A DNA stretch of 64,000 nucleotides from contig NC_060020.1 in NCBI RefSeq assembly GCF_021134715.1, positions 2,356,001-2,420,000 of the forward strand, in the 5' to 3' direction. The translations under genes and the position numbers were made by a program. Of this stretch, positions 1 through 64,000 are shown one piece after another. Numbering within the stretch: the stretch's first letter is position 1; each line of letters begins with the position of its first letter. The stretch is from Daphnia pulex (lineage: Eukaryota; Arthropoda; Branchiopoda; Diplostraca; Daphniidae). Below the pieces are notes generated by a model. That model did no database searches. It had not been told where the DNA came from and saw only the letters and a list, made by a program, of their open reading frames with translations.

Positions 1-110
1 ACTCAAATTCAGAATATTACTCGAAACTATTTTTGTAAATATACTAAATTCTTAATTAAAGATTTCTATAGAAATATTAAAAAATTTCTTAAATTTTTGT
101 AATATTTTAG

Positions 111-730
111 TACCCTGTGCAGAAGAACTGTTGAAAACGTTTTCGCCTTCAAAACTTGATGAATTATGTTCTATGTTTAAAACAATAAGACTAGAATTCA
201 CATATTTACATAATCAGAGTCTCTATATTAAAACCAAGTCACTTGATTCACCAAGCAAGTATTCTAGGGAATTTTATTAAAAGTTAATTAAATTAAATAC
301 GTTTGTTAACAGAAAACAATTCAAATTCAGTTTGTGACGCTGAAGAAAGTTGTTTAAGAAGAGGTGTTCCAGCATCATTGACAGCTTCGCGTTTTGACCT
401 GAATTCTTTCCGAATTTTGTCAAGTATTTTAGAAGCCGTTAACTTATCTCATTATTCAGGTAAATATTTTAATTATTATTCAACTATAAAATTTATGGAT
501 TACTTTAAATATTAAAGTCATTTTCGAAAATGGTAATCTTAATCAATTTTCCATTTTTCGTTTCAGAAATTTTTCTGCATAATGAAGTGGATCTAGCATT
601 GTTCTCTACTTTAATTGAGAAAGATTTGCTTAGTCTTGGAATTAAGTCTTTTGGGGCAAGAAAAATAATGATCAATATTATTAAAGGTACTACAAATGTT
701 GTATTGGAAAAATTAAAGTGTTATCATTAA
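111..730 (+). CDS. SAM-domain protein, C-terminal exons (partial)
   Basis: The last two exons encode a sterile alpha motif split by an intron. One exon is open from about 303 and ends at 459. The intron is 460-566 (gtaaat...tttcag), and the last exon is 567-730, ending in TAA. The splice keeps frame (codon g|aa). The joined reading has the SAM pattern: a helix 'ILEAVNLSHY', then acidic 'NEVDL', 'DLLSLGI', and a final 'GARKIMINII' helix. SAM domains mediate protein-protein oligomerisation. An upstream open stretch at 111-276, preceded by an acceptor-like 'tattttag', could be another exon, but I could not join it in phase to the exon at 303. The gene probably begins outside the window. No other domain is visible, so the function is unknown. 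It could also be a decaying copy of the SAM family seen again at 21.9-23.4 kb. Confidence 0.5.
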
Positions 731-1137
731 TATATTGAAACCGCCCTTAGAATTAAAATTGTGATCCGAATTCTTTACCCATCAAAAACAAAACTTGAAC
801 AACAATATTTTATTGAAAAAATATTTTTTTAAATTTTCCCGTAATTAGTTCCTTTTTTAAGATTTTTTGTATGAAAAATGTGACTGAAAACTAATTGTTG
901 TCAATAAATTATAAAATTCTATAAAACAAAAGTTTGTTTACGTTTACTTTTGTTCAAAACCACTTTTATTAAATTTTTTTTAAAGTTCTTCTATAGAGGC
1001 TATTCACCTCGCAGTTTCGCGTGTCATTTGTTTCGATTTTCGCCATGCTAGTTGGTTGTTTTGGTCGGAGAATTGGCCCGAGGGAAGAAAGGGGAGAAGA
1101 GGAAAGTTTGGGTCCCCTCTTTTTCATACTTTGTAAT
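731..1137. other. AT-rich spacer, no gene seen
   Basis: No exon-like open frame with splice signals was found. AATAAA-like strings near 903 could serve the SAM-domain gene to the left. Confidence 0.4.
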
Positions 1138-2360
1138 TTATGTAAAACAAACACATTTTGTTTAAGTTCTGTAATGTCAAATAATTTTTTATACCTTTTT
1201 AAAATTTCAGTTGTTAAGCTTCATTCGTCATTCTAGAACATAAAACTAATCGTATCATGTTTCTTCTCTGTAACAAGAGTAGTACCCCTAGGCAAAAAAT
1301 GTTCTGTTTACTTTTCTTAAGTCATTAAACAAAAAGGCGAGAAAGTGGGAGGTGGATTTTGTTTGTGTATCGGTCTCTTTGTGTGTTTTTTTATTAGAAC
1401 TGTAGCTAATATAGTAAAGAAATGAAGTGTTCTACCATAAAAATTTAATTGTTCCCTACGATAATATAATGTAATTTTTAGGACAGGATAACGATACACA
1501 GTTGTCTATCAATAGCAAATACAATTTTATTGCCAGTGAACATGTTTTTCTGTGAATAAACCAAAACAAAAATGTGTGTATAACAAATGAAGATTGTTTA
1601 AGTTAAACATTTATCGCATCGTGTTTTTTTTCTCAGTAACACAAGACGTGTTTTAAATTTTAGTGCTAGTAAACATTATTATCTCAGATTAAATAAAAAA
1701 ACTTTGAAATAGAAAAAATAAATTTTATTGCCAATAAATTCAGAAAATAAACTCAGAATAAACGAAAAATATGTGCGTACAGCAAATTCAGATTGTTTTC
1801 GTCTTTTTATGTTAAAAGCATTTAAACTTTTGTATTTTCTTTGTCGCTACCACAAGTGTTCCAAATTTTACTGCTAGTAATTATGGTTTTCCCAGAAAAA
1901 ATTAAAACAATTTATGTAAAACAAATAGATTTTGTTTAAGTTCTGTTATGTTAAAACATTTTTTAAAACATTTTTTAAATTTCAGCTGTTAAACTTCATT
2001 CGTCATTCTCGATCATAAAACTAATCGTATCACGTTTCTTCTCTGTAACAAAAGTGGTACCCTAAGGCAAAAAATATTTTGTTTACTTTCCTTACGTCAT
2101 TAAATAAGAAGGCGAGAAAGAGGGAGTTGTGTTTCAGTCTCTTTGTCTGTTTTTTTGTCAGAACTGTAGCTTTAGTACAGAAATGAAGTGTTCTACCATA
2201 AAAATTTAATTGTTCCCTACGATAGTAAAACGTATTTTTTAGGACAGGATAACGCTACACAGTTGTTTATCAATAGCAAATATAATTTTATTGCTAGTGA
2301 GCATGTTTTTCTTTGAATAAACGAAAACAACAATGTGTGTACAACAAATGCAGATTGTTT
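1138..2360. repeat. Diverged tandem repeat block
   Basis: Blocks starting near 1138 and 1913 are long imperfect direct copies about 770 bp apart. They share the stretch around 'cattcgtcattct', 'aaaactaatcgtatca', 'tttcttctctgtaac', 'ggcgagaaag' and 'aatttaattgttccctacga'. A shorter module, 'gtgtgtacaacaaatgcag' followed by 'attgtttaag', recurs in diverged form near 1138, 1571, 1771, 1911 and 2334. The last copy runs into the leader of the gene starting at 2497, so the repeats look like multiplied versions of that 5' region. Confidence 0.75.
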
Positions 2361-2496
2361 AAGTCTTGTTATTTTGAAACATTTTAACTTTTGTTATTTC
2401 AGTTGTGTTGTTTCATTCATCAATATCAAACCTAACATTTATCGTTTCGTGTTTTTTTTCTCGGTAACACAAGTGTTTTCAGTTGTGCCTGCTAAT

Positions 2497-4501
2497 ATGG
2501 AGAAGGAAACACATATAAAAAAAAAACATTCAAAATCCATTAAAAGAACAAGTTTACCATTGTTACAACGTTTGAAAATTCTAGATGTATGGCAGAATAG
2601 GAAAATCTCCATTTCTGAGGTTTTTAATGTTATTAGCGTTTCATTCACTAACCTAATCTAACAAAAAATAATTTTATTTCATTTAATTTTGTGTATCTTT
2701 AATATTGTTCATTTTTAGTTGTTTTTTATTATCTTTAATAAAAAACAATCGATTTAATTTCAGTTAGCTGCTCAGTTCGGTTGCAGTAACCATCAAATTC
2801 GATACACGATAAAAAAAAAAGACAAATTTTTAACAGAATGGAGCCAAGGAAATGCGGTCGACAAATCTTTACTAGCAAATGAAAAGAAACAAAATAAAAA
2901 AAACACGAAACATCTCAACCGCTGTCTTTTTTCTTGGTAAACATTTTTGGTTATACAGTCACCCGCGAAAGTTTTTTTAGTAGGCAAATGGAACTCTAAG
3001 CTTTAATTTGAAATTTAGCGGAATTAAGATACTTCCATGTAAAATTTGTTCCCAGTATCTTTCACTTTTTTTACCTTTTTTCTTATTCTTATTTTCCTTT
3101 AACTCTCTTTAAAAAAACAGAAGGAAGGAAAGAAAAAAAAAGAAAGATACCTAGCGTATGATTTTCCATTTCGTCACGGAATGGAAGCGTTTTACTGCTA
3201 AAGAAACCTTCGCGGATAAATGTAAATTCCATTTTTCTAAACTTAAAATACCAATAATTTTTAGGTATCAACAACAAGTGAGAAACAAAAACAAGGTAAC
3301 AGATCTGATGATTAAAGAGCAAGCCAAATATTACGCACGGCTTTTACACTACAATGAATTTGTTCCTTCAAATATTTGGCTACATAATTTCAAAAAATGT
3401 TATAAAGTAACCAGTGTAAGGACGATTGGGATTTAATTTAATTTTCTTACAAAAAGTAAAAATTATGTTTGTTTTTCTTTTAGGTAACTCGGAATGAATT
3501 ACAAACGCAATATGTCGCTTTACATAACGAAGGCAAGAACAGACATGGGAAAGTTTTTTTCAATTTTCAATTTGCAACCATTTTTAAAATTTTTAGGGAA
3601 AACAAACTACGACGAAAAGCTTTTCCTTCCTATTCAGAGGTTACCTTTAGACTACTCAAAAAAATCCACACTACTAAAAAATAACAATCAAGAAGCAGGT
3701 ATTAATTTAATCAAAGAGAAATGTTCAACGACAAAATTACAGTTGCTTGATACACAAAAAGAAGTAAGTTTAGTTTATTATATAGTACCTTTTATACCCT
3801 TGAGATTCTTGAAATTATAAGTCTTCTTTTCATTATTAAAGTCTTCGTTCTCCTTTCTTCGTTCACAGTGAAAATAATATATTTTAGTTTTTAGAACGAC
3901 ACTATTACCCTGATTCGAGTCACACTGCCAGTTTTGCTCTTTAATACTTTTCTTTTCATTTAGAAAGAAGCTGATAAACAAGAGTTCCTATTAGAGAAAG
4001 TAAGGGAGTCTGACCAGCATTTAACTTTTCAATCAAACTCATTTTTCAAACAGTAAAAGTAAACATTATTTTTTTAATTAAAAAATAATAACAATGTTTT
4101 TCTTAGTAACCAAATTTGTTCTCAACATTTCCTGCAAAAGGATTGCCTTATTCCATTAGAAACACTGAATTTGTGTGACAATTTCAATAATGTCCCTTTT
4201 TCCTTAATTCAAAATGCTAACACTGAACAGGAAAGAGAGAGAAAAATCAGTTCTTTGACAACAACGCAAGGTAAGTAAACTACAAAAACAAACTCGATCA
4301 GACAGATTGTATAATTTATTTTCTAACTAACTAGCAAATGTCTCATCAGTGATTCCGCAACTGTCTACAGAAAAGGATCTGTTACCAGTCACAGTGTCAA
4401 ATATTTCAATGAATGGAGAAAATTCGTTCCTCTTTGTCATCCATTCTAATTTCAAATTATGTTTTCCTGGACCTATTTCCACGTCTCCTTTTTTATTTTA
4501 A
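2497..4501 (+). CDS. CENP-B/pogo-type HTH protein without transposase nuclease, 8 exons
   Basis: I assembled eight exons: 2497-2619, 2764-2936, 3265-3415, 3484-3532, 3597-3763, 3964-4052, 4107-4270 and 4335-4501. Their lengths sum to 1083 nt (360 aa plus stop) and every phase agrees. Residues about 17-70 match the CENP-B N-terminal helix-turn-helix ('KRTSLPLLQRLKIL', 'LAAQFGCSNHQIRYTIKKKD'). Residues about 85-149 match the second, Tc5-type HTH ('NRCLFSWYQQQ', 'MIKEQAKYYARLL', 'NIWLHNFKKCYKV'). These domains bind DNA in pogo/Tigger transposases and in domesticated relatives such as CENP-B and jerky. No DDE nuclease follows. The remaining 210 residues are polar and unrecognised. The intron at 3533-3596 needs a GC-AG pair (aag|gcaaga). 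An AATAAA lies at 4839-4844. It may be a domesticated DNA-binding gene; the less likely alternative is a transposase fragment with fortuitous introns. Confidence 0.68.
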
Positions 4502-5161
4502 TCTTCAACTTTACCTAGAAGTTACTGGTAAAATTCAAAGCAAGGATCTCTTTTCTTTTTGTTGTGAATGGGAAGCTCTGCTTTAATAGCATTGAAGCTG
4601 CTTGGTTTCTAAACAAATTTACTGGTCTCAGTATCCATTTATACATAAGCGTCAAGTTCTATGTTGGGTGTTTCTTAAAATTTACATTTGACTTTTTTCC
4701 TCACTTTTTTGTAATTTTTTCTATTATATCCCTTTTCTTCTTTCTTTAGTTTTATTCTTCCTTCTTCTTTAGTAATATATCGGCAACTTTGATTTAATTC
4801 AAACATTTTTTTATTTTTATTTTTTGTGGTTAACAGCAAATAAAATGTATTGTAACAAATAATAAAAAGATTGTAGATTCTAACAAAAAATGTTTTAACA
4901 AATTGTAAACATCAAAGACTGGATGGCTCAAGGTGATTTCAATTTTTAAAATTAAATACACAAAATAATTAGAAAAAATGGACTATCACTGTTAATTTTA
5001 AAAAATATACACCAAGTCAATTAACGCTCAAAGTGTCAGTTAGCGATTGATACTAAAAAAAGGGAGTGGTCTAATGGTGATGTTGGTGTTGGGTAAGATT
5101 GAAATAATCGGATCTGCGCAGGCGCAGACTTGGTTTCGTGGTGTGGAACGTCAAACTTAAT
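4502..5161. other. 3' flank of the HTH gene, no further gene seen
   Basis: AT-rich, with a poly(A) signal AATAAA at 4839-4844. Nothing else was recognised. Confidence 0.4.
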
Positions 5162-5793
5162 AATGGAGTAGTTGGACATCCTGCGTTGTGTTTTCTCCGC
5201 AAATGCGAAAATCTCATTTGTGTCCAACTCGGTCTGTGTCGCCTACAGCGTCTTATGGGAAAACCAACTTCTCCTCGGTAAAAAATTTGTTTTCTTATCT
5301 ATGACTCTGATTTTCCCCCCTTTTCTTCCTAACAGTTAATACTTTATTCATTTCTCTATTACCTAATTTTTATTTCTATCCCCAATTCAATCTGGTTAAT
5401 TTTTAATCAATTTTTGTTTGTGACTGGTTTTTTTTTTCGTCTCCTGTAGCAGACGTTTCTAGACGTTTCTAGACAGAATCGACCACGCTACGAGCGAAAT
5501 TCTTCTGCTACAGGACACAACAAAAAAACCAGTCACAAACAAAAATTAATTAAAAATTAACCAGATTGAATTGGGGATAGAAATAAAAATTAGGTAATAG
5601 AGAAATGAATAAAGTATTCACTGTTAGGAAGAAAAGGGGGGAAATCAAAGTTATAGGTAAGAAAACAACTGTTTTAACGGGAAGAAGTTGGTTTTTCCAT
5701 AAGACGCTGTAGGCGACACAGATCAAGTTGGACACAAATGAGATTTTCGAATTAGCGGAGAATGCGCAACGCAGGATGTCCAACTACTCCATT
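5162..5793. repeat. Large palindrome (inverted repeat, arms about 290 bp)
   Basis: The left arm begins 'aatggagtagttggacatcc' and the right arm ends with its reverse complement at 5793. The match continues inward almost to the centre, including 'ctgtagcaga' near 5446 and 'tctgctacag' near 5504. It leaves about 45 bp of spacer with a doubled 'cgtttctaga'. The arms have diverged at scattered positions, so this is not an assembly mirror artefact. It could be a foldback transposon or an inverted duplication. Confidence 0.8.
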
Positions 5794-6086
5794 CCTGTTT
5801 GGTCTGTAAAAATTGTTCAGAAAATATTAAGTTGTGTATTATTCTAACTTCTTCCTCGTGTAGTCACTTTCGACTGAATATAAAATTACATCGTATTTTT
5901 ACTAATCTTTTTGAATTGAAATACACAGTTATAAATAGACACTTTAAGAATAACATCTTTCAAGATTTGGAGTTTTTGTGAATTTCTAAAATTTACCACC
6001 AGATGGTCAGGAAATAAAAAAAAATTATTGCGTGTTGGTGAGTTCTGCTATATTTAATATGTTACTACGTCGCCACACAGTTCTTC

Positions 6087-6555
6087 GGGTTGTTGGCGTT
6101 GTGGTGTGGTGTGATCTATTCAAAGCTTTTATTAACATTAAGTAAATTATAATTTCTCTAACAAAGGATTTGAACTTTTTCCGTTAAAATATTTTGTTTT
6201 CTGCTATTTCGTTTACTTTCAAAAAAATTTCAAAGCTTACAAAGCTAAATATTGTTAGTTTTTTTAGAATTACAGACATTTTATTTCCAATTGAAATAAC
6301 TGAAGTATTGAGTCGTTTCAATTGAAAATATTTGTGTGTTGTTGCTGTTGTGTTGTGACCTATTCACAGATTTCTACTTTCTCTAAGAAAGGAATTGAAC
6401 TTTTTCCGTTAAAAGTTTTTATTCTCTGCTATCTTTATTTTAAAATGTTTTCAAAGCTTACAAAGCTAAATTTGGTTGGGTTTTTGACAATTACAGATAT
6501 TTATTTTCCAATTGAAATAATTGATGTATTGAATCGTTTTAATTGAAAATATCTA
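6087..6555. repeat. Tandem duplication, unit about 235 bp
   Basis: Two diverged copies, near 6087-6325 and 6330-6555. They share 'gaactttttccgttaaaa', 'ttcaaagcttacaaagcta' and 'tttccaattgaaataa', ending in 'aattgaaaatat'. Confidence 0.75.
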
Positions 6556-7035
6556 TGTGTAATTTTCCCATACCCAATTAATATCTTTAAGAGTTCTTCA
6601 ATTAAAAATAAAAAAAACAACTATCAACCTATTACTTTAAACAAACTTTTCACACCTAAATCGACCTAAATATCTAATTCCATTTCAAAATGTTAAACAT
6701 CTCCTTTTTCTTCTTTATTTTCTTTTCTGATAAGAAAACAAATTTCCAAGACAAGTACGAAAACATTGTCTGTAAACTATAGATGGAATCAATGTCTGAG
6801 GCAATACTAACACCGTCTGGGAAACCTCAAGCTATTCCAATGACTCTGTTAGTAGCAAGAAAAAGAATTTACATGACAATCTGAAAAATATTTGATTAAT
6901 AATTTCTGTTTGAAAATTTTCGCAACGTTTTTGGTTGTTGGATGTGGTTGTTTTCTCTTTGGACTAACGGTAAGCAATGAGTTGTCAAAACTAAAGGATT
7001 GCTTTTCATAATATATTTAGGAAAAAGGTTTAGAT
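6556..7035. other. No gene seen
   Basis: AT-rich sequence without exon-like open frames or recognisable repeats. Confidence 0.4.
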
Positions 7036-7043
7036 GTTATTAG

Positions 7044-7177
7044 CGAGGGGTTGGCAACTCACAACTTGGGTGTACAAAGATTTGGGATCCTACAAGATTC
7101 TTTGAGAGGAGAGATAAGGAGATTCTGGCCCGGTCGTACCAGGTTGTGCGTAGATTCTGGGAGTTGCCACCCCCCTG
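7044..7177. mobile_element. hAT-type MITE with 8-bp target site duplication
   Basis: The 134-bp element has 17-bp terminal inverted repeats: left CGAGGGGTTGGCAACTC, right (reverse complement) CAGGGGGGTGGCAACTC. It is flanked on both sides by the identical 8-mer GTTATTAG (7036-7043 and 7178-7185). An 8-bp duplication and CAGGGG-type ends are characteristic of hAT elements. It has no coding capacity, so it must have been moved by a transposase encoded elsewhere. Confidence 0.8.
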
Positions 7178-7185
7178 GTTATTAG

Positions 7186-7644
7186 TTCCAATATGAAAAT
7201 TTTGGAAAGTCCTGTATAGAACACTGGTATTCCCTGGGTATATCCACTGTCAGGTTAATTTCCTATCTCAGATCTTTCTGAGATCAAACTGTTCGTCTAA
7301 ACAAGTTTGATTACGCCCACCCTGAACAGACACGATCAAATTGAAAAATCCCTTGAAACCCACTAATTGTCCGATAAACAAACCAAAAAACCAGTCCCAA
7401 TAACACCCCCAAGGACCCTCTTGTGAGCCAAGAGAGAATAACACTTTTTTAGATGGTTTTGTTCAGCTGAATTTCGCTAGAAAAAATCAAATAAATTTCG
7501 CTGTATAGGGCTAACCCCTGTTAGTTTTTTACTAGTATCTAAAAAAAATAACAGCTAGGAAGTCGGCGTATGCGTTATTCGCTTTTCCACTACATTTGGC
7601 TTAAAAAATTTACATCAACATGCCCTCCGACGTCTACTCGCCAC
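7186..7644. other. No gene seen
   Basis: No convincing exon or repeat was found between the MITE and the LINE tail. Confidence 0.4.
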
Positions 7645-8100
7645 TTATTATTATTATTATTATTATTATTTTGTTTTGGTTTCGCGCACTTTCCAATTAG
7701 ATCAAGTCTCGCGCCAGACGAGATAAATCTCAAGGCAGGATGTACAGTCAGTTAACAAAAGAAATCATTTAAAGTTATTTGGCATTATTCACTGAGTACA
7801 CACGCGAGAACAGATATAGGTCTTGAGTCGCGACTTGAAATCACCCAGAGAGGATGAACACTTCACGTTGTTAGGTAAAGAATTCCAAATTCTAGGTCCT
7901 GCTACCGAGAAGGCTCGATCACCGTAACGAGCACGACGAGCAAGGGGCATTTCTAGAGCAAGGTCATCTTCTTGACGTCGACGTAGACCCGGGCGGATCT
8001 GAATTCGTAATACCGCAAAATCAGAACCCCAAATTTTGTCATCACAACGCAATACTTGTGGTGTATAGGCAGACAAAAACGACCGCAACATCCTTCACAC
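7645..8100 (-). mobile_element. 5'-truncated LINE 3' end (reverse transcriptase C-terminal tail)
   Basis: The minus-strand frame 8091-7789 ends in the pattern common to the C-terminus of CR1/Jockey-type non-LTR reverse transcriptases: 'RRARYGDRAFSVAGPRIWN' then 'SLPNNVK' and 'FKSRLKTYI'. An in-frame TGA lies just upstream, and no catalytic reverse transcriptase motifs remain. Downstream on the same strand, about 110 bp after the stop, is an (AAT)n tract (7646-7672). This fits a LINE 3' tail of the simple-repeat type. It is a dead fragment. Confidence 0.75.
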
Positions 8101-8772
8101 CCCTCCGTATCCCTATTTTTAAAAATCCCCAACTTGCCGAGGTAGTCCACCCCATTGAGAAAAAAATATATAATAAAAATAACACAAAAAAAAATTTAAT
8201 TAAATAAAAATAAGATACAAAACAAAAAAGGGCATTTTTCTTTAATGACGACCGCCTAAAAAGTAAAATGAATAAGAAAATAATAAATACATAATTAACA
8301 GAAAAGAAAACAGAGTGAAAATAACAATGTGAAAAATAACAGAAAAAAAGAAACTTTCAACGGGATCTAGGAAGAAAATTTAAATTTTTTTTATTCTGGC
8401 CTTGTTGAGTCGTGGACTCGTTCTTAAAACTCTTTTGAAATATGTTTTGTTTTATTTTTTATTGATTTTTTAGATAGAACTGTATTGTGCAGTAAAAGTT
8501 TAAAATTTATGTTGTATTTAGCTTTCAAAAGTTCTTAATAATAATACTACAATTAAAAAAACAATTGTAAAAGGAAAGCTATTTGAAAGCTTAAAACTAA
8601 TCAATTAAGTAAAAAATACTGCTTTTACTATGTTGTCTTCGCCAGCGCTAGGTAGCACTCTTGGATGAAGGCCGGCACAGAAAAAAACCAAGAAATTTCG
8701 GGGAATTTTTCCAATCAATTTATCGTTGATATGGCGCGCCGAATTCATAAAAAATACAATTAAAAAACACCA
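8101..8772. other. No gene seen
   Basis: A-rich sequence with no supported exon. The stretch near 8605-8790 has an open frame but no codon or splice support. Confidence 0.4.
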
Positions 8773-8786
8773 CCGCCATCTAGCGG
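8773..8786. promoter_or_regulatory. CTCF-like motif (ccgccatctagcgg)
   Basis: Read on the minus strand this is CCGCTAGATGGCGG, close to the arthropod CTCF core AGATGGCGC as I remember it. Binding is inferred. Related copies occur at 21081, 23984, 26788, 54832 and 63711. Confidence 0.35.
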
Positions 8787-8810
8787 TCAAATTTGAAATG
8801 AACGTCGGCA

Positions 8811-8910
8811 NNNNNNNNNNNNNNNNNNNNNNNNNNNNNNNNNNNNNNNNNNNNNNNNNNNNNNNNNNNNNNNNNNNNNNNNNNNNNNNNNNNNNNNNNN
8901 NNNNNNNNNN
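8811..8910. other. Assembly gap of 100 N
   Basis: Exactly 100 N, the usual placeholder for a gap of unknown size. It interrupts the FLYWCH-type gene on the minus strand. Confidence 0.95.
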
Positions 8911-10983
8911 TCTATTTGGTGATCGGACATGAAAACTAAATGCCTTACCCTATAATTACCCTCAGTATCAAATTTGGAAATTTCACCTCTAAAAAAATTA
9001 GATGGAATAAATTCCATTTTTAATTGAAAATTAATATTACTTGGATTAGGGGGAAGCAATTTAGAACGTGTTTTATTGGCCATTCTTATAGTATTAGCCA
9101 AATCTGGTAAATAGGCCCTAGTATGCTGATTATAATATTCTACAAAAACTTCTTCAACTATATCTCTTGCAGAACTAAATTTTCTTTCGGTAGCTTTTTC
9201 TTTTACCTGTAATCTAACTTTTACTTTATCATTTATTTCCTTGTTCCCTTGGTGGATGTGTTGCTTCATCAGAGTAAAATTTGAGTTTTTTTGTCTAACA
9301 GTTGCTCTGCAAGGATCTGATCCCGATCGACGAGTACACATCCAAGTCGTTGTTAGAGGAAACTTACATTTAACAGTGTAAGAAAAACCTAAACCATCTA
9401 AAAGCAAATCAGTTTTTTTCTTAGAACCACTTGGGATAATTTCAAACTTCGGTGCGATTTCTGAGAGTTCAGACTGATTAATTGATTTATCTTGAATGCA
9501 AGACTCTTCAATTGCTTCGATTTGACTTTCTTCGTAGATCGAAGATAAGTCAAAATCCAAACAGCTAAGGGGAACGTTTTCTGATTCAAAATGAGGCAAA
9601 GGAGTAGAATTACTTGGTGAAGGGTCGCTGTCTGCTTCAATGCTGGATAAGTCGAAATCCAAACAGCTAAGGGGATCTTTTTCTGATTCAAAATGAGGCA
9701 AAGGAGAAGAATGACTTGGTGAAGGGTCGCTGTCTGCTTCAATGATGTAAGTTGTCTAAATTATTTAAAAAAGTGAAAATAAAGACAAAAATATCAAATA
9801 AATTATATGAAGAAATAGAAATACGTTTAGAATCTTTAAAAGGTGTTCATGTTGATCTTTTTCTTTGAAAACCGCAATTGTAGTGGAACCAAAGTTGATT
9901 TCTTTAACTTCGGTTGTTTTCTGCATCTCAGTAACATAGGTCTGAAATTTAAAAATAAAAATGAAAATATGCCTATCGTCGAATTATTTAAGAAAATGTA
10001 ATCCGAGAGACCACGACAATAGTTGTATTTACACCAGAATTTGGATTTGTAATTATTGAAGATGATTATGATTGCCAACAAATTTCAATAAATCACACCT
10101 GTTTTTTAGCCCTTATGCTATAGCTACTGGTAATCTTTTGGGTTAGTTCATTGATTTCGTATTCCACGGTTGTTACCTCTAAGTAAGAATCTAATGAGTT
10201 GTCAAAAACGTTCGTTTAAATTTGAGCATTCTAAGCCAATGGCAGGCTTTATGACTACCCTTTTTAACAGCAAAAAAGAGTGACCAATAACAGCAAACTC
10301 TTACAAACTTAGTCTCTTCCCCAAAAGTGAAAATGGGAGGTCCTTCATTTCAACGGATAACGGGAAAGTTTTTATTTGCCTTTGCAATTCTAAGCTCTAT
10401 TTTACTCGAAAACTTACATACTGAAACGATGCGATACAAATGTTTACTTTTTATTAACTGTAAAAAAAAATGTAAAATAAGAAACTATTCCTTCATTTTG
10501 AAGTTTATAGTTCGTCAACTGGTTTTTTGTTTCAGTTGGCCATTACAGTTAACAGGTTAATAACCGCCATTAAATCCTTGTTAAGTCGGCTAAAAAAGCT
10601 TTTTCCCTTAGCTTTTGTGAGGTACCCGATTGATTATTTTTTACATGGCCAATGGATTTCGATTTCACTGTTGAGGCAAAAATGGTTCACTACAGATGGT
10701 CGGAAACAAGAAGCCTTTTCTATAAAGTCAAATTCTATGCGTTTTAAGAAACATAAAATCGCTTTGCTTACAAATTGAAAGTTTACTTTTCGTTTAATCA
10801 TGACTGATTTGTGTTCCTTTTCTTCTTTTAAACTACACATTTAATTTAAATAAATTCTTGTTGTCTTACCTTCTTCCTAGAAACTTCTTTCTTCTTCGCT
10901 TGTTTTTCCTTTTGATCAGCATGATCTACTTCTATACCACTGACATATTTAGGATTTGGTCGACGACACCTCTTATTATTCAT
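8911..10983 (-). CDS. FLYWCH-type zinc-finger protein, truncated by assembly gap
   Basis: Exon 1 is 10983-10870, starting ATG and encoding a basic 38-residue N-terminus. Exon 2 is 10176-10099 and joins exon 1 in phase 0. Exon 3 starts at 9941, also in phase 0, and runs to about 9850. The main exon runs from about 9735 into the gap at 8911. I could not settle the exon 3/4 junction. The main exon carries 2.3 copies of a 34-residue acidic repeat ('LPHFESE..PLSCLDFDLSS', period 102 bp). It then has a FLYWCH-like Cys/His finger at about 9400-9240 ('WMCTRRSGSDPC' ... 'HIHQG'), followed by the helical 'ANKTRSKLLPP' region that accompanies FLYWCH fingers in MULE-related proteins. The MULE transposase domain, if present, would lie in or past the gap. 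The family binds DNA or proteins; the role here is unknown. Beyond the gap the minus frame stops quickly, so the C-terminus is missing. Confidence 0.6.
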
Positions 10984-12301
10984 ATTTGTTTGATCTGTAA
11001 AAATTATAAATAAAGACATAAACATTTTTGAAAGAAGTTATGAAAAAACCGAATAACAAACAATGTATTCGCACAGTGGCGGTTTGCTACTGAAAAAAAT
11101 GTACTTGTTTTTACAAATCTACTTAAAGAGCTATTTAGTTGTTAATGATTGATATTAGATTGTTGTTGTTAGTTGATATGCCTGAATTATTTCAGATTTT
11201 TAGGTCTTATAGCGAAATGGGAAAAAAGTGGGGTCCATGGATTTGGTGCGCTTGAGTGATGGATTGCTTGTTAAATGGAAAATTAAAGGAAAATTGTTAA
11301 TAAATAACTTGCCCATGTTTTTTGTGAATTGATTGTATCAGATGAAGAACAACTATGATCACAAGTTAAAAAATGTGATAACCAAGAAGTTACACAAAAA
11401 TTAAGTATCCACTGCTCTGAACTGTGAAAGTTTGACTACTGCGTTCACAAAGACTACACACTTCGTATTTTACCTATTTCTTTCAAACATCTACTAGCGG
11501 TTTCTTGGATCATATGTCTAAAGAATCGTTCACACTTTTGCGTTTACGTATTACATATAATATATTTTTGGTTTAAGCAACCTGAACCTAGAAGTTAACT
11601 GGCAGTCCGTTGTGAAAAACGGTTGCTTAAGCCCTTTAAGTACGTTTACGTCAACGTAAAACGTAAGACTTTGTTTAGGAATTCAAACAATTAAGAAATT
11701 TATTTCAATGTTGGTAGCGCCCTCTTCAATTCTGGGTGGAGCTAAAAATGTCTTATTTTTTTAGATTTTCAAACCAACGACAGTTCTGCTCTTATTGTTT
11801 ATATTTAGAAGTATTTTTTATTTTATTTTGCCTCGTCGCCTCATAAGCCGCAATGATAACAATATTCATAACTGAATCTAACTTTTTTAACTTCTTATTA
11901 ATTTTGAAGAATATAGCTGTCAAATTATTTGTTTTTTGTTCATATTTTTGGTTTAGTGCGCTCTGTAGTTATATGCTGATTAGTCCCATTCGGCGTGCTT
12001 GTTGTTGACGTTTTGGCAATTTTCAATAGTCGTCTGCTGTAGTTTTTGTCAGTTTAACCCAAGGTTTAACCTGAGTTGTCGCCAATTGATAGCTGTCAGA
12101 ATCCTTGATTATATTCTATTCAAGCTTATTTTCATGGTGAAAGTTTTCTTCGTAAATTTGTTAGTTGTGTTTCTTTTAATGTTCTAAACGACTGTCTTTT
12201 GTCATTTGTTTTCAAATGAATAATTATGTATGTGAAGCAGACGATATGTTTTCTTTTCTAAGAAACTTGTTGTAGACATCTGTTTTTTCCTTAATTTGGA
12301 A
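10984..12301. other. No gene seen
   Basis: Contains the likely 5' flank of the FLYWCH-type gene (acceptor-like 'tttttacag' just before its ATG suggests an upstream untranslated exon). Otherwise AT-rich without supported exons. Confidence 0.4.
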
Positions 12302-12382
12302 AGGTAAGAATTGTTGTTTTTGTGCTAGAACAAATATTTTTATATAATTATGTTTATTATTATAGGTGTGTTACCTGAAAAG

Positions 12383-12516
12383 ATGTTTTTCACTGGAGGA
12401 GCTGGGTATATCGGAAGCCCCTGTGTAGTTAAGCTTATGGAATTGGCTATCTGGTTATTTCTTGCGAGAAGTTTGGGAAGATTGGCTGTTTCTGGAAGTG
12501 ATAGCATTCAGCTAAG
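12383..12516 (+). pseudogene. GALE-like (UDP-galactose 4-epimerase) N-terminal fragment
   Basis: The first codons read 'MFFTGGAGYIGSPCVVKLME'. This carries the NAD-binding GGxGxxG motif and the immediately following strand typical of the start of UDP-glucose/galactose 4-epimerase. After about 20 residues the similarity ends, and no catalytic YxxxK segment follows. The exon ends at a good donor (aag|gtaaga). The flanking introns (12304-12365 and 12517-12583) are near-duplicates of each other, so this exon was rearranged. It is read as a captured or duplicated gene fragment rather than a working enzyme. Confidence 0.55.
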
Positions 12517-12740
12517 GTAAGAATTGTTTGTTTTTTCTGTGAGAACAAATGTTTTTTATATAATTCTGCTTCTGTCCTTTCAGCCGAGTAATAAAAGAAA
12601 TAACCTTAAATTGCCATGGAATAAGTCATTGGAAAGAATAATTCACTATACAGTAGCAAAGAAGTTAACGGTAATTTTTAGTCAAAACGTTTTGATGTGA
12701 CACGACAAGAAGAATAATTCTCTATTTTGAAAATATCTAG

Positions 12741-13590
12741 GCGAAGAAGTTAAATCTCAAGAACAGAGCTGAGAAAGGCCCAATTGATAATTCTCCTAGC
12801 AAAGATTCATCAAGTAGTTCATTCAGGGCTGATAAAGAGAAGTCAAAGTTGCAGAAGGAGCTGTTGTCTTCTGTTGTCTCTGCAGTCGAGCTTATGTCTC
12901 AAGTTGAGTCAGCCTACAAAGAAAGGGTAAGATCCCATTATAGATTCTTCTTGAACAGGATGGAATAATTATTCATAAATCATTGTTTATTTTCCAGGCC
13001 AATTAAAACATACACCAAGAAGGTAGAAAAGTTAGAGTTGCACGTTCACGAGTACACACTCTAAGTGGAAGAGCTCAACAGCATATTATCGACATCAGCA
13101 GCCACAAAACTCGTTTGTATACTTTTAGACAACGATTAATTTACAATTTGTTAAAGAAAAATGATCACAATAAATTTATTTGGTCAACAGGAAAACATTG
13201 AACCAAGGAAGTTCGATAGCTGAAATTCAGCTACGAAAATATCAGCTATTTAAAGACCAACTCAGCTCAAGCCAAATCAATTCGAACATCTGCGTCGTCG
13301 CTTTGAAGACAAAGAACGCATCCAAGTACGAGCAAGCCTGCACTTTTCACACCGAAGAGATCGAAGAAATCATGTAGTCTGACTTATAAATTTTCCCTTC
13401 GATTTGATGAAAACGGTTCGTGATTCATTTCCTGTTTGTTAGGCGCAAATTTCACATCCAGGTTACATAACTGAAAAACAGATCAGCGCATTGATTTCCA
13501 AATGCTCAGGTTTGGAGAAGAGGACGTCACGTCTACAGAGTGAGGTAGACGTTCTCATTATCGATTTGGAGAAGCCAATTAATAACTCGT
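12741..13590 (+). pseudogene. Coiled-coil protein fragments, degenerate
   Basis: Exon-like open piece 12741-12926, with acceptor ctag and donor gtaaga, encodes a basic, heptad-rich stretch ('KSKLQKELLSSVVSAVEL'). After the following acceptor the frame stops at once. A second exon-like piece starting at 13443 encodes '[18 protein letters not shown]' and another heptad region ('[19 protein letters not shown]'). I do not recognise the parent protein. Repeated frame breaks indicate a pseudogene or a mixture of captured fragments. It sits between the GALE-like and kelch-like fragments. Confidence 0.4.
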
Positions 13591-13659
13591 GGTGGAAAAT
13601 TAATTGTATTCGATAAAGAGACTTAAAAGCGCATTATTTTTTATTCTGTATGATTCTAG

Positions 13660-14760
13660 ATGGATTCCGACATACTCGAGAGTGGCTGCATTGCAATCGA
13701 AAAGAAATTTCGCAGCACTCAGCCAGTTCCTCCAACGCTATCACCTCGGTCGAGCGATCAGCAAACGGGCGAATGGAAGTTGGTTGTGCCAATGTCCAAG
13801 CGGTGATGCGGTAAGTGTCAAAACAAATTCCATGCATGTTTTCTGAGACCTTTTATGTCTGTTTTTTCTTCAGACGTTGGTGTTGCTGTTCTTAGCGACT
13901 TATTGCTTTATGCCGTTGGTGGCCATGACGGTCAGTCGTATATCTAAATAGCAAAGAACACTACGATCCTTAAACCAACTTGGTCGTCTGAGGTAGCGCC
14001 CACATGCCGCACGTGTGTCGGTGTAGCTGTTCTCTATGGTTATCTGTGTGCCGTTGGTGGCCAGGATGGCGTCAGTTGTCTTAAATATGTTGAACGCTAC
14101 GACCCAAAAGAAAATAAATGGAGTAAAGTCGCCTGTATGAACACTTGCCGATTAGTTGTAGCTGTTGCCGTCCTGGGTGGATACTTGTATGCTGTGAGTG
14201 GGTCAGATGGCCAGATTCCTCTTAACACTAGTAATTAATCTCTTCTTTTGATTTTCCTGTCGACAATGCTATTATTAAAATTTATTCATTTCTAGTGGGA
14301 AAATACGATCCACGTCAAAACAAATGGACTTTGGTTGCTCCAATGTCGACAAGAAAAAAGCAGTTGGGTTGCGCCGTGTACAACAACTGAATCTATGCCG
14401 TAGGTGGACGAGACGACACCACTGAACTCTCGTCAGCTGAGAGCTACAATCCTAACACCAACACATGCCAGTCCCATATTGGCAATGAGCTCAAGAATGA
14501 GTGGCGTAAGTTGTAATTGATTTTTTTCCTTTCAATGAAGCGAATTGGAGCTTTATTAATAAAATATTGTCGGACTTTCTGTAGGTCGGACTTGCCGTAG
14601 TCAATGGACAGCTATACGCAGTAGGTCGATTGAAGTCTACAATCCGGAGCAGAATCAATGGCGACTGTGTGTCACCGTAATTATCGGTGGCTCGGCGGTG
14701 GTGTGGTCCTTGTTAAATGCCTCAACACGAAACTCACTTGTGGTAACAAGAGCCGCAATC
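13660..14760 (+). pseudogene. KLHL20/diablo-like kelch-repeat pseudogene
   Basis: Successive kelch repeats are readable in shifting frames: 'WKLVVPMSKR', 'VGVAVLSDLLLYAVGGHDGQ', '[20 protein letters not shown]', '[15 protein letters not shown]', '[18 protein letters not shown]', '[19 protein letters not shown]', 'VGLAVVNGQLYAVG', 'IEVYNPEQNQWRLC'. Repeat order and wording match KLHL20 (Drosophila diablo), a substrate adaptor of Cullin-3 ubiquitin ligases. Breaks include a TGA after 'SKR' near 13804, a TAA/TAG pair near 13946, a TGA before 'IYAVGG' near 14387, and loss of part of the last repeats. Intron positions with GT/AG ends persist (13812-13873, 14231-14295, 14510-14584), so it arose by DNA duplication and not retroposition. 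The BTB and BACK domains are absent. Confidence 0.8.
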
Positions 14761-15241
14761 TGACTTGAAAATAAACCAGCCGAAGTTGCGTACCAACTTC
14801 GCCGGTAGGTAGTGTACATTATAAAAGTCTTTGAGTTGTTGCTTTTCCCCAAAAATCCTATTATTCTATGTATTTTTTTTTGTTTGAAAACTGAGCTTTA
14901 TTGGTTTTAGTTAATTGCTTTTAGCTATAGCAGTAACATTTCAAAGCTTTTTTGGGGGGCTATGATGTTTGTCCAACAATAAAAAAATGTCCAGGCTTTA
15001 AACTCTTGACTGATTTCAATTTCCTTTAAGACCACGAAAACACGATGGCGGTACAAATTTTTAAACCATACGTTATAGATATACAAGACCAGAAGTCTTT
15101 TTCTATTGGTCTAGACAAACTTCCAACCATGAGTCAATATATTCAGTTATACAGCTACTTTCCTGACGAGGGTGGGGACTTCAACGCTTTTTTGGGTTCA
15201 CTCTTGCTTCTTCAATAAGAACGATTGTTTGTGATTTTGAA
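14761..15241. other. 5' flank of the Rep-like gene
   Basis: A 57-codon open frame at 15045-15218 starts 'MAVQIFKPYVID' but does not join the downstream gene by any visible splice. I see nothing else supported. Confidence 0.35.
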
Positions 15242-17462
15242 ATGTACCAAAGTCATAGATTTGAGTGTGTGTTAAGTGATAGTAACCTATTATTCAGCAC
15301 GGTTGAAAAGTTGAAACTTGACAAAGAAGAGATTAGTTATTTAAAATGGAGCACCAGTGCCCTATACATCGAAACGAAAAACAAGAAGACACTTGCGTTT
15401 TTTAAAAAACATTACAGTCACCTAGAATTAATTCATATTTGTGAAACATCTTCTATTTCCGTAGATATGGTTATAGGAGAATATGGAATTGCAAAACCTA
15501 TCCGAATATCTGCTCAAAAGAAAACGGGTGACAGGGAAAAATTTAATTCTCTGTTCTTGGAAATCAGAGAAACGAAAGTCATACCCAATTTGCAAGAAGA
15601 TATTGATCACATTCTTGATCAGTCAAGTTACGAAAAAGTCTTCCAGCGGGCAAAAAAATTAAATTTCATGGAAAATTACAGTCTTAATCTCCGACCGTGG
15701 CAAAAAAAAGTGTTATCATCATTGTCTTCCCAAAGTAATCGTCAAATTCTTTGGGTCTTTGACCTAAATGGAAATAGTGGAAAGTCGAAATTAGCGGAAT
15801 ACTTAGAGTTTAAAAATTCTTACTACGGAATTTTACCAGGTAGGTCTTTTTTATTTTAACTGATATAAAAATGATAATTAGTCAAAATTTGAATCTGCGT
15901 TATCCGTTGTCACACCTACACTCGGAAAATGGTTCAGATAAAAGGTTTTCTACGAGGTTGAATAGGTTGAAGGCCGTGGAGTTTTGGGTCGACCTTGTTT
16001 TTTATAGGAAGGAAACAAGTCTTAGCTAAATTTGTTGTGCATGAAATACATAAACACAAATAGAGAACTCTAAAAACTGAAGCGATGACAAATCTGCGTG
16101 ATATCAGCCGAGCAGCGATCAGCGACTTTATTGAATATTTTGTGAAATTTTCTTTTTTTTTCGAAAAAGTGAAAATCAATTGTCGTGCCGCTGCCGCTTA
16201 GACCCTTGAGCATAGTCACGTTTCCATAGTTGGTCTGTCACCCAGCAGCGTTTCTCTTGAGCCCCGCTTTTTTAGATAGAATAAAAAGGGAAGAAAACGG
16301 AAGAATTTTGACTTATTGTACATTTCCTCCTTTTTGAGGAGGGAGGGGGGCTCACAAACGGTTGTGCTCGAATAAATGTCAAAATGGCATCAAATTATGG
16401 AAGATGATAGTGAGAAGCAATATATAGTACCATACGACCGTTTTGGATATTATTATATGTTGCATTTCGTTTATTTTTTCCAATTTTCCTCGGTATATTG
16501 TACAGTACACACACACACACACACACACATCTAATAATTCCTGACCATTACGTTTGAGTTGGGTGCCACAGGACATGTTCTCCGTCACTTCCACAAATGA
16601 CGGCGAAAAAAATTACGCCAAGTTCAAACTCAACAATTGAATGCCCAAGACTAAATTTTATTACAATTAAATATGAATAATAAGGTTACAAGATACGGTG
16701 AGAGAAATAACGAGACTCTGATATGTTTCACAAATAATCAGAATTGAATAGGAATTCAATTTCTTTTTCTTTCAATTAAATTCAGGATCAATGCACAATG
16801 AAGCTGGTCGCGTTGACGCGGAAGCACCTGGTTATTTTATGGATTTCTCCAGAGCAATAGCTTCCGACAGAAAAACAATGATACAAACATTTAATCTCAT
16901 AGAGTCTGTAAAGAATGGAGTACTTCGCTCGGGAAAATATGCTGGATCTTCAAAAATTTTGACTAATCGTAGTTTAGTAGTTTTTTCAAATTTTTTGCCT
17001 AATTTAAAATTTTTGAGTCTCGACCGTTGGCAGTTTTTTCATACAAAACTTGGAATTGTTTACATTTCTTGCGATGAGGTGTATGCTGGTAAACAATATT
17101 CTTGTTCAATAACTCGTGACTCCAATAAGTGTGATGTTCGAAGTAACGAGTTACCCTGGGCGGAGGGAGTAACTGATGAAGATTTAATAAAACAATATTT
17201 GGAAGTGTATAATGTAGATATTAATTTCAGAATGTTTTATGATAACGCCTTTGCTTTCATGCCTTTAGTAAGTAATGATCAAAAATCCAAGATAAGAAAA
17301 ATGATTCAAACTCGTAATCATTCCGCTTTATATGCTTTTGTAAAAGAAAATCACTGTTTTGATAAAGGTATTGTAACCCCAGAATTCATTAAAGACTATG
17401 GAATTTTTACACAATCAGAAGAATCTTCTGATAACGAAAACACTGTAAGCGAAACCGAATAA
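15242..17462 (+). CDS. Endogenous CRESS-virus Rep-like protein with SF3 helicase domain
   Basis: There are two exons, 15242-15839 and 16786-17462, separated by a 946-bp intron (15840-16785, gtaggt...ttcag) that preserves frame, giving a protein of about 424 aa. The helicase half has a Walker A loop GNSGKSK (15770-15790), a Walker-B-like 'YFMDFSR' (16833-16853), the 'SVKNGVLRSGKY' segment, and motif C 'VVFSNF' (16977-16994) followed by 'LDRW'. These are the superfamily 3 helicase features of Rep proteins from circular Rep-encoding ssDNA viruses and nanovirus-like replicons. Active Reps also have an N-terminal HUH nicking domain. Here no His-x-His and no clear YxxK are visible in residues 1-120, although length and topology are similar. 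The C-terminus is acidic. AATAAA lies at 17544-17549. An intron and host-type poly(A) signal suggest old integration and possible host use. Expression and activity are unknown. Confidence 0.7.
16505..16529. repeat. (CA)n microsatellite in the Rep-like intron
   Basis: About 12 CA units inside the 946-bp intron. The rest of the intron has no supported feature. Confidence 0.9.
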
Positions 17463-18066
17463 TATTCATATTCATATTTACTGTGTTTGGTTTCCTTTTG
17501 TTGTGCAACAGTAATTGTTTTTTTCATTTGATTATTTGACCTTAATAAAAAAAGGACTTGAATCGAAAAGTTGTTCATTTTTCTTTTACTCAAGAGATTT
17601 TCAAATTAAAATACTCAAAGGGAGCATATTGCGATGACGGCGCTCTCCTCCTTTTTCTCTATCTGAAAGTCTTCACTTTTCTGTTCGTTATTCACTACTA
17701 TTTGTTTGACCTTTCCGTCTCTTTGTTGAGAAATAAGGCAGGTACCGTAAAAACCATTTTATTTTTTATTTTTTTAAACGGAGTTTAAAATTTAATATTT
17801 TGCTTTTCAATAATTCCGTTTCTATTTTTTCGTGCTTCCTTTTCCCGTCATTTGAACCCAAGCCAATAACCCTTGGTTTTGTCCAAGTTTTAGGTTTATG
17901 AAAGAAAAAACGTAATCTGAACTCTCCTAGAGACAGATCGTGCTTGCCAAAAAAGCAATGTTTTTGGTTTCTCAGCATATGTTTTTTTATGTAGCAAGAC
18001 AAATGTCTAAATTTCCAACTATTTAACTATAGATCCTATTACGAAAACATATCCATGCTTTTTCCA

Positions 18067-18151
18067 ACCAATCAGCGGACGTTTTTCCTTCCCCCCTTGG
18101 TCTGTAGCCTTTTAAAAATAAGGCAGCCTAAATGTGTTATACTTCAGTTCA
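18067..18151 (+). promoter_or_regulatory. Core promoter of the RPA70-like gene (CCAAT, TATA, Inr)
   Basis: CCAAT lies at 18068-18072, a TATA-like 'tttaaaaata' at 18111-18120, and the arthropod initiator TCAGTT with A at 18146. The TATA-like box is therefore about 26-35 bp upstream of the predicted start, the usual spacing. The ATG follows 59 bp downstream at 18205. Only pattern and spacing support this. Confidence 0.5.
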
Positions 18152-18204
18152 AAAACAGAGCGCAAAACAACAGGATTATTTTTTAAGTTTAAGTCTTTGC
18201 AAAC

Positions 18205-19400
18205 ATGGAAATTGAAAAGACAATGAAAATTTATCCCATAGAGTGCATTACGCCATACCATAAAAAGTAATTTATATGCCTACAATTTTTATTTGGATAA
18301 CCGTGTAAAATATGTTTTCTATTATTATTTGTAAATTACTGTACTGTTACTGTTAGTGTGCTGATAAGTTACCTGTAAGAAGTGGTTAATATGACTGATT
18401 TTTTAATCGTCTGCCTTTTCTTCAAAATAAAATTTTTCTAGTTGGGTAATGAAGGTAAGAGTGATTCAAAAATCACCAATAAGAACTTGGAGTAACGATC
18501 GGGGGCAGGGAAAACTTTTTTCAATGGATTTAATTGATGAAAGTGGGGAAATTAGGGCCACAGCTTTTAACGAAGAATGCGAGAAATTCTACTCATCAAT
18601 TAAGGTAAATAATTTTTTAAAGTATGGTAAATTTTAAAAATAAATCGAAAACTTCTTTTTAGGTTGACGAGGTATATTTTATTTCTAACGCTCAACTAAA
18701 AACGGCCAACAAGAATTTTTGTACTCTTAATAATGATTATGAAATGACTTTTGGAAGAACGACAGAGGTAATTTTTCTTTAGTTACATCAAGGTCTATGA
18801 AGTAATTTCAATTTATTTTGGTTTTTCATGCTGTAGGTCAGTCATTGCGACGAAGACTCTTCAGAAATTCCGTCAATCACGTTTGACTTCACATCCATCT
18901 CAGATGTTTTTAAAAAAGAAAAAGATAGCGTTATAGGTAACACAGATTTAAAACTTAAAAAAAATAGCCTGATAATGTTTAGTTTTCAATAGATGTGATT
19001 GGGAGGATAAATTTTGCTTCAGGAAAGTCATCTTATATTTGTCCTTTGACTCAAAAGGAAACCATATTCAGAGATATTCAACTAGTTTCAGAAGATGGAA
19101 CTAAAAAGGTAAAGAAAGTAATATATATTTTAAGGGACATTTAAAGAATTCGAAATATTTATTAAAGATAAATATAACGATTTGGGGAAACTTGGTAGAT
19201 GACGTTGATGTCGTCTCTAAACCTATAATTGCTTTTAAAAAAGTTAAGATTACAAATTCCAAAGTATTTGGAACATCTTTAAAAACAACTAGTGCTTCGA
19301 TTATAAAGGTAAATTGAGAAATTATATCTTAAAATTTTTAGTATATCTTTTAATGATATCTTTAACTTAGATCAATCCCAAAGGATTCTTACCTATGTAA
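18205..19400 (+). CDS. Compact RPA70-like ssDNA-binding protein (DBD-A and DBD-B only)
   Basis: The seven exons are 18205-18266, 18442-18604, 18663-18767, 18837-18936, 18993-19108, 19168-19308 and 19371-19400. They sum to 717 nt (238 aa) with all phases consistent and no internal stop. The N-terminus '[13 protein letters not shown]' then '[18 protein letters not shown]', '[20 protein letters not shown]' and 'NDYEMTFG' match OB-fold DBD-A of replication protein A large subunit. 'SITFDFTSI', 'DVIGRINF' and 'ITIWGN' match DBD-B. Aromatic positions used for stacking on ssDNA appear kept (F in 'KLFS' and 'AFN', W in 'TIWGN'). The N-terminal protein-interaction OB fold and the C-terminal zinc-ribbon DBD-C are absent, so it cannot form the normal RPA trimer core. 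It lies 742 bp downstream of the Rep-like gene on the same strand. It may be a neofunctionalised duplicate or part of a mobile unit. Confidence 0.8.
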
Positions 19401-19769
19401 GAAGTTTCATCAAGTCGAATACGAAAAGAAAGAAGACAATTTTTTAAAAATCTATACATCAAAACATGAATTTATACATCAAAACATGAATTTTAATTGA
19501 TTTACAAGAAATCTGTAGTCCTGTAGTTCTCTCTATTATAACAATACAGTTATTCTGCAAAACAGTACAAGAAGACTTTTTTGAATCCGACCCCTCGCTT
19601 CGCTCGCGAGTTTCCCTCTAGTCTAGGTCTGATCTTTTTCAATTTTTTTTTCGATTTTTTTTTCTACTTTACTTTAATTTTTTTTTTCTTTTCGCCTATT
19701 TGTTTTTGGTTCGATATTTTTGTTCGAATAATCGTTTCATGGGGAAATATTTTAAAATAAATAAACTAG
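19401..19769. other. 3' flank of RPA-like gene, no gene seen
   Basis: Contains a short direct repeat 'atacatcaaaacatgaattt' twice near 19452-19492 and T-rich sequence. Confidence 0.5.
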
Positions 19770-20152
19770 AATTCATTAGAATTATTTTTAATATTATCGT
19801 GCACTTTTTCCCATTTTTCAATGAATTATTTCGAATTGGCAATCCCAACCTTTCCAGCCCATTCATAAACTGACAGTTGAGCTGACTGTGTCTGCTTGTA
19901 TTAATTTTCAGCTGAACTTCTCGAAACAGGAAAAATAGTGTTGCCTTCAGATTTCGTGTTAGAATTCATTAGAATAATTTTTAATATTATCGTGCACTTT
20001 TTCCCCTTTTTCAATTAATTATTTCGAATTGGCAATCCCAGCCTACCCAGCCCATTCCAAACTGACAGTTGAGCTGACTGTGTCTGCTTGTATTAATTTT
20101 CAGCTGAACTTCTTGAAACAGGAAAAAGAGTGTTGACTTCAGATTTCGTGTT
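19770..20152. repeat. Tandem duplication, unit about 192 bp
   Basis: Two near-identical copies (about 19770-19962 and 19963-20152), each starting 'gaattcattagaat' and containing 'atcgtgcactttttcc', 'actgacagttgagctgactg', 'tgtctgcttgtattaatttt' and 'cagatttcgtgtta'. The second copy abuts a degenerate ORF, so the unit may be a promoter or terminal piece of that element. Confidence 0.85.
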
Positions 20153-20154
20153 AC

Positions 20155-21072
20155 TTCCGACTTTAAAGACATAATTATTCCTTTGATTGTAAGTGATTCA
20201 ACAGGGTACCACTCATCGTGTTATAAAAAGTACACAGCTGTTAAAAATAAAGAGGTTGAGTCTGCATTGTCAAAGCAAAAAGCACTTGACGAGCAATCGG
20301 TTTTAGTGGAGTCTACATAACAACCTACAGCACAACCAGCCTCAGGTAACTGAAACATTGTTGAAATTGTCATAAGTTTTTTGTAATATCCTTCCTTCTA
20401 TTCAGACAGTGCCGTTTGCCCGTTTATCCAGCAACTAGTACTCATTCTTTGAGGTCAACATCAAAAGGAAAGGAAAATTAAATAAATCTCCGGACTGGTC
20501 TGCACTTTGATAAGTGCATGTTTCGCTTTAAGAAAAGAGAACAATTTATTAACAAAGTGGAATCTCTAATTACATGTACAACTGCAAACATTCAGGTATT
20601 GCTATTGTTTTTTATATTTGACAAGATTCCACTGTTGATGTTTATATTGTTACAGGCTAGCATATTACAAGATGCAAAGGCTTTGTAACATAAGATTATC
20701 TTGGATAATTTTGCTGGCGTACAATGTGAATTACAATTTGTAGCTAAGGAAATGAAATACCATAATTCCTGCCGGAATAAATTTCATTACGAAGCAAGTA
20801 GGACTACAGCAAGCCTTGAGAAGAACAAACAGTCAGAACGCACGTTGAAAATTGAGATAAGAGAAAAAGCTTTTACTGCTGCTATTCAATTCGTCAAAGA
20901 TTTCATTATAAATCAAGAAGAAGTACACAGGACGAGAGATGTTTCAGATCGTCATGGTATGTTACAGACCGAATATGGGCTTGAACCAAACGACATCTCC
21001 ACAAACCGTGACTACTTGTTTCTCGCCAAGTTGACTGAACATTTTCAAGGGAAGCACTGCAGTTTCAGTTAA
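20155..21072 (+). pseudogene. Degenerate transposon-associated Cys/His ORF
   Basis: Broken open pieces encode Cys/His-rich motifs: 'DSTGYHSSCYKKYTAVKNKE' (20194 on), 'FDKCMFRFKKRE' (about 20510) and 'YHNSCRNKFHYEA' within the open frame 20701-21072. Repeated HxSCY/HNSCR motifs of this style occur in multi-copy uncharacterised proteins linked to transposons in invertebrate genomes, as far as I recall. Stops at about 20318 and 20689, with frame changes between the pieces, show decay. I cannot name the element or its function. Confidence 0.45.
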
Positions 21073-21874
21073 CATTAAAAACGCCATCTAGTTTTTCTCT
21101 AATAAATTTCATCCAAAATTTTAGCTTTTTCTAGTTTTTCGAGAAACACTGTTGCTACTACTAAAAACCATTAACTAAAAGCCATTCATCATTTTTATTA
21201 TAGAAACTCACTAATTGCTGTAATTCATAAAAATTATAAATTTATGATTTTGAAGTTGAAACAAGTGGTGGTCAATGTTACAAAAATTCCCTTCCTTTAT
21301 CCAGAATTGCCGCGATCGATGGAAATGATCAAGATCGAACGATCGAACGGCAACTCTGCCTTTATCTCCGTAGACTCGATCAAATTCAAATGTAAACATC
21401 TGCCAATCACCTTCCTAAAGAATACCGTTTTCTCTGTATGTCTTTTATGATGTACCTTCAAAATTGTTGGGCATACAACACAAAAACGAAAACAAACTTA
21501 CAATATTTATGGTTAATATTAACCGCTATTGACATTGATCAACAATGCCATCCTTTCACTGAAGTTTAAGCCGTCTTTTAAGAGAAAAATATTATTTCTT
21601 TGTTGAAAATTTTCTGGTGTCCTTCCATGGCAACGTACTCCACAACAGTTGGCAGTTGTTAAGACGTTGACCTTTGCCCAACAAAATCTGGAAGGTGGAA
21701 ACCCAGTCTTTTTTCTGTTAAAACTGTATTAAAAGTGCAAGAACAAATGACATCAAAGCCAGACCGAAAAGATTGAGTATGTTGTGTTACGTTTTTGTAA
21801 ATTAAAATAATTCCAGACAAATAAGGGCAAGACAACCAATATTGCGCTCATTACTTTAAGGAATACTGTAACTT
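21073..21874. other. No gene seen; CTCF-like motif at 21081-21090
   Basis: Contains 'acgccatctag' at 21081-21091. Otherwise this is AT-rich 3' flank of the minus-strand SAM gene. Confidence 0.4.
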
Positions 21875-23444
21875 TCATTTTGAAGAAACCTCGATATTTG
21901 ACAGTTTCTGGACAAATTCCAGATTAGTGTCTGAAATTTCATTATTTTCTAACTGAAAAATAATTTCATCGAAGAATTCGTAGAAAGGCCTAATAAAGCT
22001 TGGGTATTCAACAAAAAAAGTATAGAAAGAAGCGTAGAGATTTCTAAAAGCATTATAAACATCATTGCCACAAAATATTGAATACTGATCTACAACAAGA
22101 TAGAAAGCACCCGGTTCTATTATAGTTCCAATGCAGACAAGAAAAGGTTGTTTTAAATGTGACGGCTTGTCAGAGATGAAGTTTTTTAGATCTTCATTTT
22201 CCTAAAAGAAAATAAAAATTGTCAATGAAAGAATAAAAAAAATTTTAAATTTAAAATGTTTTTTTTTTTCGAAGTGACCTTTTTGAAAACAATAAACCTT
22301 TCCATAATTTTTTTGTGTGAAATTCGTCTATTTTTCCTTATAGCCGGATGAGTAGTCAGCAAAAGCATTAGAGCCTTTAAGACATCTAAAAAAAATTGTG
22401 GAAAATATTTGTTTTGTTGTAGTTAAAATTAATTGAAAAAAAAAACAAAAAATTTTTACAGGAGGTGTACCCGAGTTTTATATTGTACACTTTACTTCAT
22501 GATTTTCTAGGCTCAAGAAAAAAATAATAAAAAAAATTTAAAAAGTGATAAAAAACTTTAAATTTAAATTGCCATAAATATCTATAAACTCTTGGAAAAA
22601 AATGGAAAGAATGGATATGTACCGTTTGGACATTCAAAATCTCTATCTTCTTGTTTAGCATAAGCAATTAAAGCCAACAAGTAATCATTTAAGAAGTTTG
22701 AATGAAACTTTTGTTTTAAATTTGGAAATATAAGAAGAAATTCGGACGTAATCTGCAATAGAAACAAATATGTTGATTATCGTCACTATTTTTAAACGAA
22801 AGACTATACCAAAGAACCTAGTTGAAAATCAATAAAACGAGGATAATTCTGAATAATCCTGGTAGCGTTTCGAAGAATCGTTCTTATTTGAAAACGACGA
22901 AAGTTAAAAGTCTTCTCCATGAATTCTCGAATCTGGGTATCATTGGTTGGACTTGGTGTGTGATCTTTTAGCCAATTTTTCTTGAATATAAAAAACGTTG
23001 AAACAGCAATCGGTAACATTTTGTTTTTGCTTGAAGATTACCATATAATGCATATCGTTTGATGCATAGGTTACTTGCTTTTCACTCGTTTTTGGTTTCT
23101 CATTTAATGGAACAATAAAAAGAGGGTTCATAACAGTTGTTCTCCTCACCTTTTCTAAAATTTGTTGTAAATGCAAAGTTTGTCGAGCTGTCAAACACAA
23201 ACCTTTTATCTGATCTTCTTTAAGAGTGATAAAACAATTACCATCTATCTGACTACCTATGTTGGATATTAGATAAAGAGGAAACTTTGTACTATCTTGA
23301 ATTTAGAGTTTAATTAAGAGGAGAAAAATCATTACTTTGTAGAGATGTAATTGTTGTTGTATCAACTCCCATTTCTGCAAGGTACTCCGATAAAGAGAAG
23401 CAGTTTAATTTGGATATTTCTTTGCACAATGATGTGTTTGCCAT
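21875..23444 (-). CDS. SAM-domain protein, SAMD3-like, 6 exons, intact
   Basis: The minus-strand exons are 23444-23336, 23295-23042, 22980-22810, 22752-22623, 22385-22279 and 22201-21875. They sum to 1098 nt (365 aa plus stop) with every phase agreeing. Residues about 18-85 form a SAM domain ('LSEYLAEMGVD', 'IDGNCFITLKEDQIKGLCL', 'ARQTLHLQQILEKVR'). The C-terminal part ('IRTILRNATRIIQNYPRFID', 'DYLLALIAYAKQED', 'VLKALMLLLTTHPA', 'FLVCIGTIIEPGAFYLVVDQ') resembles the uncharacterised SAMD3-like family that is multi-copy in many animals. The family's biochemical role is not established. The first intron is only 40 bp, so the exon 1/2 junction is the weakest point. The SAM-domain piece at the left edge of the window may be a relative. 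Confidence 0.7.
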
Positions 23445-23983
23445 TACTTTTTTTATTTGACACGGAAAGAAAAAAATTTCTGTTTTTTAATACAGTTAAG
23501 GGCAACCGTCTTACTAAGTGTCATAACAGAAACTATTGCCTTAAATCAGTAAATTAAATGAACCTAAATTTCTAAGTGTCGCTCTCATGTGATCGTTTAA
23601 AGAACTTCATTTGAAATCGTCCCTTGAGGTAGAATATGACAACTGCGCCCCAAGTGTTCGAAAACAAAAACAACTATTTTATCTGAATTTGTGTTTGGGT
23701 TTTTAAGACACTGCCTGCTATTTTTTAATTTTTCTCAAAAGCTATTTGGTTATTAAGGCTGAGCCAATCTTACGGAATACCTGTTTTCATTTATGAGAAA
23801 AGTAATACTTTTTTAAATTCGGGGGGAAGGTTATATTATGGGATAAGGTTGAAAAAGAATCAGTTAACATTTTTACGTCACACAAGAGATCTTCGAGATA
23901 ATACCCCAAACATTGAATTTCTTTAGATTAACACTTTTGCTTTTCGAAACCTCGATCTTTTTAAGGTAAACAATTATACGATA

Positions 23984-23996
23984 GGCGCCATCTAGT
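23984..23996. promoter_or_regulatory. CTCF-like motif (ggcgccatctagt)
   Basis: The minus strand reads ACTAGATGGCGCC, the closest copy in this window to the remembered CTCF core. It lies directly beside the 155-bp hairpin at 24012. Binding is inferred. Confidence 0.4.
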
Positions 23997-24011
23997 ATTT
24001 TAAAAAATCAT

Positions 24012-24166
24012 AATAGAGTAGTCTAACGTCCGACGTTGCCTGTTCGATGAAATTCTGATCCCTACTTGTTTGGTGTCAAATCGAAAATCGATGACGATTT
24101 GACACCAAATCAGTAGGGATTAGAATTTCATTGAACAGGCAACTTTGGACGTTAGACTACTCTATT
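24012..24166. repeat. Near-perfect 155-bp inverted repeat (hairpin)
   Basis: The left arm starts 'aatagagtagtctaacgtcc' and the right arm ends with its reverse complement. Arms of about 72 bp match at almost every position around a spacer of roughly 10 bp ('aaaatcgatga'). No clear target-site duplication is visible beyond a short CAT. It could be a foldback MITE or, if transcribed, a long double-stranded RNA hairpin. Confidence 0.8.
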
Positions 24167-27100
24167 CATAATAGTAAGCATTCAGACCATCTAATGTAGA
24201 GGAACCTGGGTTGTGTGGTAATGGATGGAGTCATTTGAACTACTACGTAGTTTTAGGAGAAAGCCGAATGAGGCAGCACAGTATTTCATCCTACTGCAGT
24301 GGGAAGGAGGGGGAAGTGCAATCCCTACTACGTTGTATGCAAAAGTCCTCTAGCCTTTAAGCACTGTGCTTTTGGGTTGTGTGCTTTTCGGCAGTGTGCT
24401 TAAAGTCCAGACTCGCCCCCAGGGGGGGGGGGGGCCTGTCGCTTTCTCTACCGCGATAATAACATGATGCAAGTTATGTGCAAGTTATTATTTGTTTGGC
24501 GCAGAAAGCTTGTTTAATCTAGCAGTTCTCGACTGTGTCAAACCTGATATTGATCAGGTTGCCTCAGTCGTATACTGCATGATTGAATGAAAACTCAAAA
24601 GACGACAGATCAAACTATTTGAAGTCACAACACAAAATACTGGCAGGCAAACAACAACATAAAATTTTTCAACTCAGGAACCCAGATGGAACAGCTCAGC
24701 TACAACAGGCACAGCAATTTGAGGATAACACCATCACAGCTACTTCTGGATTACACTGCAACCGCATGCTGCATACAATGGTTCAATCCGTCTTCGTACT
24801 CTTCTTCCTTTCACCATTTGGCAGCAACAAGGAAACCCACAGCGTTAAAGAAGTATTTGTTATACCTATTTGAGAAAAGAAAATTATTTTCGAGAAACAC
24901 AACTGTGTACACATGCATACTCATCATAACAAAAGAATACAAAGAGTAACAGAAAGCCATGCAGTCCAACAGAATAACTTTGATATCTAAAATCTTACGA
25001 AGGCAAAGTATTCAAAATTTCTATAGTAGCGTTGCAAATTGGTCTACTCTATAGTCATGTTAAATCTGTTAAAGTCAATGTTAAATCTGTGGTACTTTTG
25101 CAAGACATTTGATAAGAATAATTACTTTTTTCTGTTGCATGGGATGAGACGTACGCCTAAGAACAGACAGCGAGACACACGAGGCACGCCATTTCGGCAA
25201 TGTACAGGCACTTCCAAGTCTGAGTTGAATGACTTGGCAAAGTGGTTTCCACATGCTAAATCACATGTAAATTTTCACATCAACATTTTACATTCAATAG
25301 CAATAGGAAATTAACAATAAATACCTTTTAATTTTCATCGTGAGAAACGTCACGACCAGCAACCCATTTCTGCTACGTCTTGGAACAAAATGGCCGAATG
25401 CGTCCCTGAAGACACTTACGCTAACTGGTGGACATTCCAGCCAACTTTTGACAGCCACCTATTGACAGCCATCAGATTCCTGTTCAAATGACTGAACGCA
25501 ATGGCTGCCTGGCTGGAATGCTGGATTCCAGACAGCAAGCAGCAGCTCAACTTGAATTCGACATGCCTTTCGGCAATCACTAGCTGGCACGAAATGAATC
25601 AAATGAGCATAAACACCAGATTACTCCAGCAGCTTTCCCTAATGACACGAATACACACAGTTTTTAGTTAGCTTTTCAGCCTTTTTAACTCTTTCAACAT
25701 AAAAATATATGATATTAACAGAAAGTATTGGGGTCAAGAAAAAAATTAAACTTACAATTTTCTGAAGAAAAGTATAATTTTCCTGCCTGTGGCTGGAAAA
25801 AAATACATCTATCCATCTCCACCAAGAAACTCGAGGATAATGTTCGATGACGTAGCTGAAGTCACAGAAATCAATTCCTATAAAGATATTTAAAATAAAA
25901 AAAATTTTACTTGGGTAATTTTAGATGTAAATAATTCATGGTAACACTGAACTTTGCAACTTAACAGATTATATTGTTTTGAATGAAAGGCATAGAATCA
26001 ATAGCATGTCTTCACATTGATAATTTTGCTTTCATATTTCACATTAGATTCCTGCTAATAAGCTCCCTTGATTTGGCACTATTCATCATTAATGGCTGTA
26101 GATTGTTCTTAAACTAATTGCTGTTCAATTTGATGAAAATAGTAATGTAGGTATGACGAAATATTCATTTTCTTTATGGGAAAATGAATAGGAGAGTAGT
26201 GAACAGTAAAAACTATGCAGTCCCTCATAATTATTTTGATGTTAAAATTGATGAGGATTCTACAGCTGTCAAGATTTTCCCATTTATACAAAAAAAAAAC
26301 TCTTGTTCAAATAAATGGAAATAGAATTACATAAAAGCATGTCCAATGTCAACTTCTCTAAAATTCAACAAGACTGTAAAGGGATCTATAGCTTTCTAGC
26401 AATAAAATGTAATCGACATAATTACTTTTGCAGTGAAGTGAAACAGCAATGGATGAGACAAATAGCCAGTAAAGGTAGCAAGAGATGATATCTGCAAATC
26501 TGCAAATGCAAAATGGACAGCTGTCAGGTAAAAGCAACAGATGATTTGGCCCAGTCGCCCCAGTGGAAATGATTAAATCCACACAAAAATATTTCACATT
26601 CGATAACCTAGGAGGCTAGGAGAATCCAAACCTTAAATCAAAATAACAGAATTACCTTTTTCCATTTCATAAAATGTAAAATATCGAAACGAAATACACC
26701 ATAATGAGCACTTGAGCAGCAACACATTCCTGTCTAAGCATGCTGTCTAGTGTCTGCTGTTTGAAAAGCAAATGGCGGATGGACACTCCGCCATCTAGTG
26801 ACAGGCGACAGATTCCTAAGCATAGACTGAACGGTCCCTCAGATCGAACACCGGAATCCGGATGAATGCCGGAGTTGAATTAAAAATCCATAGACCATAG
26901 TTAAATTTGTGGCAATACTAGACTGGAGCCATCAATCCCCTTAAGAATCGACAAACGGGGATTTACTTGCTACACTTCTTTACGAGTTTATTTTTGGCCG
27001 GATGCGGTCTGACATTTTTTTCAAACCGTGAATGTATTTTATTTATATTTCTCATACAATAAAAGAGCTAAAGAGAAGAAAGACGGAGAGGGAGAGAGCC

Positions 27101-27837
27101 AAAAAAAGTTGTGAGTTCTATCAAAAGCGAAAAAGCAAAAAATAAGGTATAAGGATAATAAAATTGAACAACTGAAAGTAGAGATTGATACGGAAAAAGG
27201 CATTATCGTGATATAGCGACAGCTCCATTTTTCCCAAAACACCGTTGAAAAAAGAAATAAACGTCAAAACAGAAAAAGAGATGACAAAGACGGGAAATCA
27301 AAGGCAGTTTTTCGTACAAGACTAATTTTTGAAAACAAAAACAAAAACGTTTAGCGGGTTCGCTACCATGCTCTAAGACTCTAAAATTAGAGTTTAAAAG
27401 CACTACGGTGACCAAGCGATTGAAGAGAGGAGGAGAGGGTGTCATGGATATAGATAGGGCACTCAAAAGGCTGGCAAGGATGTATTCCGGAAGTCTGTGT
27501 TAGACAATAAATGTTCACTCGTCTGCAATCACTTATTTTATCTTTTTCCTCAAGTTGGTGACGATTTCGACAAGTCCTTCGTTTCCACCTCTGTTTGTGT
27601 GCTATTTGGCAGTGTCTATAGCCAGTCGTTCTTGTGTTCTTGCTCGTCTAATCAGCAGGTGAGTTTGGCGATAAAGAAGGATTGGGAAAAGGGAGGGGTA
27701 AGTTTTCAACATAATAATTTTTTTGTGCTTTTTTTCTTGGGCAAAATCTACTTAGAATTTTTTGTTTTTAAAATTTTTTTCAATTTGGGAAATCTCTCGT
27801 CAACCGATTAAAATTCAGCGTGTGGTGTAAACTCCTT
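24167..27837. other. Intergenic, no supported gene
   Basis: Contains a G tract at about 24422-24435 and a CTCF-like 'tccgccatctagtgaca' at 26787-26803. Two open stretches (24583-24949 and about 25455-25590) have no splice context and no recognisable domain. The last kilobase before 27838 is the likely 3' UTR and flank of filamin. Confidence 0.4.
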
Positions 27838-30800
27838 CTACACTTCGACTTTGAAAGGCGATCCGGGAATATGATCTTCTCCCCATTTGACGATGATGAC
27901 GTAATCACCTCGATCACGGACGGCGTAATTCACTTGGTAGCTGTTGTGACCCAAGTGTTTGACAAAAACTTCCTCGCATGGGCCTTTGGGTCCATAGACG
28001 GCCACGAAGAGCAAGTTAGCACCTATAAGGAAAAACAAGTTACCAATTAACATCGCGTTTAGTATTAATTATTAAAGTTTAAATATATTAACGTACCGGC
28101 ATCAGACGCTGAGATGCTGAAGGTGTTCTGTTTATTCATGTAAGCCCTCTTGAGTCCCATGCCTTTGCTGGTGACTTTGGAGGCGTCAGACTTGAACACG
28201 GGAAGTGATACTTGAGACGATTTTTTGGACACCTTGGTTACCGTTTCGACCATGACGGATGATGTTTCTGTGACACCCTTCGAAGCCAACAGTTCTCCCG
28301 TGCAGGGTACTCGGAATGGCGAGCCAACAATGTGGAAACCGTTATACTTGACGGCGATAAAGTAATCGCCTGGCACCAGTGGAGTGTACCGCACTTTGTA
28401 ACCTTCCTCCACGTCAGTACAATCCATTGAGGCCTTTGACGGACCGTCGATGGTAACTGCTAACGTACCGCAACCGGCGCTGCAAGTGTTGACGATAAAG
28501 TCCGTTTTGTGACCTATGTCAAACGGAAAATAAATCATTATTTACACGATCCAAAAAAGAGATCAATTTAGAAGAAATGAACATACCAGTCTGCGATTTA
28601 ACAAGTCCAGGGCCAGCTGCGTGAACTGCTGCCGGATCCGCATCTTCTTTGCCTACTTTGAGGGGGAAAGGTGAGCCGGGGATATGAACGCCATTGAATT
28701 TGACGTGAACGTAGTGGACACCGTTATCGCGTGGCAAAAAGCGCACAGAGTAGATATCAGTGTCGATGGCAGAAATGAAACAATCGTCTTCACTTCCAGA
28801 TGGAGAAACCACCTATTTATAGTTATTGTAATTGTTGTTAAATTAAATGTTGGTCGTGAATAATTTTTTTTTGAATATTTAAATGTACCTTGGCGTCGAA
28901 TTCTCCCTTGGCACCATTCTTACGAACGATGAAGGCTTGTGGTTTATTGGGTGCACAACCGGATTCCGGGAACTGACCGATTTCAATCTTGTGTGCATCA
29001 CCTTGTTCCGGGCTGATGTAAACGCGGAACGGCGATTCGGGGATGTGCTTGTCGTTGAACTTGACACCGACACGATATTCACCTGGGAAAATAGAAACGG
29101 GACAATATAGAAGGCATTCTCAAGTTTAACTGGGCAATTCAAAGGGTCGACCATCGTCTTCTCTTGGTACATCCTGCTGTTGAATGTATAACTCGTGAGT
29201 GGTACAATGGCGAATCACTGACATGATTGTGATTGATGAATTCCTTGCACTTTCCAAAAATATATCACAGGCAACCGGTTCGTGTGAGGTAGGAGCAACG
29301 ACTGGCGAGAACCACCAGTGAAATTTCTAAACTCCTGTGTGTTTAGGTTTTGACTCTCGCTTCCTTTCATTCGCCAGGCCATTGAGAAATATGGCCAAGT
29401 TTACACCTGGACTCACTGGAGCGACCGAAAGTATCTAATTATGGCTCACGAAGAGAGGAAAGGGCCAAAAAAGCCGCAGCAAAACCGCTTGACTCCATAT
29501 AAGTCGTTTGTTTCTGAGCTCAGAAAGTCGGGAATCGCCCCAGCAACTGGAAGTGAGTCACCTGTCATAACATTACCACCCACTCATTCACCAGTCACCA
29601 CCCAAATGGACGGCTTTGCTGGAACGGAAGGGACCCAGGTGGGAGGCGAGAAAAAGTTACCTGGTTCAGAGACGTTGTAGACGACGTAGCATGAGCCATC
29701 TTTACGGTCCTTGAAATCGATTTGAGCCTTGCTGGGACCTTCAACCGAGATGGCGAGCGATCCAGCACCAGCCTCGCGGGTCCAGACGTTGAACTCGCAC
29801 GGCTGCCCTTGCTCACCGCGCTCAAGACCTGGACCGCCAGCGTGGACCCTGTGAGATCCACCGTCACGGAGCGGACCAACCGTAAACTGGAACGGAGAGC
29901 CGGGGATGTGCACATCGTTATACTTGACGGACACAGCTAGTTAACAAGAAATCAAGAGATATGTTATACAGGCGAGAATTTGACAGTAACATATGATGAT
30001 GAAGTCTTACTGTGAACGCCCAACATGGTGGGAACGAACGAGACTCCATAACTTCCGTCCTCGGTTTCACCGATGTCAGCTCCTTCGGTAACGCCGGATG
30101 GTGAAGTGACGCAAGCCGACAAATCCATGGTGGAGACACCAGGAATCTTGAAAGCTAATCGGCATTTGCTGCCCACCTCCGTCTGAGGCACAGAGGGGCG
30201 TTCACGCTTGATGCGCTCCGTCTGGGTGTTGGAACCTTCACCCGCAACCTTGATGGTGTACGGTGATCCTTCGACGTGGTGATCGGCAAACTTGAGGTTC
30301 ATGATATAATAGCCAGGCTCAGTCGGACGGTAAGAGATGTCCAGGGTGCCGTTCTCGTTGTCCTTGCACTTGATCTCAGCTTTGCTCGGACCTTCGATGG
30401 ACAACGACAGACCACCGTAGCCGGCCTTGCGAGTGTCAACATTGAAGGTGTTGTCGGTGTGCGTTTTGCCTTCCAACAGAGCTTTGCCGCTGACGGTGAC
30501 CTTCTTGGCGTCACCAACTTCGCGTTCGCCAACCTTGATCTTGAACGGCGATCCTTGGATCTGTTTGCCCAACTTCTTGACGGACACGTAGTGATCGCCG
30601 ATCTCACGCGGAGTGAACGAAATGCCAAGATTGCCATTGGGAAGCATTTTCAAGAAGCAAGGCTCCTCGAGTCCCGAAGGCGCCTGGATAGATGCGTTCA
30701 AAGCGCGGAGTTCGGCGTCAGCCACACGACCGGCAGCGGGCAACGGGACTTCGCTGTTTGAGCCAACCGAAATCTGGTTGCGCTTACGGCCTTCTCCGGT

Positions 30801-33800
30801 GACCTTAGCGGCGAAGGGGCTTCCGGCGATGTGCTTGTCGGCATATTTGACTGACACCTTGTACTCACCGGGAGCGAGTGGCAGATAAGAGACGGACACG
30901 GTTCCGTCCTTGTTGTCATTACAGCCGATGTCGGCTTTGCTGGGGCCTTCGACGGCCAATGACAGACCACCCGATCCGGCATTCTTGGTCGAAATGGTGA
31001 AGTTGCAAGCTTCTCCGCAGACACCGTGAGTGAGACCGGAACCATAGGCGGTCACCAAGCCATTTTGAACTGAATCCACGAAAAACTTGAACGGCGATCC
31101 TTCAAATTGAAACGTTTGTTAATAATTGCCGGTTCTGAGAATAACATTATTTGCTTTCAACTTGCACAAACCTTGGACGTGCTCGCTGTTGTAGTGAATG
31201 TGCAACTCGTGAAGACCCTCCTCACGGGGTTCGTACTGAATGCTAACAGTACCATCACGGTTGTCCTTAATCAAAGCTTTGTCGATTTTGCCGCTCGGCA
31301 TTTTTACTTCTCCTGTATAATAGCAAGGATGGTGGTGATTTATATAGTATGTTGGCTATTAATAACTATTCACGGTCGGGTATACCTGTAACTTGACCGC
31401 CGGTGGTTGGCAAGGGGATATTGTGTAACTCAACCGGTCGATATTTCGAATCGCTTGGGCTTCTCTTGACAGGTTCGTCTCCGGATTGAGCCTACATTGA
31501 AAACAGGATTTCATGAGTAAAAATACAAGTTAAACACACACACACACAAAAACGAATTTATTTGTATAAATTTCCGTAAAAATCAGATGCAGCTTTCGGG
31601 AGCGCAAGATAATTGTTCAAAAATTTTTAATTAGGATGGAACTCGGAGCATCTCTACTGGCATTAACTTCATGAATACTTTCGATGGCAGCTTGAACTTT
31701 TGTTTCATATTCCTCATATCACAACATGTGAAGTTGCCAAATAAAAAAGACAACTATGCAAAATCTAACCCAGTCCAACAACAACACAGGATTTTAGACT
31801 ACGGAAAAAATGCAGACAGCCAATGACCTTCCCAAATCATAAAAATATAAAAATATCTCCACGTCATAGATTCTACCAAACAACAATAACAACAAAAAAA
31901 AAACAAGAGTACGTGCTATCGTCTCAGTTTTCATATTGCGTGCTTATCGATGGTGTTCATGATCGCTGTACAGATAATCGTCGACGGCTAGTGTGTTGTG
32001 TACAGTTTGTTACGACGTGAATGCGTGTGGCAGCTTTACAGCCACGCCCAAAGTGGAGTATACACAATACGCAAGAGAAATGAACTACAAAGGCCTACCT
32101 ATCTTAACCGTCAACAAATAATCAAAAGAAGGAAAAATGACAAGTACAGGTACGTAACTGATGAAGAAAATATCTGATTACGAAAAACGATTGGGAGACT
32201 TCGAAACAAGGATATGTTAAACCTCGTAAACCAGGTGGCCTAGTCGACTTATCTGACGCCCTATACAAAACATTTTATCTCAGTTTCTGCTCTCTCATAT
32301 ATACGGAGGTGAAGTTAGCGCGTAAGTTAAAAAGTTTCGTAACGTATCGGTCGAATTCCGCACCGCCCTAGGAATAAGGGAAACAAAAAGCCGTGTGCGG
32401 TCTCTATGTGCCTTGTGTGTTGGAGCGGAGACCTTCTATGGTTACAAAATCTGGGACGTGGCTGTGTCGTCTATTTTACATGGTTGACTTCGTTAGGATC
32501 GTGCCATGCACACAGAAAAAAAAAAAAAGAAGGAGACTTTTAAAAACATGCAAAAGAAAACCAACAGATCCGGAAAGGAGAGAGACCGAAAGATGTTGGA
32601 CACGCCCGATGATCTAGTAGTCCCTTTTACAACGCCCAGTCCTCCTCCTCCTCCTGTTTGTGCCCACCAAATCGAGCCATAAAAACCTAACCAACTCAAA
32701 ATGTTGATTTCCATTTTGCCCTCAATTGAATTATCTTAACGAAACGGGTCTCGGGACTGTATACATAATCAAATATACCTTGGGGTGGCCAGAATCGAGT
32801 CGATGAGGCCATGGCGGCCAGTGAATGCGAGAACGGGCCTGATAGGCCTCTTCACAAAACGGGAATTCGGGAGTTGTTTCGGCGTTCAGCAGAAATAATA
32901 AACGCCTTCGGTAAAGAACGGGGCCTGATTGACGACTTGGCGAACGTGCAGAATGATCAGCCCGACGTCCGACGGGAGACGTCGTCGTCGTCGCCGTTGC
33001 CGACGGACTCGAACTAATCCGCCGCGACGTTGATGACGCCATCGCCGCACGGTTTGGTGGCTGATTGTTCAAATAACCAACTGATTTGGGCGACACCACT
33101 CTGGCTGCCGCCATTTAGAATCACGCACGCACGTTCAAAAGCAAAGGGCAAAGTAAAGAGAAGCGTTGAGACAAAACCAACCGGCCTAAACGCCACTTGC
33201 GCAATGGCCACCTGGCCACCAAATCGCTTCGCCTATCAGCACAACAAAAATGACGGGTTCGCGAGACTGGGTAGTAGGTTAGGTGGTTCACTCGTCGAGA
33301 AAGAGAGAGAGAGAGAGAGTTCTAAAAGGCTTTGGATGTAAAGCAGCAGCAGCAACAACCGAACGACCTCCACCCTGACTGTTTTGCATGTCTTTATAAG
33401 GACAACACACAATTCTCGTGCTGCAGCTTTCATCTGACGAAATAACATCGCCGAAGAAGCTAAAACAGATTTCTCTCCAATCTCAATGAGTCGATGTGTA
33501 GAGAGTTAAGGAGACACTCCATGTTGAGAGAAGAAATAACCGTACATCGATCTTTCCACCAACGTTGAATCGAATCTTTCGATCAACATGTCCTTCTCTT
33601 CAAGTTATGGCAGGCGCATCGATCAAACCAAAATTGTTATTATGCAACTTCCCGTTCATCATCACAGGTCATAAAGTCATTAATTCCCTAGATTAAAAAA
33701 AAAAGCCTTGGGGGTTTGGAATCCGACGTTTTATCTGGCCTATACAAAAGGCCATTACTTTTTTATCCACCTGATTACAAGCGCCTTATGGAAATGGCGC

Positions 33801-36800
33801 CGCATCTTTCGTTGCCGTATCAATTCCGAGCATTTATAATCTGTTATTTGCTTGGCAGAGTGGCGTCAAATGCCAAGGCATGTAACAACTGACAGAAAAA
33901 ATTTGAAACTATAGGGGGACGTTCCAACTACCAAACGACCTGGGGAAGGATTCACGTTCTTTTGCGAATCGGCAATTCTGCGATGGTAATGTGTTTCTTT
34001 TCGCCCTAGAATAGATTGTTTGTTTGAATACTTTTTCATCAAGTCCCTTCCAAAAAAAAGCCTTTGTCTACACAAAACAAAAGTCCTTTTTTTTCTCCCA
34101 CGATTTCTTTTTTTATGTAATTTCCTTTTTGTCTCTTGAAGTTGACGACGCCATTCGATCGATCAACAGCCGGAATGCTGACGGAGCAAAAAAAACAAAA
34201 AAACGGAAGCCCTCGAAAGAGGAGAGAAACATTAAGCTGGCTGGATATGTATACTACATGTATAAGAAATCTTGGCTATTGAATGATCTAGATCTATCAT
34301 TGCCTGGCACACGTTTCGTGTTGAATGAGGACTAGGCAAAATAAAACAAAAAAAAAAAATAAACAAAAAAATAATAAACGCGAAAAAAGATTGGGATCGC
34401 CGTTTCTTTGCGATCAATGAAATTTCACGGCGTGTGACAAAGTAGAAATTCGTCATCTTAGCACTGCACCCGTGACAACCACTCAGTCATTTTTGAAATG
34501 CCAAATGAATTCGATGGATGATGGGGCGTTGGTTAATGGATACCTCGTAGGGGAATATATAAAAAGAAAACAGGTTTGGGACCAAAATGGTAATTAGTTC
34601 GCTGTTCCATGCACTCCGCCCAGACGATACCAAATCGGGGAACGTGCGACCGTCAAATCGCCCCTCCCCTCTTCTGGCTGGCTTCGTTCATAATTTTTCT
34701 TCGTGATCAAATTGATGCATTACAAGTCAAAGAGAAAGAGAGATGCAAATAAGGGAAACGCCTCTCCTTTCGTTCAGAGAGTGACAACGGGTTGAAGCTA
34801 TTAAAAGGTGGGAAGCGCGCAGCACCTTCCCATTTAAGGATAAGCAGCACGAGAGCCTCCACCGATGACGAAGCGGAACCTTTGGCTGAGATCTAGCTCC
34901 TTTCTCTCGTGAGAGCAACTATTTATACGTTATCAAAAGGGGCATAGCAAGAGACTCGACATGCAACGGGATTGTTGTCCTTACCTGGAGGTATTAGCGC
35001 AAAGGTAGCGGTGGGGTGGTTCAATCCTAAAACCCACTTGAAAGATTGAATTGGAAAAATGGTTCCTTAATTCGTTTGAATGTAAACGAGGTTTGAGTGT
35101 TACGAGTCTAGGGAAGAGTCAATAAGCACAACAGCAGCAGCAGCAGCTGTGAGAGAGTGTCGCTAGGCGAATGATGGCCTCGAGCGTGTCTAGCACCGAC
35201 GGAAGACTGGCCTCAGCAGCTGCGGATGAGTCCCCGGCAAAGGATGTGCGAGAGTGGGAGGATCAAAAAGTCCTCGACGGAGCTACGAGGATTCTCTCGT
35301 TTGACCCAAACACCCTCCTCTTTTTTCCTTCTATTTCTTTCCCGCACATCCCCAGATTTTTGGGTGCGCTCAGTTGTAAACAGCCATATTGCACAAACTC
35401 ACGCGATTCTGCGCGTCCGCCTCTGCGCAACCCATAAAAAAAACTAAAAGACTCTCTCAAGATTATTTGGTGGTCGTCGCCGAGGTCTCAATTCTGCTCT
35501 CAGGATACTATCACAATGCCATACCATCCTATATTTACACCGTATACTGTACAATGCGATCGATGCACCGAGGCGTATATATATTACGTATGATATCCCT
35601 CCTTCCCCGGATATGGCTGATGGATTCTCTGCTGGCCGATCCGGGCGACACTGGATCAGCTGGATCCATCTATTATTCTTCAGAGTCTCCGACGAAAAAG
35701 GAAAGAAATTTAAGGTACGTACTACTCCGCGGTCTAGCCCTCTCGTCTATTAATATCAACTCGCACCTATTTCTTTTTCTCTTTTAGTCATCAAAACAAC
35801 TATCGTCAAGTCAAGAACGACGTCGATGAAAGCTACTAGCTGGAGAACTCTGGGAGGGACTCTCCGGAGCACGGCCTTAAAAAATGTAATTTTTTCCTCT
35901 AGCTCGTGCGTGTAGTTTATTACAAAAATTCTACAGTTCAAAAGGAAGCAGTTCTAAAGACAGAGATAGAGTCGTTGGTGGTGGAAGAAGTCTACTGTTC
36001 GAAAGCGGGCGACCGTCGTTGGTTGTTCACTGTTTTAAAAGTGGCGTGCTGCTGCTGAGGAAACAGCTGGCCGTACTTTGCCAAGATCTGTCAAGACAAC
36101 TTGGGTCTGAGCAACAAACCCGTGACCGAGGAGTTTGCCCCTTTTCTCTCGCTCTCTTGTTGCCACTTCAAGCGATCCGACACAGTAGAGCCATCAACAA
36201 GGCAAACAAAAAGTAATAAAACATGACGACTTTTCCTTTCTATTCTCTTCTTGCGACTGCTCCTCACTTTTATTCCCATTATTTAAACCAATCCGCTAAA
36301 TCCGTAGTTGTCTCTTAAAATCCACAAAGAAATTTCCCCCAAAAATCTTTTTAGCGTAGAAAAAAAAATGAGCGTGAGGCTGCAATTTTAATTTCTGAAA
36401 AGTTATCCGGATGGATCCATTTGACCGGCCGGCCAGTTGTCAACACTAGGCAACAGGGAGAACACGGTAGGCGGCATTCCAGAAGGTCAGTAAATCAAGT
36501 CGGCTGTTCAAAATAGATCCCCGTTCGGCCATATAAGAAACACGCCGGCTTACATAGATGTACATAGATCATTTGACAGCCAACAAAAAGCTAAGAAATT
36601 CCTCGTGAGAATTTTTGAGAACGATTCAATACCTATTAACTAATATTGCTGAATCAACCGCACGCCAGATTTATTGTTTACGATTCCCGAGGGGGGCGAT
36701 TTCATCCTAAGCCAAACGAGCCTATAAATGCGCTACGCGTTCTAGCAAGTTCGAAGTGTAGCAACAACAAGAGAAAAGAGAAGAATCTTTTCTTAAGGAA

Positions 36801-39800
36801 GAAAAAGAAACGGTCACGGCTGAGAGATAAAGGTCGGTCTACAAATAAACTGGTCCAACACCAACGAGAGAATAGCAGAATGGTGGGGGCATTAAAATGA
36901 GAACGGTTGCTGCATCGTCCTAGCTGGTCAATGGCGCGGAGCAACAAGAACCCGACGGATTTACGAGCACTTGTCCAAACAGTTTTCCTGAACTTCTTTA
37001 CGCATACAGCCTCCTCCAGATCGCCAAAGAGCAAACTGGGATACAAGGGGAACATATAACCAAGTCAACAGCAGCAAACTAACGGTACCACCCCCTCGGC
37101 AGTGCGATTTAGCGCGGTTATTATTATGTGACATCTATTACAACTCGTTGCTCATTCCCATCTGCCAATTACCTCTAAATTTATTACAGGACAAAACGGA
37201 GGTAGCAGTCAAATTTGGCAAGAGATACTCCCGCTCAGCTGGATAGGCCCAGAAGGGTAGCGTGACACGTAAAAACAATTACGGTACTGCGCAAAATAAC
37301 GACATATCACTTTTGGAATCCTTCGTTAATTATCTTGTGCCAAAGTGAACGACGAAAATCGCACCGAGAGCCAAACTAAGTGAACGACCGGGCTTCCATC
37401 ATCCTTCGCCATTTACAGAACGTCACATGATTAGGAGGAATCAGATGAGCGCATGAAACAATTAAAGCAATTATTTCTGCAAAATTTGCTCGAAGCTTCT
37501 CCAGTTATCATTCTACGGCCCTGTAGCCGTAGTTGAAATAAATAAAAACAATTGAACAAGGGCGGAAAATACTGTAGCCAGCTAGTAATATATCCAATCA
37601 CAACGAGCCGTACGAAAATAGACGGCTCATTCCATTCGCAACAACTGGTGCCTCGAGTAAATTCTGTTTTATTGGCGACCAAGTCGTCTAGAGTATTGGC
37701 AGTCTACTATTGTGCTGGCTAAAAAGAATTACGCAACTTGCTATTTGACTTTTCTCCGGCCCTACGTTTATTGAAACGCAAAACAGTAAAATAGGGGAAA
37801 AAAATAAAATAAAATCTTTTTTAAGAATTTGCTGCCGTTACCGAATAGAGAGCAACCAAGGAGCTAAAACGAAAATAGCCAGCCGACATTAAAAGAGCTT
37901 CCTTGTGCGTGTGTTTGTGTGCGTGTTTTTAATGGAGTGTGGCCTGGCATTGAGAACTACCCGCCAATGGAACTCTAGATTTTTGTCGCCATTTGTCGGC
38001 GTTCATAACGTGCCACGAGAAACAAACAAACCCAATGCGCACATCTGGAATAAATTTGAACAGAAAGAGAAACAAACAAGAAGAGAAAAACAGAAACGAT
38101 TGCAACACACGTAACCGGACGCGTCTAAATGAGATCCAGTCTGACGGTCCCTCTCGTATTTTCTCGTCTGCAAACCATTTCTTCTTCTTCTTCAACATCT
38201 TTTCTAAGAAAGATGTAATAACGAACGCGTCTAAATTGCCTTTTTCTACCTTCCAATCACGTCGGCTTTTGGGCCTTTATTGAATGAGAGCATTCAGATT
38301 TAGGTTAGTAGCATCCCGATACGTTTCTCAGGCACGTACACTCTGTGCGCTCCACTGGCTTTTCGTGACTTTGACGGAACGATTCGTGCATACTATGATA
38401 AGAAAAGGAGTGTACATGACTAGACGAAGAATCCGGAAAGCACAATCATATCTTATGAGGTTCCTCTCTCTCTCTCTCGAAAAAAAAATTAACCCTAGCA
38501 GCAGTCTGGGCGTTGAAAGAGAAGGCGAAATTGACACGACGGAGAAAGATGCGTCGCATATAAATAATACTGCTCTATGTCACGGACTACTGCAAATAGA
38601 GCGCCCAGCAGTTGGACCACCTGTCAAGTGCGCAGTTTCTTAAAAAATGCACTAAGCAAATAAATAAACCAAAAAAAAAAAAAAAAAAAAACGGAAAATG
38701 TCGCGCCCCATAAAAGTTCAAACGAAACACGGAACACGAAGAATGTGACGTCTCGGGAGACCAAGACGCTAAGGGTAAAAAAAATTGTTTTCCATCGGCG
38801 CCAACCGTATAGTAAAATTCTTTTTTTTTAATGTGTGCGTGTGTGTGTTCGTCTGTTGCTTATTTTGTTGGATAGCACGTCCAAATAGCGAGAATATAAC
38901 GTCAAAGCGTGAAACTTACGGTGAAATTGTAGACACCATCTGGGACGGGATTGCCGCCAAACTTGATGCTCAGTGTGTACTCGCCGGCGTCTTTGACAGT
39001 GTAGTAAACGCTGAAAGTTCCGTCTCCGTTATCATCAATATCAATGTCCATGTCGCTGCATCAAGTGTAATTTTGAGTAAAAAAGAATACGCGCGTGAAT
39101 TGAAAGGAAATTTTAAAAAATGACCGTATGATTCACTCGGATGATTACCTGCCGGAAGTACCGCGGATTCGGCAAGTGACGGCACCATTTCCAGCATTCT
39201 TGGCATTGACGGAGATGCAATACTCTTCGCCAATAGATAGAGTCTGTTGGATGCCTTCAGTAATCTTACAGCTTTCCGCCTGCCCATTAAAACACAAATG
39301 TATCTCGTTCCCTATTTTTGCCCTAAATTATAACTCCGGTCGAAGACGACAAATTCCAGCTTGCACTCACCTTTCCAGTAGGATGGGCCTGGACGTTGAA
39401 CGGAGCGTGCGGGACTTCCTTGCCGCCGTACTTGACGTTTACCTTGTACTGGCCAAGATCATCGGGCGTGTAGGTAGCTTTGAAAGTTCCGTCGCCGTTG
39501 TCGGATACCTTGACTTTGCGCGGATATCCATCCGGGCCCTTTTGTTTGTGTTGGAAAGTAAAATATAGAACACTCACTTAGATTAATGGAGAAAGCAAAT
39601 AAAGGACAGAACTTACAAGAACTTGGACTTGGAGGTCGCCGTAGCCAGCTTCAGTCGTGTCGACGACAAAATCCGCTGGAATTGAAGCCGGAATGCCTTT
39701 GCTGGACACACCGGGGCCAGTGACTTTGACGTTCTTGGGCTCCACCGTAGGTCGGACTTTCATCTCAAACGGACTTTTGCCATGAAAATATGACGAATTA

Positions 39801-42800
39801 GCTACGCTTTGCATAATTGTTGGTAACAATAACAATTTGAAACACGCACCTCTTGGGGATATCTTTGCCACCATAAGTGACACGGACTTTGCAAGTTGAA
39901 TTCTCCGGCGGTGGCATGTAGGTGACATCATAAGTTCCATCGCCATGGTCGATGATTTCAGGTTTCTGGGCCAGTGGTCCCTTATCGGAACGGATGTCAA
40001 CGGCCAGTGGGGCTTTTCCCGATTTGGTGGCATCAATCTTGAAACGTTGAGGGATGTTAGCGCGACAATTATTCGGCTCCAGACCTGGACCGTAAGCTCG
40101 AACCGAATTAGCATCTACGTATCGGTCCACCGGCACCTGCGTTGAGACAAAAAAATGCAGACGGTTAGACGCATAGTCAAATTTCTAATTTCGTAGATAG
40201 TTAACAGAGACAATCTGAAATCGCGAATACATCGGTGGTGGGTGTGTGTCATAGCGTTGCCAACAACTCATGTAAATACTGTTTTTCTTCCCGGAATTGT
40301 TGGCAGAGAAGGAAGTAAAAAGGACATGCGGTACGAGTTAAGGGTATGTCAAAACACAGTATAAGAACCACAACACAAATTCTGACATTTCAAACTGTCC
40401 CATAAAGATAGAACATACTTTTGCCCTTTTTCTTTTAAAACTAGTATCCCGCTGATATCAAGTGCGCAATTTTTATTTGCCATTCTGCAATGGATAAAGT
40501 CAATCTGTCTATGTCTAGGTGAATTAAATCTCACAACGCTTAACGGTCATGGTTTCGAAACAGTGCCAAAGACTTGATTTATTTCCGAAATCTGGCTGAA
40601 GAAGGTGGAAGTCAAAAAATGACCTCTACCGTCTGCGCTCCGTTCTAAAATTGGCCCCGTCCCGACACGTGTAACTATGTTTCCCTAGTTTCTCACAGCA
40701 GCGGAATAATCCATTCGATAGTAACCGTTGGATGGGAGATAAGAGGAAGACGATCCATCCCCAAAAAGAATTTCTCTTCATTACGTTCCAAAAAAAAAGT
40801 GGATAAAACTTCTTTTTCATGCAGCAATCGAGGCCAACCAAATATTTAGACCAGCGATCTTAAAAATAAATTTATTATCTCGTTCTAGTCTTTTAAAAAC
40901 GAAGTCTCTTAGGCGAATGTATCGTGTATATTATAGTTATCGTAAACGTGTTGGCAGCTTTAAAAAAATTCTGACCTAACCGCGGCAATCAACATTTTTA
41001 TTGGACACCCTACCATCAACCATCACTCAACGAGCTCGTCGGCAACCTATTTTCTGAAATATTAATAACAAAATATGATTTCTCCCTTCACTTGAAATTC
41101 CAACCTTTCTCATTAGATGATGAATGAGAGCGCAATGTCCCACAGAATCAGTCGGGATAAATGATGGAAGCACTGACGAACACGCTAGAATTCTACTTCG
41201 ACATAATCTGATGCAAATGAGATAAACCTATGAATAATGGTCCGAGCGTGCATACCTTGAACGGAGAGCCGGGAATGAACTGGTCGGCGAATTTGATACT
41301 GATGTCGTAATCGCCGGCCTCGGTAGGCACGTACTCGACAGTGCAAGAACCGTCACGATTGTCACGGCATGTCATTTTGGCCTCGGAGGGACCTTCAATT
41401 GCCAAACCTAGGCCTCCTGATCCGGCACCTTTAGTCTCGATGGTGAAAATGTTGGGCTCATTGACCACGCCACGTTCCAGGCCGGGTCCGAAAGCTTTCA
41501 CTTTGCTGGGATCGCAACCACGACGGGCGTTGACAGTGAACGGAGAACCGGGCACTGGAACGCCATCGTACATAACATCAATTTTGTGGGGTCCTGTACA
41601 ATTAAAAAATCAATTAAATATCATATTTCAGGTTAGCAAATAGTAATTATGCTTCCGTTTACCTTCTTCAAACGGAGTGTAAGCAACGCGGTTTTGGCCA
41701 TCCGGCTGACTGGTGATGACCGGTTCCGAGAAGGAACCTGATGGATTATGAACCAAGCAAGTCACTTTTCCCGGGCCATCGCCAGGTTTCTTGGGAACGG
41801 CTCGTGAATCCACAGTGAATTCAGTCGGTGAATCCAAGAAAACCGCTATAAAATTCAAAACAAAATTCAGGTTATTAACAACTTTCGCAACAATATCTTT
41901 TTCAATCGTTTTTCCACCGAAGGATTCGGTCACAGAAATACACCGAAAAAGAGGAAACAACTATAGAAACCACAACGACAAAACAACAGAGAATCGAATC
42001 CCGCACGCAGTTTCATGCATCAAAAAATGTTTTGAAAAAAAATAAAAAAAAATTGGGGGGCCGACAAGGCAAAATTCCAAAATAAAAGGGAAAAAATCTT
42101 CTGTGGGGAAATGGTGTCCAATTGGGAACATGCTTCGGCTATTGAACAACAACATATTCCAAAAAGTAGTGATGGATTTATGTAATACGACGAGATCCAT
42201 TTGAAGAATCCAGTCGGAAAAAAGAGAGAAACTGAGACGAAGACGAGGTTCAAATCAAATTGATGAGCAAGGAATGACTATAGTTGCATCAAATTTGAGA
42301 TGTCTAAGGAAAAACAAAATGAAAATTCATCACAACAAATGGAAGAGAAACGGACGTAGTGGTTGAGGAGAGGAGCTATAAACAGCGGGAATTTCCTTTC
42401 CCGTTGAATTCTTTCTGGCGTGTTCAAGTTGTGGTGCAGAAGAAATGACAAGATGCACGCAGTGAAGGCATCCTCGCATCCCGTACCGTTGTCGCGCTGG
42501 ATTCCACTTCCGTAGGTGCGGACCTTGGAGACAGGATTGTCAATGACGCGAGCCACAAACGGCGATCCGCTGATGGGCTGATTGTTGAAACTGATGTTCA
42601 CGTGATAGTCACCGCTGGTGGACGGAAGGTAAGCCACGGAACAGGTCCCGTCGCCATTGTCCCGGCACTGGATGGCCGCTTCAGACGGACCTTCGACCGT
42701 CACACCCAATCCGCCCGGTCCGGCACCTCGAGTGTCGATGACAAATTCGGCCGCTCTGCCGGCCATGCCGCCCGATAGTCCCGGCCCGTAAGCCCGCACT

Positions 42801-45800
42801 ATCTCGGCGGCGGCGGCTGGCGGCAGGACGCAACGGACGCGATAAGGAATTCCGCCTCGATTCAATAGGAGTTCGCCTCCGTAGAGGATGTCGACCAGGT
42901 GGTCACCCAACTCGGATGGCGTGTATTCGATCCAGTAGCCCGGCAAGGAGCCGTCACGGATCGGTGCAATGGTGGACTTGACGCGGCCACCTGAAGGAGA
43001 CGTGATGGCCACAGCGACGTCGGCCAGGTATCCAACGGCGGCCAAATCGATGACTCTGAACTGCTGCGGGCTGTTGACGGGAGCAACTGTACAGGCACGC
43101 ATCATCTTCTACCTCTTTTTGTGTGTAACATACTGACTGATCTTTCTGGCCCGTCAGAATTGTTCCCCCCCCCCCCCAAACTCCCGACAACAAAATAAAA
43201 TTTGCCCAACACGTTTGAAATTGAAGGACAGAAAAACTTACTGGGATCGAGTCCGTCGACTTTCACTTTGGAGACGTCAACATGCGGCAGGACCTGGACA
43301 GCAATTGGCGATTTGGGGATCAGTTTTCCGGCGTACAAAACGTTCACTTTAAGCGGTCCGGGGGCGGACGGCGTGTAACCGACGGAATAGGTACCGTCAC
43401 CATTATCATCCACCTGGACGGGTACCGGTTGATTCTTTTCATTGGTGATGCTAACGTTCAAATCGCCTAAATAAAGACATACATCGATTAATTCATCATC
43501 CTATTTCATTGATTTGATGGAAGAATCAGCTGACCTGGTCCAGCATCGCGAGCATCGACGTTAAAATGAGTTGGCGTGTTGGATTTGACTCCCTTCTCGA
43601 CGCCGGGTCCGAACACTTGGACTTTGCTGGAATCGGTGGGCGCTGAGACGTAGACGCGGAACGGACTGTTCTTGACGGCCACACCGCCCTGATTCACTTG
43701 GACTGTGTGCTTGACGCCCCTCTCGGGCACGTAGCTGCACTCGTACAGCCCTTTAGCTTTCTCGACTTTCTTGACGGGAACAGAGTGGTAGTCGACGTCC
43801 ATCACGCTGACATCGACGGGTACCGATGTGTCACCAGATTTGCGACTATCGACGGTGAACGGAGCCAATTTGCCAGACAAGACGCCCGTCTTCTCCAGAC
43901 CGGGACCGAAGCATTCAACCTGGGCAGAAACGAAAAAAATTCAAAGCGGAAACCGGTTACATTTGAAATTTTTCTTTTTTTCGATTGCGCGATGATTTTG
44001 GTTTGATTGCGTGTGACTCCCTGTCAGTGATTTCCCGTCTACTTTGATGGTTATGACAGGATGTCAATTGAGACGGTTACAAATAAAGAGCTGATAACAT
44101 TTGAGACGGGTGATTACACACGTCTTTCAGCGTAACATTAAACGACGAGCCAGTCAAGTGTTATTATACATTTGAAAAGGACCCTGAGAAAAAACGGGTC
44201 CAACAGTTTTCAGTTTCACGCAACACTCGTTTCTTTTTGAAAGGTAATATATCAAAGATTTATTGTAAAAGGATTAGATCAGAGATATTCTAAAAGCCAC
44301 TTTTATCATAAAAAGAAAAAGATAAAAGGTAAAAAGAAAAAAATTCCAGACATATAAACTAATAATAATTCCAAAGTACACGGTTTACCTTTTCTGGATA
44401 ATAGTTGGACTTTGGCAGAATGTTGGCCATGTAAGGCGATTTGGGGATGTCCTCGTTGTCACAAAGGATGTGGACGGCATACTCGCCAGGCGCCACCGGA
44501 TAGTAACGAACATCGGCTGAACCGTCGCCATTGTCATGACATTCGATTTTGGCTTGCGATGGACCTTCAATGCTGAATCCTGCCAAACCAAACCAGAAAA
44601 AAAAAAGATTCATCTACTAAGCATTCGATTTGGATGCAAATAGATTCAGTCTAAGAGAACAAAATATGAAGAAAAAAAAAGAGCAATACCAAGAGCGCCA
44701 TTGTTGCCGTTGGTCTCGACAGTGAACAAGGCGGGATGATCGACGACACCGCCATACAATCCAGGGCCATAGACAACAATTTCCGTCTCCTTGTAAGGGC
44801 CGACGTTGACTTCGAAAGGCGACTTTGGAATCTCCTGTCCCCCGTAGGAAACCATGACGACATGGCGTCCTTCTTTCGTCGGATGGTACACGGCTTCGGT
44901 CGTGTGTTCGTCAATTTTGCGCAATTTAACCGCTTCGTTGCTTCCGCCAGGACCGATGACACGGATGTCGAGCTGGCCCTCTCCGGCGCCTTCAGTGTGG
45001 ACGCGGAAATCGGCGACGTCGCGGACACGGACGCCGTTCGGTTGAATACCACGGCCGGAAGCTCGAACTTTGCGGGCATCCGAGACGGGTGAAATGCGGA
45101 CACCGTACGGACTCTTGGGGATCGGTTGTCCAGCGAAAAACACGTTGATTGAATGGACTCCGGTCCCGCTGGCGACGTATTCGCATCGCCACACTTCCGG
45201 GCTGATTTGACGCAATTTAACTGGCACCGTATTACGTTGGCCGGCCGGATCGAGGACGATCACTTCAGGAACGCCTTTTCCCGCATCTTTTGTGAAGATG
45301 TCGAAATAGGTGGGTCTATTGACGACAACTCCCTCCGGCTCCAATCCCGGTCCGGATGCAGTCACTTTGGATGCATCGCCAGCGTGACCCTCCACTTTAA
45401 CTTCAAACGGCGATTTGGGAATATCCAATCCGTTGTATTTCACCTAAACGTGAAAATGATTTAAGCATGTGAGTGATTTGTAAATAAATTGTTTAAGTGA
45501 GTCTTACGATGACGCGGTGAACACCTTCCATTAGAGGCGTGTAAGAGCACGCGTACGACAGATTGCGGTCGTTGTTGAACTTGACCTCAGCCTAGAAACG
45601 CCAACAACATTTTTATTGGACCAATTCAACTGGAATTTATGAGTCTAACTAACTTACAGCGATCTTTTGACCGCGGGGATCATCCACAGACACTTCGACA
45701 TTGCCTTTACCGGCCGAAAAGGTTTCGACGGTGAAATTGGCTGGTGCTCCGACAACGGGGCCGGTTGGCTCAACACCGGGACCGTAAGCACGGACCCTAT

Positions 45801-48800
45801 TGTTATTGGTTGTGTAAAATAAAAACCAGAATTAATTCAAAAATCCAAGGATGAATAATGAGAAACTATACAGGATGTACAATTTGCGACGACACCAGAT
45901 ACATGCTGTCAATAAAGCCGTGATTGATCTAGATATTACTATAACAGTCGCAATCGAGTCTGCTTTAAAGATGACATATGACGAGGACGAGCGTTTACAT
46001 TTATTAGAGCTCTTGATTACGGATATGATTGTTGTTTTTATTGATGCGCTTTTTTGAATAGTTTTGGTTTTTGTTTAAAATTTTAAAAAAGATCTTTGGT
46101 TTTGGCTTGAGATAAACCACGATGCGGGACTATCAGCGGTTCGACATGCTGATGAAAGTGTGAAAATATGTAGGGTGATTCTCATGTGATTTCACGAGGC
46201 AACAGATAGCGAGATAGAACGTGATAGATGAATTCACGGGCAGTAGTAGTACCTGGGTGGAGCTGGTCTGAATATTCAAACACACGCCCACGTGTTTCGC
46301 AATGATTTAATACCGTTCGCATTAAATTGTCACGCGTACCGTTCGCGTAGAGTTTAAAATATGGTCGCAAAAATAAAAAAAGAGAAATAAGAGAAAAACA
46401 TCAATACGAGTTACCCCAATTTTTCGTCCTGTTTCCAAAATAATTCAAATTGATTTAAAGAAAAGAAAAGAAAACTGCCACACCGGTTGGCCGGTGATTT
46501 ACCTGTTGGGATTGGCTTTGGGGCGGAGAGGGGCGTTGGGTTGCAGTTTGGCATTTGGGTACTGCGACAGGTAGGTCATCATGGAGAGTTCATCCACATT
46601 GGGGTTAACCATCTCTTCGGGTTTGACCAGCTGGAAAATGTTTTGGGTAAACGCCATATTTGTGAGAGAAGGACGGATGAAAGTCAAGACAAATGGCGTC
46701 TAACATACCTGAGGGATCTTGAGCCAATCGTCGGCCAAGCCCATGGCTTCAGTCGCATTCTGTAGGGCATCTTTGGGATCCCAATCGCTCCAATCGGGAC
46801 ACAAACCTGTTCCACACGCACCAAGACAGAGAAAGTATGAATATATACGTCAAACAAAATCAAACAGACAAAATCGCGAAATTCTGGAAATTCGTACCGG
46901 GAGCGACACCGTCAACGAGGGCACCGATGGCGCGTCCATCGTTCCAGTCATTGGTGAAATTGGTGATGGGCATATCGGGGATCTTGGACTGGATCCATCC
47001 CATCAATCTGTTGTTTTTATCCGATTAAAACACACAAAAGACATGATTTATGATAAAAGCCGTGTGCGATGATTTAGCGATAAGCCATATAACCATATGG
47101 CGAGAGGAAAATAAAAGAAGAAAAGAAAACGGAAATCTGCATAGAATATTGGGCGAGTTGATTTCGTACCGTTGCTTGGGCGTAGGTCCTTTGCCGTCGC
47201 GGCTGCCGTCGTCTCCTTCCCACATGGGCATCGAGATGGAATAGTGCAAGATGAGCGTCCATATTAGGCCAAGGATCAATTTTAATTTGCAGTCGACGAT
47301 GTCGCTGGAATCTGCACACAACAGAGAACGTCATTTGCATTACCACAAATGTAAATTGTACGGCAGCTCCAGCCTATATACAACACGCTCAACCGAATAA
47401 GGTGGCCACACGCGCGCGCGCTCGCCATCCAGCCGTATATCCAAATCAAAGAAATATTCGGTTACGCGTGACATGTCCATAACGAGGTATATAGAACTTG
47501 GGGGTAATAGAAATAAGGAGAGAGACCCATATACATATCACAAGGGCTCCATCTTGCCCCTGTGTATATGTCATGACGACGGCCATAGGGAAAAAAGTGA
47601 TAGACGTACACTATGCATAATCTATGTAGGAATCGTTGGCTTTCCAAGCTATCCACGAATAAGCTGCGTGTCGCTGTCCTCCGATGAAGGAAAGAAAAAG
47701 AAAAAGGTAGAACCAAAACCCAGTGGGTCACCTCAGCCATCGCCGGCATGGCCATACAAGGCAAAAGTTGGGACTTTTTCTTCTTTCCTTTTGGACGTCA
47801 GTCTGTCGGTAGACGGCCTTGCCATAGAGGGTAGTCCTCTATGACCAAATATGGCATTCTAGCCCCCTCTTTATTCTGGGGATGGTAAAAGGAAACATTT
47901 TCTTTCCCTGTGATGACGGGATGACGGCGATGATGTCGATCCCGTCGGCTTTCGGGAGAAAACAACAACAGGAAAATAAAAAGGCGTCGATCTTTTCCCA
48001 TCTAAGGTTACCAATGCTAGAGGGGTGGCTCGACGTGACGTTTACAGAGTAGTTTACATGTTCGGAAAAAAAAAGGGAATAAGAGCGCGACATGTTTGAC
48101 TGGCCAAACGACGGACCACAACACACACGCACAAAAAATAGCGCGGTGAAGTCTAAATATTCAAATGTCTGTGTTTTTTTTTTCTTCGTCTTCTCCCATC
48201 CATCCATCCATCTCCAAATAAAGGTAAGACTGAGTGGGCGCGAAATCCAACTCGACGGCATTACTTCTTTTTTTTTTTAAAAAGCAGAGGAGCAATGGGT
48301 TCGGGCGGGACCGCACAGAACGTATATTTCAATCCCGACAGCCGGAAGGTGTTATCTGCTCCCAAACAAAATCACGAAGAATAGACAAAAAAAAAAAAAC
48401 ATTCGAGGAATACGGACAGGTATTTATTATTATTTTCTTTTTTTCTTATCTCATTACCCTAATCGAAAATATTTCGACATACTTTGCATTAGAATATGAT
48501 GCATAACTGCTGCAGACTCTTATTCCTCGATATGGTCAAGTGAAATTTCGGTTATTATTTATTCAAAACGACGAATTTGTAAACAAACCAGAAACTCAAA
48601 AGGGAAAAGCGTTTTGTTATGGTTGATTGTTGCTGACTGCTGCCGTTTTTACGACTATTTTTCAATTCAACCCGAGAAAGAGAGAGAGAGAGAAAAAGAC
48701 TTGATCGTTCATTGACGTCAATACAAGGATTTGACAAAACCGCGGGCCTGCGACCTCGGTCCATTTCATTGTACACTGTCCCAGCTGGGAAGAGGTCGAC

Positions 48801-51800
48801 AGTATCTCTTGTTTAAGTATAGCCATTTCTTATTTACCCGCAAGACTTTCACCCTACTCGCCATGTTTGAATGAACGAGCTAGCTAGCTAGCCACTCCTT
48901 GTAGGGTATTTCTCATCCGCACCATTATAATAATCTTCATTCAGCCAATAGATCAAGTTAGTGGCGGAGACTGAAGACTCTGGCGGTGGGTCCCGGTTTT
49001 CTTTTTCGTTTGTTTGTTTGGTTTGGGTTTTTGTTGGTCCACCTCCAAGCCGGACGACAGAGCGAGGACGAAAAATGCAGATTATACATCTGTGGGTTTC
49101 TTCATTCGGCAATGATTGGAGGAGTATATAAGAATACCGAGAAAAAAGAATCAGAAGAAAGGAATGATAGAAAAGAAACAAGTTGCAGGTGACGTCGTCT
49201 AGCGCGGGCACGCATGCGCCCCGAGAGAGATCGAATAAGGTCGGTCGGGAAAGAATCTGTTGACCTTAAAAGGAGCTGGAAACACAAGTCAGCAAAAACA
49301 GCCATGGAACAACTCTCCCCGCCTATATATTGACTGTAATTTGTAATTTTCTTTTTTAGTTGCTATTTAAAATAAAAAGTCCTATAAGCGGAGTGGAGCA
49401 CATAGAGAGGGACTGCATTTTCAATGCAGCTCTCAGTGGCTCACTCATCAGCAGTGCTGTCCGCGCGCTCTTTCTGCCGAGCCTGTTAGTGGCCCACTTG
49501 AGAGCGAAGAAAAAAAGCTAATTCTTTTAATAACAATATCCAGAGTAGCCCAGGCATCATCGGCAACCACCAGCCACCTATATGCCCAATATGTGGAGAA
49601 ATGGAGTGAAATCGTGCACGTTGATTTTCTCCGATGAACTTGTCTGCGGGAAAAGGGTCGATGGCAGACTGCTGGCGAACGTGACTGGCGACCGAGAGTC
49701 CGCGTTTTCTTGTTTTTTCTGTTTATATTGCAACAACACTTTTAAGTAATGCCATTTGAGATGAAGTTGGAAGAAAACGATTAACAGCGCTAACCCAGCG
49801 TCTGTTTTCTTGCGCTTGTTTTTTTTTTTTTGCCGAAATATTATTCACCTGCATCCCCGGCACCATATATGTTTTGGTTAACCGTTCTGGTGTGTGCCTT
49901 GCCATTTGAATTACGAAATCAACTGATGGTGTGATCTTTTTTCTTTCTCAAAAGCCGAGGGGGTTATAGAGAGGACAAAAGAAGCAGAAGAAAAACACCG
50001 GCGTGACTCGAAGATTTGTTGCGTTTAACTATACGCAAAAAAGAAGGCAATCATCACGGCACCATCGTTTAGAACACAGCAGGGAAAGTTTCTAATCTCT
50101 TCTTGTGTGCAGTGTGGTACGTGTTTCTCATGCACAGCCGAGATTTGAATAATCTGGAAGGAATGAAGTCAGTCAATGGTGCGGCCGCATTACCGCCCCC
50201 TCAAAAGTCCCGAATCAAAATGGAAGAAAAGCCGCAAATAAATTTAAGCAATTTCAATGAGAAACGTCGTCGCAATAAGGCGCAAGAAGAGGCCAATAAA
50301 TTCGTAAAGAAAACAAAAGAAGGAAATGAGATAACCGTCAAGACTTGCGTGCAGTCTCCGACCTGCTGTATGTTTGCCAGTAACACAATGAAGTGAATGG
50401 CAACAACTGGAGGAAGACTATATACGTATTAGTAGACGAAATAAAGCCAACAGGAAAAATATAAAAAAAATAAACACGAAAAATACAAACAAAACAACCA
50501 AACGAAAAAAACATGTTTCTCTCCCGTTTTGTGGAACCAAATAAAATAAATAGCATTGGATCAGCAGGTCCGGGATACGGACCATAATGGAAGCCCACGC
50601 AAAGAAACGCGTGGGTCTTTCCAAAACAAAAAAATTACATTCAATCTGTTACGAGTCATTTGTCGTCATATTTTATAGACAAAAAAGGAAAGAAATTCCT
50701 TCAGGCTTCAATTGAAAATTGTCCATGTTTTATTGTGTATAATGCACACCGAGTTCGAACCACATGAGAATAACCCAGGAGCTCGCGATTGTAATCGACC
50801 TCCTTCTGTTCCGCCGCAACGCCGCATAGAGGAATTTGCGGTTATAATATTATACTGGTGATAATAAATTGTGCTTTCAAGAAGGGAAGACATTTTTTTT
50901 TTCTTTCCACAAAAATAAAAACCACAATGTCATAATCATGGAAACACAAAACTGGGGCTATTTCGTGTAGGTTTTTTTGTTTGTTCTTGTCGGACCACGG
51001 GCGATCGTTTTGAAATAATTTGACTTGCAGCTTCTCATCCAGACTCCCCTACGTGCAGATGGAATTATACAGCCCTCTCTACTGATGCTCCTGCTGCTGC
51101 TGCAACTACGTCTTGCGGTACCTATTATTGTTATTACGGGCGCACTGTAAAAGGTGGCGTTGCGTGCGTAACGGGACGCACGCAACGCAAGCGAAAGGTG
51201 TACGCTGCTCGCCCTCTTAAAGTAGGTTATATGCCGGCCAGGGCAGCCTCCCTTCGTCTACCATAACAAACTAGACGGGCAACGCAAGAGAGAATTTAGA
51301 GAATAAAAAAAGGAAACATCATGAGGAGACCATATATGGCCACTAGCTAGCGAGGGTTCTTTTCTCTTTGTCAAACTCCGCCTACTTTTTTTTCTTCTGT
51401 ATCCACGGAGGAAGAAAGAAGAAAAAGAAGAAGAAGCAAACGAAGAAGAAGAAGAAGAAGAAGCGAAGGATAAAGAATCTCTCTCCGGGCAATAATTCAA
51501 TGGCACCATTGAACGCCCACTCGACGAAAAAATAAAAAAGGAGAAATAGAAAACAACCAAAATACGCCAACCCAATGCGTGAGTGTGACCACTAGGAACG
51601 CAAATGGATGTTTGACAATCTCGGGAGGGATTTGATGATGCCACATGGGCCGTTTTTCACACATCAAGAGACGCGCGTAATCCAAGGCAATATAAGAAAT
51701 CCCAGATTGACAGCTAGCAAGAGAGTCGACCATCGATGCGTCAACTGACCCTTTTCTTCTTCTGGCTCTTTGGAACGGTACCAACAGCCTCTGACCGTCT

Positions 51801-53728
51801 ACGTCAGTTCCATCCCACACGAGAGAAACTTTCCCTTTTTTTTCTATTTCTTTTTCTGGTTTTGTTGATATTCAACGGCGTGTGTTTTATTTCCTGGAGG
51901 TTTTTTTTTTGGTTTGTTGCCGGCGTATTTTATTGCGTGTCTTCTTGGGCTCCCACTGAGTTTTGGTTGGACAATCGCACGATGGAAGAGAATAAGCAAA
52001 AACAAATTGATACGGGAGGCGAGCGATACGGTCCATTGTATACCATCCAGCGAGGAGGTCCAATCAATGCATCCATGACTGGAAAAACTGGCGATGGTGT
52101 GCTACACACACAAAAAAAGAGAAGAACGATGCCAAATTCCGTAGACGGTGTCTAGCCAGAAATCACGCAATCATTTTCCTGGGGTTTCTTTTTCTGACTT
52201 ATTCCCCCCACCATTTTTCCCGATACGGTCGAGACAGCTGCTTCAAAGACTCTCCCTCCCTTCTTAGAAGCTGCCCAGCGTTCGGATTGGACTGCGACGA
52301 TGATCCATTCACTGATGAAAAGCCTGGGCGTATTGCAGAATCCCTTCCGTCCGCTTTCTTCTAAACATCCAACAATTTTTTTTTTCATTCGCATGGTCCC
52401 GTTTTTTTTTCCTCTTCTTTTCTCTTTACCCCCGCCGCTTATACAAAGTCAACAGCACGGACATTCCGTTGGTATTACGTCGACCGTTCAAACAATCACA
52501 CAAAAAAGGGCGGGTTAGAAACTGGCAAAACCCGCCGACCGGTCCACGGACTTTTTACCAGATCAAAACCCTCCCGTCAAGCCCAAAGATTCCAGTTCAC
52601 AAGCTAAGCAGATAACATGTTCGTACTATAAAAAAAAATATAGGTGATATCCCTGATAAGAAATCATAGTTGGGGGTTCTTTTTTAGTCGTGTTGTTGCT
52701 GCTCTACAGCGTGCACGTGTTGACTTTAGACCATAAACAGTGCAAAGAAAAACGGCACCGAGGAAACCAAAAAACAAACGCTGCCAACCCTGCCGTAATA
52801 AAATGCTGGAAGGAGAAGAACCAAGAAGAAGAAGAAGAAGAAGAAGAAGAAGACGTGGTTGAAATAACACATAACGCAAACGATGGGAGCGCGTGAAGTT
52901 TGGCAGATGTTTCCCTCGGTTATATACTCAGTCACGATTTCACCTCGACTCTTTTTTTTTTGTTTCGTCTCTTCCATCCCAGAGGGTCAGAGAAATGTTC
53001 CGTTTCTCTGGTTCTCTCTAACTATTCTCTGACTCTCTCGGATGTGTGACATTGAGTACGGCGGATGCCCGACAAATTGATTTGAGGGGAAACAGAACAA
53101 GAAGAGGCTAATGTACGGAACGAGCGATGACTCGTAACAAAAAATAGCCAACAATACCAAGCAAATGGTCAGTTGGAAACGAGCGGAAAAGAAAGTGGGA
53201 CGAACAGAAAATCCACAGAAAAATTACGGAATAAAATTTAAAAATAAAAATAAAATGGGACTCACCAATATTGACGATGCGGATGCCTTCGTCATGCTCC
53301 AGGAATTTCAGAGCCACGGAAACGTTCTCGAGCTTCTGCGAACGGAAGGTGGGTTTCTTGGTGTGCTTGGGCAATTTCTTGCCGGACAAGACTTCGACGA
53401 GGGCGATCAGTTTGAGTCCGTCCGACAGGTCCGTCTCCAAACTGCCAATGAATTTGTCGACGGTTTTCAGGTGCTCGTTGGCCCATCGTGTAAATGTGTT
53501 TTGCTGGATGCGCTTCCACTGGGCATCCTCGGCCAGATCTCGTTCCGTTGCCACCATGACTTGATCGTCTTCGGCGCTGCTCTGTTGTTGATTGCCTGCT
53601 CCTTCTTGCTGTTGAAGTTGCTGCTGCTGCTGCTGATGCTGCTGTTGTAACTGGCTAATGACGGACGAGACCACCTGCTCGGCCGGGCTGTCGCGGGCCA
53701 AACTGACATCTCCTCCCTGTTGACTCAT
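27838..53728 (-). CDS. cher: Filamin, long isoform, 27 exons, 2450 aa
   Basis: The minus-strand exons are 53728-53266, 47311-47170, 47007-46898, 46806-46710, 46630-46503, 45796-45658, 45591-45508, 45443-44690, 44579-44389, 43919-43535, 43466-43242, 43086-42487, 41845-41663, 41593-41256, 40136-39850, 39773-39616, 39538-39371, 39279-39149, 39055-38920, 31491-31386, 31312-31172, 31099-30011, 29936-29661, 29082-28889, 28812-28587, 28513-28097 and 28022-27838. The sum, 7353 nt, is divisible by three and phases agree throughout. Exon 1 has a glutamine tract (residues about 27-41) and CH1. Exons 2-5 complete the CH1-CH2 actin-binding domain ('[18 protein letters not shown]', '[18 protein letters not shown]'). 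About 22 immunoglobulin-like filamin repeats follow, each ending in a 'PGSPF'-type strand. A Ser/Lys-rich hinge precedes the last, dimerisation repeat. Filamin dimers crosslink F-actin and dock membrane receptors. The symbol is by analogy with Drosophila cheerio. Confidence 0.95.
31492..38919 (-). other. Filamin internal intron, 7.4 kb
   Basis: Apart from the alternative first exon at 32779-33114, I see no supported coding sequence. There are GA/CT and trinucleotide tracts (e.g. 33301-33320, 35133-35148) and an A tract at 38673-38691. Its size, against short introns elsewhere in the gene, fits an internal promoter region. Confidence 0.6.
32779..33114 (-). CDS. cher: Alternative first exon for a short filamin isoform
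   Basis: Inside the 7.4-kb filamin intron, the minus strand has ATG at 33114 and an open frame of exactly 112 codons. It ends at a good donor (CAAG|gtatat, 32779/32778) in phase 0. The next filamin exon (31491) begins in phase 0, so the splice is seamless. It predicts a 989-residue protein with about 9 filamin repeats and no actin-binding domain. The peptide is Ser/Arg/Pro-rich ('[18 protein letters not shown]') and lies in a local CpG-rich island, as expected for a promoter. Drosophila cheerio is known to make a comparable 90-kDa form. The alternative is chance openness in GC-rich sequence. Confidence 0.6.
47312..53265 (-). other. Filamin intron 1, 5.9 kb
   Basis: No supported exon was found. 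It contains purine-rich tracts (GAA repeats at about 51410-51470 and 52825-52855) and T-rich sequence. It may hold regulatory elements or untranslated exons, but nothing specific is recognisable. Confidence 0.5.
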
Positions 53729-56700
53729 GGTGTAAAGCCTGTAGCTGCCGCTTTGCTCCCGCCCGCCGGGCTATTCAGATAGAGGCCACAAGACCAGAGT
53801 CGCACACACACGAACACACCGACCGATGGGTTCGGTCCAATCACGCTTGTCTCTCGGCTTCGCTCCTTTGGCGATTCAATCGCCACCTGTTGAGTCTAAT
53901 TTCAATCGAATTCAAAAAAAGACCATTAATTGTGCAACATGACGCAATATTACCTAATAGCGGAAGAAATCAAAGGAAACCTTGAACAAACGGACGAAAA
54001 AAAATGTCAGGAAATTAGTTTCTAGCTTTTAGAAAAGAGAAATATCTATTTGGGATAAATGATTCATTTCGTTGGAATGGAAACAAAAGAAAATAGGAAC
54101 AGATTGACGGGCGTGGTTTGGTGGTGGCACGTTTATCCCCCCCCCCCCTCTCTTTCATATTTTTCCGTTTGGTTTCTTTCCCCCCTCCGCTTTAAGGATG
54201 GAATGAGAACAGCTGGATCACTTATAAGCTCGCCGCTAAATTTAAAAAAAATTCGTCATTGCCGACGACAGAAACTACAGCACAGAAAATGAATGGGGTA
54301 TAACAAACGAACGCAATGTTGTAATCCAATCACCACCTGCGGTAAAGCAATTACCTGTCAACTGGTACATACCAAAATAAGAAATGATTAATTTGATTCG
54401 TTTCTGAAAGCCCAAAGGAGTAGTAGGTTAAGTTATTTCCTACAGCGAGTTATTATTCTTCCCCAAGACAGCAATTAAGCGCTCGTATCTGGGCTGCTTA
54501 ATGATGTTATTTTACCGGCAATTTCATTTGGCGAATGCGTTTACAAAAAGGGGGGAAAAAAGTGTAAAACAGTAGTAGGTGGTTTGTACGTCAGCACTCT
54601 ATCAGATTTGGGTCAGTCGGCAGGATATTGCCGAGATTTCGGCTTTTGTTGCCAATCTTCTTTTCTTCGTTCATTATTACAACAACTTGTCTTCATTTTT
54701 CCTTCGCTTTTCATTCCATAAAAGGACTCTGACGAATTGATTGCCCAACATTGCGGAATGAGCCCTAAAGCCGCCTTCTGCCGACATGTTCATCTTCATT
54801 CCTCTGCTGACGTGCATACGAGATGCGTGCCCATAGATGGCGCTGGCGGCGCCAAGCGACACCGATTCCGGTACGAGGATCGGCCAGGACCGTATCAACA
54901 AACAGCACAAAAGTTGATTGGATTCCACTAACTTGTCACGTCTTGTCATCCGTGTAACTAAGCGCCCTCGTCGTCGTCATTCCATTGACGACGACGCAAA
55001 CAAACGAGGATCCAATAACGAAATGGAAGAATTTGTCTGTTTTTTAAACACAACAGAAAGGAAGGTGAACAAAAAAAACAATGTTAAAAGATTCTTACGG
55101 AATTGACGGTGACGAATCCTTTGTTGGTTTGCTAAGAATATCCGATACGATTGTTTTTTTTGTTTTTCTTTTTCTCCCCCGATCAATCTCCGTTTGTTCT
55201 GGGCTTTTACCGACCGGGAACGGCCCGATGCTCTCGAGAGGGGCAGGGGTGCTGCAACTCTCTGGACCAACTGGACCAACACAGACGCAAAACGGCTAAT
55301 ATGGCAAGCGTTTACCCTCACTGCACGGCACGATGAGAGCGAATGCGAGAAAAAGTGGCGTGTGTCTGTGTCGACGTCTGTTGTAGACAGAAGAGAGAGC
55401 GAAAGGTTTTTTGGTTTGTAGGTTTTTCGGGGTGGTGGGAGGGCTGCGCCGTCGTTTCTCTTATAATGTAGCCGCTCCGGACTACTCTCTTGCATAGATC
55501 CCGTTCGTCTCTACGACGGATTTTTTTAAAAATAGCCCACGCCATCACCGTTTCAGAAATTCTTCGCCATAGCGTGCGCGGGTGGAGGAGGAGGAGGCGG
55601 TAGAAGGAGGGGGGGGGGGTCGTCGTCGTCGGTAGGAGTGAAGAGAGACATTCCTCCCACACCGACTGACAACAGCCCCCGAAAAGAACGGCAGAGGTTA
55701 GGAAGTGGTACAGCACATAGGAGGCAGTTGGGAAAACAAAAAAGATGAAGAGAAAAATAAAAAGGAGCCGAGGGGAGGTGACCCCACAGTCTACTTATAC
55801 GGGGATGATTCATTCACGGTTCGAAACGTATATCGCTATGACGTGCAGAGCAACCAAATAAAAGAGAAAAAAAAAAAGACACATACCTTAAAAACTGAGA
55901 ACTGTTGACAAAATCGTTAACTCCGATTCGGAAAGACCTTAAATGGGCCAGGGAATTCGACGTCTGAACACGTCGTTCGAAATTGCCCTCCTCCGCACAC
56001 GCACAACTTTAATCCAACTACACCGACAGACAAAAATGTCGCGGCCGCTTCCAGTTGTTCCGTTACGTCTCACCCGCTCCTCACAATCGACTGCGACAAC
56101 AGCGATAGACGACGACGGCCTCCATCGCTGGCCGTCCCGAAGGCTGTAAGGCATTTTCAGCGTTCGGTTCAGCGGACCACGATGATGTACTCTCTCCGCA
56201 CCTTTTCTTCTCCCCTTTCTGAAACAATAATACATTATTTACGATGTTGGAACTCGACTTTTTCAAAAAAGGATTTCCTTCTTTTTTTTTCCATCAAAGA
56301 AAAGCTACGCTTCTATTCTACACAGACACTCAACGTCTCACTCTGCACGCGTGCGTTATTCTTTTTTTTTTTTTGTTCCCCGCGTTCTCCTCTCTCCTCC
56401 GCCGGAACGGTCGATCCTTATATAGACGCGTCGAGGGAAAAAATCTCTTTTTGCCCGCGCTCGATGTTCAAATAGGTGAAAAAAGTACTTACACTCAACA
56501 CGCTCAACGACGCACCACACACACACACACACACAGAACCAACGGCAACAGCATAGCCGAGCGCACGGCGGGATTTCATTTCCAGCCGTGCACGATTGTC
56601 CAGCTGGCTCTCGGCTGGTCATCATTCCACATCAAGTTTGACCAAAAAGGAAGGCAAAGAAAATCTTGGATCGTAACAAAAAACGATGAATAATAAAATA

Positions 56701-57212
56701 ACGGAATTTCATACGAATCGTGCTGTGCGCTATACTCTTCAGTGTCGAGTGGAAAGTTACGAAAACGTCGGGGATATAACCGCAACTCGCTTTCGCTGCC
56801 ACCTTGAACTACAACACGAAGAAACAGCATATCATCTATACTTACTTGCATGAGAGAAGAAAATGTACATAAAAGTCGTTCCGATCCGCTTCACGAAAAC
56901 AGAACCGATACGATTGTCTTCAGATAATCTTTCGGTTCCGCAGCGCGATGAGCATCAATACTCGGTCATAGATCCAGACCAAGAAAGAAAAAAACAAAGT
57001 ATTGTATTGTCTTGTTAGTTTCTTTTCATTTTCTCTTCTTTCTTTTTTTTTTTGTTGCTGATGTTTAATGGGGCGAGTTAAATAACAGGACACGGGGCAG
57101 GGGCAGGTGGGATAGTAAAGAGAGAAAATGGGGAGTGTGTACAATATCCGTAGAAGAGGACTAGACTACAAAACATAGAACATGTTTGTTGTTGGTTGAA
57201 ATTTTTCATAAA
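53729..57212. other. Filamin 5' flank / SLMAP 3' side, no coding gene seen
   Basis: The filamin 5' UTR and promoter should lie here, but I cannot place the start. There are simple repeats (e.g. CA near 56517-56534), a C tract near 54139 and a G tract near 55611. 'catagatggcgctggcggc' (54832-54850) resembles a CTCF site. Many open frames on both strands have no domain or splice support. Confidence 0.4.
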
Positions 57213-57287
57213 CTCCTTAAGATCCGAGGCCTCCCAGCGATGGTTATCCATCTCGCCGGACGGTTATCCGCCAAAGACCTTAAGGAG
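57213..57287 (-). ncRNA. Candidate structured RNA element
   Basis: A GC-rich 75-bp block in AT-rich surroundings. The outer arms CTCCTTAAG (57213-57221) and CTTAAGGAG (57279-57287) are perfect complements. Inside, read on the minus strand, are two hairpins with the same loop, CGG-ATAA-CCG and GATGG-ATAA-CCATC (extended by GC pairs), and a GAGGCCTC palindrome. Together these make a multibranch fold. It lies about 0.8 kb past the distal SLMAP stop, so it may be a 3' UTR element. Only the pairing pattern supports it. Confidence 0.35.
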
Positions 57288-58087
57288 GAAACGTGACACA
57301 AAACTGGGGAGCAGAACGAGTAAATCAATGACCCATCAAATCAATATTATGTGATCCACTCTTACTCTTTCAAGTCGAAGACGCGCGAAGCTGAAAATAA
57401 TGTCGTTGGCTGGTGAGAAAAATATTAAACTTTCCCTCACACACAAGAGAAAGATGTCGACGATAATGAGCTGGTGGATAGACAGAGGTAGGACGGACAG
57501 CAAAAGAAAAAAAAAAAAAGGAAGAAAAATCATTGAGGGGAGCCTATTATTGCACGCCAACTATGCCGTAAAACTAAGCATTTGAAAAACAAAGAGGAAC
57601 AACATTCTTCGGAGGGGTGTGTGTTTTGTGTGACAGTAGAAAATCATGGAGAGAGAGAGAGATAGCAAAGGAAAAAATAACTCTGCACAGGTCCTGTTAG
57701 AAGGTGGAGGAAAGAGGATTCGACTCTCCCCCTCCCCACCGACGTTGTACGTTTTACATACACACACAGAAAGGAGACTAAGCCATTTTCTGTAGCGTTG
57801 ACGGAAAACACACACTAGTTAATGACATCACTCTTTTGTCATATTGATGGCACTTGGTAAAATTAAAAAGCTGCTGTCGCTAGCAAATATGTTTCAAAAG
57901 AAAACACGAAAAAAGGGATATTATCTGCATATCCCGCCATTTGCGTAGATAGAAGTAATTGAAAAAAAAAAAGCTTACAATCGGTAGAAGAACAGGAAAA
58001 AAACAATTGATGATGATGATGATGTTTTTGTTGTTGCTGTTATTGTCTCTCTCCTTATTTTTCTTCCGTGTTGTCCGGCAAAATCTC
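57288..58087. other. SLMAP 3' region, no gene seen
   Basis: Likely the 3' UTR or flank of SLMAP on the minus strand. A GA-rich tract lies near 57647-57662. Confidence 0.4.
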
Positions 58088-58189
58088 TCAGGGCTCGAAT
58101 GTAGCCGTCAGCCGCGAGAAGAAGCGGTAGAAGGCCAGGAAGAACGAGATGAACAATACGAGCAAGGGCATGAGACACAACGCCGTCGC
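58088..58189 (-). CDS. Slmap: SLMAP alternative last exon, second tail-anchor segment
   Basis: After acceptor 'ttctgtag', an open frame of 33 codons plus TGA encodes a strongly hydrophobic segment ('LCLMPLLVLFISFFLAFY') followed by basic residues ('RFFSRL'). It starts in phase 0, exactly as required after the exon ending at 59139. It is therefore a mutually exclusive alternative to the tail exon at 58958-58881, giving a 770-aa form. Vertebrate SLMAP is known to use alternative transmembrane tails that change membrane targeting. Confidence 0.7.
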   Translation of the reverse strand, partial: ATALCLMPLLVLFISFFLAFYRFFSRLTATFEP

Positions 58190-58880
58190 CTACAGAAAAC
58201 GCGCAGACAAACACGAAAAAAAAACAAGAGGCACAGCAAAAAAAAAAACAAAAAAAAACAAACAAACAGAGAAAAAGAGAAAGGAAAATAATCGATGGAT
58301 CAGCTTTTTTTTGTTCTCTAATGTCCACCGTTAGCATAAATTTCTTACGTCAATGCGGTGTTAGTTTAAGACGAGAAAAAAAAATGAAAGTTAAAGAATA
58401 AAGTAAATCGAAGCAAACATACAGAGCGAAAAATGTTTTGTTGTTTTTGTTTGCGTTGTTTTTTGGCCACGGATATTGAACTAACAAAAACAATAAATTC
58501 ATCTCTAAAATAAATTTTGAAGGCACATAAACACAAGTCGACGAACGAGAGAAAAGAAAGCCAATAATAAGAAGGTAACAAATACAGCTGAAGAAAAAAA
58601 ATGTGAGAAAACAGAACCTAAGCGAGAGAGAAAAGGAGAATCCAAAATCAAGCAGACTATCGAAGAATTCAAATAGCTTCTTATTTGTTTTGTGTTCAAA
58701 TCCTTTTCTTATTCCCTCTTCGTTCAGTTTCACGTGAGGAAAAAACAAGAGTTGACGGACTCTCAGCTGACAAAAAGAATATGTCTTTTAGAAGGCACAC
58801 ACATTTAGTTTTCTAAAGGAAGACAAAGGATGAAATAGAATTGGTGCTTCCCCTTTTCTGTCTTTTAATTTATCGTTATT

Positions 58881-61800
58881 TCAATCCGATGGCCTGAAAG
58901 CTATGAGGACCGCCAAGACAAGGACGGCCAACGGGACTACATACATCCAGCGGCCAACCTAGAAAATGCATTCGGCATTCAAAAGAAAAGAAAAATAAAG
59001 AGAACAGAAAAGAAAAAAGAAGAATGGATGGATAGAATTATCAACGAACCAAAGAATAATGAAGAAAACTTACAAATTAAAATTGTGCATAAAACAGTGA
59101 AAGAAGATTTGGAAGAAACGGAGACTGACTGGACTTACCGTTTTTGACTGAGAAGATAGTAACGAGTAGTTGTCCTTTAACTGGGAGAATTCTTCTTCTA
59201 GCTCCTTCTTTTCCGTTTGTACATTATCGTAGTGGCGCCGTAAAGCTTCGAGTTCGTTTCGTACCTCAGACAATTGCTTAAAATAACAAAAACAAAAAAA
59301 CATAAATTAAAAACTGTGCCTCAAGAAATTTTCAAATAAAATTTCGTTTTACCTGCATGGTAACATATTCTTCCGAATTAGCATCTTCTCCGGAATTAAG
59401 TTCCCGGATGCCAGAATCTCTCATTTCAGGATCACGGGAACTCGGTGGATTACTGATTGGACTGCTAAATCCGCTAACCACTCCACTGTCCCGATTCTCT
59501 ACGCTGAGAGCTAGCGACTGGTAGGCTTGTTGCCATTTCTGGCGTTCCTCAATTTGCTCTATCCTCGACACTTCCATCCTAAAAATAAATAAATAAAAAA
59601 GGTTAAATAGAAAATTAATTATGGATAGAAAATGTTTTCTTGTTACTCTTTCAACTGGATGGTGAGGATAGCAACTTCGTCCCTGAGATATTCCAATTCT
59701 GAGGTTGAGCCTCTATGAGCGGTGGTTTCACTGACACGATTGGCTTTCTCTTCCTTTTCGTAATTACTTAGTCGTACTGAAATATCGTTGTTGCAAATGA
59801 AGTATTTGGCATAAAAAAGTGATAAAAAAACTCCTTGCTTACAGGTCAATAGCGAAATAAGATCCTTATTCTTCGCATTAGCTTCTCGAAGTTCTTGGTA
59901 CTCATTATTGAGTGAAACGATACTGGAACGGACGAGCTCAGCGAGCTCAGATGGTTCATCAGCGGATTCCTCTTCCTGCTCAGATGAGCCTTTGAGAACG
60001 TTGTGCAGGTTTCTAAAGTATTGCTGTAGATGTGCGGCTGTAGACCAACCATCTTGTGCCTCTAGCTGCCGTCTCTCCACTTCTGACTCAAGTACACGGC
60101 ACTTGGCGCGCGTTTCTTCCAAAAGCTCTGCACCAATCCAAACAAAGGAATAACTTAGCCATCATCCATTTTCGTAGCGAACAGCTAATGTAAAGCTCGA
60201 CGCGATCAATTTAGCAGAGTAGAAAAAAGAGACAGCAAATGTTCCATGTCAGCCAAAGAAAGAGAAAAAAACAAAATGGGCAAGCAGCAAAAAACGCAAT
60301 GAAAAGCTGGAGTAGAGCCAAGAAAGAGTTAGTACAATTCACCTTGTAAAATTAAACTACAACATGCCAACTGATTGCGGTAAAGATAACAATCCCACGT
60401 GCATGAACCTACACACATCAATTAACAAAAAAACGTCAAGTATCCGAACAAGTCGGAAGCGATGATTGGCAGCAATGTTACGCTCACTAGGGGGTTTAAT
60501 GGATTAATTTTTTTTGGGCGGAAAAGAGAAAAAAACCGAGTCAGAGAAAGGGCAAGACATTATAACACAAGGAATCACAAAAAGTAATGATGAAGCCAAA
60601 CAAAAAGGCTCAATAAACAACCAGAAGTCCAATACCACATTGAAAATTTCTCTAAAGATTCTAGATTCTCTTAAGTAATTCTACATTCTTTCAAGATAAA
60701 GTAACACATAACTCATACCTTGTAGGCGATCCACTTCTTTTGACTTGTATCCAATAGGATCTGGGACAAAGTCTCCATTTAGATTCTAAGGAAAAACAAA
60801 AAACCTGTGAGTATTCATTAAAGATGTTTCAGTGATATTGATTTACCTTTGCATGGGAAGTTTTAAGTTGCGACTCGAGCTGGATCACCCTTTGTCTCAA
60901 TGTTTCCGTCTGGTTTTCTTTGACGTTGCTCTTATCTTCCACTTCATCCCCACTTATTTCGTTCTCATCCTTCTTCAATTCTTCTGTTGCTTTCATTGAA
61001 TCGAGACGTAGTCTGAGATTGGCGAGCTGCTCTTTGGTGAAATCGATTTCCGCTTGTCTACTTTCCACCTGTTTTACAGATAACGACTTTCAAATAAAAA
61101 CTTGAAATGAAATGAATGAAAAATCTACCTGAGCTAGAAGAATCGTTTCTTTTTCTTGAGCTTCTCGAAGGGCTTCTTGCCTTGATTGCATCTCCTGCTC
61201 ATGACGAAGTTGTTGGTTGTCGGCTTCTTGTAACTTTTTCTTGCACGACTGTAACTCTTCCGATTCTTTTTCGAATTTCTCGGCTAATTCTAGTATTTGT
61301 TCATTCAGTTTATCGTTCAATTCTTTCATGTTGTCGCGTTCGTCTTCAGCGTTACTCAATGATCTGTCAAGAAAACGCACAATGATTTAATGTATGAAGT
61401 TAATTAATCACAATGAAGTGGTATTCACCGTTCAGTTTCCTGTAACTTCTTCAAAGTTTCCATTTTCTCTGTGAGCACTTTCCGTAATGATTCTTTCGAA
61501 ACATCCTGATAAATGTTTTTCTCGTCATACAACTTACGGATCTCTTCACGTAGTTTGTCTTCGTGAAAGTTCTTTACAAAATATATGCGATAAAGTAAAT
61601 AAATACAACATTTTTCCATGATCCAATAAAAAATACGTACTTTAGAAGAGACGACCAGCTGATTTTCGAGAGATTCTATTCGAGTCAATAGTCTATCTTC
61701 CTCCATCAGCGCCGTCCAGCCCATTTCAGCTGCTTCACGAGTAGCGCTCACAATACGCTGCAACGATCCTAATTTCGTTTCTAATACTTGTTCTCTGATT

Positions 61801-62771
61801 ACTGCTTCCTAGATATTAACAAACATAAACATGAATGAATAACATGGATGAAAAAGTAAAAATAATAAAATAAAACAAATAGTGAAAAAACATTTATAAG
61901 ATTCCTTACCTGTATCCATTGATTAAGCTGATAGAGATCTTGTTTGCCAAGTTCACAACTGTCTTCCTCTTCTTGAATTCCAGTTGAAGGACTTAAAAAA
62001 AATACACACAGTTCATCAGATTCAAGCTATCGTTGAAAATTGTTTTTTTAAATTTACCTGGCTTTGGCTTCTTTGCCATCAGGTAAATATAGCTTTACAG
62101 TGGCTACAATACAACCATGAGTAACTATAGCATTCCAAAGAATTATGGATTATGCACCATTCTAGGAATATGTTAAATTCAAGGTAAATACCTTTTCTTG
62201 AATTTTCCATAACATCTACTCCAAACTGTACTATATCACCAGAGCACACTTCTCTTGGTGCTGATTCTTCAGATCCTTTACTTAATCTCTGATTGTTCAC
62301 AAATGTGCCATTACTGCTTTTGGTGTCTTGTAAATAAAACTAAAAATGAAATTAAACATTTATATGCTTTTCGCACCTTATATAGAATACAACACTCTAA
62401 AAATACCTTTCCATCTTTGTACCATAGCAAAGCATGGTTCCTAGATAACACTTTACAATCAAATATGGCATTGTTGACAGCAGGCTTCACTCTTGCCACT
62501 GAGCGCCCAACTTTCATGGCACTTTCCAGGCTGAGATTTCTCTCCTGCGAACCATAACATATCTTATTACTTTGATCAAAATATGCTTTAGCAGAGGCTT
62601 GTGTAGTACCTGGAAAGGGTGTGAATTTGGTCTACAGATGAGTGTTGCTCTTGGAACCATCTTGTTGGATTCCTGTCCCCCATTCTCGGGGGAATCTTTA
62701 AGGGTCACATTGTTTTCGTCCAGCGCGGAGAGAGAGACGGATCGGGGTACGTCGAATTCGATCACAACCAT
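58881..62771 (-). CDS. Slmap: SLMAP (sarcolemma-associated protein), 15 exons, 762 aa
   Basis: The minus-strand exons are 62771-62610, 62544-62407, 62339-62192, 62124-62058, 61991-61910, 61808-61641, 61571-61429, 61363-61129, 61068-60847, 60785-60719, 60127-59843, 59776-59647, 59578-59353, 59276-59139 and 58958-58881. They total 2289 nt with consistent phases. Residues about 45-165 are an FHA phosphothreonine-binding domain ('KVGRSVAR', '[13 protein letters not shown]', '[16 protein letters not shown]', '[10 protein letters not shown]'). Long heptad coiled coils follow, with '[10 protein letters not shown]'-type acidic linkers (here '[13 protein letters not shown]'). The last exon encodes a C-terminal membrane anchor ('[18 protein letters not shown]'). 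SLMAP sits in the STRIPAK phosphatase complex, binds phosphorylated Hippo/MST kinase through FHA, and is anchored to ER, nuclear or plasma membranes. The identification is firm from FHA and tail sequence. Confidence 0.93.
60343..60408 (-). CDS. Slmap: Possible SLMAP cassette exon (66 nt)
   Basis: Within the 591-bp intron between the exons ending 60719 and starting 60127 there is an acceptor 'tgtgtgtag' and a donor CAAG|gtgaat flanking 66 nt. The stretch has no stop in the required phase 1 and returns the same phase, adding 22 residues including '[13 protein letters not shown]'. Compatible length, phase and sites support an optional exon in the coiled-coil region. It needs transcript evidence. 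Confidence 0.45.
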
Positions 62772-64000
62772 CCGACCAGCCTTCGATTAATGACTGTCGA
62801 ACTCTGTGAAGAGCCGCCCTTCCTCGCGTTTCACTATTTTGAAAATAACATGCAGACTACTTCAAGAGAGAGATTGTGTTACTTGAGTTCACTACTGTTC
62901 ACTTCAGCCCGAAAACCGTGCTCTGGCTATTGATTAAACTAACAAAATCTATGGAGTTATTCACCAACACTCACTCGACAAGATTTCCCCAAGTATATCC
63001 CCAATCATGCTTAAAGTTACGGCCAAAACTCTCTCTCTCTACAGACCACACAGGCACACACACAATCTGAAAAAAGGACACAAGCAATAAGAAAGGGAGA
63101 GGGAGGGAGGGGTTAAGGTAGCTACGGTGGCGCTACCTATTGTTGATATTTTTAACGGAAGTTAGTCGGCGACACCTTACGAAATTATTACGTAACTTAC
63201 AAAATAATTTATGTTATTTTTCATGTACATTCGTATTTTTCAAAGAAAAAACGTTTCTGTATTTTTTTAAAAATTAATATGAAAGAAAAGATGTAACATC
63301 GATCACCGTTCAACACCGGTGACCGGTCTCTATCTTTCTGATTGTTCTTCTGTGCTGGCTATGGCTTCTATTTTTTCGTAGAATTTCGCATGAAATCATT
63401 GCGAATAATAGATTTTTATCGCAGAGGAGATAGTTGCGCATAAAATTCCTTTCGATTGAATCATCAAGCCATTAGCAATGATTGAAATGTCAACTCTTAT
63501 CGAGGGAGATAACAAAGATGAAAGATCAAATATATAAAGAAGCAGGTGTATAATAAGATAACAGATATTCATGCAACTTCCCGTTTATTATGACTAGAAA
63601 TTAAGAAATAAAAAAAAAAAAACTTGCCCATTTACATGACTTAATCTATTTTATCGCACTGTATGCCTGTATCTGTATCCTGTTCCTGTTTGTTTTTTCC
63701 TGTATGGTTTCGCGCGACATCTAGTGGGATCTAGTGAGAAGAGACTTCTATTTTGACACAATCTAACGATTCAAGAGTGCAGACTGCATTTGTATTTTGT
63801 TGTTTTTCTGTAGCAATAGCTAACAGGTCTGTCAGTGACACTCTCTAATCAAATTGTTTTCCTTTTTTGTGAAGTAAAGTTAACTATACGTCATTTTAAA
63901 GTTCGCTTCAACTGTTTCGAACTTTCCAATTTATTCTATAATAAAGGTAAGTTTTTGTTGTCACACCTAACATAGTATCCATCCAGTGTTGTAAATGATG
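62772..64000. other. SLMAP promoter side and right-hand intergenic region
   Basis: A CT-rich tract ('actctctctctctacag', about 63029-63045) and (CA)n near 63053 lie upstream of the SLMAP start. 'gcgacatctagtggg' at 63714-63728 is CTCF-like. A strong donor, AAAG|gtaagttttt near 63949, on the plus strand could end an untranslated first exon of a gene beyond the window. No coding exon was recognised. Confidence 0.4.

What the first reader, a model, noticed from the sequence alone, without database searches (positions are those of the whole stretch)
15242..17462. Spliced, open Rep-like gene with helicase motifs kept and nicking motifs lost
A Rep-type SF3 helicase (Walker A at 15770, Walker-B-like at 16833, motif C at 16977) lies inside a eukaryotic chromosome, split by a frame-preserving 946-bp intron and followed by a host-type AATAAA. 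The N-terminal half has the right length for an HUH domain but shows no His-x-His. An endogenous viral copy would normally decay by stops. An open frame with selective loss of the nuclease suggests conversion to a helicase-only host protein.
Basis: partly seen in the sequence, partly recalled or inferred. Interest (0 to 1): 0.78.

Follow-up and report, generated by a model that had tools for sequence, protein, structure and literature searches.

The report
Nicking-dead viral Rep kept by Daphnia
A water flea chromosome carries an intact, apparently intron-bearing gene that descends from the replication protein of a small circular DNA virus; it has lost the DNA-cutting residues but kept the helicase motor motifs, which suggests that the animal has taken it over for a purpose of its own.

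The parts
15242..15839 (+). exon 1: degenerate HUH (Rep nuclease-fold) domain, linker, LRPWQ stretch and Walker A
   Evidence: open frame; 72/193 identical to the relative P0002; model with mean pLDDT 75.6
15242..15502 (+). N-terminal domain (residues 1-87): predicted HUH fold without H-x-H/Q, Y-x-x-K or FTLN
15770..15787 (+). Walker A GNSGKS
15840..16785 (+). 946-bp GT-AG intron, phase 1, absent from the copies that could be compared at this place; 16272-16590 is 70% like a stretch of C4 at 5.795 Mb
   Evidence: own-genome search
16786..17462 (+). exon 2: rest of the SF3 helicase, C-terminal extension, stop
16836..16853 (+). Walker B FMDFSR
16977..16991 (+). SF3 motif C VVFSN
17013..17030 (+). 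LSLDRW, the presumed arginine finger (name recalled)
   Evidence: LSHDRW in P0021 and LSIDRI in P0025
17053..17054 (+). KLG site at which five paralogues carry a short predicted intron; uninterrupted here
17055..17459 (+). C-terminal extension of 135 residues, alignable to the D. pulicaria relative P0009 up to residue 198 of exon 2
   Evidence: 68/193 identical, running past KLG; not aligned to CRESS Rep P0021
17544..17549 (+). AATAAA
   Evidence: one AATAAA in AT-rich DNA is weak evidence

Best explanation
A CRESS-virus rep gene entered the Daphnia germ line (once is simplest), lost the HUQ and tyrosine nicking residues early, carries a C-terminal extension and spliceosomal introns, and was then multiplied and mostly lost again. 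The window copy is the one complete survivor found in this genome. Most likely its product assembles, like viral Rep, into an SF3 ring that uses ATP to move on single-stranded DNA, while the former nuclease domain only binds DNA. Shown by computation: Rep homology, predicted folds, motif loss and retention, intron spacing, paralogues, codon-position bias. Inferred: single entry, order of events, host function, ring formation, ATPase activity, DNA binding.
For: Homology: profile hit to CRESS Rep P0021 (PF02407; E 6.6e-13); the model of the relative P0002 finds viral Reps in BFVD over about 300 columns (best E 4.6e-15; among the 50 rows listed of 267 at E up to 0.001, those with a name are Reps; TM-scores only 0.40-0.52). 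N-domain fold. Nicking motifs absent in 12 of 12 Daphnia N-pieces, HxQ and YxxK present in 4 of 4 CRESS Reps. Host ownership: a short intron at KLG in L017, L018, L019, L020 and L030; the NCBI D. pulicaria protein P0009 reads KLG-HVGV, as if it were spliced out. Selection: L017 against L018 helicase, differences 0.15/0.13/0.58 at codon positions 1/2/3 over 163 codons. Window against decayed L022: second positions 18 of 135, upstream DNA 98 of 394, Fisher p 0.005. Simulated neutral substitution leaves 73, 8 and 0 of 2000 runs stop-free at 0.05, 0.1 and 0.18 changes per site. The other ten loci found are broken, truncated or fragments.
Confidence: 0.72

Rival explanations
1. Ordinary endogenous viral element: a dead Rep copy that by luck still has open frames, the 946 bp being an insertion rather than an intron.
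For: Ten of the 11 loci found are broken, truncated or fragments. The 946 bp contain a stretch with a 70% match elsewhere on C4. No transcript evidence. Rep-like elements of D. pulex and D. pulicaria are published as endogenous viral elements (PMC4573495, passages).
Against: 424 codons without a stop at a divergence where simulated neutral change expects several; GT-AG ends that are the one pair of 36 giving the family spacing; lower change at coding positions.
Confidence: 0.17
2. The copies came in repeatedly from a virus or mobile element whose Rep-like protein already lacked the nuclease.
For: A-type copies L017, L018, L021 and L030 sit beside a divergent second gene or its DNA, an arrangement like rep/cap of small viruses.
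Against: Viral-contig scans found no relative, but this is weak: they also missed the Reps of L042 and L046, which tblastn later matched to P0002 and P0004. The 4 CRESS comparators carry the motifs. Shared short intron. Daphnia rows are one side of the tree in 86% of bootstraps (14 rows, 100 columns, 7 of 11 inner branches open, long branches meet).
Confidence: 0.08
3. A non-coding use: the locus serves as template for piRNA or siRNA against viruses, and the open frame is incidental.
For: Endogenous viral elements feed piRNA pathways in some arthropods (recalled). Not tested here.
Against: Codon-position bias and the open frame argue for selection on protein.
Confidence: 0.05

Closest known systems
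Avipoxvirus captured Reps, apvRep-1 to -5 (PMC10193959, passages read)
   Same: CRESS-derived; HUH inactivated in all apvReps with the domain, tyrosine missing in all but one, Walker A and B residues kept, dN/dS 0.17-0.33, predicted structure kept
   Different: Housed in large viruses, not an animal chromosome; no introns (recalled for poxviruses); arginine finger not fully conserved there, DRW kept in the window copy
HHV-6 U94 (as described in PMC10193959, passages)
   Same: Captured Rep with inactive nuclease motifs and helicase motifs at least partly kept
   Different: Parvovirus origin, in a herpesvirus
Endogenous geminivirus EGV Reps of yams (PMC5014472, passages read)
   Same: Chromosomal, transcribed, purifying selection after integration
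   Different: Canonical rolling-circle motifs present; plant host; geminivirus origin
Circoviridae-like elements of Daphnia (PMC4573495, passages read)
   Same: Rep-derived sequences in D. pulex and/or D. pulicaria, possibly including some of these loci; its tables were not available to me
   Different: Reported as viral fossils; the paper's statement of no evidence for exaptation stands beside its shared isopod insertions and was not, in the passages seen, a test of the Daphnia copies
Circular ssDNA virus Rep-like genes in eukaryotes (PMC3198968, passages read)
   Same: Chromosomal Rep copies in many eukaryotes
   Different: Daphnia is not in the passages seen; Rep motifs said to be easily found in those copies

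Membership tests
CRESS-virus Rep (HUH plus SF3) | sequence homology to CRESS Reps | tested here: met
CRESS-virus Rep (HUH plus SF3) | HUH-fold N-terminal domain | tested here: met
CRESS-virus Rep (HUH plus SF3) | HUH/HUQ and YxxK catalytic motifs | tested here: not met
   absent in the window and in 12 of 12 Daphnia N-pieces, some of them partial or from the same gene
CRESS-virus Rep (HUH plus SF3) | Pfam Viral_Rep PF02407 | tested here: not met
   0 families at E up to 10 for either exon
SF3 helicase | Walker A, Walker B, motif C, arginine finger | tested here: met
   window copy:
SF3 helicase | ATPase and helicase activity | not testable with these tools
   needs purified protein
exapted host gene | open frame kept against decay of sister copies | tested here: met
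exapted host gene | purifying selection on the locus itself | tested here: inconclusive
   p 0.005, but one partial comparison with a decayed paralogue
exapted host gene | spliced transcription | not testable with these tools
   no reads here; junction logic only

The most novel reading that the evidence does not exclude
Daphnia keeps an ATP-driven, nicking-dead Rep as a restriction factor: it joins or mimics the Rep rings of infecting circular ssDNA viruses, or sits on their origins and single strands, and stalls rolling-circle replication; the birth and death of copies reflects an arms race.
Probability: 0.25. Interest if true: 0.85.

Novelty: new variant of a known kind. Interest (0 to 1): 0.63.

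Why it matters
Genes of non-retroviral DNA viruses taken over by animals are rare (recalled). This would be a virus replication enzyme whose risky activity, nicking DNA, was removed while its motor was kept, in an animal with clonal laboratory lines, so that a function could be tested directly. The same pattern of dead nuclease and kept helicase in avipoxviruses and HHV-6 (PMC10193959, passages) suggests a repeated route.

Tried and rejected
Single-piece searches gave nothing useful: Pfam and PHROGs, PDB (the two repeat-protein hits are artefacts). PDB search with the profile gave only chance-level hits. Viral-contig scans with exon 2, P0021, P0025, P0002 and P0004 found no relative; a DNA pattern for W..FTLNNY gave 13 stretches, 2 of which (L042, L046) encode CRESS Reps, so the scans are not sensitive. 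I considered a transposon carrying the family: some loci share several kb (L021/L030 84-91%; L028/L029 mostly 85-91%), but both pairs lie on C9 and look like local duplications; I ran no dedicated search for terminal repeats. The gene beside A-type copies was not found on C4 and was left aside. Script faults: the rows of database proteins were gapped, so only its window and locus rows are used; searches stopped at the tree step, which ran; one search repeats the counts; the empty tblastn had the same fault and is replaced. A row named L028X was a wrong reading and entered no comparison. VIA-align of the whole A-type model listed AAA+ proteins for residues 139-290 and says nothing about the N-domain.

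Full report
What is there. The window lies at C4:2356001-2420000 of a genome of 133,188,837 bases in 13 contigs. That size fits the D. pulex reference (recalled), and the one named relative is D. pulicaria LOC124327718 (P0009, 97% identity over 34% of the profile's first row, the C12:7.115 paralogue), so I take the host to be Daphnia. Exon 1 has 199 whole codons, exon 2 has 225 including the codon split by the intron, and both are open.

The intron. Of 36 GT/AG pairs in the two junction zones, 13 keep the frame and 1 reproduces the 38-residue spacing from Walker A to Walker B shared by 7 of 7 uninterrupted relatives. A stretch of the intron (16272-16590) has a 70% match 3.4 Mb away on C4. A different, short intron is predicted after KLG in L017, L018, L019, L020 and L030, and is absent at exactly that place in the window copy. 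The D. pulicaria protein P0009 reads KLG-HVGV, as if that intron were spliced out; its own DNA was not seen.

Origin. Neither exon alone has a Pfam match. A profile of 13 pieces from the window and its paralogues finds 22 proteins at E up to 1 in a database of 5.8 billion: one named D. pulicaria, one CRESS Rep (P0021, E 6.6e-13, PF02407), the other 20 unnamed. The profile search did not list P0001, the near-identical exon 2 protein, so absences in it mean little. The model of P0002 (mean pLDDT 72.5, pTM 0.52) finds viral Reps in BFVD (best E 4.6e-15, TM-scores 0.40-0.52) and papillomavirus E1 helicases in PDB (best E 3.6e-5). Its alignment of 15 rows included P0021.

Family. Searches give 11 loci: C4:2.371 (window), C12:7.115, C12:5.148, C12:5.246, C3:2.929, C2:11.501, C7:5.411, C9:4.006, C9:4.132, C10:6.906 and C10:7.876 Mb; by the tool's note counts are lower bounds. 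C12:7.115 has an open frame of 337 codons but keeps only 17 residues of the C-terminal part that its D. pulicaria counterpart has. The other nine show stops or frame changes or are fragments; some listed stops may be introns read through. So the window copy alone is complete among those found. ATPase motifs vary elsewhere: L019 has GNTGMT, P0006 GNSGKN and LSMNRW, and P0005 fails the pattern. Window exon 2 and P0009 share 68 of 193 residues across helicase and C-terminal extension; P0021 aligns only up to DRW.

Selection. L017 against L018: 163 codons, 80% amino-acid identity, differences 0.15, 0.13 and 0.58 at positions 1, 2 and 3, synonymous sites saturated. The order third, first, second holds in 17 of 17 Rep-like pairs compared there, mostly with less contrast; window against L017 is 0.52, 0.38, 0.58 over 188 codons of exon 1 and 0.49, 0.35, 0.64 over 80 of exon 2. 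L022 aligns with window 14810-15682: upstream 98 of 394 differ; coding positions 25 of 132, 18 of 135 and 37 of 134; of 12 coding indels 9 are not multiples of three, and since the window frame is open they most likely fell in L022. Second positions against upstream: Fisher p 0.005. In simulated neutral substitution of the two exons, mean stops were 3.3, 6.5 and 10.7 at 0.05, 0.1 and 0.18 changes per site, with 73, 8 and 0 stop-free runs of 2000; indels were not simulated. P0001 differs from exon 2 by one conservative replacement and one missing codon in 223 columns; its species and DNA are unknown. The exon 1 search found only the window's own protein and CRESS Rep P0025 (E 0.015).

How it may work. 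By established knowledge of viral Reps, the helicase part forms rings that move on ssDNA with ATP, and the HUH part binds and nicks the origin. With the ATPase motifs kept and the nicking residues lost, a motor with a DNA-binding but non-cutting head is the simplest reading. That the ATPase motifs are kept argues against a purely passive dominant-negative protein. The target, host DNA or viral ssDNA, is open.

Known or new. Dead nuclease, kept helicase motifs and purifying selection are published for avipoxvirus Reps and compared there with HHV-6 U94 (PMC10193959, passages). Selected chromosomal Reps are known in yams, with intact motifs (PMC5014472, passages). Circoviridae-like elements of Daphnia are published (PMC4573495, passages); its remark on exaptation concerns, in the passages seen, shared isopod insertions, and I could not see whether this locus is in its tables. 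My 10 searches, judged from listings and starts of abstracts apart from the four papers read in passages, showed no paper on a spliced, selected, nuclease-dead Rep family in an animal; the library lacks most subscription journals.

Noticed in passing
window 18431-19314 (+): Pieces of a replication protein A large-subunit-like gene (OB fold PF01336, REPA_OB_2 PF16900) start about 1 kb downstream on the same strand; an ssDNA-binding neighbour of an ssDNA helicase may be chance.
   Followed up: partly
window 13948-14763 (+): Kelch-repeat pieces (PF01344) upstream, apparently a broken or fragmentary kelch gene.
   Followed up: no
L017 5420-6372 (+); L018 2996-3784 (-); L028, L029: An apparently two-exon gene without a Pfam match above cut-off lies divergently beside A-type copies; two further open copies (65-66% identity) lie on C9 at 5.93 and 5.98 Mb, with no Rep-like match in those stretches.
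   Followed up: partly
L042 6476-7354 (-); L046 4849-5736 (-): IMG/VR contigs of 12.5 and 22.4 kb, longer than usual CRESS genomes (recalled), encode CRESS-type Reps with intact motifs.
   Followed up: no
window 14810-15241: The DNA upstream of the gene is also shared with the decayed copy L022 (about 75% identity), so that duplication was at DNA level and included the presumed promoter.
   Followed up: partly
L018 990-1442 (-): MULE-transposase-like fragment (PF10551, E 0.00035, below its cut-off) about 3 kb from the C3 copy.
   Followed up: no
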